Below the pieces are notes generated by a model, which was not told where the DNA came from, searched no databases, and saw only the letters and a program-made list of their open reading frames with translations. Position numbers and translations under genes: made by a program. Of a DNA stretch of 52,652 nucleotides, positions 1 to 52,652 are shown one piece after another. The stretch is from Hahella sp. HN01 (lineage in GTDB: Bacteria > Pseudomonadota > Gammaproteobacteria > Pseudomonadales > Oleiphilaceae): NCBI RefSeq assembly GCF_018986435.1, contig NZ_JAHMIN010000011.1, positions 1 to 52,652 of the forward strand. The letters are read 5' to 3'. Position 1 is the stretch's first letter. The number at the start of each line of letters is the position of its first letter.

Positions 1-1
1 G

Positions 2-628
2 GATCAACTGCTTCAGGTGCTGCGTAGCCGGCGCCTGTTGGTTCCCCGACGCCGGGCTTACCACAAGACCACGCACAGTCATCACCGCTTCCGACGTCAC
101 CCAAACCTGCTCAAGCCAGGTCCAGAGCAAGTCGTGGCCTGCCGGCCTAACTAGGTCTGGGTGGCGGATATCACCTATCTGCCGACACGCTCCGGCATGA
201 GCTACGTGAGTCTGGTGACCGACGCTTACTCCCGTAAGATCGTGGGTCATCATGTACATGAAAGCTTGCGCAGCGAGGATGTGGAACAGGCCTTGCGCAA
301 GGCTCTGCGTGAACGGCCGGGGCGGCAGCCATTGACCCACCACTCCGACCGAGGTGTCCAATACTGTTGCGACAGCTACCAGAAGCTGCACCGTCAACAC
401 GGCATTCAATGTTCGATGACCGACGGGTAAGACTGCTATCAGAATGCGTTGGCGGAACGGGTGAACGGGATCTTGAAAACGGAGTTCCTGCTAATGCGAC
501 CAGGGAATCTAGGGCAGGCTCGAACGATGGTTGATGAATCCGTGGATATTTATAACCGAGAGCGGCCTCATCTGGCCCTGAAATACAAAACGCCCGACGC
601 AGTGCATCGGGCGTTTGAGACGAAATAG
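2..628 (+). pseudogene. Decayed IS3-family transposase OrfB (partial)
   Basis: This is the catalytic half of an IS3-family (IS2/IS150-like) OrfB integrase. In frame 2 the reading shows the DDE fold: first Asp in VADITYLPT (about 162-190), second Asp in HHSDRGVQY (about 340-370), and the catalytic Glu in NALAERVNG (about 445-470). Two in-frame stops break it: TAG at 152-154, where relatives have Gln (CAG to TAG), and TAA at 428-430, where relatives usually have Ser (TCA to TAA). Flanking sequence stays in frame through TAG 626-628, so these are point nonsense changes and not frameshifts. The N-terminus lies before the window. The element is almost certainly unable to transpose by itself. Confidence 0.85.
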
Positions 629-630
629 GT

Positions 631-654
631 GTCAACCTATATCAGGACTAGACA
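631..654 (+). repeat. Probable right terminal inverted repeat of the IS3-type element
   Basis: Two bases after the transposase stop the sequence runs GTCAACCTATATCAGGACTA then GACA. Its reverse complement begins TGTCTAGTCCTGATATAGG, which resembles IS2/IS150-group ends that start with TG and contain AGTCCTGA. The left end is outside the window, so the inverted repeat cannot be paired here. Confidence 0.5.
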
Positions 655-1090
655 CTTCAGATAGAATCGCACCTATTAATTATACTTATTTAATGCCAAT
701 TAAAAATTTTACTATCAAGTATTTATACACTCAAAAATAGCATTATAAAAAGCGCCACTTCAGCGAACAGACAACACCCTACAATATATTTCATCACATA
801 TTAGCACTTGGAGATAATCTGAATTCATAAATAATGCGTATAGATATACAGCATGCTTTTTATCCCAAAAAAAACCTGACAAACACTCAAAAATGAGCTT
901 TTTAGGCCAACCATTTACAAGCTCACAACTACCAAACTTTTATACATCCGCAACACTAGAAACAGCACGTTAACCAGCAGGTCTTCATTAAAAGTATTCC
1001 TATCAGCCAAGGGAAAACTACCAGGAGGTTTCACTCAAACTCAGCCGACTAAATACAAACATTTCCCAAATTAACTGGAGAACAACCAAT
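655..1090. other. AT-rich intergenic stretch, no gene seen
   Basis: The 436 bases between the insertion-sequence end and the next small gene are much more AT-rich than the core genes further right, with many A/T runs. No open frame here has protein-like composition together with a ribosome-binding site. The base composition and the neighbouring IS remnant suggest acquired DNA. Confidence 0.6.
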
Positions 1091-1303
1091 ATGGATAACG
1101 AACTCATTGATATGTTCGATGAAATGGGGCGATTTACTTCACAAGCGTCTGCAATAGCTGTCGCATTGTCAGCAGACTGCGAGGAAGGCGAGATATTGGG
1201 CCCCGGAATTAAAGCCAACCTATTATGGTTGCTCACAGATCGTCTTGAGGATATATCCTCTCTCAGTGAGCGTTTAATCCGCTTTTACAAAGAAAAGACC
1301 TAA
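1091..1303 (+). CDS. Small hypothetical protein (70 aa)
   Basis: A 70-residue acidic protein of unknown function. It starts at ATG with GGAG about 11 bases upstream (ctggagaacaaccaat). The sequence is mostly predicted helix: an acidic N-terminus (MDNELIDMFDEMGRF), an Ala/Ser-rich central helix, and a second amphipathic helix ending in LSERLIRFYKEKT. It has no signal peptide or membrane segment. I do not recognise the family. Balanced amino-acid use, a proper start and the lack of a better frame support a real gene, although it stands alone in AT-rich DNA between an IS remnant and tRNA-Pro. An antisense 72-codon frame over the same bases looks like a shadow. Confidence 0.55.
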   Translation: MDNELIDMFDEMGRFTSQASAIAVALSADCEEGEILGPGIKANLLWLLTDRLEDISSLSERLIRFYKEKT

Positions 1304-1675
1304 TATTATCGCCTCTCAACTCATACCAAATACCCCTTATCAAAGCCAAGGTTTTTTGCTAATTGGTGAAAATTTTAACTAGCAGCAGAGCAATAGATAG
1401 AGCTCACTCTATTAGGAGTTTTCCTGCCCCCCTCTCGGGTACTATCGCGAGGGGATAGTATTCGAGCCTGCGGCAAAGAGTTGCGCAAAGACCGAGGAAA
1501 GGTCCCAAGCGACTGGGTAGACTTCAAAAAATGATGAAGAACTATGATTCAGGACACAGCGAAATTAGATGGGCAAACGCCGTTGCAAACCTAAATATAG
1601 CCGAGATTTAACGGGAAGTTTTTCGATATAAAAATCTAATAAGCCGCATAGCTTACTGATAGTATAAAGGAAAAT
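1304..1675. other. Gene-poor island edge next to tRNA-Pro
   Basis: These 372 bases adjoin the 3' end of tRNA-Pro and hold no complete gene that I can defend. Two short plus-strand frames have faintly protein-like tails: one ends at the TGA around 1530 with the residues GKVPSDWVDFKK, the other continues from ATG 1531 to a TAA near 1611. Neither has a convincing start. They may be eroded gene ends. A short GC-rich hairpin-like segment (ctctcgggtactatcgcgag) lies near 1433-1452. Confidence 0.4.
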
Positions 1676-1753
<78 letters not shown>

Positions 1754-1855
1754 CTCGAAGAGGTGCGTATGATAGATAAAAACACCTCGCCCTTCAACCC
1801 CTAAAAACCCAAATAATTCAGTTTTTTACTTTGGGGTGACGCTCCTTGAAACCTA

Positions 1856-2212
1856 TTAGGCTTCAAGGACCAACAATACTTCTTCTAACTCAATAATCAT
1901 CTGACGTATGAGTTGCTTGGCCTGTGTAGCGTCTTCCTTGGTTTCGGAGCCCGCCAATTTCTGCTTGGCACCGCCGATGGTGTAACCCTGGTTATATAGA
2001 AGGTCTCGGATCTGACGAATCATCAACACGTCTTGGCGTTGATAATAGCGGCGATTTCCGCGCCGCTTTACGGGAGCGAGTTGAGGAAACTCTTGCTCCC
2101 AATATCGTAGCACGTGAGCCTTAACACTACATAAATCGCTGACTTCACCGATGGTGAAGTAGCGTTTTCCTGGAATGGGTGGGAGCTCGTCGTTATGACT
2201 GGGTTCCAGCAT
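1856..2212 (-). CDS. MerR-family transcriptional regulator
   Basis: A 118-residue MerR-type regulator. A winged helix-turn-helix fills residues about 17-85: [10 protein letters not shown], then the recognition segment [13 protein letters not shown] and the wing [11 protein letters not shown]-terminal helix (about 90-118) would form the antiparallel dimer coiled coil. There are no effector-binding cysteines and no ligand domain, so it belongs to the short, ligand-orphan MerR group. The start overlaps the end of ihfA by 20 bases, so it is translated as the last gene of the pheST-ihfA operon. The same ihfA-merR-tRNA-Pro arrangement is, as far as I recall, common in pseudomonads. Its target genes are unknown. 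Confidence 0.93.
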
Positions 2213-2495
2213 AAGCTTCTACTTTAGCCTTTAATTTTTGACCTGGTCTGAAAGTAACAACCCGCCTGGCGGTGATAGGAATCTCCTCACCAGTCTTAGG
2301 GTTACGGCCAGGACGCTGTTTTTTGTCCCTCAGGTCAAAATTGCCGAATCCTGACAGCTTTACTTGCTCGTTGTGGCTTAATGCATCCCTGACCTCGTCA
2401 AAGAAGGCCTCGACCATTTCCTTAGCTTCACGCTTATTGAGACCCACTTCCTGATAAAGCCGCTCAGCCATATCTGCTTTCGTTAAAGCTCCCAT
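2193..2495 (-). CDS. ihfA: Integration host factor alpha subunit
   Basis: A 100-residue DNA-bending protein of the HU/IHF family that pairs with IHF-beta. The start [19 protein letters not shown] is the usual IhfA N-terminus, and the beta-arm motif [12 protein letters not shown] with the DNA-intercalating Pro lies at about residues 63-74, followed by [13 protein letters not shown]. Length matches the family (about 99). It begins two bases after the pheT stop, which indicates translational coupling in the pheS-pheT-ihfA operon seen across gammaproteobacteria. Confidence 0.98.
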
Positions 2496-2497
2496 GA

Positions 2498-4870
2498 CTA
2501 ACTCCTCAAAGACGCACCGAAACGATTACCAAGTTCTTTCACCACGTTGTCAAATGCCTCCGTGATTTCTTCGTCGCGTAATGTTCTTTCAGGATGGCGC
2601 CACACGATACTGATGGCCAGGCTCTTCTTGTCCGCATCGACCGAATCCCCATGATATACATCGAACAGTTCGTGGTGAACACGCCACTCCCCTGCGCTCT
2701 GAGCAATCGCCAGGGCGACATCCGCGTAAGGTGTTTGTTCATCTATTACAATAGCAAGGTCTCTTCGGATCTCCGGGAAGCGGGAAACTCCTTTAAAAGA
2801 AGGCACTTGCCCGTCTGCTATTGAATTTAAGCATAGCTCAAATAAATAAAGTGGGCCATTTAAATTCAAAGTTTTAGCAATTCTGGGATGCAGTGCGCCT
2901 AACACACCGATAGGTTGCTCATCTTTCAACACTTCAGCCGTCTGTCCAGGGTGCAATGCTGGATGCTGAGCGCCTCTGAAACTCAAGTTACAGCCAGGAA
3001 TTTCCAAAAGCGACTCTAGATCTCCCTTCACATCATAGAAGTCAACCGTGCGCTTTTTGCTTTCCCAGCCTTCCGGCATACTGGCGCCCATAATTAACCC
3101 CGCCAACATCGGGTCCTGTTGAATTTGGCCGTCCTTCTTAAGGAAGCGTAGACCAGATTCAAAAAGCCGAATGCGATTTTGTTGGCGATTTTGGTTATAT
3201 AAAGCGGTTTGCAACAAGCCTGCCCAGAGGGTCGTACGCATTGCAGCCATATCGCTGGCGATAGGATTCGCCAAATTAATGGTATCTTCCTCAGGAGTCA
3301 GCAGACTCAACACTTTCTGATCTACGAAAGAGTATGTAATCGCTTCCTGATAGCCTCTCGACACCAAGTGTAGTTTCAAGCGACGCAGAGATACCTTACT
3401 CTCCGGCAACGGCTTAATTCCCAACGGAGCCATCGGCTCGGTAACGGGCAGCTTGTTGTAGCCATACAATCTTGCCACTTCTTCGATCAGATCCACTTCA
3501 ATACTGATATCAAAGCGATGGGTCGGGGCGCTGAAAGTCCAGCCGTCTTTAGCCACCTTGTGCACGCTAAGACCCAACCTTGCGAGCATTTCCTCTACTC
3601 TGGTGCGATCAAGGTGAACGCCAAGCAGCTCATCAACACGAGCATGGCGCAGGTTTACTAATGCTTTGGCAGGCAAGTGCTCTTTGCTACAGACTTCAGT
3701 AACCGGACCAGGTTGACCGCCCACGATCTCAAGCAACAACTCGGTGGCCCGCTCTATGGCGCGCGCCTGATGAGCGTAGTCGACACCACGCTCAAAGCGA
3801 TGAGATGAGTCCGTATGCAAACCATATGAACGCGCTTTCCCAGCCAGATGCAAAGGAGCAAAGAACGCGCTTTCCAGGAATATGTCCTTGGTTTTTTCAG
3901 AAACGCTGCTATGCTCGCCCCCCATAATGCCAGCCAGGGCTAGAGGCTTTTCTTTGTCAGCAATGACTAACGTATCAGGGTTAATAGTTATTTCCTGACC
4001 GTCCAGCAGAACTAACTTTTCGCCCGGCGCAGGCATCCGAACAACGATACCGTCCGCAAGCTCGTTGAGGTCAAACGCGTGCATGGGTTGACCTAGCTCG
4101 ATCATAACAAAGTTAGTGACGTCCACCACTGCGTCAATACTGCGAATTCCGCTTCGGCGCAGTTTTTCGACCATCCACTGAGGTGTAGGCGCAGACAAAT
4201 CCACCCCTTTAATAACGCGCCCCACATATCGCGGGCAGGCCTCTGGAGCGTCGATACGAACAGGGAATACGTCTTCAGTGACTGCCGCCGTTTTCTTCAC
4301 TTCAGGCGCATCAAAAGGAATCTTATTGAGAGCGGCCACTTCCCGCGCCATGCCCAGAATACTGAGGCAATCGCTACGGTTGGGAGTCAAATCGACATCA
4401 ATAATATTGTCATCCAGCTTCAAATAGCTGCGAACGTCAGCGCCAACAGGCGCATCTGCGGCCAACGGCATTAAGCCATCGGACTTCTCCGCCAGCGTTA
4501 GCTCCTCTTCCGAGCACAACATGCCCTGGGATTCTACGCCTCGCAGCTTAGCTTTTTTAATTTTGAAGTCGCCGGACAACACAGCGCCAATTTTAGCGAA
4601 CGGAACTTTCATTCCCGCCACGACATTGGGAGCGCCACATACTACCTGGAACTGCTCCTGACCATCCGAGACCTTACAGACGCGAAGCTTATCTGCATCG
4701 GGGTGGGGCTCGACTGAAAGCACCTCACCTACCACGATTCCACTAAAAGGCTTGGCTACGCGCTCGGCAGCATCTACTTCCAGGCCCGCCATAGTGATTT
4801 GCTGAACCAATGCCTCAGAGCTCAGCTGCGGATCGACCCACTCTCGTAACCAATATTCACTGAATTTCAT
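2498..4870 (-). CDS. pheT: Phenylalanyl-tRNA synthetase beta subunit
   Basis: The 790-residue beta chain of the alpha2-beta2 PheRS, which charges tRNA-Phe in the cytoplasm. Domains in order: N-terminal helix ([12 protein letters not shown]), EMAP/OB-type tRNA-binding domain (about 40-150, with [12 protein letters not shown] and [14 protein letters not shown]), B3/B4 editing domain (about 210-385), B5 domain (about 400-475), catalytic-like core, and FDX-ACB tRNA-anticodon domain (about 695-790, from [17 protein letters not shown]). Length equals the usual 790-800. pheS lies 56 bases upstream and ihfA two bases downstream, so the three genes form one operon. Confidence 0.98.
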
Positions 4871-4926
4871 ATCACAAAGCCTATTATTAATCCTTACCGT
4901 GTTTTAAGGGGTAATCACGCCTGAGG

Positions 4927-5982
<1,056 letters not shown>

Positions 5983-6015
5983 TCAACAAAATCAAGGATT
6001 TGCTGAAAAGTTAGA

Positions 6016-6372
6016 TTACGCCAGGGCCTCTTTAGCTTTCTGAACTACAGCAGCAAAAGCTGCTTTTTCGTTCATAGCCAGATCCGCCAAGACCTTACGG
6101 TCGATTTCGACGTTGGCGCGCTTCAGACCAGCGATCAAACGGCTATAGGACAGACCGTTGTCACGCGCACCGGCGTTAATACGGGCAATCCACAGTGCGC
6201 GGAATTGACGCTTACGCTGACGACGGTCACGGTAAGCATATTGTCCGGCTTTGATAACCGCTTGCTTGGCTACACGGAATACACGACTACGCGCTCCGTA
6301 GTAACCCTTGGCTTGATTCAGAACTTTCTTATGGCGACGGCGAGCCGTTACACCACGTTTAACTCGAGGCAT
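6016..6372 (-). CDS. rplT: 50S ribosomal protein L20
   Basis: A 118-residue basic L20 that binds 23S rRNA early in large-subunit assembly. The N-terminus [20 protein letters not shown] and the segment [20 protein letters not shown] are diagnostic. The length matches the family (117-118). It starts 21 bases after rpmI. In E. coli L20 represses its own operon through binding sites in the infC-rpmI region; whether that RNA structure exists here was not resolved. Confidence 0.99.
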
Positions 6373-6393
6373 ATTTCAATCCTTCCGTATTAA

Positions 6394-6585
6394 TTACTGG
6401 CAGAGCATACGCTTGATCAATGGAACATCCGAAGGGTTCACTTGCTTCTTAGGACGCAGGTGACGCTTACGCTTGGTGCTCTTCTTGGTCAAAATATGAC
6501 TGGTGAAGGATTGGCGGTGTTTAAAGCCGTTAGCGGTTTTTTTGAACCGCTTCGCCGCCGAGCTTTTGCTTTTCATCTTAGGCAT
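6394..6585 (-). CDS. rpmI: 50S ribosomal protein L35
   Basis: A 63-residue L35 with the invariant start [17 protein letters not shown] and the tail [14 protein letters not shown]. The ATG at 6585 is chosen because it gives the family N-terminus and has CGGAG 8 bases upstream; an ATG five codons earlier would add MRSIH, which relatives lack. It lies between infC and rplT in the standard infC-rpmI-rplT order. Confidence 0.97.
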
Positions 6586-6642
6586 ATGAATACTCCGCAT
6601 TCATTTAGATATAAATGAGCAGCCTCTATATTGCTGAGAAGG

Positions 6643-7179
6643 CTACTTTTTCTTTTTCGGGGCTACCACCATCATAGCCTGACGCCCTTCCATCTTGGGC
6701 CTTTGCTCCACGACGCCGAACTCCTCCAGGTCTTTTTCGACCCTTTGCAGTAACTGCAGTCCGAGCTCTTGGTGAGCCATTTCCCGTCCGCGGAAGCGAA
6801 TGGATACTTTGGCCTTGTCCCCGTGCTCTAGGAAACGTATCAGGTTGCGCAGCTTTACCTGATAATCCCCTTCTTCCGTCCCTGGTCGAAATTTCATTTC
6901 TTTTACTTGCGTCTGCTTCTGCTTCTTCTTAGCAGCAGCTTTCTGCTTCTTCTCTTCAAAAATCTTTTTCCCGTAGTCCATTATGCGGCAGACTACCGGG
7001 TCAGAATCCGCGATCTGCACTAAATCCAAGCCTTCCTGCTCTGCTTTTTCCAAGGCTTCTTTTATAGGAACTATACCGACCTGCTTCCCGTCGGATGCTA
7101 TCAGCCGGACTTCGGGAGCAGTTATGTTCTCATTTATTTTTGGACGATCGGATTTGCCTTGTGGCGTATTGCGCTTAAT
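6643..7179 (-). CDS. infC: Translation initiation factor IF-3 (ATT start)
   Basis: A 178-residue IF-3 that binds the 30S subunit and checks the start-codon/initiator-tRNA match. The N-domain begins [20 protein letters not shown] (written with Ile for the initiator), and the C-domain includes [11 protein letters not shown] and a Lys-rich end. The frame stays open from the ATT at 7177-7179, with CGGAG at 7188-7192 as ribosome-binding site. No ATG, GTG or TTG gives the conserved N-terminus: the first TTG (7053) would remove 42 residues. Rare AUU initiation of infC is well known, and lets IF-3 repress its own translation by discriminating against the non-canonical codon. It starts 29 bases after the thrS stop. 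Confidence 0.95.
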
Positions 7180-7208
7180 CGTGTTTTCTCCGTGTTAATT
7201 AATCATTT

Positions 7209-9122
7209 TTAGCTACGGCTGCGTTTGGCTTCTTCATTTTGAAGCAATTCTTCAAACGCAGAAATGGACATTACGCCGAGGTCTTCGCCTTGACGAGTCC
7301 GGATAGCTAAACATTGAGTTTCGACTTCTTTGTCCCCGACCACTGCCAAAAAGGGGACTCTGTTCAAAGTATGCTCGCGAATTTTATAGTTGATTTTTTC
7401 GTTTCTCAAGTCCAGACGCACCCTAAACCCTTTATCATTCAGGATTTCGCCTATTTTTTTACAATAATCCGCTTGTTTGTCGGTAATATTGAGGATTGCC
7501 ACTTGAGTTGGCGCCAGCCAGGAAGGGAATGCGCCTTCGTAATGCTCGATGAGAATGCCGATAAATCTCTCAAAGGAGCCCAAAATCGCCCGGTGCAACA
7601 TGACAGGCGTTTTTCTGACCTGTTCATCAGATACGTATTGCGCACCTAAGCGGCCCGGCATCGAGAAATCTACCTGCACAGTGCCGCATTGCCACAGACG
7701 CCCCAGACAGTCTTTCAATGAAAACTCAACCTTTGGACCGTAAAACGCGCCCTCACCTGGCAGCTCATCCCAAGGCAAGCCTTTGGCGTTCAGCGCATCA
7801 GCCAGCGCTTTTTCTGACTTATCCCAGATTTCGTCTGAACCCACGCGCTTTTCTGGACGCGTGGACAACTTGTAGATGATCTCAGAGAAGCCGAAGTCCG
7901 CATAAACCTCGTGCAGGAAGTCGATAAACTTGCCGACTTCTTCCTGAATTTGCTCTTCAGTACAGAAAATATGTGCGTCATCCTGCGTGAAACCACGCAC
8001 TCGCATCAGGCCGTGAAGCGCGCCAGAAGCTTCATTACGGTGACAGGAACCGAACTCAGCCAGTCGCAGCGGCAGATCACGATAGCTGCGAAGCCCTTGA
8101 TTAAACACCTGAACGTGGCAGGGGCAGTTCATCGGCTTGATGGCGAAGTCGCGATCTTCCGACTGAGTGGTGAACATATCGTCGCGGAACTTTTCCCAGT
8201 GTCCGGACTTTTCCCACAATGTGCGCTCAACCACTTGAGGCGTTTTGATTTCTTTGTAGTCGTGCTTGCGCAGTTGCTTACGCATGTATTGCTCGATTAC
8301 CTGGTACAGAGTCCAGCCGTCAGAGTGCCAGAACACCATGCCTGGAGCTTCTTCCTGCATGTGGAACAAGCCCAGCTTTTTACCAATTTTACGGTGATCG
8401 CGCTTTTCCGCTTCTTCGATTCTGTGCAAATAAGCCTTGAGGTCCTTTTTATTACCCCAGGCGGTGCCATAAATACGCTGCAGCATGGCATTGTTGGAAT
8501 CGCCACGCCAGTATGCGCCCGCCACTTTGGTCAGTTTGAAGGCTTTGATTTTGCCTGTGCTGGGAACGTGCGGGCCGCGACATAAATCAATGAAGTCGCC
8601 CTGAGAGTAGAAAGACAGGTTTTCTTCGGTTGGAATACTGGCGATGATTTCGACCTTATATTCTTCACCCATTTTCTTGAACAGCTCTACCGCCTCGGAA
8701 CGAGACATCAACGAGCGGGTGACCGGCAAATCGGCGTCGGATAACTCCTGCATCTTTTCTTCGATCTTAACCAGATCATCTGGCGTGAAAGGACGCTCAA
8801 ACGCAAAGTCGTAATAAAAGCCGTCTTCGATAACTGGACCAATAGTTACCTGCGCACTGGGAAAAATGCTTTGCACCGCCATCGCCAGCAAGTGGGCACT
8901 GGAGTGTCTAATCACTTCCACGCCTTCTGGGTCCCGCTCCGTTACAATCGCCAGTTCGGCGTCTTTATCAATAACATGAGAGCAGTCGACCAGTGTTCCA
9001 TCCACTTTACCCGCCACGGCGGCTTTGGCCAGTCCGGGACCGATGTCGGCAGCGACATCCAGTACGGTTACAGGGTTGGAAAATTCTCTCTTACTGCCGT
9101 CAGGCAATGTAATTACGGGCAT
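7209..9122 (-). CDS. thrS: Threonyl-tRNA synthetase
   Basis: A 637-residue class II ThrRS. Domains: TGS (residues 1-61), editing/SAD domain with HSSAHLL giving His73 and His77 at the positions used in E. coli for clearing Ser-tRNA-Thr, catalytic core with the zinc Cys in [12 protein letters not shown] (about 335) and motif 2 [20 protein letters not shown], and the C-terminal anticodon-binding domain (about 535-637). Length matches the family (about 640). It is the first gene of the thrS-infC-rpmI-rplT block. The leader holds an anticodon-arm-like hairpin that probably mediates translational autorepression. Confidence 0.98.
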
Positions 9123-9418
9123 AAAAAACTATCCTTCACCAGTGGTGGTCCATACCAAAGACCACTTGCACACAAATTTCAGGGGCAGAGATTCTAGCAA
9201 CTATGCGTCTGCGTTGCCACGCCAAAAGCGCTCAGGCATGCGATTGTTTCTTGATTTTACAGTTAAAGCCTATATAACTCTGACAGAGTAACCGAATTAT
9301 AAAACCCTGTCGGCAAAGCCTGACTCTCCACACTCACCGGCGCTCCAAGGAAGTATAACGTCATCGCCGGTTAATAAAGGCTTCAGCCGACCATAACAAC
9401 AAGGCGCCATCAGACTCC
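9123..9418. other. Divergent intergenic region between thrS and parA-like gene
   Basis: This 296-base gap holds the thrS leader described separately. A possible extended -10 for thrS, TGC then TAGAAT on the minus strand, is at 9191-9199, which would give a leader of about 60 bases; no good -35 is visible. No clear promoter was found for the plus-strand parA-like gene. Confidence 0.4.
9131..9165 (-). promoter_or_regulatory. Putative thrS translational operator (tRNA-Thr anticodon mimic)
   Basis: In the thrS leader a 7-bp stem (GTGGTC then T pairing with G then GACCAC, last pair U-G) closes a 7-base loop TTGGTAT at 9152-9158. Read as an anticodon loop this gives U33, GGU at 34-36 and A37, that is, the anticodon of tRNA-Thr(GGU). 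The loop centre is at about -33 from the ATG and the stem ends about 8 bases before the ribosome-binding site AAGGAT (9131-9136). In E. coli ThrRS binds such a mimic upstream of thrS and blocks ribosome loading. Structure and placement are seen; binding is inferred. Confidence 0.65.
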
Positions 9419-10165
9419 ATGAAAACCATAGCGGTATACAATCTCAAAGGCGGGGTGGGCAAAACCGCCACCGCCGTCAACATTGCCTATCTCAGCGCAG
9501 GAAGCGGCCAGCCAACACTTTTGTGGGACTTTGACGCCCAAGCGGCGGCGAGTTGGTATTTTCAGGTTGAGAACAGCAAGCGCAAGAAGGCGAGCAAGCT
9601 GATCAAGGACAAGCTTGCGCTGGGGGAGTTGATTCAGGGAACAGGTTATGACCGACTGGATATCATCCCCTCCGATATGAGCAACCGCAATATCGACGTC
9701 AATCTCACCGGCGTCAGCGGAGGCAAGCTCGACTCCTGGTTATCCATGCTGAGCGAGACTTACGGCGTGCTGATACTAGACTGCCCCCCTACTTTATCGG
9801 AACTGGCGTTACGCATACTCAAAGCCGCCGACGCCGTGCTGGTCACAATGATTCCGACCCATCTGTCGTTTGAAACTTATCGTCATGTGTCGGAGATGAT
9901 GGAGCAGAAGAAAATCGATTTGGCCAAACTGCATCCCGTGTTGACCATGATTGATCGCCGCAAGAGCATTCACCAGGAGTTCACCGCCAGCTGTAAAAAA
10001 ACGCTTGGTAAGACGCCTATCGGCTTTATCCCCTACTGTAGCGATGTGGAAAAGATGGGGGAGTTTCGCGAGCCCTTGCCGGTATTTGCGCCCAAGTCGC
10101 CGGCCACCCTCGCCTATCAGCTGCTCTGGGACAACATACGCAAAAAAGCTCTGCGCCGACGCTAA
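9419..10165 (+). CDS. ParA/Soj-type ATPase, orphan
   Basis: A 248-residue deviant-Walker ParA-family ATPase. The A motif is KGGVGKTATAVN at residues 10-21, with the signature Lys before GG; the A' motif is TLLWDFDAQAA (about 33-44) and the B motif is VLILDCPPTLSEL (about 120-132). The family forms ATP-bound dimers that position DNA or protein cargo. No parB, parS-like repeat or cargo gene is adjacent: thrS is divergent upstream and the downstream gene converges. The lone context leaves the cargo unknown; chromosomal partition is unlikely, because that ParA normally lies near gidAB. Confidence 0.85.
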   Translation: MKTIAVYNLKGGVGKTATAVNIAYLSAGSGQPTLLWDFDAQAAASWYFQVENSKRKKASKLIKDKLALGELIQGTGYDRLDIIPSDMSNRNIDVNLTGVSGGKLDSWLSMLSETYGVLILDCPPTLSELALRILKAADAVLVTMIPTHLSFETYRHVSEMMEQKKIDLAKLHPVLTMIDRRKSIHQEFTASCKKTLGKTPIGFIPYCSDVEKMGEFREPLPVFAPKSPATLAYQLLWDNIRKKALRRR

Positions 10166-10198
10166 GGTCGGCATAGGGGGAGGGAACAGACTCGACGA

Positions 10199-11182
10199 TC
10201 AGTTACCGATCATGCCCATTTCCCGATAGTATTTTTCAGCGCCGGCGTGCAGCGGCGCGGTCAGACTATCGAAGATCATCTGTTCTTTCTTCAGATTAGC
10301 CAGCGCGGGATGCAGGCGTCGAAACAGGTCGAAGTTCTCGAACACCGCCTTAACCACACTGTAAACCACCTCATCGGACACCGCCGTCGTCGTCACAAAG
10401 GTAGCGCCAACGCCGAAGGTGTTCACGTCCCGCTCATTACCCCGATACATTCCACCGGGCACCACAGCGCGGCGATAGTAAGTGTTGGCGCGAATGAGCT
10501 TGTCGATTTCGTCACCTTCCACCGACACTAACACGCTGTCGCACAGAGTTGTCGCCTCTTTCACTGCGCCGCTTGGATGGCCCACGATATATAGCATTAC
10601 GTCAATCTGGCCGGAACATAGCGCTCTCGGTTGTTCGATAGCCTTGATTTCCGAGGCGGACTTGAAATCATTGAGGGACCAGCCATACGCATTCATCAGC
10701 ACTTCCATGGTGCCACGCTGGCCAGATCCTTCATTACCCACATTGACCCGCTTACCCTTCAAGTCCTTAAAACTTTTCACATTGGCGTCTTTACGCGCCA
10801 CGATGGTAAACGCCTCCGGGTGGATAGCGAACACCGAACGCAGCTCTTTGTGAGGTCCCGCTTCTTTGAAAATACTGCTGCCATGGTACGCATGAAATTG
10901 CCAGTCGGACTGCACAACCGCGAAGTCCACTTCACCAGCGCGTAATGCGCGTAGGTTGTAGGGCGACCCATCCGTGCTTTCAACGAAGCAGCGAAAGCCA
11001 TACTCCTTACTGGACTTGTTCACCAGCCGACAAATAGCGCCGCCGGTAGGAAAATACACTCCGGTTTCATTGCCGGTAGCGATACTGATGTGAGAAGGCG
11101 TGTCTGCGGAATACGTCAATGTGGCGCATAGCGCTGCAATGCTCAGAACCAAGAAGCGCAGCATAGCGTTAATCAATGGCAT
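10199..11182 (-). CDS. TAXI-family TRAP transporter solute-binding protein
   Basis: A periplasmic substrate-binding protein of the TAXI (TRAP-associated extracytoplasmic immunogenic) family. A Sec signal (LRFLVLSIAALCATLTYS, cleavage near YSA-DT) precedes the start of the mature domain with ISIATGNETGVYFPTGGAIC; the family motif region VQSDWQFHAYHGS and the segment KRVNVGNEGSGQRGTMEVL follow. I chose ATG 11182 (MPLINAML, about 327 aa); ATG 11164 (MLRFLV) is nearly as good, and a TTG further upstream seems unlikely. Neither start has a strong ribosome-binding site. No DctQM membrane subunits are adjacent, so it either serves a distant permease or has a sensory role. Confidence 0.88.
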   Translation of the reverse strand: MPLINAMLRFLVLSIAALCATLTYSADTPSHISIATGNETGVYFPTGGAICRLVNKSSKEYGFRCFVESTDGSPYNLRALRAGEVDFAVVQSDWQFHAYHGSSIFKEAGPHKELRSVFAIHPEAFTIVARKDANVKSFKDLKGKRVNVGNEGSGQRGTMEVLMNAYGWSLNDFKSASEIKAIEQPRALCSGQIDVMLYIVGHPSGAVKEATTLCDSVLVSVEGDEIDKLIRANTYYRRAVVPGGMYRGNERDVNTFGVGATFVTTTAVSDEVVYSVVKAVFENFDLFRRLHPALANLKKEQMIFDSLTAPLHAGAEKYYREMGMIGN

Positions 11183-11303
11183 TGGGAGATGAGTACCTGC
11201 TTTCAAGACTGCTTTACGTAAACCGGGTGATGTATAGGCCCGCAAGCCGCTTTACAACCCAATTTACTATTCAATTCCAGACGCTTACTAATTAATTATA
11301 GTC

Positions 11304-11327
11304 AAAGAAGGGCCCTTGACCGGGCCC
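11304..11327 (-). terminator. Probable terminator of the RND operon
   Basis: About 45 bases after the RND stop, GGGCCC and GGGCCC (self-complementary arms) flank a 6-base loop and are followed on the minus strand by TTCTTTG. This is a modest intrinsic terminator at the expected place. Confidence 0.5.
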
Positions 11328-11369
11328 CGTTCGTTACAGAGATATACGACGGCTATGTCGTCCGGCGTG

Positions 11370-13763
11370 TCAAACGCCCCCTTCAGCAGCTTTCGCCTTG
11401 GCGACCATCTTCTCTGGATTAAGCAGAAAACGGGCCAATGCCGGCAGCAGCCACAATGCGCCAACCATGTTCCAGAGGAACATAAAGAACAGCAGCAGCC
11501 CCATATTCGCCTGCAGTTTGATGGGCGAGAATATCCAGGTGCATACGCCAATCGCCAGCGTAATCCCCGTAAACATCACCGCTTTACCCGTGGAGCGCAA
11601 CGTTTCGAAATACGCATCCTGCAAGCTTTTGCCTTCCAGGATATAGTACTCAAACTTGGTGTAGATATAGATGCCGTAATCCACGCCAATGCCCACTCCC
11701 AGTGCAATCACCGGCAAAGTTTCAACTTTGATGCCAATCCCCATCTGCGTCATCAGCGCTTCGCACAGGATTGAGGTCAAGCCAAGGGGTACAACGATAC
11801 ACAACACCGCGCGGATAGAACGGAACGTGACAAAGCAGAGTACGCTGACCACCGAGTAAACGAAGATCAGCATCAGGTCCTTGGCTTTGGAAATAACCTG
11901 GTTCGTGGCCGCATCCACGCCGGCGTTGCCCGCCGCCAGCAGCAATTGGTAGTCGTCATTGGCGTTCTCGCGTGAGAAGGCCTCTATGGTGTCCACCACC
12001 CGCTGCAAGGTTTCCGCCTTGTGATCCTCCAGGAAAGCCAACAAGGGCGTCATACTGCAGTCAGAGTTCACCAGCCCGGACGGCGCACGCTGGATGGAAG
12101 AGTTGATAATCTGCTGATTACGGGACAGTTCGTACCACTTAAAGTTACCTTCATTCAGCGCTTTGGTGACGATTTTGGATACAGTCGCCAACGAGGCGGT
12201 CGACTCGACGCCAGGCGTGTTTTCCAGCACCCACTGCAGATCATCCATTCCTTTCATGACCGGATAACTGGAGCATTTTTCCCTATCCGTCTTCACCATC
12301 ACCACCATGACGTCCGAGCTGGTGCTGTAGTTGTTGATGATAAAGTCATTGTCTCGGTTGTATCTGCTGTCAGGGCGCAGTTCAGCGGCTCCCTTGTCCA
12401 GATCGCCGATCTTCAGGCCTTGCTTGTAGTAAATCCCCAGGCCGGCGCCGACCAATGCGATCAACAAAGATACTCGCGCCACCGAAGGATGTGCGAAATA
12501 AGACATGCGCAGCCATTTTCGGTCGCGCTCTTCGCCCCGGTTCTTCTGATGCTTGATCCCAGACTTGGTGATGCCCACATAGGAAAGAATAATCGGGTGC
12601 AACACCAGGTTAGTGATGATGATCACCGCTACGCCAATGCTGGCGGTGACTGCGAGATCCTTGATGACGTCAATCTTAATAAACAGCAGCGTCAGGAAGC
12701 CCATCGCGTCGCTCACCAACGCCAGCATCCCAGGGATATACAGCGCCCTGAACGCCAAACGCGCGGAAGTGGTGGCGTCAAACCCACGAGCCGACTCAAT
12801 GGACATTGCGTTGACGATTTGTACGCCATGGCTGATGCCGATAGCGAACACCAGAAACGGCACCAGAATAGAGTAAGGATCAATCCCATATCCCAGCAGA
12901 CGCAAGATCCCAACCTGCCAGATCACCGCCACGATGGAAGCCAGAACCGGCGTCAAAGTGCCGGACCAACAGCGCGAGTACCAGTACAACAGCACGATGG
13001 TAAGCACAATGGCGACCAGGAAGAACAACACGACAGAGCGCATGCCTTCGATCAGATCCCCCAGCTTCTTCGCAAAACCAATGGCGTAGATATGAATATT
13101 GGGGTTTTGCGCCTGAAACTTCTCCCGGATATTCGTCTCCAGATCACGAGAGAATTGTTCGTAATTCAGCGATTGCCCGGTATCCGGGTCCACCTCCAGC
13201 AGAGGCGCATAAATAATGACTGAGCGGAAGTTGTCCGCCACCAGCCTTCCCACTTCGCCGGAGCGCAAAATATTCTGGCGCAGCTTGTCCAGGCTTTCCT
13301 GACTGCCGTTGTACCCATCGGGAATAACTGTTCCGCCCTGAAAACCTTCCTCTGTAACTTCCACCCAGCGCACATTGGGGGTCCATACAGAACGTACGCC
13401 AGAGCGGTCCACGCCGCGCAGATAAAACACTTCATCCGTAATCTGCTTCAGAGTTTCCATGTAGGAATCAGTAAAGATATCCCCCTCCTCGACCGCCACC
13501 GCGATACGAATGGAGTTCCCGAGATTCTCCAGGTCGTCCCTGTTCTCAAGCATATTCTGGATGTAAGGATGCTCCAGCGGGATCAATCTCTCAAAGCTGG
13601 AGTCCGGCTTGATTTTGGCCGCACTGAAAGCCATGAAAACGGTGATCGCCAGGAAAGCGATAAGAATGATCAGGCGGTTGTTAAACACCAGCCGCTCCAG
13701 CCACGGCTCCGCCTTCGGCGTTAAAATGAAGTGATCGCCTTGATCGTGTAACTTGTTCGACAT
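11370..13763 (-). CDS. RND-superfamily (MMPL-type) transporter
   Basis: A 797-residue inner-membrane protein of the RND/MMPL superfamily. A first membrane helix (LIILIAFLAITVFMAFSAA, about 30-50) is followed by a large extracytoplasmic loop (about 50-225), five helices (about 228-400), a second helix-plus-large-loop repeat (about 425-620), and five closing helices. This is the two-fold repeated RND plan with sterol-sensing-like segments such as VIALGVGIGVDYGIYIYTKF. It has no companion membrane-fusion protein, unlike drug-efflux RND pumps. AGGGGAAA lies just upstream of the ATG. It is the last gene of an operon with DUF1329 and YCF48-like genes, which in other proteobacteria accompanies transport of hydrophobic compounds. 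The substrate here is unknown. Confidence 0.9.
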   Translation of the reverse strand: MSNKLHDQGDHFILTPKAEPWLERLVFNNRLIILIAFLAITVFMAFSAAKIKPDSSFERLIPLEHPYIQNMLENRDDLENLGNSIRIAVAVEEGDIFTDSYMETLKQITDEVFYLRGVDRSGVRSVWTPNVRWVEVTEEGFQGGTVIPDGYNGSQESLDKLRQNILRSGEVGRLVADNFRSVIIYAPLLEVDPDTGQSLNYEQFSRDLETNIREKFQAQNPNIHIYAIGFAKKLGDLIEGMRSVVLFFLVAIVLTIVLLYWYSRCWSGTLTPVLASIVAVIWQVGILRLLGYGIDPYSILVPFLVFAIGISHGVQIVNAMSIESARGFDATTSARLAFRALYIPGMLALVSDAMGFLTLLFIKIDVIKDLAVTASIGVAVIIITNLVLHPIILSYVGITKSGIKHQKNRGEERDRKWLRMSYFAHPSVARVSLLIALVGAGLGIYYKQGLKIGDLDKGAAELRPDSRYNRDNDFIINNYSTSSDVMVVMVKTDREKCSSYPVMKGMDDLQWVLENTPGVESTASLATVSKIVTKALNEGNFKWYELSRNQQIINSSIQRAPSGLVNSDCSMTPLLAFLEDHKAETLQRVVDTIEAFSRENANDDYQLLLAAGNAGVDAATNQVISKAKDLMLIFVYSVVSVLCFVTFRSIRAVLCIVVPLGLTSILCEALMTQMGIGIKVETLPVIALGVGIGVDYGIYIYTKFEYYILEGKSLQDAYFETLRSTGKAVMFTGITLAIGVCTWIFSPIKLQANMGLLLFFMFLWNMVGALWLLPALARFLLNPEKMVAKAKAAEGGV

Positions 13764-13814
13764 TCAAGTTTCCCCTGTCTGATTATTCTACTGTGGGTTG
13801 CTATCGAACTATGG

Positions 13815-14954
13815 CTAGTTCAGCTTGCTTATGCTTTTGAGGACGTTCACGCCGCCCTCGCCGACTAGCAACAATTGGTCGGGAGACAGGAATGTCGCCG
13901 CCAACAAGCCCAGGCGGTTCGCCTGCGGATGTACCTTGAAGTCTTCGCCGAAGTTCTGGCTTAGCAGCATAACGCCAGAGTTACCGACGACCGCTATGCG
14001 GCCACCCTCGCCTACCGCAGCGCTCATCAGCGACTCCTCCACATCGACCCCCACGCGATCCCACGTGGAGCCCGAATCCTGGGAATAGAACAGATGCCCA
14101 CGCAGACCAAATACAAACACTTCATTAACGTTGCCATTACCGCTCACGCCGAACAGTGAGCCGTCATAAGGCGACTCAAGGGTTTCCCAGGTTTCGCCAA
14201 AATCCGTCGAGCGGAAGACGTAGCCCGCCTCGCCGACAATAAACATGGCGCCGCCGGTGATCTGCGCAATCGCATTCAAGTGAAAGCGTTCGGTGTTTTC
14301 CAGCCTGGGCGCCCAGTTGGTCCAACTGGCGCCGCCATCTTCCGTATGAAAGAAAAATCCATAGGCGCCGACGACAAAACCTTCCTGCGCATTTTTAAAC
14401 CAAACGTCAAGCAGAGGCTTGCCTGGGCCGACTTCCGCGTCCGCCATGGCGTCTTCAAGAGCGAAGCTGGCGTCTTCCAACTGATACTCCAGATCTGACG
14501 CCTCCTCTTCTGGAGCCGTTTCCAGTTGCTCCTTCAAATTCGCCACGCGCTTCTGCGCCTGTGCGATAACCATCTCGTTCGCGGCCACACCGTCAAACTG
14601 CTTGCTCCAATTGACGCCGCCATCCTCGGTATGCAGCACCACTGCGCCGTGACCCACCGCCCAGCCTTGCTTGGCGTCCACAAAATACAGGGAGGTCAAC
14701 AAGGTCGATACAGGTGAATTGGCCTGCGTCCAGCTGCCGCCCTGATCATCGGAATAAATGATATGACCCCGCTGCCCAACCGCCACCAGGCGCTCGCCGG
14801 CCTTCACCACATCCACCAGCAACGTGGAGGACGCCAATTCAGTTTTCATTGCCGGAGTGCTGAGCACATCGCCCGCCAGCGACCAAGGAGAGTTCAGCGA
14901 CGCACATAACGCGCACGCGAACGTCATTTTCCGCAGAACCGTCGTTAACTTCAT
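13815..14954 (-). CDS. YCF48-like beta-propeller exported protein
   Basis: A 379-residue periplasmic or surface protein with a Sec signal (TFACALCASLNSPWSLAGD, cleavage near residue 28) and BNR/YCF48-type repeats. Asp-box-like motifs recur: YSDDQGGSWTQ, HTEDGGVNWSK, HTEDGGASWTN, STDFGETWETL, SQDSGSTWDRV. This pattern predicts a seven-bladed propeller. A charged helical insert (about 135-175, VANLKEQLETAPEEEASDLE) interrupts blade two to three. The chloroplast namesake assists photosystem II assembly, but in heterotrophs the family appears beside RND/DUF1329 genes and is thought to be part of that envelope system. It lies 51 bases upstream of the RND gene. Confidence 0.88.
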   Translation of the reverse strand: MKLTTVLRKMTFACALCASLNSPWSLAGDVLSTPAMKTELASSTLLVDVVKAGERLVAVGQRGHIIYSDDQGGSWTQANSPVSTLLTSLYFVDAKQGWAVGHGAVVLHTEDGGVNWSKQFDGVAANEMVIAQAQKRVANLKEQLETAPEEEASDLEYQLEDASFALEDAMADAEVGPGKPLLDVWFKNAQEGFVVGAYGFFFHTEDGGASWTNWAPRLENTERFHLNAIAQITGGAMFIVGEAGYVFRSTDFGETWETLESPYDGSLFGVSGNGNVNEVFVFGLRGHLFYSQDSGSTWDRVGVDVEESLMSAAVGEGGRIAVVGNSGVMLLSQNFGEDFKVHPQANRLGLLAATFLSPDQLLLVGEGGVNVLKSISKLN

Positions 14955-15068
14955 TTATTCCTGCCTTTTTCTGAGCCCATCACTGTCTACGCCCACTTCT
15001 TCCTTTTGCACATTGCGCCTCACGGCGCCCCTTAAAAATTAGCCGCTATCGCGCCAACTGCAAGCGCT

Positions 15069-16454
15069 CTAGCGTATGCCACGCCGCCGCAGCGACTGCG
15101 GACTGAAGTAACGGCGATCCGGCACTTCATTGGTGAACACCCGCGTGGAACGCTCTTCGCTGTCCAAGCCCTGCACGTGATACCGACGCGCCTGCAAATC
15201 GTAAAACACGTCCAACGCTGTCCATGTGGAGGGCAGCTCGTAGAAGTTTTTCAGGAACGCCATACTGACGCGCCACAGCTCGCCACGGCCATCGTATTGA
15301 TCCACCAAGGCGATATTCCAGCTGTCCTCATCGATATAAAACACGCGCCGGGAATAGATATGCCGCTCGCCCGCTTTGAGTTTGGCCTCAATGACATGCA
15401 CCCGATGCTTTTCAAAACGGGTGTAGTCAGGATTGATATGGGACACGCCCAGCACACCCGCATACTTCAGACCGGCCTGAGATATTTGATAGCTGTTGTA
15501 AGGAATATACATTTCCTTCAACCCCAGATAATTCCAGTCATAGCGATCCGGAGCGCCGTTATACATATCCGTGTCATCCGCCGTACGCAGATTGTCCGAG
15601 GCGGCGATTGGCGAGTCATAGGCCAGATTCGGCGCTCTTCTGACACGTCGTTGCCCGGCGTTATAGCCCCATGCCTGGCGGGGTTCCTTCACCTGATCCA
15701 GGGTTTCATGCACCAACACCGCCCCGCCAGCGAGACGCGCAGGAGAAATGGTGAACGACAGATAGTAGAACAGGATATTCTTCAGATCCTTTTCGCTGCC
15801 TTCCGGGTTATAAAAGTTCCAGAACACTTCCTGTTGAGAGTTGACCAGACTGAACTCACCGTTGCGCTGCACCGCCGTTTCCGATGCGCGACGGGTGACG
15901 AATACGCCGCGCCAGCGCGTAAGATGGTTCCAGATCGCCTGCAACGCCTTGCGCTCGTTCGAACCATGCAACACGGGGAATGGAATGCCGCCATAGGCGC
16001 CGGTAACGCCATTTCCATCTTTGGTCAGATCGGCTTTGACCGCGTTTTCATAGGTGTTCTGATTCACCCAGTCCGGCGCGGAGTGCGAGCGTCGGGTAAC
16101 GTACACCGGGATCTTGAATGTGGTGGGATAAGTCTTAAACAGCGCCTTTAACCCTTCACTCAGATACTTTTCATATTTGGTGAAGTTCTGGGCTGTAATT
16201 ACTTCTTTAGGTTTATCTTCTTTAAAGGGGTCCGGATGGTGCTGCCCCTCCCGCTGATATTCTTTCGGAGGCTGAGTAATCCCCCCTTCCCAACGGGGAA
16301 TGTCAGCGCCATTACCTTCACGAATTGCGCCGAAAGGAGTGAGTTCTCCCGTTAGTTTTTTGGCTTCAGCGGGACTGACGGCCGCCCCTGCGCAGGCGGC
16401 GTATAAGGAAAACAGCAATAAGCTTCCAAGCAGTACTTTTTTATTCTGCATCAT
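15069..16454 (-). CDS. DUF1329 exported protein (LolB-like fold expected)
   Basis: A 461-residue DUF1329 protein with a Sec signal (MMQNKKVLLGSLLLFSLYAACAG shortened here: VLLGSLLLFSLYAACAG, cleavage near AGA-AV). Family marks are the early PFGAIREGNGADIPRWEGGI segment, the central AWGYNAGQRRVRRAPNLAYD stretch, and DRYDWNYLGLKEMYIPYNSY. The family is predicted to have a lipoprotein-carrier (LolB/VioE-like) fold that could shelter an apolar ligand in the periplasm. It is the first gene of the three-gene operon, 114 bases before the YCF48-like gene. In other genomes a DUF1302 outer-membrane protein usually accompanies it; none is present here. Confidence 0.9.
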   Translation of the reverse strand: MMQNKKVLLGSLLLFSLYAACAGAAVSPAEAKKLTGELTPFGAIREGNGADIPRWEGGITQPPKEYQREGQHHPDPFKEDKPKEVITAQNFTKYEKYLSEGLKALFKTYPTTFKIPVYVTRRSHSAPDWVNQNTYENAVKADLTKDGNGVTGAYGGIPFPVLHGSNERKALQAIWNHLTRWRGVFVTRRASETAVQRNGEFSLVNSQQEVFWNFYNPEGSEKDLKNILFYYLSFTISPARLAGGAVLVHETLDQVKEPRQAWGYNAGQRRVRRAPNLAYDSPIAASDNLRTADDTDMYNGAPDRYDWNYLGLKEMYIPYNSYQISQAGLKYAGVLGVSHINPDYTRFEKHRVHVIEAKLKAGERHIYSRRVFYIDEDSWNIALVDQYDGRGELWRVSMAFLKNFYELPSTWTALDVFYDLQARRYHVQGLDSEERSTRVFTNEVPDRRYFSPQSLRRRGIR

Positions 16455-16513
16455 AGATACTCTTATTCCTAATCGAAGACAGCTGGATTATTGAACGACT
16501 CTTTCGGCGGACG

Positions 16514-16539
16514 CGGCGCTCAGCTGAGTGATTGAGCGC
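16514..16539. terminator. GC-rich hairpin between pepN and DUF1329
   Basis: GGCGCTCA and TGAGCGCC form an 8-bp perfect stem around a 10-base loop. Neither side has a T-run, so it may be an mRNA 3' stabiliser or Rho-assisted end of the pepN transcript instead of a true intrinsic terminator. Confidence 0.35.
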
Positions 16540-16689
16540 CGGACTTAGAGGTCATCTCCTGCTTTATTCTTATTTTTGCTCTGCTTCAACAGGGCTTTAT
16601 TGTATGTAAAAGCTTAGTTCAGCCAGTAATTTTGTCTATTCCTCCGGGACTTAACGGACTTTTATCGACATTTTCTCTACAAGTTACGC

Positions 16690-19350
16690 CTATTTCAGGC
16701 TCTTTGACACCACTTCGTACGCATCTCTGGACAGGCCGGGATGCGCCATGATTTCCTGCAGCTCTTTCTGCATAAGCGCAGAGCGCTGTGGCTCCAATTT
16801 ACGCCAGCGAGTCAGAGGCGTCAGCAGACGGGAAGCGATCTGCGGATTCAGACCGTCCATTTTTATGATCCACTCGCGCAGGAAGCGATAACCGGAGCCG
16901 TCTGCAGCATGGAAGTGACGCCAGTTCTGCCCGCCAAAGGTTCCAATCACGGAGCGGACTTTGTTTGGATTGCGCTCAGAGAACAGCTCATGGGCCGTCA
17001 AAGCCTGAATGCTTTCCAGTGCGCCATGATGCTCGCTGGCCGCCTGCACGCTGAACCACTGCTCCATGACCAACTGATCTTTCTTCCACTTACACAGGAA
17101 GTCAGCCAACGCCGATTGCCCCGCCTCAATATCCGGCCCGTTAACCAGAGCGGCCAGAGCGCCGAACTCGTCTGTCATAGTCTGCGCCTGCTGCATCTGC
17201 AGCCTCGCCAAGGAGACGGATTCTTGCGCGCCGCCCTGAGCGAGCAGCATCAAGCAAGCGTTCTTATAAGCACGCAGGCCCATGGAAACGCTGTCCAATG
17301 CATTGCCCGACTGAGCGTGAAGCTGACGATATTTGCTCAACAACAGCTCCGACAAAGACGCGCCGATTCGCTCATGCACCCGCTGACGGGCGTTGAGGAT
17401 GGCGTCGACATGGACCACTTCGGCCTGTTCCGCCAGCAGCGACACGCCGGGCGTCTGCACCATTTTCGCCAGCATGGCGTGGTCGCCTTTGTCATCCAGC
17501 AATACCTGGCGCATGGCGTCGATGTAGCGTTCGTCGATTTCCGCCTGTTCGCCTTGCAGCTCAGCATTTATCAACTCATTGAAGACGGAAACAGCCAGTT
17601 TCTGTCCCGCGTCCCAACGGTTGAAGCCATCGCTGTCAAAAGACATGAGGAAAGTAAGCTGATTTCTGTCATAGGGATAATTCAGTCGCACTGGCGCAGA
17701 GAAACCACGCAACAGCGAAGGCGTCGGTTTTTCCGTTACTCCGGTGAAAACAAAGCTTTGTTCGGACTCTCTAACCTGCAGGACTCGGGTGAGATCGCCA
17801 TCCGCGCCGGAGGCTTCGCCCTGACCGGCCTTTAGCGTCAAGGGCATATCTTTGCCTGAACCATCCAGCAAGCCAACCGCCAGGGGAATCTGGAACGGCT
17901 GCTTTTCCAGTTGTCCTGGTGTGGGAGGACAGCTTTGTTTGACATCGAGACGGTACTCTTTCGTCTCCGCATCATAATGATCCGTCACTGACACCACTGG
18001 CGTTCCAGACTGACTGTACCACCGCTTGAACTGAGCAAAGTCTTGCCCACTGACTTCTTCCATACAGGCGACAAAATCATCGGTAGTCACTGCCTGGCCA
18101 TCAAAACGGGAGAAATAGAGATCAGATCCCTCGCGGAACTTCTCCGCTCCCAGCAGCGTGTGCAGCATGCGCACTACCTCGCTGCCCTTCTCATATACGG
18201 TCAGCGTGTAGAAGTTAGAGATTTCCATATAGGAATCCGGGCGCACCGGATGCGACATAGGACCCGCATCCTCGGCGAACTGCATAGTACGCAGCAAGGC
18301 GACGTCTTCGATGCGCTTCACAGCGCGCGAATGCATGTCCGCAGAAAATTCCGCGTCGCGGAAAACAGTAAAACCTTCTTTCAGGCTCAACTGAAACCAG
18401 TCGCGACAGGTCACCCGGTTGCCGGACCAGTTGTGGAAGTATTCATGAGCGACAATCGCCTCTATACGCTGAAACGCGCTGTCTGTAGACGTTTCCGGGT
18501 TCGCCAGCACACAGGAAGAGTTGAAGATATTCAGCCCTTTGTTTTCCATCGCGCCCATGTTGAAATCGCTGACGGCGACGATATTGAAGATATCCAGGTC
18601 ATATTCACGGCCATATACTTCTTCGTCCCAGGTCATGGAGCGCTTGAGAGAGTCCATGGCGTGGCTGCACTTATTCAGGTCCTGCGGTTCGACATAGATA
18701 CGCAGTTGCACTTCGCGCCCACTCATGGTCGTGAAGCTGTCCTCCACCCAGCGCAGATCGCCGGCGACCAGAGCAAACAGATAACAGGGCTTCTTGAAAG
18801 GATCTTCCCACTTAACCCAATGACGATCGCCGCTCTCACCAGAAGCAACAGGATTGCCGTTGGACAGCAGTACAGGATAGCGCCCCTTCTCCGCTTCAAT
18901 CGTAGTGGTGAAGGAGGACATGACGTCCGGGCGATCCAGATAATAGGTAATGCGACGGAAACCTTCCGCCTCGCACTGAGTACAGAACATCGAACTGGAG
19001 CGATACAGCCCTTCCAGACAGGTATTCTCCTGCGGCTTGATCCAGGTGACCACGGTCAGCACGAACTGCTTGGGCAAACGCTCCAGTCTCAGCGTCTCGT
19101 CGTCCAGCTGATACTCATCCGGGTTCAGCGTGCGCCCGTCCAGCAGCAAACGCTCCAATTGCAGCTCAACGCCATCAAGCTCCAGAACGTCACGAAACGC
19201 ATCAGCGTCAGGATTGCGCCTGATGTGGAGCTGAGAAGTGACTCGGGCCCCATCTTCATAAAGCTGGAAGTTCAGGTCCGTGGCGTCGATCAAAAAGTCC
19301 GGTTTACGATAATCTTTCAGATAAATAGTGCGAGGTTGACTTTCTTTCAT
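16690..19350 (-). CDS. pepN: Aminopeptidase N (M1 family)
   Basis: An 886-residue cytosolic zinc metallo-aminopeptidase that removes N-terminal residues from peptides. M1 hallmarks are present: the exopeptidase motif GAMENKGLNIFN, and the zinc site HEYFHNW followed 18 residues later by Glu in LKEGFTVFRD (near residues 300-325). The length is close to E. coli PepN (870). The ATG at 19350 gives the N-terminus MKESQPRTIYLKDYRKPDF, matching relatives; a TTG at 19398 overlapping the stop of the upstream gene would add 16 residues. It is translated directly after the DUF2797 gene. Confidence 0.97.
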   Translation of the reverse strand: MKESQPRTIYLKDYRKPDFLIDATDLNFQLYEDGARVTSQLHIRRNPDADAFRDVLELDGVELQLERLLLDGRTLNPDEYQLDDETLRLERLPKQFVLTVVTWIKPQENTCLEGLYRSSSMFCTQCEAEGFRRITYYLDRPDVMSSFTTTIEAEKGRYPVLLSNGNPVASGESGDRHWVKWEDPFKKPCYLFALVAGDLRWVEDSFTTMSGREVQLRIYVEPQDLNKCSHAMDSLKRSMTWDEEVYGREYDLDIFNIVAVSDFNMGAMENKGLNIFNSSCVLANPETSTDSAFQRIEAIVAHEYFHNWSGNRVTCRDWFQLSLKEGFTVFRDAEFSADMHSRAVKRIEDVALLRTMQFAEDAGPMSHPVRPDSYMEISNFYTLTVYEKGSEVVRMLHTLLGAEKFREGSDLYFSRFDGQAVTTDDFVACMEEVSGQDFAQFKRWYSQSGTPVVSVTDHYDAETKEYRLDVKQSCPPTPGQLEKQPFQIPLAVGLLDGSGKDMPLTLKAGQGEASGADGDLTRVLQVRESEQSFVFTGVTEKPTPSLLRGFSAPVRLNYPYDRNQLTFLMSFDSDGFNRWDAGQKLAVSVFNELINAELQGEQAEIDERYIDAMRQVLLDDKGDHAMLAKMVQTPGVSLLAEQAEVVHVDAILNARQRVHERIGASLSELLLSKYRQLHAQSGNALDSVSMGLRAYKNACLMLLAQGGAQESVSLARLQMQQAQTMTDEFGALAALVNGPDIEAGQSALADFLCKWKKDQLVMEQWFSVQAASEHHGALESIQALTAHELFSERNPNKVRSVIGTFGGQNWRHFHAADGSGYRFLREWIIKMDGLNPQIASRLLTPLTRWRKLEPQRSALMQKELQEIMAHPGLSRDAYEVVSKSLK

Positions 19351-19394
19351 AGTAATTATGCTCAAGTTTTCCGTAGGCGAGCTTCCATATACGC

Positions 19395-20222
19395 TCAAGC
19401 GGCGACTGAAACTTCGTATGACGTAAATTTGCGAATGTTGATGCAGCCGGTATCCAGGATCAGATACTGCCCTTTGATACCGAGTAATGTACCACTAATT
19501 TCCGGCTCTTTTTCCGGATTCAGGCTAACCACCTTCTGCGGATACTGCATCACTGGAAAGGCGATGTCGACCACCTCCGCAGACGTCAAAATTTCCATGT
19601 TATCCGCGCCCTCGGCGCAGCGTAGACCTTCCAGCGACCCTTCCAGCTCGGCCAGCAAACGGTCTCTTTCCGCGACCAGGTCCAGCGGCTCAGGATCGCC
19701 CTTGAGCATTGCGCGCCAATTGGTTCTATCCGTCACCGATTGCCGGAAGATCGCTTCCACTAACCCGGACATCCGGCGCGTAGTGACTTCCATGATGGGC
19801 AGAGCCTGAGTTGCGCCCTGATCAATCCAGCGGGTAGGCGTCTGGGTTTTACGGGTAATGCCGACTTTAACTCCCGATGAGTTGGCCAGATACACCACAT
19901 GCGGAACCATGCAGTGGGTTTCCCCCCACTCAGGCTCCCGGCAGGTGCCGGCGAAAAAGTGGCATTTTTCCGGGCTCATAATGCAGCTGTCGCAACGCGC
20001 CAGTTTTTTGAAGCAGGGGAAGCAGAACCCCTGACTGAAGCTCTTTTTAGTCGAGCGGCCGCAATGATTGCAGACAATCTTACCGCTGAATTTAATCTGA
20101 AGTGATTTGCCGAGCAGAGGATTCAACTCCACCCGTTCATCGCCAACCACCAGGCTGTAGTTGACGGGGTTATCGAGCTGGCTGAACATTTTCTCCAGAC
20201 AGCCTTGAGCTACTTCCCTCAA
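19395..20222 (-). CDS. DUF2797 zinc-ribbon protein
   Basis: A 275-residue DUF2797 protein of unknown function. The N-terminal half has a cysteine-rich region, CNHCGR, CFPC, CDSC, then Cys in EKCHFFAG and GTCREPEWGE, that should bind zinc. The middle resembles a GIY-YIG-like segment (HVVYLANSSGVKVGIT). I place the start at the TTG at 20222 (M/L-REVAQGCLEKM): it has AAGGGG 7 bases upstream and gives the N-terminus seen in relatives, while no in-frame ATG lies further upstream. The stop falls at the edge of pepN, indicating coupling. Its steady association with pepN suggests a shared transcript more than a shared function. Confidence 0.85.
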   Translation of the reverse strand: MREVAQGCLEKMFSQLDNPVNYSLVVGDERVELNPLLGKSLQIKFSGKIVCNHCGRSTKKSFSQGFCFPCFKKLARCDSCIMSPEKCHFFAGTCREPEWGETHCMVPHVVYLANSSGVKVGITRKTQTPTRWIDQGATQALPIMEVTTRRMSGLVEAIFRQSVTDRTNWRAMLKGDPEPLDLVAERDRLLAELEGSLEGLRCAEGADNMEILTSAEVVDIAFPVMQYPQKVVSLNPEKEPEISGTLLGIKGQYLILDTGCINIRKFTSYEVSVAA

Positions 20223-20308
20223 GTGAGTCCCCTTGGTTCTAAATTCATCTCTCAATTATTGTTATTGTCGAAACGCGCGCTCCCGTCGCAACGAAAGCGA
20301 AGCTTCGA

Positions 20309-20593
20309 TCAATGCTTGGAAACGCCGCTGTCGGGCGTCCATACGCCGGAAGAAGATTCAGCCGCGGCCGCCTTCAAAGCACAAGGCGTCGGCCGATCTC
20401 TTTCTATATACCCCACCCGCTGCTCTTCAGGCACATTGTGGGAAATTTCGTAGGTGATAAGCGCCTCCATGCAGAGCTCTTTCTGTTCCATTGATAATTT
20501 TTTGCCGTCCGGCCACTTCCCCAACTCCAAGGCTGTCTTCATGGCCTCATAGATCTCCGGAGTCAGGTTTTTTACTGCATTTTCAAAGGACAT
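20309..20593 (-). CDS. YeaC-like protein (DUF1315)
   Basis: A 94-residue cytoplasmic protein of the YeaC/DUF1315 family. It starts MSFENAVKNLTPEIYEAMKT and has the family core LELGKWPDGKKLSMEQKELC followed by the acidic AYE-like helix and EEQRVGYI. The function is unknown. The ATG at 20593 is preferred over one six codons earlier because relatives begin with this Met. A promoter is visible upstream (20621-20650), and the DUF2797 gene follows after 86 bases. Confidence 0.88.
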   Translation of the reverse strand: MSFENAVKNLTPEIYEAMKTALELGKWPDGKKLSMEQKELCMEALITYEISHNVPEEQRVGYIERDRPTPCALKAAAAESSSGVWTPDSGVSKH

Positions 20594-20620
20594 AAGGGGT
20601 CTCCAGCACAATGTTGCGGA

Positions 20621-20650
20621 CTATAACATAAGGGCGATCCGACATTTCAA
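20621..20650 (-). promoter_or_regulatory. Probable sigma70 promoter of the yeaC-like gene
   Basis: On the minus strand TTGAAA and TTATAG are separated by 18 bases, giving a start about 30 bases before the ATG. It is independent of the Fur box, whose near edge is 31 bases further upstream. Confidence 0.5.
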
Positions 20651-20671
20651 TAAAATTCTGGTGAAAAAGTG

Positions 20672-20699
20672 TTGACTTACAAATGATAATCATTATCAT
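20672..20699 (+). promoter_or_regulatory. Rightward sigma70 promoter with no annotated gene
   Basis: TTGACT (20672-20677) and TATCAT (20694-20699), each one mismatch from consensus, are 16 bases apart. The spacer and -10 lie inside a perfect Fur palindrome, so iron-loaded Fur should block the promoter. No plus-strand gene follows; the next gene on the right is on the other strand. Confidence 0.7.
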
Positions 20700-20701
20700 T
20701 T
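20681..20701. promoter_or_regulatory. Fur box
   Basis: AAATGATAATC followed by ATTATCATTT is a perfect 10-1-10 palindrome and almost identical to the classical 19-bp Fur consensus GATAATGATAATCATTATC. It is the only such site I saw in the window. Confidence 0.9.
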
Positions 20702-20705
20702 GCAT

Positions 20706-20841
20706 TGTGTGTTTGATCCCACACAGCTCTCATCAGAGTATTCACAGCTACTTGGGGGATGCGCATCAACGGAGGCTGGATAAATCAGCTCTGCAACTTG
20801 GTTTAACCGTTATGCTCCGTTGATGCCTTCCCCATCTTTTT
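20706..20841 (+). ncRNA. Candidate Fur-regulated small RNA
   Basis: The transcript predicted from the Fur-controlled promoter would run about 136 nt. It begins with a hairpin TGTGTG/CACACA (about 20706-20725), has a mostly single-stranded centre (20726-20754), and ends in a long stem, GCATCAACGGAG (20763-20774) with CTCCGTTGATGC (20815-20826). GGGG (20755-20758) pairs outside that stem with CCCC (20830-20833), followed by ATCTTTTT. The last 39 nt are antisense to the end of the rhomboid gene. The only plus-strand frame of note is 15 codons (ATG 20759). Fur-repressed small RNAs (RyhB, PrrF) are the obvious functional parallel, but I see no sequence match to either. Confidence 0.5.
20755..20841 (+). 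terminator. Terminator-like stem at the end of the candidate small RNA
   Basis: A perfect 12-bp stem (20763-20774 with 20815-20826) is topped by a 40-base loop with a nested GCTG/CAGC hairpin. An outer GGGG/CCCC helix leads straight into ATCTTTTT. The long loop is unusual for an intrinsic terminator, and the right arm also encodes the C-terminus of the rhomboid protein on the other strand. Confidence 0.5.
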
Positions 20842-21699
20842 CCCACTTGTTTTTAGCCACAACGCCATTGACGTCAAGCCAAACCAAAAGCCGACGAAGT
20901 GCGCGGTATTGGCGAACGACACGCCAAATTGATCAGAGACGCCCAACATCCCCGCCAACATCCACACAATACTGAAAATCACCATCGCGGAAGGCGCCCA
21001 CATTCGCATACTCGGCGCTAACGCCCAACCCGCCGCATGGGCGCCAACCAAAGCGTAAGCGACGCCTGAGAAACCACCGAACGCAGGCCCCGCCACCAGA
21101 TATTGGGCGAGATTACTGAAGATCGCCGCCCCCAGAATGAACGAAACGAATCCACCCCGGCTGAACAAGACTTCCAGAGAGCGCCCAAAGATCCACAACG
21201 CAAGAGAGTTAAACAGCCAGTGCGCCAGCCCCAGGTGCAACCATGCGGGAGACAGCAGACGCCACCACTCCCCTTGCTGTAGCGTAAACAACAAGGACTG
21301 TACACGGGAGGGCAAATCCCCGTAAGGCAACTGAAAACGATCGATAATGAAGAAGTAACGACTGCTCTGAAAGTCGCCGAAGCCGGTGTACAAAGCCGCC
21401 GCCAGCAACGTCAGCAGTAACCATGCGATACAGGGGAAAGGCTTGAACTGCATTGTCAGACTGTTGCCGTTGGACTGCGGTTGCTCGCTTACAGCCTCAT
21501 CCAGTCGCTCGCGAACGCCAGGATCTTCTTTGAAGCGCTGATAGCAGTCCAGCACGACAGATTTGGCGGCGGGATCTTTCACCCATATTTCCTGCCGTCC
21601 TTCATTCTCGGTGACCCATATCGCAACGCCTCTGCTGCGCAGATAGCGATACAGCGACTCAATGTCTTCTTCGATAGGGATATCGCAAACTTTTTCCAT
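20803..21699 (-). CDS. Rhomboid-family intramembrane serine protease (GlpG-like)
   Basis: A 298-residue inner-membrane protease. An N-terminal cytoplasmic domain of about 85 residues (MEKVCDIPIEEDIESLYRYL) resembles the GlpG cytoplasmic domain, and six membrane helices follow. The catalytic Ser is in GFSGVAYAL and the catalytic His in ANTAHFVGFWFGL, the two residues of the rhomboid dyad; the oxyanion helper lies in LAHWLFNSLALW. ATG 21699 is chosen because it begins four bases after the upstream phosphoesterase stop and gives the GlpG-like N-terminus; a start 18 codons earlier would overlap that gene. It is the third gene of nadK-phosphoesterase-rhomboid. Confidence 0.92.
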   Translation of the reverse strand: MEKVCDIPIEEDIESLYRYLRSRGVAIWVTENEGRQEIWVKDPAAKSVVLDCYQRFKEDPGVRERLDEAVSEQPQSNGNSLTMQFKPFPCIAWLLLTLLAAALYTGFGDFQSSRYFFIIDRFQLPYGDLPSRVQSLLFTLQQGEWWRLLSPAWLHLGLAHWLFNSLALWIFGRSLEVLFSRGGFVSFILGAAIFSNLAQYLVAGPAFGGFSGVAYALVGAHAAGWALAPSMRMWAPSAMVIFSIVWMLAGMLGVSDQFGVSFANTAHFVGFWFGLTSMALWLKTSGKKMGKASTEHNG

Positions 21700-21703
21700 G
21701 TGT

Positions 21704-22693
21704 TCAGCGCCCGGCGGCGCCCCCCGCTTCACGCATGACATCGACCCAGACAAAGTTGTCCGCCGTCAGTTTGCGGGCTCCCGCTTCGAGCCGGTAGGCC
21801 ACCAGCTTGCCGTACTTCACTGCGCTGTAATCCAGGCAGGCGATATTCGGACGAATAGGACGCGGCGCGCCTTGCAGCCAGTAATGTCCAACGAACAAAG
21901 GCGGCTCATCCAGACCATAAAACAAAAGCATGCGTCGCTCTCGCTCCGACAAGCGTCTTTCCGCCACTTCGTCAGGCAGAGCATCCGGCTGAAACACGAC
22001 GTCGCCGTAGGTTTCAGGCTCCGCCTTCCAGAACTTGGTGCGAAATGCGGTGCGCACAAAGCCATCGCTGCTGCGAATAGACATGCCATCAGGGAGTTTC
22101 ATATCCGTGCCGCGTAACAGCCGGTCCATCACATGACCGGCAAAACTGTCACGCACGGTGGAGGCATGCAGAAAGTCTTCCGTGATAAGACCATCGGGGT
22201 GATGCTCCAGAAACTGTGAAATCAGATCATGATCCCAGCATGCGTGAACAACCCGGAAACTCTGATCGTCAATCACCAGCGGCAACGTCATGAACCATTC
22301 AAGAAATTCATTCCATTCATGCCCGTAATTAGCGAACTGATCCAGCGTTTCCCGAATCAATCGCTCATGACGGGGCGTATGTTCGCGCAAATAGGTATGG
22401 GCGCTGCCTGGACGCGCCCGGGTGCAATAGCCCAGGGCGTTATACTCATGATTGCCCATGACAATACGCGCGCTGCCGTGCTCCACCATATCCCGCACGA
22501 CATGCAGCGCTTCGCGGATACGGGGACCGCGATCGACGATATCGCCAACATAAATAGCTTGACGATGCTTATGACTGTATACGCCGTTGATTTTCCGGTA
22601 GTCGAGCTTCTCCAGCAATGCTTCCAGGGTTCTGGCGCATCCGTGGACATCGCCGATGAAGTCAAAGCCTCGGTACTTCTGGCTCTCGGACAT
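21704..22693 (-). CDS. Calcineurin-like metallophosphoesterase
   Basis: A 329-residue cytoplasmic phosphoesterase of the ApaH/PrpE-like class. Metal-binding motifs are all present: GDVHG (residues 14-18), GDIVDRGP (about 50-57), GNHEYNALGY (about 80-89), and later His residues in VVHACWDHD and FVGHYWLQG. The likely chemistry is hydrolysis of a phosphoester or dinucleoside polyphosphate; the substrate cannot be read from sequence. It lies four bases after nadK and four bases before the rhomboid gene, so the three are co-translated. Confidence 0.9.
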   Translation of the reverse strand: MSESQKYRGFDFIGDVHGCARTLEALLEKLDYRKINGVYSHKHRQAIYVGDIVDRGPRIREALHVVRDMVEHGSARIVMGNHEYNALGYCTRARPGSAHTYLREHTPRHERLIRETLDQFANYGHEWNEFLEWFMTLPLVIDDQSFRVVHACWDHDLISQFLEHHPDGLITEDFLHASTVRDSFAGHVMDRLLRGTDMKLPDGMSIRSSDGFVRTAFRTKFWKAEPETYGDVVFQPDALPDEVAERRLSERERRMLLFYGLDEPPLFVGHYWLQGAPRPIRPNIACLDYSAVKYGKLVAYRLEAGARKLTADNFVWVDVMREAGGAAGR

Positions 22694-22697
22694 TAGA

Positions 22698-23588
22698 CTA
22701 CTGCCCTCCCTGATCTCTACTGCTTGACCAGCCCAGTTTATCCCGGCAGATCTGATAGAAATTATGGTTCATGGGATGAATCAGGCGCAGCTTCTGCGGC
22801 TTCTTGCAGATCGTGACCGTATCGCCCGGCGCACAGGTGACGTGCGTCTGCCCATCGCAACTGACATGAGGATAGGTTTCGTTGTAATCGCCGATAATGA
22901 TCTTAATTTCGCTGTTGCCGTCCACCACAATCGGACGACTGCTCAGGGTATGGGGAAACATGGGCACCAGCACGATAGCGTCGAGACGCGGATGCATAAT
23001 CGGGCCGCCTGCGGACAACGCATAGGCGGTGGAGCCGGTGGGAGTGGAAACGATCAATCCGTCGGAACGCTGGCTGTTGACGAACTGTCCTTCAATATAA
23101 AGATCAAACCCAATCATACGGGTGGATTTGCCAGGGTGCAGGACAATGTCATTCAGGCCGCATCCATAGCCCACGGGCTCGCCATTGCGCTTGACGTAGG
23201 CGTCCAACAGGAAGCGGGACTCTTCGACATATTTGCCGGACAACACTTCCGCCAGCTGAGGCTCCATTTCCGTCGGCGTAATATCAGTAAGGAAGCCTAA
23301 TCTGCCGCGATTGACGCCAAGCACCGGCACATTGCACCCGGCCAGCGCACGCGCTGCGCCCAGCAAACTGCCATCGCCGCCGACCACAATCACCAGGTCG
23401 CAGATTTCTCCCAGCATTTTCTTGCTGGACACCTGCACGTTATGCCCTGGCAACACCGCTGCGGTAGCTTCTTCCAGGATCACCGCGTAACCTTCGCCGA
23501 CCAGATAGTTTTTGAGCCGCTTCAGCGTCTCCACCACCTGCACGCTGCCCATCCGGCCCAGCAAACCGATATTACGAAACTGTTCCAT
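22698..23588 (-). CDS. nadK: NAD kinase
   Basis: A 296-residue ATP-dependent NAD kinase producing NADP+. The GGDGS motif occurs near residue 72 (VIVVGGDGSLLGAARAL), with the conserved VNRGRLGFL loop, LNDIVLHPG, and the glycine-rich SDGLIVSTPTGSTAYALSAG in the C-terminal domain. Length and architecture match bacterial NadK. It opens an operon with the phosphoesterase and rhomboid genes, and is divergent from the DUF1853 gene. Confidence 0.97.
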   Translation of the reverse strand: MEQFRNIGLLGRMGSVQVVETLKRLKNYLVGEGYAVILEEATAAVLPGHNVQVSSKKMLGEICDLVIVVGGDGSLLGAARALAGCNVPVLGVNRGRLGFLTDITPTEMEPQLAEVLSGKYVEESRFLLDAYVKRNGEPVGYGCGLNDIVLHPGKSTRMIGFDLYIEGQFVNSQRSDGLIVSTPTGSTAYALSAGGPIMHPRLDAIVLVPMFPHTLSSRPIVVDGNSEIKIIIGDYNETYPHVSCDGQTHVTCAPGDTVTICKKPQKLRLIHPMNHNFYQICRDKLGWSSSRDQGGQ

Positions 23589-23758
23589 ACATGCCCTTAA
23601 TCAAGCGTTTTTGTTATGTTACCCAAACTGCCCCGGCTTGTATGCGCCCAACGGGCGGTTTTTGTCTTTTTCCTCGCCCTCGCACCCCGCTGCAGCCCAG
23701 TCAGTGACTGCGCTCGACGACCAAAGCGCCGGTCGGGGCACTAACGGAAGTTTAATTT

Positions 23759-24679
23759 GTGAAGCGAACGCCACAACAACTGATCAGAGATTTACGGTGG
23801 ACCTGTAACAGCCCGGAGCTGGCCGCCAGTGCCGACATGGCGCCAACACAGTTCGATCGTCAGGCGCCCATAGCGCTGAGCGACACAGACCGGACGCTGG
23901 CCATGGACCTGCTAAATATGGAGAAAGACTTAAAAAGCCGTTTTCTGGGCCCTTACTTTGAATCACTTTGGCGCTTCGGCGTCGACCGGCTTAGCGCCTG
24001 GCGCGTGATTGCCCATGGCTTGCAAGTGAAAGACCGTAAAAAGACTTACGGCGAGTTTGATTTTATCCTGCAGGACCCCGAGGGCAATTATGTCCATCAG
24101 GAAGTCGCCATCAAATACTATCTCGGCTTATCAACGCCATCAGCGAAAGGCGGGGACGCCCACTGGTTCGGCCCCAACTACCTGGACCGGCTGGATCTTA
24201 AGTTAAACAAGCTGCTCAACAGCCAGATTTTACTCTCGGAAACGCCCGAAGCCCGACAAGCGCTGGCGAGCCTGGGCATTAACGAAGTCGGCCGTCAGAT
24301 CGTTATGAAAGGCTATCTGTTTTATCCACTGATTGACCCAGAAAGTGTTGCACCCTCCTCCCTTGCCGCGCCCGACCACTTACGCGGCGGCTGGCTGCCT
24401 GTCAGCGCCCTGCCCCAACTGGAGGGAACCGCCACAAACTGGATACTCACCCCTAAATCACACTGGCTATCGCCCCTTTCAATACATCCCGGCAACCAAG
24501 CCACAGTCATGAGCTGGGAAGAGTTGTACGGGGAATTGAACTCTACGGAAAGGAGCGGCCGACCACAGATGTTGATCGCATTGGCGGAGTCGCCGGCGGG
24601 CGGATGGCTGGAAACAGCTCGATATTTCGTCGTTAGCGACGACTGGGCGGAATCAGCAAGGGCGACATTGAACAACTAG
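23759..24679 (+). CDS. DUF1853 family protein
   Basis: A 306-residue cytoplasmic DUF1853 protein of unknown function. Typical segments are RDLRWTCNSPELA near the N-terminus, GEFDFILQDPEGNYVHQEVA with a nuclease-like Glu/Asp-x-Lys arrangement (EVAIKYYLGL), HWFGPNYLDRLDLKLNKLL, and a GWW-like HLRGGWLPVS stretch. The E-x-K pattern hints at a PD-(D/E)XK-like fold, but this is only a visual impression. The GTG start has CGGAAG 8-13 bases upstream. It is divergent from nadK with a 170-base gap. Confidence 0.87.
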   Translation: MKRTPQQLIRDLRWTCNSPELAASADMAPTQFDRQAPIALSDTDRTLAMDLLNMEKDLKSRFLGPYFESLWRFGVDRLSAWRVIAHGLQVKDRKKTYGEFDFILQDPEGNYVHQEVAIKYYLGLSTPSAKGGDAHWFGPNYLDRLDLKLNKLLNSQILLSETPEARQALASLGINEVGRQIVMKGYLFYPLIDPESVAPSSLAAPDHLRGGWLPVSALPQLEGTATNWILTPKSHWLSPLSIHPGNQATVMSWEELYGELNSTERSGRPQMLIALAESPAGGWLETARYFVVSDDWAESARATLNN

Positions 24680-24688
24680 TCCAAGAAC

Positions 24689-25630
24689 TCAAGGCTGCTC
24701 GACAAAACCCCGCGCGCCCTGCATACCGCCAGTGTGCACAAGCACAACGTCTGAGCCTCTGGGAGCCTCGCCCCGGCGCAACCAATCCAGCGCCGCATAC
24801 GCCATTTTCCCCGTGTAGACAGGCTCCAACCCAACGCCTGTGTGATCGAAAAATGCCTGAATGAAGGTCATCAACTCGGGACTGGTCTTGGCGTAACCGC
24901 CAAACTCATAACCTTGCATAAAGCGAAAGGGAGTTCCTGGCTGCTGGTTATTCAAAGCCAGCAACTCATTGACCTTAACTGCAATAGAGTCCCCGGCGCG
25001 CAACACGGGCACGCCGACCAACTCATGATGCGAGTCAGCGGCGACAAACCCCGCCATCGTACCGCCGGTGCCGCAAGGCAAGAATATAGACACCGGAGTC
25101 GAGGAAAAATGGGAATAGATTTGCTGCGCCCACTCAGATACTCCCTTCAACGCCAGCGCATTGCTACCGCCCTCGGGGATAACCATCAGCTTTTGCGTAG
25201 CGATTAGCTCTGACAGCCTCCAGCCCTCAATGCTTTCCTCTACCCAGGCAGGATCATCTTTGCAGCGATACGCCTCATTGCTGACGAACAGCAAACGCAT
25301 CCCCCACTTTTGAGCATCCTGCAGAGTTGGCGTCAGCTCACGCCGCCAGGCGCCGCGCACAACGCCAAAGGTGGGAATATTAAGCATACGGCCCGCCGCA
25401 GCGAGCGCATGCAGGTGATTGGAATAAGCGCCGCCGAAGCTCAGCAATCCCGACGCTTGGCTTCGCTCCGCTTCCAGCAGGCTGTATTTAAGCTTGAACC
25501 ACTTGTTGCCGGATACAGACTCATGAACCAAATCGCCCCGCGCCATCCACAGACGAACGCCAGCGCGCTCAGCCACAGGGTGACTGAGCGGTTGAATGAC
25601 GCAATCAGGTTGATACAGCAGAGGGGACAC
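24689..25630 (-). CDS. PLP-dependent ACC-deaminase / D-cysteine desulfhydrase family enzyme
   Basis: A 313-residue fold-type II PLP enzyme. The Schiff-base lysine is in SGNKWFKLKY (about residue 43), the substrate Ser/Asn loop is FGGAYSNHLHALAAAG, and the phosphate-binding glycine loop is LPCGTGGTMAGF. These fit the family containing D-cysteine desulfhydrase and 1-aminocyclopropane-1-carboxylate deaminase; sequence alone does not decide between D-cysteine and related substrates. It starts three bases after the upstream coiled-coil gene, so the pair is co-transcribed. A functional link between them is not evident. Confidence 0.9.
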   Translation of the reverse strand: MSPLLYQPDCVIQPLSHPVAERAGVRLWMARGDLVHESVSGNKWFKLKYSLLEAERSQASGLLSFGGAYSNHLHALAAAGRMLNIPTFGVVRGAWRRELTPTLQDAQKWGMRLLFVSNEAYRCKDDPAWVEESIEGWRLSELIATQKLMVIPEGGSNALALKGVSEWAQQIYSHFSSTPVSIFLPCGTGGTMAGFVAADSHHELVGVPVLRAGDSIAVKVNELLALNNQQPGTPFRFMQGYEFGGYAKTSPELMTFIQAFFDHTGVGLEPVYTGKMAYAALDWLRRGEAPRGSDVVLVHTGGMQGARGFVEQP

Positions 25631-25633
25631 GAA

Positions 25634-26950
25634 CTATTCTTGATGCTTCTCGCAACGGTTGCTTTCGCCTGCAACAAACTCAGCGGGCACGGTCACGCGA
25701 GGGACGCTCTCGCCACACAATCCTTTGCCAGGAATTTCGTGTTCGCATACCGCGTTTTCGTAATGGTCCAGCCACTCTTTGTAGTGCCGCTCCGTTACAA
25801 AACAACGCTCCGCCGCATAGGAGACAGGATTCTGAATATAGCGCAACACATCTTTCGCCGGGATGGTGATATGCCCTGCGCCAGGGTGATACACCACAAA
25901 AACCACATCCAGCTCGGACAGCTTATTGAGAATATCTCCGCCGCCATCCTCAGACTCATCCTTCAGGGTTTGAATCTCCTGGCGCAGCTGCTCCTCACGC
26001 TCGTCGCGGTAAACCAGCTCCGCCTCGCGACGCTGTAATTGCTCTTTGACAATCGTCAGTTCGCTTTCCAGGCGCTGCCGCAGACGTTCCGCCTCCTCGC
26101 CTCCGTCTCCTTTACTGAGTTCTTTCTCCAGCATGGATTGACGCTTTTTGAACTGCACCATTTCCTCTTGCAGAGACAGGTATTGATCGCTGCGCTTCTG
26201 CAGTTTGATTTTGGTCTGGTCGTAAAGCACCTTAGTGTGCTGGAGGCTTTGCTCCATATCCTGCACTTTGGTCTTCAGCGCCTGCATCTCCAACCGGTGC
26301 TGCCGGTTGAGCTCTTCAATTTCCGCTTCGTGCTGGCTATTCAACGTCTTGATGCGCAGGCGCTGCGCTTTCAGCAAGCGCGCCAGTTTCGTACGATGAA
26401 TACGCTCCTGCTCTTCCAGCGCAGACGCGGACGCCGCCGGTTGCGGCGCGGCCTGAGTGGGAGTCAGGACAGGAATATCCTCTTCCTCCTCAACCACATC
26501 ACCAACCACTTCAAAGCCCAAGCGGTTTTCCTGCAGGGATTTTTTAATCACCTGAAAGTCATTGCCGCCCGGCTTCATGTCTGGGTCCCACAAATCCCGC
26601 TGATGCCAGGAGATAGCGCATTGACTGCGACACGCGAGCCTTATAGGACCTGCACCGAGATCAGGGCCGGAGCCGGAAATTTTCGCCAACCGCTTCAGCG
26701 GGACGTTCCACTCCGAATCCGCGATGCCTTCCTCGTCGAAATAGACCGTAAAAAATACCAGCGCTCGAGGAATCAACTGTTTGTTCAGCTCTGCATAGAC
26801 CGCCGTTATTTCCGTATCAGCCAGATCATTCAGAGCAACCACGCCGTCCAATATGGCCTCAAATTCCGAATAGCGCATTTGCCGCGCTACATACTGATCC
26901 TCCAAGAAGAGAACCGCTTCGTAAATATCATCTTTTTGAGGTTTGGGCAT
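25634..26950 (-). CDS. Coiled-coil protein of unknown function
   Basis: A 438-residue cytoplasmic protein in three parts. The N-terminal globular domain (about 1-165) begins PKPQKDDIYEAVLFLEDQYV and includes ACRSQCAISWHQRDLWDPD. A Pro/Ala/Glu-rich linker follows (about 165-185), then a long coiled coil (about 185-345) rich in Glu, Gln, Arg and Leu heptads. The C-terminal domain (about 350-438) has LDVVFVVYHPGAGHITIPA, several Cys (CFVTERHYKEW, CEHEIPGKGLCGE) and His that could bind zinc. As far as I recall, pseudomonad orthologues are often labelled as partition proteins without evidence; no Walker motif is present. It forms a two-gene operon with the PLP enzyme. Confidence 0.8.
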   Translation of the reverse strand: MPKPQKDDIYEAVLFLEDQYVARQMRYSEFEAILDGVVALNDLADTEITAVYAELNKQLIPRALVFFTVYFDEEGIADSEWNVPLKRLAKISGSGPDLGAGPIRLACRSQCAISWHQRDLWDPDMKPGGNDFQVIKKSLQENRLGFEVVGDVVEEEEDIPVLTPTQAAPQPAASASALEEQERIHRTKLARLLKAQRLRIKTLNSQHEAEIEELNRQHRLEMQALKTKVQDMEQSLQHTKVLYDQTKIKLQKRSDQYLSLQEEMVQFKKRQSMLEKELSKGDGGEEAERLRQRLESELTIVKEQLQRREAELVYRDEREEQLRQEIQTLKDESEDGGGDILNKLSELDVVFVVYHPGAGHITIPAKDVLRYIQNPVSYAAERCFVTERHYKEWLDHYENAVCEHEIPGKGLCGESVPRVTVPAEFVAGESNRCEKHQE

Positions 26951-27317
26951 GCCAATGTCCTAGATAATAAGCCCTTCTTTCTTTGCTTGTTGTTTAAGCT
27001 GCGTTGTCCAGAAGCCCATTGTCGATGTTGTTATTTTTTGTAAGCGCACCAAAATAACAGAAAATTGTTTCGTTAGCGCTTACCAAGCGTTTAAACACCG
27101 ATATTTTTTCGCCCCCGGGCCATTTAAAACGGCTCCGGCGCCTGCATTGATTATTAATGAAGCTGTTGAAAACTTAGCACGCAACCTCGGAAATGTCAGT
27201 TGGGCAGGTCGCGCTCAGTTGGGGAAAGGGCGCACAAATCAGGCCAATCGACCTGGTTTGCGCAAAAAATGAAAGGTTGAAATGGACTCAGCTCTCGCTG
27301 AGTCCAGAGAGGAGAGA
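26951..27317. other. Intergenic region between fadH and coiled-coil gene
   Basis: These 367 bases hold the upstream region of the coiled-coil gene on the right-hand side of its ATG and the 3' end of fadH. An AT-rich patch with several A/T runs lies at 27030-27115. Apart from the hairpin after fadH I see no gene or clear regulatory site. Confidence 0.4.
27284..27305 (-). terminator. Probable fadH terminator
   Basis: GGACTCAGC and GCTGAGTCC form a 9-bp perfect stem with a TCTC loop (GAGA on the minus strand), starting 12 bases after the fadH stop. On the minus strand it is followed by ATTTCAACCTTTCATTTTTT, a broken T-rich tail. Confidence 0.5.
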
Positions 27318-29444
<2,127 letters not shown>

Positions 29445-29502
29445 TCAAGGCTACGGGATTTGCCATATAAATTAGCTCTGTCACGCAAGACATCCAATAC
29501 CC

Positions 29503-29530
29503 TTGGATAACATTTTCTTATCTATAAAAT
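29503..29530 (+). promoter_or_regulatory. Possible promoter of the AraC-type regulator
   Basis: TTGGAT (29503-29508) and TAAAAT (29525-29530) are 16 bases apart, about 40 bases before the regulator ATG. The 200-base divergent region with fadH would be the natural place for regulator binding sites; no clear repeat was identified. Confidence 0.4.
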
Positions 29531-29570
29531 ACACCTATCCGTCACTTTTAACACGCCAAGGGAAAGCCCC

Positions 29571-30644
29571 ATGCAACTCGGCGACATATCCGTCAATTTC
29601 GTAGAGTTAATGCGCGAAGCCTGTCAACGACTTAACGTTGATCCAATGCCGGTCCTCAACGAATACGGCGTTACGACAGAGACGCTCGCCTCCCCCAAAG
29701 CGCGCATCAGCATATCCCGCTTCATGCGCATTGGGCAGGCCCTGATCAGCACCACCAACCAGCCCGCACTGGGATTATTCATGGGGCAGGCGCTACGCAT
29801 TTCCCATATGGGACTTTCCGGTTATGCCGCCATGACCAGCCCTAACCTTGAACGGGCGATCCGGCTATGGATTCACTATGAAAGCCTGAGCAGCGTAAAC
29901 AAACGCGGGAGCAGCCGGTTTTACCTGACGACAGGAAGCGGCGTCGCCCAGTTTTATTCCATCAGTCCCTATAATGAGTTCAACTATTTCGTGGTGGATT
30001 GTCTGCTCAGTGGATGGAGCGCGCTGGCGCACTGGATTACCGGACAGGAGCGCTTACTGAAAGAGGTGGAAATTGAATTTGAAGCGCCGCCTTACGCCCA
30101 ACATTATCAACAGGCTTTCAATTGTCCCGTTAAGTTCGGTCGCTCTCGTAACGCCTTAATTTTTCGGAAAGAAGCGCTGTCACTACCTTCTGTTTACGCT
30201 AATCCGGCGACACATAGCGAAATTGTCAGTATCTGCAACCGGGAACTCACCACCCTGGTTGGGGCTACCAGTCTGACCGAACGGGTCAAGCAGATTATCA
30301 CCCCAATGCTGCAAGGGCGCGAAGTGGGCCTTACCGAAACCGCCAGGCAACTCGGCCTGTCGGAGTGGACGCTACAAAGACGATTAAAAAAGGAAGGCGT
30401 TCAGTTTCAACAAGTTTTGGACGAGACTCGCAAGCAGGTCGCGGAGACCTACCTCAAAGCCACAGACTTAACGATTGGCGAGATAGCATATCTACTGGGC
30501 TTTTCTTCACCAGCTGCATTTCATCGGGCATTTAAGAGGTGGTTTGGCGTCAACCCGAAGCCGTTCAAGGACCAGCACACTTCTGGCCGAACGGACGAAG
30601 ATACAGCGACAGGCGAAATGCCTGAGCGAGAAAGAAGAGACTGA
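29571..30644 (+). CDS. AraC-family transcriptional regulator (OruR/ArgR-like sensor)
   Basis: A 357-residue regulator. The N-terminal arabinose-binding-type domain of the OruR class spans about 15-210 (with QPALGLFMGQALRISHMGLS and NEFNYFVVDCLLSGW). Two helix-turn-helix units follow: GLTETARQLGLSEWTLQRRL (about 258-277) and TIGEIAYLLGFSSPAAFHRA with the signature FKRWFGVNPKPF (about 300-335). Family members respond to small molecules including fatty-acid-like ligands. Divergent placement beside fadH suggests control of unsaturated fatty-acid oxidation, which is inference. The tail after about residue 338 is charged and poorly conserved. Confidence 0.92.
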   Translation: MQLGDISVNFVELMREACQRLNVDPMPVLNEYGVTTETLASPKARISISRFMRIGQALISTTNQPALGLFMGQALRISHMGLSGYAAMTSPNLERAIRLWIHYESLSSVNKRGSSRFYLTTGSGVAQFYSISPYNEFNYFVVDCLLSGWSALAHWITGQERLLKEVEIEFEAPPYAQHYQQAFNCPVKFGRSRNALIFRKEALSLPSVYANPATHSEIVSICNRELTTLVGATSLTERVKQIITPMLQGREVGLTETARQLGLSEWTLQRRLKKEGVQFQQVLDETRKQVAETYLKATDLTIGEIAYLLGFSSPAAFHRAFKRWFGVNPKPFKDQHTSGRTDEDTATGEMPERERRD

Positions 30645-30645
30645 A

Positions 30646-30732
30646 TTAAAGCTCTACGGCGTCATCGACGAATTCGTCGTCTTCAAACTCTTCGTAATCA
30701 ACATCAATGAGATCATCAATATATTCTTGCAC
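30646..30732 (-). CDS. Possible small acidic protein (28 aa)
   Basis: A 28-codon frame starting at GTG (30732) with AAGGAG 8 bases upstream and ending at TAA one base beyond the regulator stop. The peptide (QEYIDDLIDVDYEEFEDDEF then VDDAVEL) has about 15 Asp/Glu and no Lys or Arg. An in-frame TAG just upstream fixes the start. It lies about 170 bases downstream of the tRNA operon on the same strand, and converges on the AraC-type gene. I do not recognise it. The strong ribosome-binding site and extreme composition argue for a real product, but its shortness keeps this tentative. Confidence 0.4.
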   Translation of the reverse strand: MQEYIDDLIDVDYEEFEDDEFVDDAVEL

Positions 30733-30899
30733 GGTTACGGCTCCTTGCTAATGGTTAACGTCCAGGCTATCAAACAGCTATGTCAGGAAAATGACAAAGA
30801 AAAACGACAGAATAAATCAGGAAGGAAAATAAATTAGTGATTGAAATCAGAAAATTAAGATGTGAAGTTAAAGCAAGAGGGATATAAGAGGAAAAGAGT

Positions 30900-30976
30900 T
30901 GGCGGAGCGGACGGGACTCGAACCCGCGACCCCCGGCGTGACAGGCCGGTATTCTAACCGACTGAACTACCGCTCC
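30900..30976 (-). tRNA. tRNA-Asp (GTC), copy 2 of the operon
   Basis: A 77-nt cloverleaf with acceptor GGAGCGG/CCGCTCC, discriminator G, encoded CCA and anticodon loop CTGTCAC (anticodon GTC). The last tRNA of the Val-Asp-Val-Asp operon in the direction of transcription. It differs from the other Asp copy by one base in the D loop (AGTCGG here, AGTTGG in the other). Confidence 0.97.
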
Positions 30977-31000
30977 GCGAAAATCCATCTTTGGGGAAGA

Positions 31001-31076
31001 TGGTGGGTGGTGCAGGGATCGAACCTGCGACCCTCGCCTTGTAAGGGCGATGCTCTCCCAGCTGAGCTAACCACCC
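31001..31076 (-). tRNA. tRNA-Val (TAC)
   Basis: A 76-nt cloverleaf with acceptor GGGTGGT/ACCACCC, A73, encoded CCA and anticodon loop CTTACAA (anticodon TAC). It is separated from the following tRNA-Asp by 24 bases. Identical in its visible sequence to the other Val copy. Confidence 0.97.
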
Positions 31077-31112
31077 AGTTCCAGATGAACTGGCTCTTGA
31101 CTAAATAGAAAG

Positions 31113-31189
31113 TGGCGGAGCGGACGGGACTCGAACCCGCGACCCCCGGCGTGACAGGCCGGTATTCTAACCAACTGAACTACCGCTCC
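31113..31189 (-). tRNA. tRNA-Asp (GTC), copy 1 of the operon
   Basis: The same 77-nt structure as the copy at the left with anticodon GTC and encoded CCA. The D loop reads AGTTGG. It lies 20 bases after the first tRNA-Val in transcription order. Confidence 0.97.
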
Positions 31190-31209
31190 ACGATCTCTAT
31201 TTCAGAATT

Positions 31210-31285
31210 TGGTGGGTGGTGCAGGGATCGAACCTGCGACCCTCGCCTTGTAAGGGCGATGCTCTCCCAGCTGAGCTAACCACCC
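31210..31285 (-). tRNA. tRNA-Val (TAC), first tRNA of the operon
   Basis: A 76-nt cloverleaf with anticodon TAC and encoded CCA. It is the first transcribed tRNA, about 70 bases downstream of the predicted start from the promoter at 31362-31390. Confidence 0.97.
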
Positions 31286-31361
31286 CCACGTCACTCTGAA
31301 TCAAGAGGCGCTTCCGAACCAACCCTGCGAACCGCTTGGCTGCCCCGTGAAGACGATGCGC

Positions 31362-31390
31362 ATAGTACTGATCGCCCCATGGTGTGTCAA
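31362..31390 (-). promoter_or_regulatory. tRNA operon promoter
   Basis: TTGACA (31385-31390) and TACTAT (31362-31367) are exactly 17 bases apart on the minus strand, and the discriminator begins GCGC. A full -35, optimal spacing and a GC-rich discriminator are typical of stable-RNA promoters subject to stringent control by ppGpp. Confidence 0.8.
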
Positions 31391-31506
31391 GCGCAATGTT
31401 TAAAAAAGTTTTCGCAGTTGCTATTTCGCTGAAAAGTCGATCAAAAGCGCCAAATTAAGGCGCTTATTCTATTGAGAAATAAAAGTCTGTGCAGGCAGAA
31501 CAAAAG

Positions 31507-31887
31507 TTAGCGCTGGATCAGCTCAATCATATAACCGTCAGGATCTTTAACGAACGCAATCACTGTGGTTCCGTGCTTCATGGGTCCCGCCTCCCGAACT
31601 ACCTGCCCGCCTTTTTCACGAATAGCGTCGCAGGCTTGATAGGCGTCTTCCACTTCTATGGCGAGGTGCCCAAACCCGGAGCCCAGTTCATATGCAGCGG
31701 TATCCCAGTTGTGAGTCAGCTCAATGACGGAGTTTTCCGACTCATCGCCGTAGCCGACAAACGCCAAGGTGAAACGGCCTTCCGGGTAATCTTTACGCCG
31801 CAACAGACGCATACCCAGCACTTCAGTGTAAAAACCGATGGAGCGATCCAGGTCGCCGACCCGGATCATCGTATGCAATAGCCTCAT
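31507..31887 (-). CDS. gloA: Lactoylglutathione lyase (glyoxalase I)
   Basis: A 126-residue glyoxalase I that converts the methylglyoxal-glutathione hemithioacetal to S-lactoylglutathione. It begins [20 protein letters not shown], with the metal-ligand His in the first strand, [19 protein letters not shown] with further ligands (Glu, His), and the closing [12 protein letters not shown] with the catalytic Glu. The short form without the long-helix insertion suggests the Ni/Co-type bacterial enzyme. It stands alone between the tRNA operon and a small unknown gene on the same strand. Confidence 0.95.
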
Positions 31888-31966
31888 GATTTTTCTCCTA
31901 ACAACAATGTGAAAAATGGGGCTACCTTACCATACCCGGAAGGGTGATGACCTCGCGGGCGCAATC

Positions 31967-32302
31967 TCAAATATCCTGACGCGAAGCGCCAGTGTCGCTG
32001 ATTCCATGTCGCGCTGCGCACGACTTTTCCTCCAGACGAGCGGACTCGACATTAGAACGTCGGCATTCGGGAATGGCTTTATCCGCCAGCGATTGATTGA
32101 TGCCATCAAAGAAATGATGGGCCGAGTCGATACTTTGTCGCACCTTGGGCTCAAGCGCCGCACTGATGCGCGTGGCGCCGGCCAAGCCGCCTTTTCCCGT
32201 CTGCAACGCCTTATCATAGGCTCTGCTATATACATCCTTCACACGGTCAACAAAGCTTTTGGTCTTTTGTACATGGTCTTGAAACATGGTCGTCACGCTC
32301 AT
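31967..32302 (-). CDS. Hypothetical helical protein (111 aa)
   Basis: A 111-residue protein I do not recognise. Residues 1-78 look like two or three amphipathic helices (MFQDHVQKTKSFVDRVKDVY, SAHHFFDGINQSLADKAI) with no signal or membrane segment. The last 30 residues are Arg/Ser/Cys-rich and less protein-like, which could mean a shifted or decayed C-terminus. The ATG at 32302 has AAGGA about 12 bases upstream. It lies 79 bases upstream of gloA on the same strand and could share its transcript. Confidence 0.55.
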   Translation of the reverse strand: MSVTTMFQDHVQKTKSFVDRVKDVYSRAYDKALQTGKGGLAGATRISAALEPKVRQSIDSAHHFFDGINQSLADKAIPECRRSNVESARLEEKSCAARHGISDTGASRQDI

Positions 32303-32468
32303 AGTTCAGTAAGTCCTTTTTCTGTTTCCTGTCCGCCGTTGATTCGCCGCCGCTTACATCCAATATTAACCGGCTGAAATCCTTACCCATATTTCAGAAG
32401 CGCGGCGTCGCCGCAGCCTCTGCTTCAATCGAAGCCCTTACAGTAAATGATAGATGTTAAACCCAGAT

Positions 32469-32491
32469 GTCACCCTATAGAACCGGGTGAC
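32469..32491. terminator. Hairpin after the DUF2846 lipoprotein gene
   Basis: GTCACCC and GGGTGAC form a 7-bp perfect stem around a 9-base loop, 41 bases after the lipoprotein stop codon on the minus strand. There is no T-run, so termination is uncertain. Confidence 0.35.
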
Positions 32492-32531
32492 AGTACAGAA
32501 TTGAAAATTTAATGTGGTGATCGCCCCGCCT

Positions 32532-33383
32532 TTAGAAGGGCCACCACCAGGATGGGCCCTCACTTTCCGCCAGCTGCGCCTCGTAAGCGTTTTTACGCTT
32601 GTCCAGCTCACGCTGCATACGATCCGTCTTCAGCCGCTTGGTCGGCCCGCCGCCGCACATATACATACACCACCATTTATCGGGACGGTAATAGCCCTGC
32701 TCCTTCAACCTTTCAATTTCTTCCTCGCGGGCGACCTCAATTTCTTCCTGCTCCCGCTCAAATGAATACTCTATATTTTCTTTCACAATAGAGGTGGCGG
32801 CATGATTAGGCGCCAGTAGATCGCTATTCAGAAAGCGGGTCTCCACGATTTCGTTATAAGCGAAGTCAGCGGCCACCAACTGTAAATCCCCTTCCGCCCA
32901 GGGTGAGTCGGTTTCGATTTCCGGATTTGGATCTGGTTTGCTGATTTCGGAATAACGCAGATAGTAAATTTTGCCCGCATCGACACTGAGTATCTGATCC
33001 GTCATATCGCTCAGGGTAAAGCCGCCTATACCTTCGAAGCCCAACAGAGGCCTGCGCATAGTGATGCGTCGCTCGCCCGGAGCCACCTGTAGCCAGGTAT
33101 AGCTGTTGTCGCGAAAGTTGAAATATTGACTGTCATCGACATACACGCTGGGAGACTCGATTTCTTCTGACGCCCAGTCACTGTGAGGTCGGTAAAAATA
33201 GATAAGCGCAGAAGACGCACTATCCCACTCCGAGTCAGGAATATGCACGAATTTAGGGCCGCTGACCGGATGCACAAAGGCCCCTACGCTCTTCCCCATG
33301 GATTGATAGATCTTACACCCACTCATTGCCACCGCCGTCACCAGCAGTAGGACAAGCGTTCTGAGGTTAGGATATCGCTGCAT
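32532..33383 (-). CDS. Lipoprotein with DUF2846-like domain
   Basis: A 283-residue predicted lipoprotein. The signal peptide LRTLVLLLVTAVAMSGC has lipobox AMSGC with Cys at about residue 23. The start is placed at the second Met (MQRYPNL, 33383); the Met two codons earlier is equally possible. Residues about 55-180 resemble the DUF2846 beta-sandwich (ALIYFYRPHSDW, VAPGERRITMR, AGKIYYLRYSE). The C-terminal part is a highly charged helix (YSFEREQEEIEVAREEEIER), then an odd WWCMYMCGGG segment, another helix, and a terminal GPSWWWPF. Residue +2 is Lys, so outer-membrane sorting by Lol is expected. The function is unknown. Confidence 0.8.
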   Translation of the reverse strand: MQRYPNLRTLVLLLVTAVAMSGCKIYQSMGKSVGAFVHPVSGPKFVHIPDSEWDSASSALIYFYRPHSDWASEEIESPSVYVDDSQYFNFRDNSYTWLQVAPGERRITMRRPLLGFEGIGGFTLSDMTDQILSVDAGKIYYLRYSEISKPDPNPEIETDSPWAEGDLQLVAADFAYNEIVETRFLNSDLLAPNHAATSIVKENIEYSFEREQEEIEVAREEEIERLKEQGYYRPDKWWCMYMCGGGPTKRLKTDRMQRELDKRKNAYEAQLAESEGPSWWWPF

Positions 33384-33389
33384 ACTCAC

Positions 33390-33762
33390 TCCCCCGTCTA
33401 TAAGGGCGTCGCTTTCATGACCATTTCACAAATCATGGCTCTTGTTTATTGAAGCGGAAGGTGTTGCGGGACGACTCCCTTGGGGCCAAACCCTCCAGAC
33501 TGGGGATGATTCTAACAACCGTATGCTTCGCCAGCTGAGAATTGGAGCAAGAATTCGCTACAACGCGTTACTTTGCACTACATTTCTTTACAGTTATTTT
33601 GCCTGCAAGCAGGCGTCATTCGACGGGCAGGCTGAATTTTCAACAGGGAACGACGAATGACAATAATTAAGCCGTATTTTGAAACAGCTCCACATTCCCG
33701 TTCGGCTTAATTGCTACAATCAGTCACAACCAATTATAAAAAATGCGCAAGGGTCACTACTC
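33390..33762. other. Intergenic region left of the 184-aa hypothetical gene
   Basis: About 370 bases between two divergent genes. An extended -10 element, TGC then TACAAT, lies at 33712-33720 and could serve the plus-strand gene starting at 33763. A 72-codon plus-strand frame at 33442-33660 has no protein-like features and was not called. Confidence 0.4.
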
Positions 33763-34317
33763 ATGAACGACTCGGATGTCCTCACCGCCGCGCCTGATCC
33801 GCATGTGGATCGCTTGTTCACACCCACTTTGATGGCGCTGCTGCTCGGCGCAGCGTTGAGCATTTCAGCAGAAGAGCTTCCCTACGAGATGGAATGGAAA
33901 GCCCTGGATGAGCCCTCCACTGAAGCCAGCGTGCATATTGAACTTGATGACGGACAAGCCCTCGATATCACTTTCTCCGAAGCGCAAATTAACTACATAC
34001 CCATTGCCGATACCGTAGAGCGCTCCACCCTGGATTCAATTTCACTCGCTCTACTTCAGAATCCACAGCTATCGAGCATTTTTGTGCCTGGCCTGTTCTC
34101 TCCGCCAGCAGCGGGCGGCCCGGTTTATGAAGAAGCGCAACGAGCGCGAAATGATGAAAGAGAGGCCGCACTATACGACCCCAACAAATTGGCGACGCTG
34201 GAAACGTCCGTCGCGGCGGCGCTACTTTTTCGCCAATACGTGGAAGTAAGAATCGAACCGCAGTTTCAAGCGGTGGACTTTGACGCGACCACAATCGTCA
34301 ACACGCCGCGGCCGTAA
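33763..34317 (+). CDS. Hypothetical protein (184 aa) with one hydrophobic segment
   Basis: A 184-residue protein of unknown function. ATG 33763 (MNDSDVLTAAPDPHVDRLF) is chosen over a start 28 codons upstream because AAGGGT precedes it by 9 bases and the extra residues look non-coding. A hydrophobic stretch LFTPTLMALLLGAALSISA (about 19-37) could be a membrane anchor or a late signal sequence, with AEELPYE at a possible cleavage site. The rest is acidic and proline-containing (ELDDGQALDITFSEAQ, VPGLFSPPAAGGPVYEEAQR) and would be periplasmic. No domain is recognised. Confidence 0.6.
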   Translation: MNDSDVLTAAPDPHVDRLFTPTLMALLLGAALSISAEELPYEMEWKALDEPSTEASVHIELDDGQALDITFSEAQINYIPIADTVERSTLDSISLALLQNPQLSSIFVPGLFSPPAAGGPVYEEAQRARNDEREAALYDPNKLATLETSVAAALLFRQYVEVRIEPQFQAVDFDATTIVNTPRP

Positions 34318-34396
34318 AAGAATAAGAGTAAGAGTAAAGATTGACACATGCGCTACAGGTGCGCGCCTAAGCTTCACTTAGGCGCAGTAGCGAGGG

Positions 34397-35293
34397 CTAT
34401 TTCTGTATGGCCTTCAATTGCAGGCCAATTTCATTCATGCGACGATCCAGCTCAACATAGCGTTGCACCAGTTGATTACGGGTGGCGTCGATAGCGCTTA
34501 CTTTCTTCTCAAGCTCTTTGAGGTTGCCGTCCAGATTCTGCTCATTCATTTTACCGATCATGCGCTCAAGCTTGGCGATAGCCACGGTTTGCTCAGAGAT
34601 AGATTTCTCCAGCTTGTCGGAACTCTGTTTCAGAAGTTGCGCCAACTCAGCCTGCTTCCTCTCCAGGGCTTCGTCAGTGCGCCCCATATCATCCGCAAGC
34701 GCGGAAATCTGCAGCGCCTGAGCTTCCTGAGACTTGCCAAGATTTTCACCGATAACCGTCAGGCCATTTATCTCACCGCTTAGCGCTTTGATCCGCTCCT
34801 GCGACTGTTTAAAGTCGCCCTGCAGGGCTGTCAGTGCTTTTTGGTTTTCCTCAATCAACTGTTTATTGCGCTTATTGGATACATCCCACAGCTTGCGGAT
34901 CTCAGAGTCCAAGGTTTTCAGTTCCCTGGCCATTTCATTACCGCTTTGCGCCATGGTGGCGTCAGTCTGATTGATTTGACCTTCAAGACGCGCAGTCACC
35001 AGCTTACTTTGAGATATATACTGAGTCGCCTGCTGCAGCTGGGTTTGCAGAGACAGAATGGTTTGCTGCTGGGTTTTGACCTGCCAATATCCAATCAGCG
35101 CAAAAGTCAGCACCAGAATGAATACAAAGACGATCGCCCATTGTGCGGGACGGGACAGTCTGACATAAGCCTCCACCGGGGCCTCCGCAACCGGCGCAGC
35201 CTTTTTGGGCTCAGCAGGTTTCGCCGCAGGCGCTTTATGGCGCTGTGATTGAAATCGATCAACCTCGTCTTTCTCGGGCTTAATTGTCTCCAT
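34397..35293 (-). CDS. Membrane-anchored coiled-coil protein
   Basis: A 298-residue single-pass inner-membrane protein. A cytoplasmic Lys/Ala/Pro-rich N-terminus (about 1-48, KPAEPKKAAPVAEAPVEAYV) precedes one membrane helix (WAIVFVFILVLTFALIGYW, about 52-70), and the remaining 225 residues are almost continuous coiled coil facing the periplasm. The heptads are rich in Gln, Lys and Leu (LQTQLQQATQYISQSKLVTA, KLEKSISEQTVAIAKLERMI). There is no catalytic motif. Such proteins often act as envelope scaffolds, but no partner is apparent: purE lies divergently and the other neighbour converges. Confidence 0.75.
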   Translation of the reverse strand: METIKPEKDEVDRFQSQRHKAPAAKPAEPKKAAPVAEAPVEAYVRLSRPAQWAIVFVFILVLTFALIGYWQVKTQQQTILSLQTQLQQATQYISQSKLVTARLEGQINQTDATMAQSGNEMARELKTLDSEIRKLWDVSNKRNKQLIEENQKALTALQGDFKQSQERIKALSGEINGLTVIGENLGKSQEAQALQISALADDMGRTDEALERKQAELAQLLKQSSDKLEKSISEQTVAIAKLERMIGKMNEQNLDGNLKELEKKVSAIDATRNQLVQRYVELDRRMNEIGLQLKAIQK

Positions 35294-35667
35294 GTATCCT
35301 CGCTAGTGGACTGTATTTATATAGTGTATCGGCAAACGCCCGATTCTGCGCGGTTGCGCCATGGCATTTTAGACAATGCCGAAGTTTCCGTACACGCGCC
35401 CTTATCCAGCTTTATCATATTTGCGACAGAACAGGCATGAAGCAACCCGCTATTATTCCGTTTTTCCTGAGCCAGATAAAGGCTCCGCGCACGCGGGATC
35501 TCCGCCGCCTGCGGCGAGAGCCGGCAAGGGCCCGCTTTCGTTTGCATCCCTTGTACCGACTCACTAAACTATGCGCCTCTTTTTTAAACAGTATGCCTCG
35601 ACCACCCGCAAATTCGCGCCCCATAGGCGAATTTATCCAATAATGACAGGGTTACTAAGGAGAAATC
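35294..35667. other. Divergent intergenic region upstream of purE
   Basis: About 370 bases. Short GC-rich inverted repeats cluster at 35480-35530 (CCGC/GCGG arms), and TAAGGAG directly precedes the purE ATG. No gene was recognised; several overlapping frames on both strands are shadows. Confidence 0.4.
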
Positions 35668-36159
35668 ATGCAGCCTTTAGTTGGCATTATTATGGGCTCC
35701 AAATCCGACTGGCCTACCATGGAGCACGCCGCTGAGATGCTCGACAAGCTGGGCGTTCCCTATGAAGTGCAAGTTGTTTCCGCTCACCGTACGCCGGACC
35801 TGCTGTTTGACTACGCCAAGTCCGCCGAAGGCAGAGGCATCAAGATAATCATCGCCGGAGCTGGCGGCGCCGCCCACCTGCCCGGTATGGCCGCGTCACA
35901 AACCTCGTTGCCGGTGCTGGGCGTCCCCGTGCAGTCCAAGACGCTGAATGGTCTAGACTCATTATTGTCCATCGTACAAATGCCTGGAGGCGTCCCCGTG
36001 GGCACGCTGGCGATCGGCAAAGCCGGCGCTACTAACGCAGGACTGATGGCGGCTCAGATTGTGGGCTTGCAGGACAGCAAAATCATGGACGCCGTAAAAG
36101 CGTTCCGCAAACAGCAGACAGACACTGTTCTTAACAACGCTGACCCAAGGCAATCATGA
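35668..36159 (+). CDS. purE: N5-carboxyaminoimidazole ribonucleotide mutase
   Basis: A 163-residue class I PurE that converts N5-CAIR to CAIR in purine synthesis. Signature segments are [17 protein letters not shown] with the substrate Ser/Asp, [14 protein letters not shown] with the catalytic His, and [14 protein letters not shown]. The length matches the family. The ribosome-binding site is TAAGGAG. The stop overlaps the purK start by four bases, which indicates coupled translation of two enzymes of consecutive steps. Confidence 0.98.
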
Positions 36160-37283
36160 AAAGAATCGGCATTCTCGGAGCCGGCCAACTTGGCCGCATG
36201 ATGGCGCTGGCGGGTATGCCGCTGGGCTTTGAATTTGCGCTTTACGACACTTCCGGGGCCCCTACCGCGGGCCTTGGAACAATTTTCAGCGACCCCGACA
36301 ACACCCAGTCGGAGCTGGACCGCTTCCTTGATTTCGTCGATGTAGTGACCTACGAGTTTGAGCACTTACCCCTGGATCTGGCGCAGAATATCGCCGATCG
36401 TAAGCCGCTCTACCCGGGAGTGGAAGCGCTGCGCGTGTGTCAGAACAGAGAGCACGAAAAAGCGCTGTTTACTCAATTGGGCATCCCTACTCCCAAATAT
36501 CGCCTGGTCAACAGCCCAGAGGAATTGGCTGAGGCCGCTCGCGAACTGGGAACTCCGGTCGTGGCGAAATCCATCACGGAAGGTTACGACGGTAAAGGCC
36601 AAGCGATCCTGAAGTCCGTTGATGAGGCGGAAGAGGCCTGGAACAGCATTGGACACCCCCGACTGATTGTCGAGTCTTTCGTCAATTTCTCCCGGGAAAT
36701 ATCCATCATCGCCGCTCGCAGCAGTACAGGTGAAACCGTCACCTACCCTCTGGCGGAAAATATTCATCATGGCGGCATTCTGCGTTACACCATCGCCCCA
36801 GCTCCGCGCATTAGCGACGATCTGGCGCAGAAAGCGGCTGAGTATATTGAGACGCTGATGGCGCATCTGTCCTATGTGGGCGTCTTGGCTCTGGAGCTGT
36901 TTGAAACGCCTGAAGGCCTCCTGGCCAATGAGATGGCGCCGCGCGTGCACAACTCCGGTCACTGGTCCATGAATGGAGCGCACACAGGACAGTTTGAGAA
37001 CCATTTGCGCGCCGTCGCCGGTTTACCTTTGGGCGACACCCAGCCTGTCGGCGTCAGTTGCATGATAAACCTGATTGGTCGTCATGCTGACCGCGAAAGC
37101 GTATTGACGCTCAGCGACACGCATCTGCACCTGTATGGAAAAGAAGAGCGCGCCGGTCGCAAACTCGGGCATATCAACATTGTCGCGGAAGACTACAAAG
37201 CGCTGATAGCCAAAGTGGAAAAGTGCCTCCCATTCGTGCCGGAGCATACACCTTTCACTTCCTCGCTGGCTCACTTTGACTAG
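36156..37283 (+). CDS. purK: N5-carboxyaminoimidazole ribonucleotide synthase
   Basis: A 375-residue ATP-grasp enzyme that carboxylates AIR with ATP and bicarbonate to N5-CAIR, the substrate of PurE. It begins [18 protein letters not shown], and contains the ATP-grasp segment [30 protein letters not shown], and the metal-binding [17 protein letters not shown]. Length and order are normal for the purEK operon. Confidence 0.98.
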
Positions 37284-37641
37284 TGTTTTTCCGGCCCATT
37301 TTTATGGGCCGGCGTCCCCAATAAACCACCTGTATTTCTTATAACCAACATCCCCTGGCGCGTCCCTAGCTTATTAATTTTATTAATAAGTCTGATAAAT
37401 AATCTTGAAAAACCCTTGATAGCACTCCATATATGCGGGTGATATCATTCTGCGCGATCTAACAAAAGAATTCTGTCGGTCGCCATCTGGCCGGCATCAA
37501 TACCCAGGGTGATACTGTGATGACCCTGAGCCTGCAGGCTGAATTTCCGGAGATTCGGAGCTATCTCTTCTTACTCAGTCTGTATACTCTAGAATCAGAG
37601 ACTTACACGGGATTACACACTTAAAAGACGGAGAAAATCTC
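37284..37641. other. Structured intergenic region between purK and sodB
   Basis: These 358 bases start with a hairpin after purK: CCGGCCCAT/ATGGGCCGG, 37291-37312, with a TTTT loop and no T-tail. Further on come an inverted repeat CAGGGT/ACCCTG (37505-37528, 12-base loop) and directly after it the perfect palindrome AGCCTGCAGGCT (37529-37540). A possible -10 for sodB, TATACT or TAGAAT, is at 37583-37595. No Fur box and no gene are visible. Confidence 0.45.
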
Positions 37642-38226
37642 ATGGCATTTGAACTTCCTGCTCTCCCTTACGAAAAGAATGCGCTAGCGCCGCACATTTC
37701 CGAAGAAACTATCGAATACCACTACGGTAAACACCACAAAACTTATGTTGATAAGTTGAACGGTCTGGTTCCCGGAACTGAATACGAAGGGAAGTCTCTG
37801 GAAGAGATTATCGTGGCTTCCAAGAGCGGCCCTGTTTTCAACAACGCCGCCCAGATCTGGAACCACACTTTCTACTGGCACTGCCTGAGCCCTAACGGCG
37901 GCGGCGAGCCTACTGGCGAGCTGGCGGACGCCATCAACAAAACTTTCGGTTCCTTCGAAAGCTTCAAAACCCAATTCACTGACAAAGCCGTTAACAACTT
38001 CGGTTCCGCTTGGACCTGGTTGGTCAAAAACGCTGACGGCTCACTGGAAATCTTCAACACCAGCAACGCAGGCACGCCAATGACTGACGGCAAAACCGCA
38101 CTGCTGACCGTTGACGTATGGGAACACGCTTACTACATCGATTACAGAAACGTTCGTCCTAACTACATGAATGCGTTCTGGAATCTGGTGAACTGGGATT
38201 TCGTCGCCAAAAACCTGGCCGCTTAA
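37642..38226 (+). CDS. sodB: Iron superoxide dismutase
   Basis: A 194-residue Fe-type SOD that removes superoxide in the cytoplasm. Metal ligands are seen as His in EETIEYHYGKHH, His in AAQIWNHTFYWHCL, and Asp and His in LLTVDVWEHAYYIDYRN. The FYWHCLSP and GSAWTWLVKN segments point to the iron type. The length matches SodB (about 193). In many bacteria sodB mRNA is destroyed by Fur-regulated small RNAs under iron starvation; a candidate of that kind lies at 20706-20841 in this window. Confidence 0.97.
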   Translation: MAFELPALPYEKNALAPHISEETIEYHYGKHHKTYVDKLNGLVPGTEYEGKSLEEIIVASKSGPVFNNAAQIWNHTFYWHCLSPNGGGEPTGELADAINKTFGSFESFKTQFTDKAVNNFGSAWTWLVKNADGSLEIFNTSNAGTPMTDGKTALLTVDVWEHAYYIDYRNVRPNYMNAFWNLVNWDFVAKNLAA

Positions 38227-38235
38227 TCCGTTCCA

Positions 38236-38260
38236 ACGTCGGGGCCCAGCGCCCCGACGT
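38236..38260. terminator. Strong hairpin after sodB
   Basis: ACGTCGGGGC and GCCCCGACGT form a 10-bp perfect stem with a 5-base loop, 10 bases after the sodB stop. No T-run follows, so it may act mainly as a 3' stability element. Confidence 0.45.
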
Positions 38261-38410
38261 GATTCATGCCCTGACAGATCCTGTTCTCCCTCGCCTCATT
38301 TCTCCCTCCGCACACCCAGTTTCTCTCCGCCATTCCCTCTGCACCCGCGCACCTAAGCTGTTACTTTGTCCCGTATATAACTACACTTTCCATAGCAGGG
38401 GATAATAAGA

Positions 38411-40513
38411 TTGACACAAACACCACCGCCGGCGTCGAAGCAATCAATCAGCATGGTTCAAGAAAAGCAAAACGCTCCAGTAAAATGGCGACATAGCCTG
38501 TCCGCCAAATTAATGAACTGGGTGTTGTTTACCGCTTTGGCGGTAGGCGTTTTACTCAGCATTGGTCAGATTATTTTTGAATCCATGCGCGCCGTGGAGG
38601 AAATGGACAACGAGGCCAGACAAACCCTGGCCATTGTGCGCGACCCCGCCACCCAGGCGGTTTACAGCATCGACCCCGACTTGGCGCAGCAGGTTCTGGA
38701 AGGCCTGTTCGAAAAACCGTCTATTCGCTACGCGGCTATCGCTCACCCCAATCAAACGATTCTGGCTGAACTCTCCAAGCCCCTGCAGGAAACCCAGAGT
38801 CGCTGGATGACCGACGCTATCTTCGGCAAAGAGCGCGAGTACGCCATTTCCTTATTCCGCCCAACGCCGCAACCCACCTACTACGGCGAGCTGAAGATCG
38901 TCGTCGATACCGCACCCAAGTCGGCGCTGTTTTTGGAGCGCTCCATACTGATTTTCATGACTGGCCTGCTGCGCGCCCTGCTCTTGGCGTTCGTCCTGCA
39001 TCTGGTCTATCACTTTCTGTTAACGGCGCCACTCAAGGCCATTATCAACTCCCTACTGCGCATTAACCCCGCTGAGCCCGGGTTACAGTCGCTTCCGGTG
39101 CCCCGTCAACACGAAAGAGACGAACTGGGCAGCTGGGTGCGCGCCGCAAACAGCCTTTTGCAGTCCATCGAGGAGCACCAACAGAAGCGTCAGGCGGCGG
39201 AAGCGCGGATCATCAAACTATCCCAGTACGACTCCCTCACCGGCCTGCCAACCCGCTCCCTGTTCAGTAATTACATCGCCGCGGCGGTGGACGATTCAGA
39301 AGCGCTGAACCAGAAGTTTGCGGTTTTTTGCGTCGGCATTGACGACTTCAAGTCGATCAATGAGCAACTCGGCTATAGTCAGGGAGACAAGCTGCTACAG
39401 GCCTTCGCTGAGAGGCTGCTTTCACAGCGGGACGGCGTACACACAGTCTGCCGACTTGGCGGCGACCAATTCGCCCTGATCCTGTTTAATGTCAGCAGCA
39501 GTTACCGGGTGGCGGCTTTCGCTGAATCACTGCTGCGGGAAATCAGTCGCCCGTTTGAGATTGAGGATCAACTGACTCCTGTATCCTGCACCATCGGCAT
39601 CGCCATTTACCCGGATGACGCCCGCGATGCAGAGAAGATTTTGCAAAAGGCTGAGCAGACCATGATGCTGGCCAAGTCGGTCTCCAATAATCACTTCCAG
39701 TTCTACGTCGCCAGTCTCGACAGCGAAATCCGCGAACGTAAAAAACTGGAGAAAGATCTCTCCAAGGCCATACAAAACAACGAGCTGTTTTTGGTCTACC
39801 AGCCGCAAATGGACCTGAATTCGAAGCAGGTTGTGGGCTGTGAGGCGCTGCTGCGCTGGCGTCATCCTGAACGCGGCTTGGTCCCCCCCGACGTATTCAT
39901 CCCCATTGCAGAGGCCAATGAGACCATTCTTGAAATTGGCGACTGGGTGCTGCACGAGGCCTGCGCCCAGGTTAACCAATGGCGTAACCAAGGCTTTAAT
40001 ATCAAAGTGGCGATAAACCTGTCCGCCAACCAGCTCAGACAGAAAGAGTTCGCGCCACATGTCCTGAAGATCATCGAAAGCCGCCAGATCCCCACCTCGC
40101 TCATCGAGCTGGAGGTCACGGAAACCAGCTTCATGGAAAACCTGAATCAGGCCATCACTTCCCTGCGCCACCTGAGCGAATTTGGCATTCAGTGCGCCGT
40201 GGATGATTTCGGCACCGGCTATTCATCGCTCAGTTACCTGAAGCAGTTACCTATCCGCAAGATCAAAATCGACAAACAGTTTGTTCGCGACCTGATGAAA
40301 GACGAAGACGACACCCAAATCGTGCACGCCATCATCCAGCTGGGCAAAAGCCTGCGCCTGGACGTCATCGCCGAAGGCGTGGAAACGCCACGGCAGGAGC
40401 GCTTCCTGAAGCATGACGGCTGCACGCTGGCGCAGGGCTACTATTACAGTAAGCCGGTGCCGCCGGAAGAGTTCATTGAGTTCATGAAAGTCAGTCACGC
40501 GCCGCAGACCTGA
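38411..40513 (+). CDS. GGDEF-EAL membrane protein (probable c-di-GMP phosphodiesterase)
   Basis: A 700-residue membrane-bound c-di-GMP protein. Two membrane helices (about 36-56 and 181-205) bracket a periplasmic sensor domain; a HAMP-like linker follows (about 207-265). The GGDEF domain (about 272-430) has the degenerate motif RLGGDQF, so cyclase activity is doubtful. The EAL domain (about 445-695) is intact: CEALLRWRHPERG, ELEVTETSF, and the metal-binding DDFGTGYSSLSYLKQLPI plus EGVET. The TTG at 38411 with AGGGG upstream is chosen; an ATG at 38453 would remove 14 residues. It is a single gene. Predicted net activity is c-di-GMP breakdown. Confidence 0.9.
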   Translation: MTQTPPPASKQSISMVQEKQNAPVKWRHSLSAKLMNWVLFTALAVGVLLSIGQIIFESMRAVEEMDNEARQTLAIVRDPATQAVYSIDPDLAQQVLEGLFEKPSIRYAAIAHPNQTILAELSKPLQETQSRWMTDAIFGKEREYAISLFRPTPQPTYYGELKIVVDTAPKSALFLERSILIFMTGLLRALLLAFVLHLVYHFLLTAPLKAIINSLLRINPAEPGLQSLPVPRQHERDELGSWVRAANSLLQSIEEHQQKRQAAEARIIKLSQYDSLTGLPTRSLFSNYIAAAVDDSEALNQKFAVFCVGIDDFKSINEQLGYSQGDKLLQAFAERLLSQRDGVHTVCRLGGDQFALILFNVSSSYRVAAFAESLLREISRPFEIEDQLTPVSCTIGIAIYPDDARDAEKILQKAEQTMMLAKSVSNNHFQFYVASLDSEIRERKKLEKDLSKAIQNNELFLVYQPQMDLNSKQVVGCEALLRWRHPERGLVPPDVFIPIAEANETILEIGDWVLHEACAQVNQWRNQGFNIKVAINLSANQLRQKEFAPHVLKIIESRQIPTSLIELEVTETSFMENLNQAITSLRHLSEFGIQCAVDDFGTGYSSLSYLKQLPIRKIKIDKQFVRDLMKDEDDTQIVHAIIQLGKSLRLDVIAEGVETPRQERFLKHDGCTLAQGYYYSKPVPPEEFIEFMKVSHAPQT

Positions 40514-40611
40514 TCACCAACTCATCCCACCTGACGCCGCGCGTACGGGTGGAACTTACGTAACGCCCTCATTTAACATGCGGGAAAACATTCTTTTTCG
40601 GGAGTCTATCA

Positions 40612-41205
40612 ATGAGCATTTCCGCGATTATCGGCATTGTCGTCATCATCGCCGTCGCCTTCTATCTGATATCCATCTACAACAAACTCGTGTCTCTGAA
40701 GAATCGCTTTAAAAACGCTTTCGCTCAAATAGACGTACAGTTGCAGCGCCGACATGACCTGATTCCCAACTTGGTGGAGACCGCCAAGGCGTTTATGAAG
40801 CATGAGCAGGACACGCTGGAGAAAGTCATGCAGGCGCGCAACCAGGCGATCAATGCGCAACAGGCGGCGGCGCAACGACCTGAAGAAGGAGACCGCATCA
40901 AACAGCTGTCTCAGGCCGAGGGCATGCTGAACCGCGCTTTGGCGAACTTCTACGCCGTGTCTGAAAACTATCCGGACATTAAGGCGAATCAAACCATGCA
41001 ACAGTTAATGGAAGAGCTCACCAGCACGGAAAATAAAGTTGGCTTCGCCCGTCAGGCTTACAATGACGCTGTAATGACCTATCACACCTATCGTGAACAG
41101 TTTCCCAGCAATCTTATCGCCGGCTTTTTCGGCTTCAAAGAAACCGAGATGTTTGAGGTTGAGTCCGCTGAGGCTCGTCAGGCTGTCAAAGTCAGCTTTA
41201 ACTAG
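40612..41205 (+). CDS. lemA: LemA family protein
   Basis: A 197-residue membrane-anchored LemA protein. An N-terminal helix (IIGIVVIIAVAFYLISIYN) would insert with the N-terminus outside, followed by the LemA helical bundle with the typical KNRFKNAFAQIDVQLQRRHD, LIPNLVETAKAFM, and ENYPDIKANQTMQQLMEELT. GGGAG lies 8-12 bases upstream of the ATG. The biochemical role is not established; it is often paired with M48 peptidase genes, as here, 13 bases before the next start. Confidence 0.95.
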   Translation: MSISAIIGIVVIIAVAFYLISIYNKLVSLKNRFKNAFAQIDVQLQRRHDLIPNLVETAKAFMKHEQDTLEKVMQARNQAINAQQAAAQRPEEGDRIKQLSQAEGMLNRALANFYAVSENYPDIKANQTMQQLMEELTSTENKVGFARQAYNDAVMTYHTYREQFPSNLIAGFFGFKETEMFEVESAEARQAVKVSFN

Positions 41206-41218
41206 CTCCTGACAAGTC

Positions 41219-43162
41219 ATGGATTTTTTCGCCAAGCAAGAGCGCGCGCGCAAGCTCTCGGTTCTACTCCTGCTCCATTTCGCCGCCGCTTTGATCGGCA
41301 TAGCGCTCGCCATTAATATCGCCGGGTTCATCGCTTACCACCAGTTCGTGGACGCGCGCATGACCCCAAGCGCCTGGCTGGCTGGCCCCGCCTGGTGGGT
41401 GGCGCTGGCGGTCATCGCTATTGTCGCGGTGGGCGCAGGCAAACGTTTTTTACAGTTAAGGCGCGGCGGACGCTCCGTTGCGCAAATGGTCGGCGCACGC
41501 CAGATCAACGCGACAACTCAAAACCAGAATGAACGCCGGCTGGTCAATGTTGTGGAGGAAATGAGCATCGCTTCCGGCGTGCCCATCCCCAGCATTTACA
41601 TTATGGACAAGGAAGAGGCCATCAACGCCTTTGTGGCGGGCTACACGCTTGAGGACATGTCTCTGGTCGTCACCGCCGGTACGCTTAACTCACTAAGCCG
41701 GGATGAACTACAAGGCGTCATTGGCCATGAATTCAGCCACATTCTGAACGCTGACACCCGCTTGAACGTGCAGATTATCGCCGTTCTCGCGGGCATCCTT
41801 CTGATAGGCTCCACCGGAGCCTTTCTGTTGCGAATGTCCAGCAGAAGCGGCGGTAGGCGCTCACGCGACGCACGCGGGGTGATCATTGTCGTAGCGGCGG
41901 GATTCACTCTGTTCGTATTGGGCTATATTGGTCTGTTTTTTGGCCGCTTAATTCAAGCTGCGCTTTCCCGCCAACGGGAATATCTGGCGGACGCGTCGTC
42001 GGTGCAGTTTACCCGCAACCCAGAAGGTATCGCTGGCGCCCTCTTCAAGATCAGGGAAAGTCAGACACACTCCTACCTGGGACATACGTCCAGCGCCCAG
42101 GAGATCAACCATATGTGTTTTGGCGAAAGTCTGAAGCTGAGCGCCTGGTTCGCTTCCCATCCGCCGCTGGACGAGCGCATTCGCGCCGTGGACCCGCTTT
42201 TTCTGACCAAGCAGCGCGCACGCCGCAACCAAGGCCAGGCGCAACAAACTGCAGCAACAACCTCAAGCGCTCCCCCCGCCACATCAGGATTCGCTCCACA
42301 AAGCGCGTCGCCCTCCACGGAGCAAATCAAAAGCGCAGGAATCGCCAGACAAGTTGGACGTCATACGCAGGCGACGCAAGACTGGAGCCAGCGAACACTG
42401 CAACGGTTGCAGACCACCTTTGGCGACGCCCTGCATACGCCAAGCCAGGCGGAAAGAATAATCTATGCTCTACTGCTGCTGGAGTCGCCAGTCAGATTGC
42501 CCGTGGGCGATACTATCCTGCACTCATCGGGAATCCCGATAAAGAGCACGCCAGATTTCGACAGTCTTGAACGCAAGATCACGACATTACCGGCCAATCA
42601 CCGTTTACCGCTTTTAGAAGTCTGTCTTGGCGCGCTGAAAGGAGGCGACATCGCCGCTCGCTCTCACGTCGTCGCTACGGCGCAGCAAATTGTCGCCCTG
42701 GACGAGCGCACGACACTTTCGGAATTCGCCATCCTCGCCCTATTACGCACGCAGCTGGATGAGAACTTCGCGCCTCAACGAGACACTCTGACTCGCTACG
42801 AACAGGCCAGCGATGAGATTGCACTGATACTTTCCGCTTTTGCCCGTCTGGGCGTCGCAGCTTCAGGCGCAAGCCCAGAGACCAATCCCAGCCAGTTTTT
42901 CAAACAAGTGATGTCGCAGAACTTCCCTCACCTGGGTGCAACCTTTCACTCCAGACTTGCTTCAGATCAGCTTGCGGATGCGCTCAACAGATTGTCACAG
43001 CTGTCAGCATTGCTTAAACCCGCTGTCGTCGAGGCTTTCGCACAATGCGTCAGTTACGATGGCTATGTCAGCTTAAAGGAATATGAGTTGCTGCGCGCCG
43101 CAACGGCGGTGATGGGGTGTCCGATGCCGCCCCTGGAGCCCAGCGACGAGATTGATAATTAG
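41219..43162 (+). CDS. M48-family zinc metallopeptidase with TerB-like C-terminal domain
   Basis: A 647-residue membrane protease. Two N-terminal membrane helices (about 20-40 and 58-75) precede an HtpX-like M48 domain (about 85-330): the zinc motif is GVIGHEFSHILNAD, two membrane segments follow, and the third ligand Glu is in SRQREYLADASSVQFTR. A low-complexity linker (about 335-380) leads to a helical C-terminal region, and the last about 65 residues (LLKPAVVEAFAQCVSYDGYV and SLKEYELLRAATAVMGCP) match the TerB-like alpha pattern with a metal-binding acidic turn. This is about twice HtpX size. With LemA it probably forms an envelope quality-control pair, which is inference. Confidence 0.9.
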   Translation: MDFFAKQERARKLSVLLLLHFAAALIGIALAINIAGFIAYHQFVDARMTPSAWLAGPAWWVALAVIAIVAVGAGKRFLQLRRGGRSVAQMVGARQINATTQNQNERRLVNVVEEMSIASGVPIPSIYIMDKEEAINAFVAGYTLEDMSLVVTAGTLNSLSRDELQGVIGHEFSHILNADTRLNVQIIAVLAGILLIGSTGAFLLRMSSRSGGRRSRDARGVIIVVAAGFTLFVLGYIGLFFGRLIQAALSRQREYLADASSVQFTRNPEGIAGALFKIRESQTHSYLGHTSSAQEINHMCFGESLKLSAWFASHPPLDERIRAVDPLFLTKQRARRNQGQAQQTAATTSSAPPATSGFAPQSASPSTEQIKSAGIARQVGRHTQATQDWSQRTLQRLQTTFGDALHTPSQAERIIYALLLLESPVRLPVGDTILHSSGIPIKSTPDFDSLERKITTLPANHRLPLLEVCLGALKGGDIAARSHVVATAQQIVALDERTTLSEFAILALLRTQLDENFAPQRDTLTRYEQASDEIALILSAFARLGVAASGASPETNPSQFFKQVMSQNFPHLGATFHSRLASDQLADALNRLSQLSALLKPAVVEAFAQCVSYDGYVSLKEYELLRAATAVMGCPMPPLEPSDEIDN

Positions 43163-43231
43163 AAAAAAGAGAAAAAGGAAGAAGTCAGGCGCAAGGCGGC
43201 GGAGCCTGTCCGCCGCCTGAACTGAGAAGTA

Positions 43232-45175
43232 CTACTGCTCGAACGCGTTCTCTCTGTATACGCTATCCATAGAAGGCTTGATCATGGTCTCTGCATGCTT
43301 ATCGCCTTTATGATCGCGTTTGATGCTCAGGTTAAGCTCCCACAGTTGATCATACTTATCCTGGCTCGCCTTCTTGGCTTCTTCCTTGTTGCGCAGAATA
43401 GTCGGGCGCAGGAACACGAGAAGGTTTTGCTTGTCTTTTTCGCGCTTGGTGCTGCGGAACAGCGCGCCTAACAGCGGGATATCCCCCAGCAGCGGCACCT
43501 TGGCTTCTGACAGCTTGTAGTTCTCGCTCATCAGACCACCCAGCACGATAGTTTCGGCATTGTCCGCCAAGACGGAGGTCTTGATCTGACGCTTATTGGT
43601 GATGATATCCGACGCGCTTTCGTTGGAAGGCGCAATGGAAGAGGTTTCCTGTTCGATTTCCAATCTGACCAGATCGCCATCACTGATGCTTGGCGTCACA
43701 CGCAAGGTCAAACCGACGTCCTGACGCTCAATAGTAGTGAACGGGTTGCTGGTGCCGTCAGTGCCCGTGCCGGTCTGTCCGGTACGGAAAGGCACGTTCT
43801 GACCAACGATAATTTCAGACTGCAGGTTATCCATAGTAATGATGCTTGGCGTGGACAGCAGGTTAGCCTGACCACTGGTGCCCAAAGCCTGAATTAAGGC
43901 GCCCCAACCTTTCTTGCCGTCGGCCTCGCCAATCGCCACGGCAGCGATATCGCCGCCAATGGAAGGCGTCGAGTTGCTGGCGATTGCCGCCAGTATCGCC
44001 GAGGCGGAAATGCCCACGTTGGTGAAGTTAGTGACAGTGGCCGGGCCAGACTTGCCAGTCAAATCCCCAGCGGCCATTTGCACACCCAACTGGCGACTCA
44101 GGCCATCGCTGATTTCCACAATCGCGGCTTCGATCAATACTTGCGCACGACGCACATCCAGCTGCTGAACGATCGCCTCGATTTCTTTCATCATGGAAGG
44201 CTCTGCGCGCACAACCAGCGCATTCAAACCTTCATCAGGATAGATGCTGACTTTGCCGCCGCCAGGAGCCGCTGCCGCGCCCTCGCCTTTTGCAGGGGAA
44301 ATATCGCCCATCAGGCCTTTCAGCAACTCAGCCAACGCTTCTGCGTCAGCATGACGTAAATTGATAACCTTGGTGGTGCCGCTTACTGCCGCAGGCTGAT
44401 CCAGCTTGGCGATAAGAAGGCGCATTTTGTCACGGAAGTTTTCGTCGCCTTTCAAGATCAGACGATTGCTACGCTCGTCGGCTACAACGCTGAACTTGTT
44501 GGCGGGCCCTTTGGGCGCGCCTTTGCCCAGCTCGGAAGGAGCCAGCTCTTCTAACAACTTAACCATATCGCCAACCCAGGCGTCTTTCAGCTGAATGACT
44601 TCCAGCTGATAGTTAGAGGGGCTGTCGAGCTCACTGACGATGCGCTCAATACGGGCGATGTTATTAACGTGGTCACTGATAATCAGAGCGTTGGCGGCGG
44701 CGACGCCGGCAAGGTGTCCATATTTGGCCACCATCGGACGCAGAATCGGCACCAGCTCAAGGGCGTTAGCGTTTTTGACCTGTATGACCCGGGTCACCAA
44801 CTGCTCCTGCGGCACCGTCTTAAAAATCGAGGTGTTCTCCGCGGTTTGCTTGGCCTCGTTCTGCTGCACAATTTTGATGATTCCCTCGGAAGGAATCGCC
44901 GCGAAGCCATGTACGTTCAACACGGAAAGAAACATTTCGTAGACTTCATCACGCCCCATGGCGGCGTTCGACACCACGGTGACTTTGCCTTTCACCCTGG
45001 GGTCGACAACAAAGCTGTAACCGGTGATGTCGGCGATTTGAGTAATGAAGGCGCGGATATCAGCGTCTTTAAGGTTGACCTTCCATGTCTGATCTTCGGC
45101 CCCCGCCACGCCGGAGAAAAAACCCGCAATCAACAACCAGGCAAATGTAAAGGCTCTAAAATGTTTCATGTCCAT
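43232..45175 (-). CDS. gspD: Type II secretion secretin GspD
   Basis: A 647-residue outer-membrane secretin that forms the exit channel of type II secretion. Signal peptide (FTFAWLLIAGFFSGVAGA, cleavage before EDQ), N0 domain (about 30-100, WKVNLKDADIRAFITQIADI), three N1-N3 ring repeats (about 125-335, with LRHADAEALAELLKGLMGD), and the secretin barrel (about 380-600, with VGQNVPFRTGQTGTG and VPLLGDIPLLGALFRST). A charged C-terminal S-domain-like tail follows. ATG 45175 and ATG 45169 are both possible starts. It is the last of gspN-gspC-gspD here; gspE-gspM are not in the window. Confidence 0.97.
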   Translation of the reverse strand: MDMKHFRAFTFAWLLIAGFFSGVAGAEDQTWKVNLKDADIRAFITQIADITGYSFVVDPRVKGKVTVVSNAAMGRDEVYEMFLSVLNVHGFAAIPSEGIIKIVQQNEAKQTAENTSIFKTVPQEQLVTRVIQVKNANALELVPILRPMVAKYGHLAGVAAANALIISDHVNNIARIERIVSELDSPSNYQLEVIQLKDAWVGDMVKLLEELAPSELGKGAPKGPANKFSVVADERSNRLILKGDENFRDKMRLLIAKLDQPAAVSGTTKVINLRHADAEALAELLKGLMGDISPAKGEGAAAAPGGGKVSIYPDEGLNALVVRAEPSMMKEIEAIVQQLDVRRAQVLIEAAIVEISDGLSRQLGVQMAAGDLTGKSGPATVTNFTNVGISASAILAAIASNSTPSIGGDIAAVAIGEADGKKGWGALIQALGTSGQANLLSTPSIITMDNLQSEIIVGQNVPFRTGQTGTGTDGTSNPFTTIERQDVGLTLRVTPSISDGDLVRLEIEQETSSIAPSNESASDIITNKRQIKTSVLADNAETIVLGGLMSENYKLSEAKVPLLGDIPLLGALFRSTKREKDKQNLLVFLRPTILRNKEEAKKASQDKYDQLWELNLSIKRDHKGDKHAETMIKPSMDSVYRENAFEQ

Positions 45176-45217
45176 TCAACAATCTTTTTTTGATTTTCAT
45201 TACTTTGAGGAAGTCGC

Positions 45218-45259
45218 TTAGCGCAGCGGGTAACTGGCTCAGCGTAATGGGTAACTGAT
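45218..45259 (-). repeat. Tandem duplication of the gspC 3' end (SYPLR-stop twice)
   Basis: The gspC frame ends ATC AGT TAC CCA TTA CGC TGA. The next 21 bases in frame read GCC AGT TAC CCG CTG CGC TAA, that is SYPLR and a stop again. The two copies differ only at synonymous codon positions and the stop type. Confidence 0.8.
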
Positions 45260-46075
45260 AGTGAAAGTCGCCCCATCCCGTTCTATTTCCACCTCCAGCA
45301 TGCCGCTTTCATACAGCTGCTGAATCATCTGTCTATCCTGCTCGATGTTGCCAAGGGTATGACCGTTCACCGAACGAATCACATCCCCTTTCTGCAGGTT
45401 CATGGCGCCCAACATTGGGTTATTGCCATCATACTGGTAGCCGGACGCTCCTTCGCCGCTACTCACTGGCGCCAGACCCACCGAAGCCAAGGCTCCGCGC
45501 GGATCTTCCTCCAATCTCTTCTGCGCGACGCTGACAAACTCTTCGGGAGAGTCAATTCCGCCAGTGTTTTTAGGTCTCGCCACCTGTTCGATAGCGCTGC
45601 CCGCCACAGCGACGGAATCGTCAAACGCCAGCTTCTCCAAGGCGCCATTCCGACTGATCAACACATGATCAGGAAACACTGCTGACAATTTGGCTCCGCC
45701 GGGCAGCATTTCATTAATACGATAATATTCGGCCGATTTTCCCTTTTCCGCAATGATAGCGCCGGATCCGCCCTCTTCACCGCCGACTACGACCCCATAC
45801 AGGTCCAGTCTTAAGGCAGTGATTGGCGCGTCCACTTGGCTCAACGCCTTTTTAGCGGAGGCATCTTCCGCCTTGCCGAATAAATTCCATGCAGGATAGT
45901 TAGCCTGCATCGCCTGATTCTTGTTTGCATTCGCCACACCGCCGACCGGCATGACGATAATATCCGGGGTTCCCACCCAAACACCCCAGGTCACCCTTGC
46001 GGCTTGCCACGCCAGCGTTACGACTATGGCGAGCAAGAGCACCCAGGTTATCTTAGTAATATGGCCTGTCAACAT
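45239..46075 (-). CDS. gspC: Type II secretion inner-membrane protein GspC
   Basis: A 278-residue GspC linking the inner-membrane platform to the secretin. One membrane helix (ITWVLLLAIVVTLAWQAAR, about 8-26), the homology region (about 75-165, ALRLDLYGVVVGGE and AEYYRINEMLPGGAKLSAVF), and a C-terminal PDZ domain (about 195-278, with NLQKGDVIRSVNGHTLGN). Length and plan match the family. It starts six bases after gspN and precedes gspD by 63 bases. Its last five codons are repeated just after the stop. Confidence 0.95.
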   Translation of the reverse strand: MLTGHITKITWVLLLAIVVTLAWQAARVTWGVWVGTPDIIVMPVGGVANANKNQAMQANYPAWNLFGKAEDASAKKALSQVDAPITALRLDLYGVVVGGEEGGSGAIIAEKGKSAEYYRINEMLPGGAKLSAVFPDHVLISRNGALEKLAFDDSVAVAGSAIEQVARPKNTGGIDSPEEFVSVAQKRLEEDPRGALASVGLAPVSSGEGASGYQYDGNNPMLGAMNLQKGDVIRSVNGHTLGNIEQDRQMIQQLYESGMLEVEIERDGATFTISYPLR

Positions 46076-46081
46076 GGGTCG

Positions 46082-46831
46082 TTAAAGTATCCGTTGCTGT
46101 ACCCGGAAAACAATGTCGTCAGGATTCGCCTGTTTACTCCAGGGCGCGCCCGCCAAGTCCAGCAACCGTTTGCGAATTTGTATCTTCGCCGTGCCGTCCC
46201 GCGTTACCTGAGCGCTCATAACGGGTTTGTTTTCCGTGCTATCCAGTACTTCCAGGTGAATTTCCTCACCCTCCTGTTTAATCAGCCCCTGCAACGGAGG
46301 CATTGTGGCGGTTTTATTTTCCCGGCCCATCGGATAGGTAACCGGTCCGCCCGCCCACTGCGCTCGCCCTGAAGCTCGCACAGGAAGACCCGTATTGGTG
46401 TCCAGCGTCACGTCCAAGCCGCTTATCTTCAGCTCTCCGCTCAGATTCAGACGATGGCGGCGCAATGCCGGCGCCAGCGCCGCCAGATCCAGAGAACCGT
46501 CAGCAAGCACTCGGACTTGATCAAATCCATCCAGTGCGGCTTTGGCGTCTATATCGATTTTGTTGGCGCGAAAGTTCAGCGCCAGAGCGTCGCCCATCAT
46601 TAGCAGGCCAGATGGATAAACATCCCAATCCAGCACGCCGGTGGCCCAAGAATGAGAAATCAGCGCTTTGCCTTCCCAAAGCGTGCCTTGCAGCTTCTGC
46701 ACCCGCACAGGAAGTTGGTTGGCGGGAACGCTGGCCTGACGCCACACAAACTCCACGGGCACGAGTAATACCAACCCCGCCAGATAGGTCAGGCCGCCAA
46801 TAATAACCAATCCCACAATTTTTTTTATCAC
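46082..46831 (-). CDS. gspN: Type II secretion protein GspN
   Basis: A 249-residue GspN. An N-terminal membrane helix (IVGLVIIGGLTYLAGLVLLV) is followed by an AsmA-like beta-rich periplasmic domain with VQKLQGTLWEGKAL, WDVYPSGLLMMGDALALNF and ADGSLDLAALAPALRRHRLN. GspN is an accessory and not universal subunit of the system. It is the first gene of the cluster here, overlapping nothing upstream, and reads straight into gspC. Having gspN at the head of gspCD resembles marine gammaproteobacterial relatives. Confidence 0.92.
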   Translation of the reverse strand: MIKKIVGLVIIGGLTYLAGLVLLVPVEFVWRQASVPANQLPVRVQKLQGTLWEGKALISHSWATGVLDWDVYPSGLLMMGDALALNFRANKIDIDAKAALDGFDQVRVLADGSLDLAALAPALRRHRLNLSGELKISGLDVTLDTNTGLPVRASGRAQWAGGPVTYPMGRENKTATMPPLQGLIKQEGEEIHLEVLDSTENKPVMSAQVTRDGTAKIQIRKRLLDLAGAPWSKQANPDDIVFRVQQRIL

Positions 46832-47211
46832 TTCTTTGGCCTACAACCTTCCCAATCAACCACTGAGCATATGCATACGCGCAATGGACTACATTCTAAT
46901 TGTTGAATCGACAAACCCTACTACGCCAAGCCTCGGCGGCCATTATCACTGACCGGGCTCCGCCTCCGGGAGGTTTAAGACGACTGTCGCGAACAGCAGA
47001 ATACTTTTATCTTCGCCTCAAAACACAGGCTATAAAATTTTTACATGGTAACAAAAGCATAGCAGTGTTTTCTAAAGAATATTTGCAACATTGGCAACGA
47101 GTTTGAGGTTAAACATTCTTAATAGACCCCACTATCCGCGCCAAGTTCTTCGCGCCATAAAAAAACCCGGCCGAAGCCGGGTTTTTTCCGCGGGAGCGTT
47201 ATGGGGGATGA
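46832..47211. other. Intergenic region between gspN and groEL
   Basis: These 380 bases contain the upstream region of gspN on the left and the groEL terminator on the right. AT-rich sequence lies at 47010-47060. Nothing else recognisable was seen, and short plus-strand frames here have no protein-like character. Confidence 0.4.
47159..47187 (-). terminator. groEL intrinsic terminator (bidirectional form)
   Basis: AAAAAAACCCGGC, loop CGAA, GCCGGGTTTTTT: a 6-bp GC stem flanked by A and T runs on both sides, 25 bases after the groEL stop. It is a textbook intrinsic terminator and would also work in the plus direction. Confidence 0.9.
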
Positions 47212-48873
<1,662 letters not shown>

Positions 48874-48914
48874 TTACTTGTTAGTTGATGACAAAAGTCT
48901 TTAGTTTCGGAGTG

Positions 48915-49205
48915 TTAGCCTTCGACTACGCCGAAGATGTCGCTTTCGCTCATGATCAACAGCTCTTCGCCATCAATCTTAACGGTGCTGCCGGCATACT
49001 GGCCGAAAACCACCTTGTCACCGACTTTGACCGCCAACGGACGGACATCGCCATTATCCAAAATACGGCCTTCGCCCACAGCCAGAACTTCACCCTGTGA
49101 AGGCTTTTCTGCCGCATTGCCGGGCAATACGATACCACCGGCAGTTTTGGTCTCTTCTTCCTTACGGCGCACGACAACACGTTCGTGTAACGGACGAATT
49201 TTCAT
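48915..49205 (-). CDS. groES: 10 kDa co-chaperonin GroES
   Basis: A 96-residue GroES lid subunit. It begins [19 protein letters not shown], contains the mobile loop [19 protein letters not shown] that contacts GroEL, and ends with [14 protein letters not shown]. The first gene of the groESL operon; a sigma32-type promoter lies about 114 bases upstream. Confidence 0.99.
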
Positions 49206-49318
49206 TTCGCTTTTTCTCCCAGTTAGAACATTTAACTAGCTGACTTTTTGGTTTTAAACAGCAGCCGGACATCCGGGTTGGACCAGGAACGCCGAGTGCT
49301 TAAATTGTGGAGGTTTAA

Positions 49319-49343
49319 ATGGGGCCCGGGGCGAGGATTTCAA
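49319..49343 (-). promoter_or_regulatory. Heat-shock (sigma32) promoter of groESL
   Basis: On the minus strand TTGAAA (49338-49343) is followed 13 bases later by CCCCAT then TTA (49319-49324 for the hexamer). This equals the RpoH consensus (CTTGAAA, 11-16 bases, CCCCATnT). No CIRCE inverted repeat was seen, so control appears to be by sigma32 and not HrcA. Confidence 0.85.
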
Positions 49344-49375
49344 CACCCCGGCTATAATTTTTTTAAATTTTTTTC

Positions 49376-49882
49376 CTAGTCCTCTCGGGTGTACTCGCCT
49401 TCAATCACTTTATCCCCGCCAGCGCCTTGCCGTGGGCCGCCAGAGGGATCTCCGCGGAAAGCGCCATCCCGTTCAGAGGTCGAAGAATAGGTCGTTTGAC
49501 TATAACTGCGGCTTACTACTCGCCCATTACGCAACAACGCGCCGCCAATACGGCCGATGAGCAACTTGCGCGTCAACGGCGTCAACAGAAGGAATCCCAT
49601 GAAATCGGTTAAAAAGCCCGGCGTCACCAGCATGGCTCCGCCAATCAGCAGCGCTACACCCTCCAGCATTTCTCCCGCTGGAGTCTCGCCCGCCTGCATT
49701 TTCGCCTGCAGACTGCTCAGCAGAGAAAATCCCTGCCGTCGCAGCATGGTCACGCCGACAAATCCGGTGACGATAAAAATCGATACAGTCGGCCAGAAGC
49801 CAATGGCGCCGCCGACTTCAATGATCAGATAAATCTCAATGAGCGCAATGATAGGGATAAGAAAAGGTATTCTTCTTAGCAT
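49376..49882 (-). CDS. fxsA: FxsA family membrane protein
   Basis: A 168-residue cytoplasmic-membrane protein of the FxsA family. Helices: PFLIPIIALIEIYLIIEVGG (about 6-25), WPTVSIFIVTGFVGVTML (about 30-47) and the family core GVALLIGGAMLVTPGFLTDF plus MGFLLLTPLTRKLL. A hydrophilic C-terminal tail of about 45 residues (Ser/Gly/Asp-rich) follows. In E. coli FxsA affects phage F-exclusion when overproduced; its normal job is unknown. Its position just upstream of groES on the same strand is common in gammaproteobacteria. Confidence 0.92.
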   Translation of the reverse strand: MLRRIPFLIPIIALIEIYLIIEVGGAIGFWPTVSIFIVTGFVGVTMLRRQGFSLLSSLQAKMQAGETPAGEMLEGVALLIGGAMLVTPGFLTDFMGFLLLTPLTRKLLIGRIGGALLRNGRVVSRSYSQTTYSSTSERDGAFRGDPSGGPRQGAGGDKVIEGEYTRED

Positions 49883-50197
49883 GATTCCGTCGTTACATCA
49901 GCCAGTGTTATGCAGGTGGAAATCGGTTCCTGGACCATTTGGTGGTCGGCGAAATTACTGCCATAATACTGGCTTTACGAGCGCCTCCCGGCGCAGCCGC
50001 AAACCCTAGAACACCATATAATTCAATATAGTAAGCGGTAATTCAGCGTGGAGGAGTCCCGCCCCTGGCGGTCCGCTCCCCTCTATGAAGCGTATGTATC
50101 TTCACCTGTCGTTACTATAGATGGAGTTGTTTATTTCTATTTCAACGCGACGGACAAAGATTATTGTTTTTTCACTATCGAGAGAGTGGGACAAGTT
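49883..50197. other. Intergenic region between fxsA and the SDR gene
   Basis: About 315 bases between divergent genes. An upstream plus-strand extension of the dehydrogenase frame (50048-50197) exists, but it lacks SDR features and is more likely 5' untranslated. A/T-rich patches at 50020-50040 and 50100-50170 could hold promoters for either gene; none is close to consensus. Confidence 0.4.
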
Positions 50198-50959
50198 ATG
50201 CAATTGAAAGATTCTGTGGTTGTGATTACCGGTGGCGGCCAGGGCCTGGGCCGCGCCATGGCGCTGTATCTCGCCGAAAAAGGCGCCCGTCTGGCGCTGA
50301 TCGACCTGTCAGAAGAGAAACTGCAGGAAAGCGTCGCCAAATGCGAGGAACTGGGCGCTGAAGCCAAGTACTATCTGTGCAACGTCGCCAAAGAGGCCGA
50401 CGTTGAAAGCGTGTTCGCCAAAATTGCCGAGGACTTCGGCGGCGTCGATGCATTGATCAACAACGCAGGCATCCTGCGAGACGGTATGCTGATCAAGTAT
50501 AAAGACGGCCAGGTCACTCACCGCATGAGCCTGGAGCAATGGCAGTCCGTCATCGACGTGAACTTGACCGGCGTATTTTTGTGTGGACGCGAAGCCGCCG
50601 CCAAAATGCTGGAAAGCGGCCGCAAGGGTTGCATCATTAATATTTCCAGTATTTCCCGCGCTGGCAACATCGGCCAGACCAACTATTCCGCCGCCAAAGC
50701 CGGCGTCGTGGGCATGAGCGTGAGCTGGGCGAAGGAATTGGCGCGCTTCGGCATTCGTTGTATGGCGATCGCGCCCGGCTTTATCGAAACGGAAATGACC
50801 GGCTCGATGAAACCCGAAGCGCTGGAGATGATGACCAAGCAGATTCCTTTGCGTCGCATGGGTCAGCCGAATGAAATTGCGCAAACGGTGAGCTTCATTC
50901 TGGAAAACGACTATCTTTCCGGCCGCGTCATCGAAGTGGATGGAGCGCTGCGTATCTAG
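50198..50959 (+). CDS. Short-chain dehydrogenase/reductase (FabG-like)
   Basis: A 253-residue NAD(P)-dependent SDR. The coenzyme loop is TGGGQGLGRAMA (about 12-23), NNAG is in ALINNAGILRDGM (about 88), and the catalytic Ser, Tyr and Lys are in IINISSISRAGNIGQTNYSA followed by AK. The closing motif is GRVIEVDGALRI. The family includes 3-oxoacyl-ACP reductases; the solitary context, far from fab genes, leaves the substrate open. ATG 50198 is selected because the Rossmann strand starts immediately after it; an earlier start would add 50 unrelated residues. Confidence 0.92.
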   Translation: MQLKDSVVVITGGGQGLGRAMALYLAEKGARLALIDLSEEKLQESVAKCEELGAEAKYYLCNVAKEADVESVFAKIAEDFGGVDALINNAGILRDGMLIKYKDGQVTHRMSLEQWQSVIDVNLTGVFLCGREAAAKMLESGRKGCIINISSISRAGNIGQTNYSAAKAGVVGMSVSWAKELARFGIRCMAIAPGFIETEMTGSMKPEALEMMTKQIPLRRMGQPNEIAQTVSFILENDYLSGRVIEVDGALRI

Positions 50960-51058
50960 CAAAAAGGGGCTTCGGCCCCTTGCTTTTTATCTCGCCGTAA
51001 AACAAACCTCGGCTTCTTTTTTTCTAGTAGATTCACTTACCCAACCAGCGTCGCCAAT

Positions 51059-51379
51059 ATGTCTGAACTTAGCCAACAGGAAAAACTGCAAGCTATCTGG
51101 TTCGTTGTCAGCCAGATTCCTCCTGGAAAAGTGGCGACCTATGGGCAAGTCGCCAGCTTGGCGGGGCTGCCGGGGTTGTCCCGGTATGTGGGATACGCCA
51201 TGAAACAGCTTCCAGACGGCTCCAGTATTCCCTGGCACAGGGTTATCAACAGCCAGGGAAAAATCTCTTTCCCGCCAACAACCAAGTCTTTTTTCCGCCA
51301 GCAAAGCGCGTTAACGCAGGAGGGCGTCGAGGTTCACAACGGACGCATCCCCCTGAAACGCTTTCAATGGGCGCCCTGA
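51059..51379 (+). CDS. Alkyltransferase-like (ATL) DNA-repair protein
   Basis: A 106-residue ATL protein, the DNA-binding domain of the O6-alkylguanine transferase family. The helix-turn-helix region has PPGKVATYGQVASLAGLPGL and the lesion-pocket loop reads IPWHRVINSQGK. True methyltransferases have PCHRV with the alkyl-accepting Cys; here Trp replaces it, the defining change of ATL proteins, which flip out O6-alkylguanine and hand the site to nucleotide-excision repair. The length matches the family. A single gene after the SDR gene, 99 bases downstream. Confidence 0.95.
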   Translation: MSELSQQEKLQAIWFVVSQIPPGKVATYGQVASLAGLPGLSRYVGYAMKQLPDGSSIPWHRVINSQGKISFPPTTKSFFRQQSALTQEGVEVHNGRIPLKRFQWAP

Positions 51380-51400
51380 CTGAGCCAGCCGCCCTCGCCT

Positions 51401-52652
51401 TCACTTCAGAACGGCTTCCAGACGCACCCTCAGGAAAGTTAAAAAGATCAGGCTCGGCGTAATCATCAACGTAGTGATGATAAAGAACATCACCCAATCG
51501 CCATTGAGACTGTCCACCAACGCGCCGCTATAGGAGGCCAGCAAGGTTCGCCCCAAGGTTCCGAGGGAAGCCATCAACGCATACTGCGCCGCCGTGAAGG
51601 CGCGGTTGCACATGACGGACAGAAACGCCACAAAGGCGACAGTGGACCAGGCGGAGGTGAAGCCATCCACTACTACCGCCGACACCAGCATGGGCACGCT
51701 CGGCCCCACCATCGCCAGCGCTGCGAACATCAGGTTGGAGGCGGCCATGGCGATACCGCCGATCATCAGGCCTCGATATAACCCATAGCGGATATTGACC
51801 AGACTGCCCAATATTGAGAACACAATGGTCACCCACCAGGTAACCGCTTTGGAATAGATGCCAATTTCTTCGTCCGTGAAGCCCACTTCTTTATAGAAAA
51901 CCACCGACATCTTGCCGAGAAAGGCCTCGCCGATCTTGAACAGGAAGATAAACAACAGAATCGACGCCGCCAATTGCACGCCATTGCGGCGGAAGAACTC
52001 CGCCAAGGGTTCGATAAACGTAGTGAGCAGCCAAATAAGCGCGCGTTGATCCCAGCGAATTGTGGAACTCTCAGGAGTATCCTCCACCGCTTGAGACTCC
52101 CAACGCCACAAGGTGCGGATCATCCAGGCCAACGCCGCCAGATCCGCCATGGCGATAAACAATGTCAACGGCGTGGATGCGCGCCACTCTTCCGCCAGCC
52201 CTGGCTTGCCGATAATGGACCACACCGCCAGCGCGATCATCACCATCAGGGCGACAAACATGGCGAGCGGCTTCGCCTCGCCTTTTGAGCCCAGTACCCG
52301 CGCATAACGGGATTCCGCCGCCTGCTGGCCGCCCTCGCGATTGTTGGTTGGCTCGCTGGCCGCCAGCCAGGTAAACGCCATCAGCAGAACGACTACGGCC
52401 GCCATCAACACATACATGTCGGCCCACCCCCAGTCCCAGCGCCCCACCAGAATAAAAGGCGCGGCGCCCAGACCGGCATAGCCTGTCCACCAACCGGCGG
52501 TGGCCATGGCGGACGCCGCCGACATCATCTTGCCGTCGCCTTCCGGGACCACATCGATGCGATAGGCGTCAATGGCGATGTCCTGGGTCGCCGCGAAGAA
52601 CGCCAGCGCCAGGGCAATGGACTTGGCGAGCAGCAAGTCATCCGCCAGGTCC
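51401..52652 (-). CDS. AmpG-like muropeptide permease (MFS), 5' end outside window
   Basis: At least 416 residues of a major-facilitator permease, open to the window edge. The diagnostic AmpG segment FFAATQDIAIDAYRID is present near the start of the visible part, followed by about ten membrane helices (for example MYVLMAAVVVLLMAFTWLAA and ILLFIFLFKIGEAFLGKMSV) and a cytoplasmic linker. AmpG imports anhydro-muropeptides for cell-wall recycling and thereby influences ampC induction. The N-terminal 80-100 residues and the start are missing. It converges with the ATL gene. Confidence 0.88.
   Translation of the reverse strand, partial: DLADDLLLAKSIALALAFFAATQDIAIDAYRIDVVPEGDGKMMSAASAMATAGWWTGYAGLGAAPFILVGRWDWGWADMYVLMAAVVVLLMAFTWLAASEPTNNREGGQQAAESRYARVLGSKGEAKPLAMFVALMVMIALAVWSIIGKPGLAEEWRASTPLTLFIAMADLAALAWMIRTLWRWESQAVEDTPESSTIRWDQRALIWLLTTFIEPLAEFFRRNGVQLAASILLFIFLFKIGEAFLGKMSVVFYKEVGFTDEEIGIYSKAVTWWVTIVFSILGSLVNIRYGLYRGLMIGGIAMAASNLMFAALAMVGPSVPMLVSAVVVDGFTSAWSTVAFVAFLSVMCNRAFTAAQYALMASLGTLGRTLLASYSGALVDSLNGDWVMFFIITTLMITPSLIFLTFLRVRLEAVLK

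Follow-up and report, generated by a model that had tools for sequence, protein, structure and literature searches.

A PrrF-like, Fur-controlled small RNA predicted between yeaC and a rhomboid protease gene in Hahella and its marine relatives

Small RNAs that spare iron have been described in several bacteria. In Escherichia coli, the Fur-repressed RNA RyhB lowers iron-using proteins in iron shortage, and nearly all sequenced Pseudomonas carry two copies of a comparable RNA, PrrF1 and PrrF2 (excerpt of PMC4211561; Rfam family RF00444). The targets named for PrrF include acnA, acnB and sdh (excerpt of PMC8534726). Besides, ArrF of Azotobacter and NrrF of Neisseria are presented as iron-repressed PrrF homologs (excerpt of PMC2851614), and it is by description, not by sequence, that we liken the locus reported here to these two. 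In the open-licence literature, we found no report of a PrrF-type RNA in Hahella, Marinobacter or Oleiphilus: Marinobacter occurred together with PrrF only in a reference, PrrF was absent from the best 10 of 118 matches listed for PrrF with marine genera, Hahella was absent from the best open-licence matches listed for Hahella chejuensis and Fur, and no text on PrrF was found to contain the string CUCAUCAG.

The sequence analysed here (the window) comprises 52,652 nucleotides from Hahella sp. HN01 and forms the start of contig 3 of the 7.13-Mb genome. Positions 20706-20841 most likely hold a real gene of a known kind, and the reading supported best by the sequence is an iron-repressed, non-coding, trans-acting RNA that would work like RyhB or PrrF. 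More specifically, we consider it highly probable that this segment encodes a Fur-repressed small RNA of the PrrF sort, predicted to pair in trans with the mRNAs of iron proteins and thereby to spare iron. When iron is plentiful, iron-loaded Fur on 20680-20702 would block the promoter; when iron is short, this repression would be lifted and the RNA made. Its core, CUCUCAUCAGAGUAUUCACAGC, which has a hairpin on its 5' side and the terminator hairpin on its 3' side, would then pair with the ribosome-binding regions of iron-protein mRNAs, the best candidates being acnB, leuC, one bacterioferritin and sdhC; with pairing probably involving Hfq, translation would be blocked and iron spared. Transcription, Fur and Hfq binding and target repression are thus steps that we infer. 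The genome has one hfq gene and two FUR-family genes, the stronger match of which is presumably Fur. If correct, PrrF-type iron sparing would reach beyond Pseudomonas into marine Hahella, Marinobacter and Oleiphilus, where the Rfam cut-off hides the RNA.

An earlier note on this DNA had proposed a near-consensus rightward promoter, which our scan recovered as the sigma-70-type site TTGACT-16-TATCAT on the plus strand (20672-20699). Promoter-like sites in the 3-kb region occur at chance level (two found versus a shuffle mean of 1.8), and it is conservation rather than the promoter score that lifts this one: in 57 of 62 related loci among the matches listed, TTGAC precedes TATCAT by 15-19 bases. 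Its spacer and -10 element are covered by a Fur box that is kept in relatives. The palindrome was rightly called perfect, although its arms reach one base further on each side than the 20681-20701 first given, making an 11-1-11 palindrome at 20680-20702 with a 7-1-7 core at 20684-20698. No other palindrome of this kind with arms of at least 10 and no other 7-1-7 Fur site with up to two mismatches were found in the window, and the two overlapping matches to the 19-bp Fur consensus with up to three mismatches both fall on this box (0.02 expected). Judged by shuffles, the Fur box and the fold described next exceed chance; the promoter alone does not.

The predicted RNA runs on the plus strand from 20706, placed seven bases past the -10 element, to a T run ending at 20841. 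It would open with a hairpin, UGUGUG...CACACA (20706-20725), followed by the antisense core, (G)CUCUCAUCAGAGUAUUCACAGC, at 20726-20749, supported by PrrF alignment, relatives and target pairing, and by a long intrinsic terminator (20753-20841). Within the terminator stem (20753-20834) lies the 12-bp perfect inverted repeat 20763-20774/20815-20826, ahead of TTTTT at 20837-20841; the earlier note had likewise described a 12-bp perfect stem. The 140-nt fold has an energy of -50.3 kcal/mol (z -4.49), matched by none of 200 shuffles; a terminator scan, limited to loops of 3-8, gave no report of 20753-20841. As to size, the anticipated length of about 136 nt is that of the H. chejuensis-like clade; 61 of 67 transcripts extracted from relatives measure 70-138 nt, and the other six were extracted too short, ending at an internal T run.

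To the left of the RNA lies a yeaC-like gene (20309-20593, minus strand) and to its right a rhomboid protease gene (20803-21753, minus strand); both annotations were confirmed by Pfam (yeaC corresponds to DUF1315), and both genes are neighbours in relatives as well. A 261-base query matched 14 of 58 genomes, the own genome among them. The entire segment was matched in G001, G002 and G005, and in G003, G004, G006, G011 and G019 only about 20660-20757 (promoter, Fur box, 5' hairpin and core) was, with a different terminator behind. Four of the five shortest matches (G012, G024, G028 and G029) represent a more diverged element between yeaC and rhomboid; the fifth, in G015, was rejected as a copy, having only a Fur-like box and neither gene adjoining. 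A lack of the promoter-stem arrangement in close relatives had been named beforehand as what would speak against the RNA; on inspection, the arrangement is present there, between yeaC and rhomboid. Across Hahella, Marinobacter and Oleiphilus relatives, the order is TTGAC, Fur box, 5' hairpin, CUCAUCAG core and terminator; the 5' hairpin is replaced between clades and terminators change, while the core is kept.

A pattern scan of named genomes for a Fur half-site plus CTCTCATCAG returned at least 119 loci, and among those listed 59 have both yeaC and rhomboid nearby, three have one of them and 57 have neither. In all 59 the element is placed between the two genes. The 62 listed loci with neighbours belong mostly to Marinobacter, further to Hahella, Oleiphilus, Oleiphilaceae, two gammaproteobacterial MAGs and one MAG labelled Halomonas; the 57 without, mostly from unrelated phyla, look like chance matches. 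Core constancy in the 62 loci is given by construction, because the core formed part of the pattern, which does not apply to the loci found by DNA similarity. A looser pattern occurred in 19 of 293 genomes of the order, namely in 10 of 13 same-family genomes and in nine others, whose loci have neither yeaC nor rhomboid adjoining. The three same-family genomes lacking an exact match to the looser pattern (G178, G241 and G281, genus g12) likely carry diverged Fur boxes rather than having lost the element, and G178 has a match to the PrrF model. The own genome holds a single match to the Fur-half plus core pattern, a kind of search that a diverged second copy would escape. Separately, a second near-perfect pair of Fur-like boxes with a conserved downstream segment, lacking the CUCAUCAG core, was seen at L020 (G000 contig 48, 82454-82493), with counterparts at L015, L016 and L017 in G005, G001 and G002.

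The stems are also kept by compensating changes. RNAalifold on the family-wide alignment A2 gave an implausible helix (-0.99 kcal/mol) and was discarded, and for this reason covariation was counted on 22 Marinobacter-type sequences only, by shuffles that ignore the relatedness of these sequences. Over three helices, 97.8% of cells were paired compared to 94.4% in shuffles (reached by 0 of 500), and sliding the partners by one base lowered pairing to 48-53%. Five pairs had changed on both sides (2.3 in shuffles, reached by 5 of 500), as had 20 cells (6.0 in shuffles, reached by none of 500), and the covariation score was 0.193 versus 0.130 (0 of 500). The number of further pair types, a weak measure, was 15 against 13.5, with 66 of 500 shuffles as high. 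In the 5' hairpin of locus L009, one stem pair is altered on both sides (GCGUGU...CACGCA).

How does this RNA relate to PrrF? The earlier note could see no sequence resemblance, a statement contradicted by the CUCAUCAG core and by covariance-model matches in both directions, though these run through intermediates. In a 701-base search, 20672-20842 scores 25.7 bits against the Rfam PrrF model (E 0.041), where the RF00444 gathering cut-off is 90 bits; nothing in the region matched at the gathering threshold, and the RyhB family is not among its Rfam matches up to E 10. Among 16 loci, the model matched 10 at 29.4-44.5 bits (E up to 0.5) and gave no match at L001, L003, L005, L006, L008 and L009. 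Among 194 genomes of the order, 32 were matched at E <= 0.001: seven above the cut-off, all of family f20, which is presumably Pseudomonas (127-159 bits), six of the same family as the window (Marinobacter copies, 36.7-44.5 bits) and 19 others (33.9-84.4 bits). None of 14 control genomes matched. Five of the six same-family matches coincide with a match to the looser pattern, the exception being G178; the own genome and G036 went unmatched in this search, which used stricter filters.

As the RF00444 model contains the Fur box, a second model was built from the 22 Marinobacter-type RNAs without it. Run over 25 sources, it matches the Pseudomonas-type loci L159 (32.5 bits, E 2.2e-5), L160, L162 and L165, genus g7 and Oleiphilus-type loci (L010-L013 and L082), loci in several further families of the order and, within Hahella, L008 alone (23.6 bits, E 0.003). 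Matches to L009, L007 and L106 are weak (E 0.04-0.26), and there is none to the window's own element, L005 and L006, which are the most divergent in their short hairpin and long terminator. We therefore call the window RNA a PrrF-like small RNA of the iron-sparing sort, probably of shared descent with PrrF, and not a formal member of RF00444. In another family of the order, three PrrF-model matches stand in a row at L177 (G136 contig 8, 352239-352926; 50-60 bits, below the cut-off), all three of them also found by the Marinobacter-type model.

By layout, the candidate resembles PrrF1/PrrF2 in having a Fur box over the promoter of an apparently intergenic, non-coding RNA with a Rho-independent terminator, and an open CUCAUCAG core with a 5' hairpin ahead of it and the U-tailed terminator behind. 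It differs in the 5' hairpin, in the much longer terminator of the Hahella clade and in copy number: one copy was found in this genome, two being usual in Pseudomonas and not strictly defining. The likeness to RyhB lies in the common logic, here predicted. An unlikely alternative is that the RNA is real and iron-sparing, yet unrelated to PrrF by descent, CUCAUCAG having arisen twice because both RNAs were selected, both behind Fur boxes, to pair with the same acnB site. The part common to PrrF and the Hahella RNA is short, 5' hairpins and terminators differ among clades, the Fur box is part of the PrrF model, and the locus is a different one, with no yeaC or rhomboid match beside any of 20 retrieved PrrF-model loci (L159-L178), all of which would fit convergence. 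However, PrrF-model scores are graded across the families of the order, from 159 down to 34 bits, the model without the Fur box still matches Pseudomonas-type PrrF, and in the genus g7 loci the stretch in common is longer (CUCAUCAGGAACUUCACGG versus CUCAUCAGGCUAAUCACGG), which argues for shared descent.

Two further readings involve the neighbouring genes. The last stretch of the terminator (20803-20841) runs antisense to the rhomboid gene's 3' end, and the two transcripts would therefore overlap. It is improbable that the RNA works in cis on this convergent mRNA, whether instead of or besides any action in trans: in L035 the rhomboid match likewise ends inside the RNA (at 5113; RNA 5044-5130), and the rhomboid neighbour is kept in relatives, but the overlap falls in the variable terminator outside the conserved core, the rhomboid match ends beyond the RNA in several relatives (e.g. 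L005 and L010), and a convergent 3' overlap need not regulate. On the other side, the earlier note had assigned yeaC a promoter of its own away from the Fur box, which was not borne out, as our scan of 19500-22500 turned up nothing promoter-like on the minus strand. That the Fur box serves yeaC, with no functional RNA on the right, is very improbable: the box does lie between yeaC and the RNA, and in the relatives listed 51-251 bases (median 86) separate its centre from where the yeaC match starts, but the minus strand of the window locus gave no promoter-like site, and the rightward promoter, conserved in 57 of 62 listed loci, is followed by a conserved hairpin, core and terminator. Fur may additionally control yeaC alongside the RNA. 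Elsewhere in the window, four tRNA genes (Asp-Val-Asp-Val, 30900-31285, minus strand) look as if a pair of tRNA genes had been duplicated in tandem.

That the transcript serves as mRNA for a small protein is scarcely credible, for although frames of 46 and 15 amino acids exist, the former (20683-20823, plus strand) begins within the Fur box, 5' of the predicted transcription start, and had no match in a Pfam search, the latter lies within the clade-specific terminator, and a complete frame of at least 10 amino acids occurs in only 8 of 61 extracted transcripts (some of the 61 too short). This agrees with the earlier statement that no plus-strand gene follows the promoter, and with a non-coding RNA of the Fur-repressed, iron-sparing class, frames not being kept in relatives. 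The 15-codon frame (20759-20806, its ATG following GGGGG) is probably not a gene, because, judged by eye, its stop is lost in G005, although the frame persists in G002.

Returning to the PrrF-like, trans-acting RNA, the clearest result on its predicted targets is the comparison of acnB leaders. Every one of the 25 genomes that carry acnB, ranging from Hahella to the Pseudomonas type and many of them close relatives, has the motif TGATGAGGG, a complement of the core, at -16 or -17 ahead of the start codon (G003 had no acnB match), whereas background leaders lack it (0 of 357 and 0 of 331). Its nine columns are 100% identical in the 24 aligned leaders, the G179 leader having been read apart from these, where the preceding 20 bases average 60% identity. 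The right half of the motif covers the likely Shine-Dalgarno sequence, so ribosome binding may account for part of this conservation.

The leuC leader, by comparison, varies by clade yet remains complementary to the core. Of 26 leuC leaders found, 25 were counted, G003 being dropped as its start could not be placed as in the others. The leader carries GAAUACUCUGAGG in G000 and G005 and, with one mismatch, in G002 (H. chejuensis types). G004, G006 and three of four Pseudomonas-type genomes share CUGAUGAGG, whilst 10 of 12 genomes of the Marinobacter type have GUGAGAGAG; of three g7 genomes, two have GGAGAGAGAUC and the third GGAGAGGUC. Background leaders do not contain GTGAGAGAG (0 of 357 and 0 of 331). 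That site is missing from G017 and G020, and G017 lacks any good one. When cores and leaders were cross-paired, leuC leaders paired best with the core of their own clade in three of six clades (Hch, g7 and Mar, not Hga, G019 and Pse), as against one of six for acnB and one of four for sdhC, which supports co-evolution of leuC with the RNA only in part. In P. aeruginosa, LeuC falls, together with KatA, upon treatment with the iron-withholding protein calprotectin (excerpt of PMC8557868). We tentatively suggest, with a little less than even confidence, that CUCAUCAG and the acnB leader form one old pairing unchanged from Pseudomonas-type genomes to Hahella, and that the leuC site has been rewritten along with clade-specific parts of the RNA (GAAUACUCUGAGG, GUGAGAGAG and GGAGAGAGAUC). 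If true, this would be a natural record of how a small RNA and its targets change in step about one invariant pairing, and it offers a testable case of such change, with acnB fixed and leuC clade-specific.

Energy-based ranking gave a more mixed picture of the candidates. Scores combined duplex energy with the cost of opening the target over -75 to +40, and ranks count the background genes scoring as well or better among 357 Hahella and 331 Marinobacter genes (the latter from G026); these came from a simple gene caller with heuristic starts, and sodB and acnA lie in stretches used as Hahella background. In Hahella, ranks of 357 were high for leuC (0), bfr1 (1) and sdhC (8), then 16 for sdhD, moderate for sodB (39) and acnB (54), poor for bfr2 (168) and acnA (266), and 168 and 350 for two ferritin-like genes, the latter figure being that of the second one. 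The sodB gene, encoding an iron/manganese-type superoxide dismutase, is a moderate predicted target within the window itself (37642-38226, plus strand). In Marinobacter, ranks of 331 were 1 for a ferritin-like gene, 3 for leuC, 11 for acnB, 55 for bfr and 87 for sodB, then 93 for another ferritin-like gene, 126 for acnA, 132 for an acnD-like gene, 248 for sdhC and 320 for sdhD. For leuC, acnB, acnA, both bfr and sdhC, the gene names were compared with NCBIfam. The predicted partners acnB and sdhC are also PrrF targets, going by those listed in the excerpt of PMC8534726; we count it against the reading that classic targets are middling or fail (acnA and the second bfr in Hahella, sdhC and sodB in Marinobacter).

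A shuffle test with 150 shuffled cores and 110 background genes used the set sodB, sdhC, leuC, acnA, acnB and bfr, leaving out sdhD, the other ferritin-like genes and the acnD-like gene. In Hahella, where the homologous GTG start taken for sdhC was chosen after its ranking had been seen, none of the shuffled cores reached the set and one did without leuC, which was absent from the advance target list and had entered via an aconitase family search. With 6 and 18 of 150 being the corresponding figures in Marinobacter, the signal by energy is modest there and clear in Hahella. The acnD-like leader L231 of G006 (Hahella ganghwensis) pairs very well with the core (-18.25 including the opening cost), which its counterparts in G024 and G026 do not.

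As a target finder in the own genome, the exact 10-mer complement CTGATGAGAG was abandoned: it occurs at nine places, one being the locus, versus four for the reversed pattern, and none of its forward-strand sites at L209, L213, L214 and L215 lies at a recognised iron gene (the reverse-strand sites L210, L211, L212 and L216 and the locus copy L208 were left out). Periplasmic nitrate reductase is rich in haem and iron-sulphur. Its genes napA, napC and napB, which form one operon, are among the ten best of the 331 Marinobacter background genes, found with no list used, and ACCUGAUGACAGGGAUA stands directly before napA at L291 (G026 contig 19, 400001-420000; genes at 10154-13727, minus strand).
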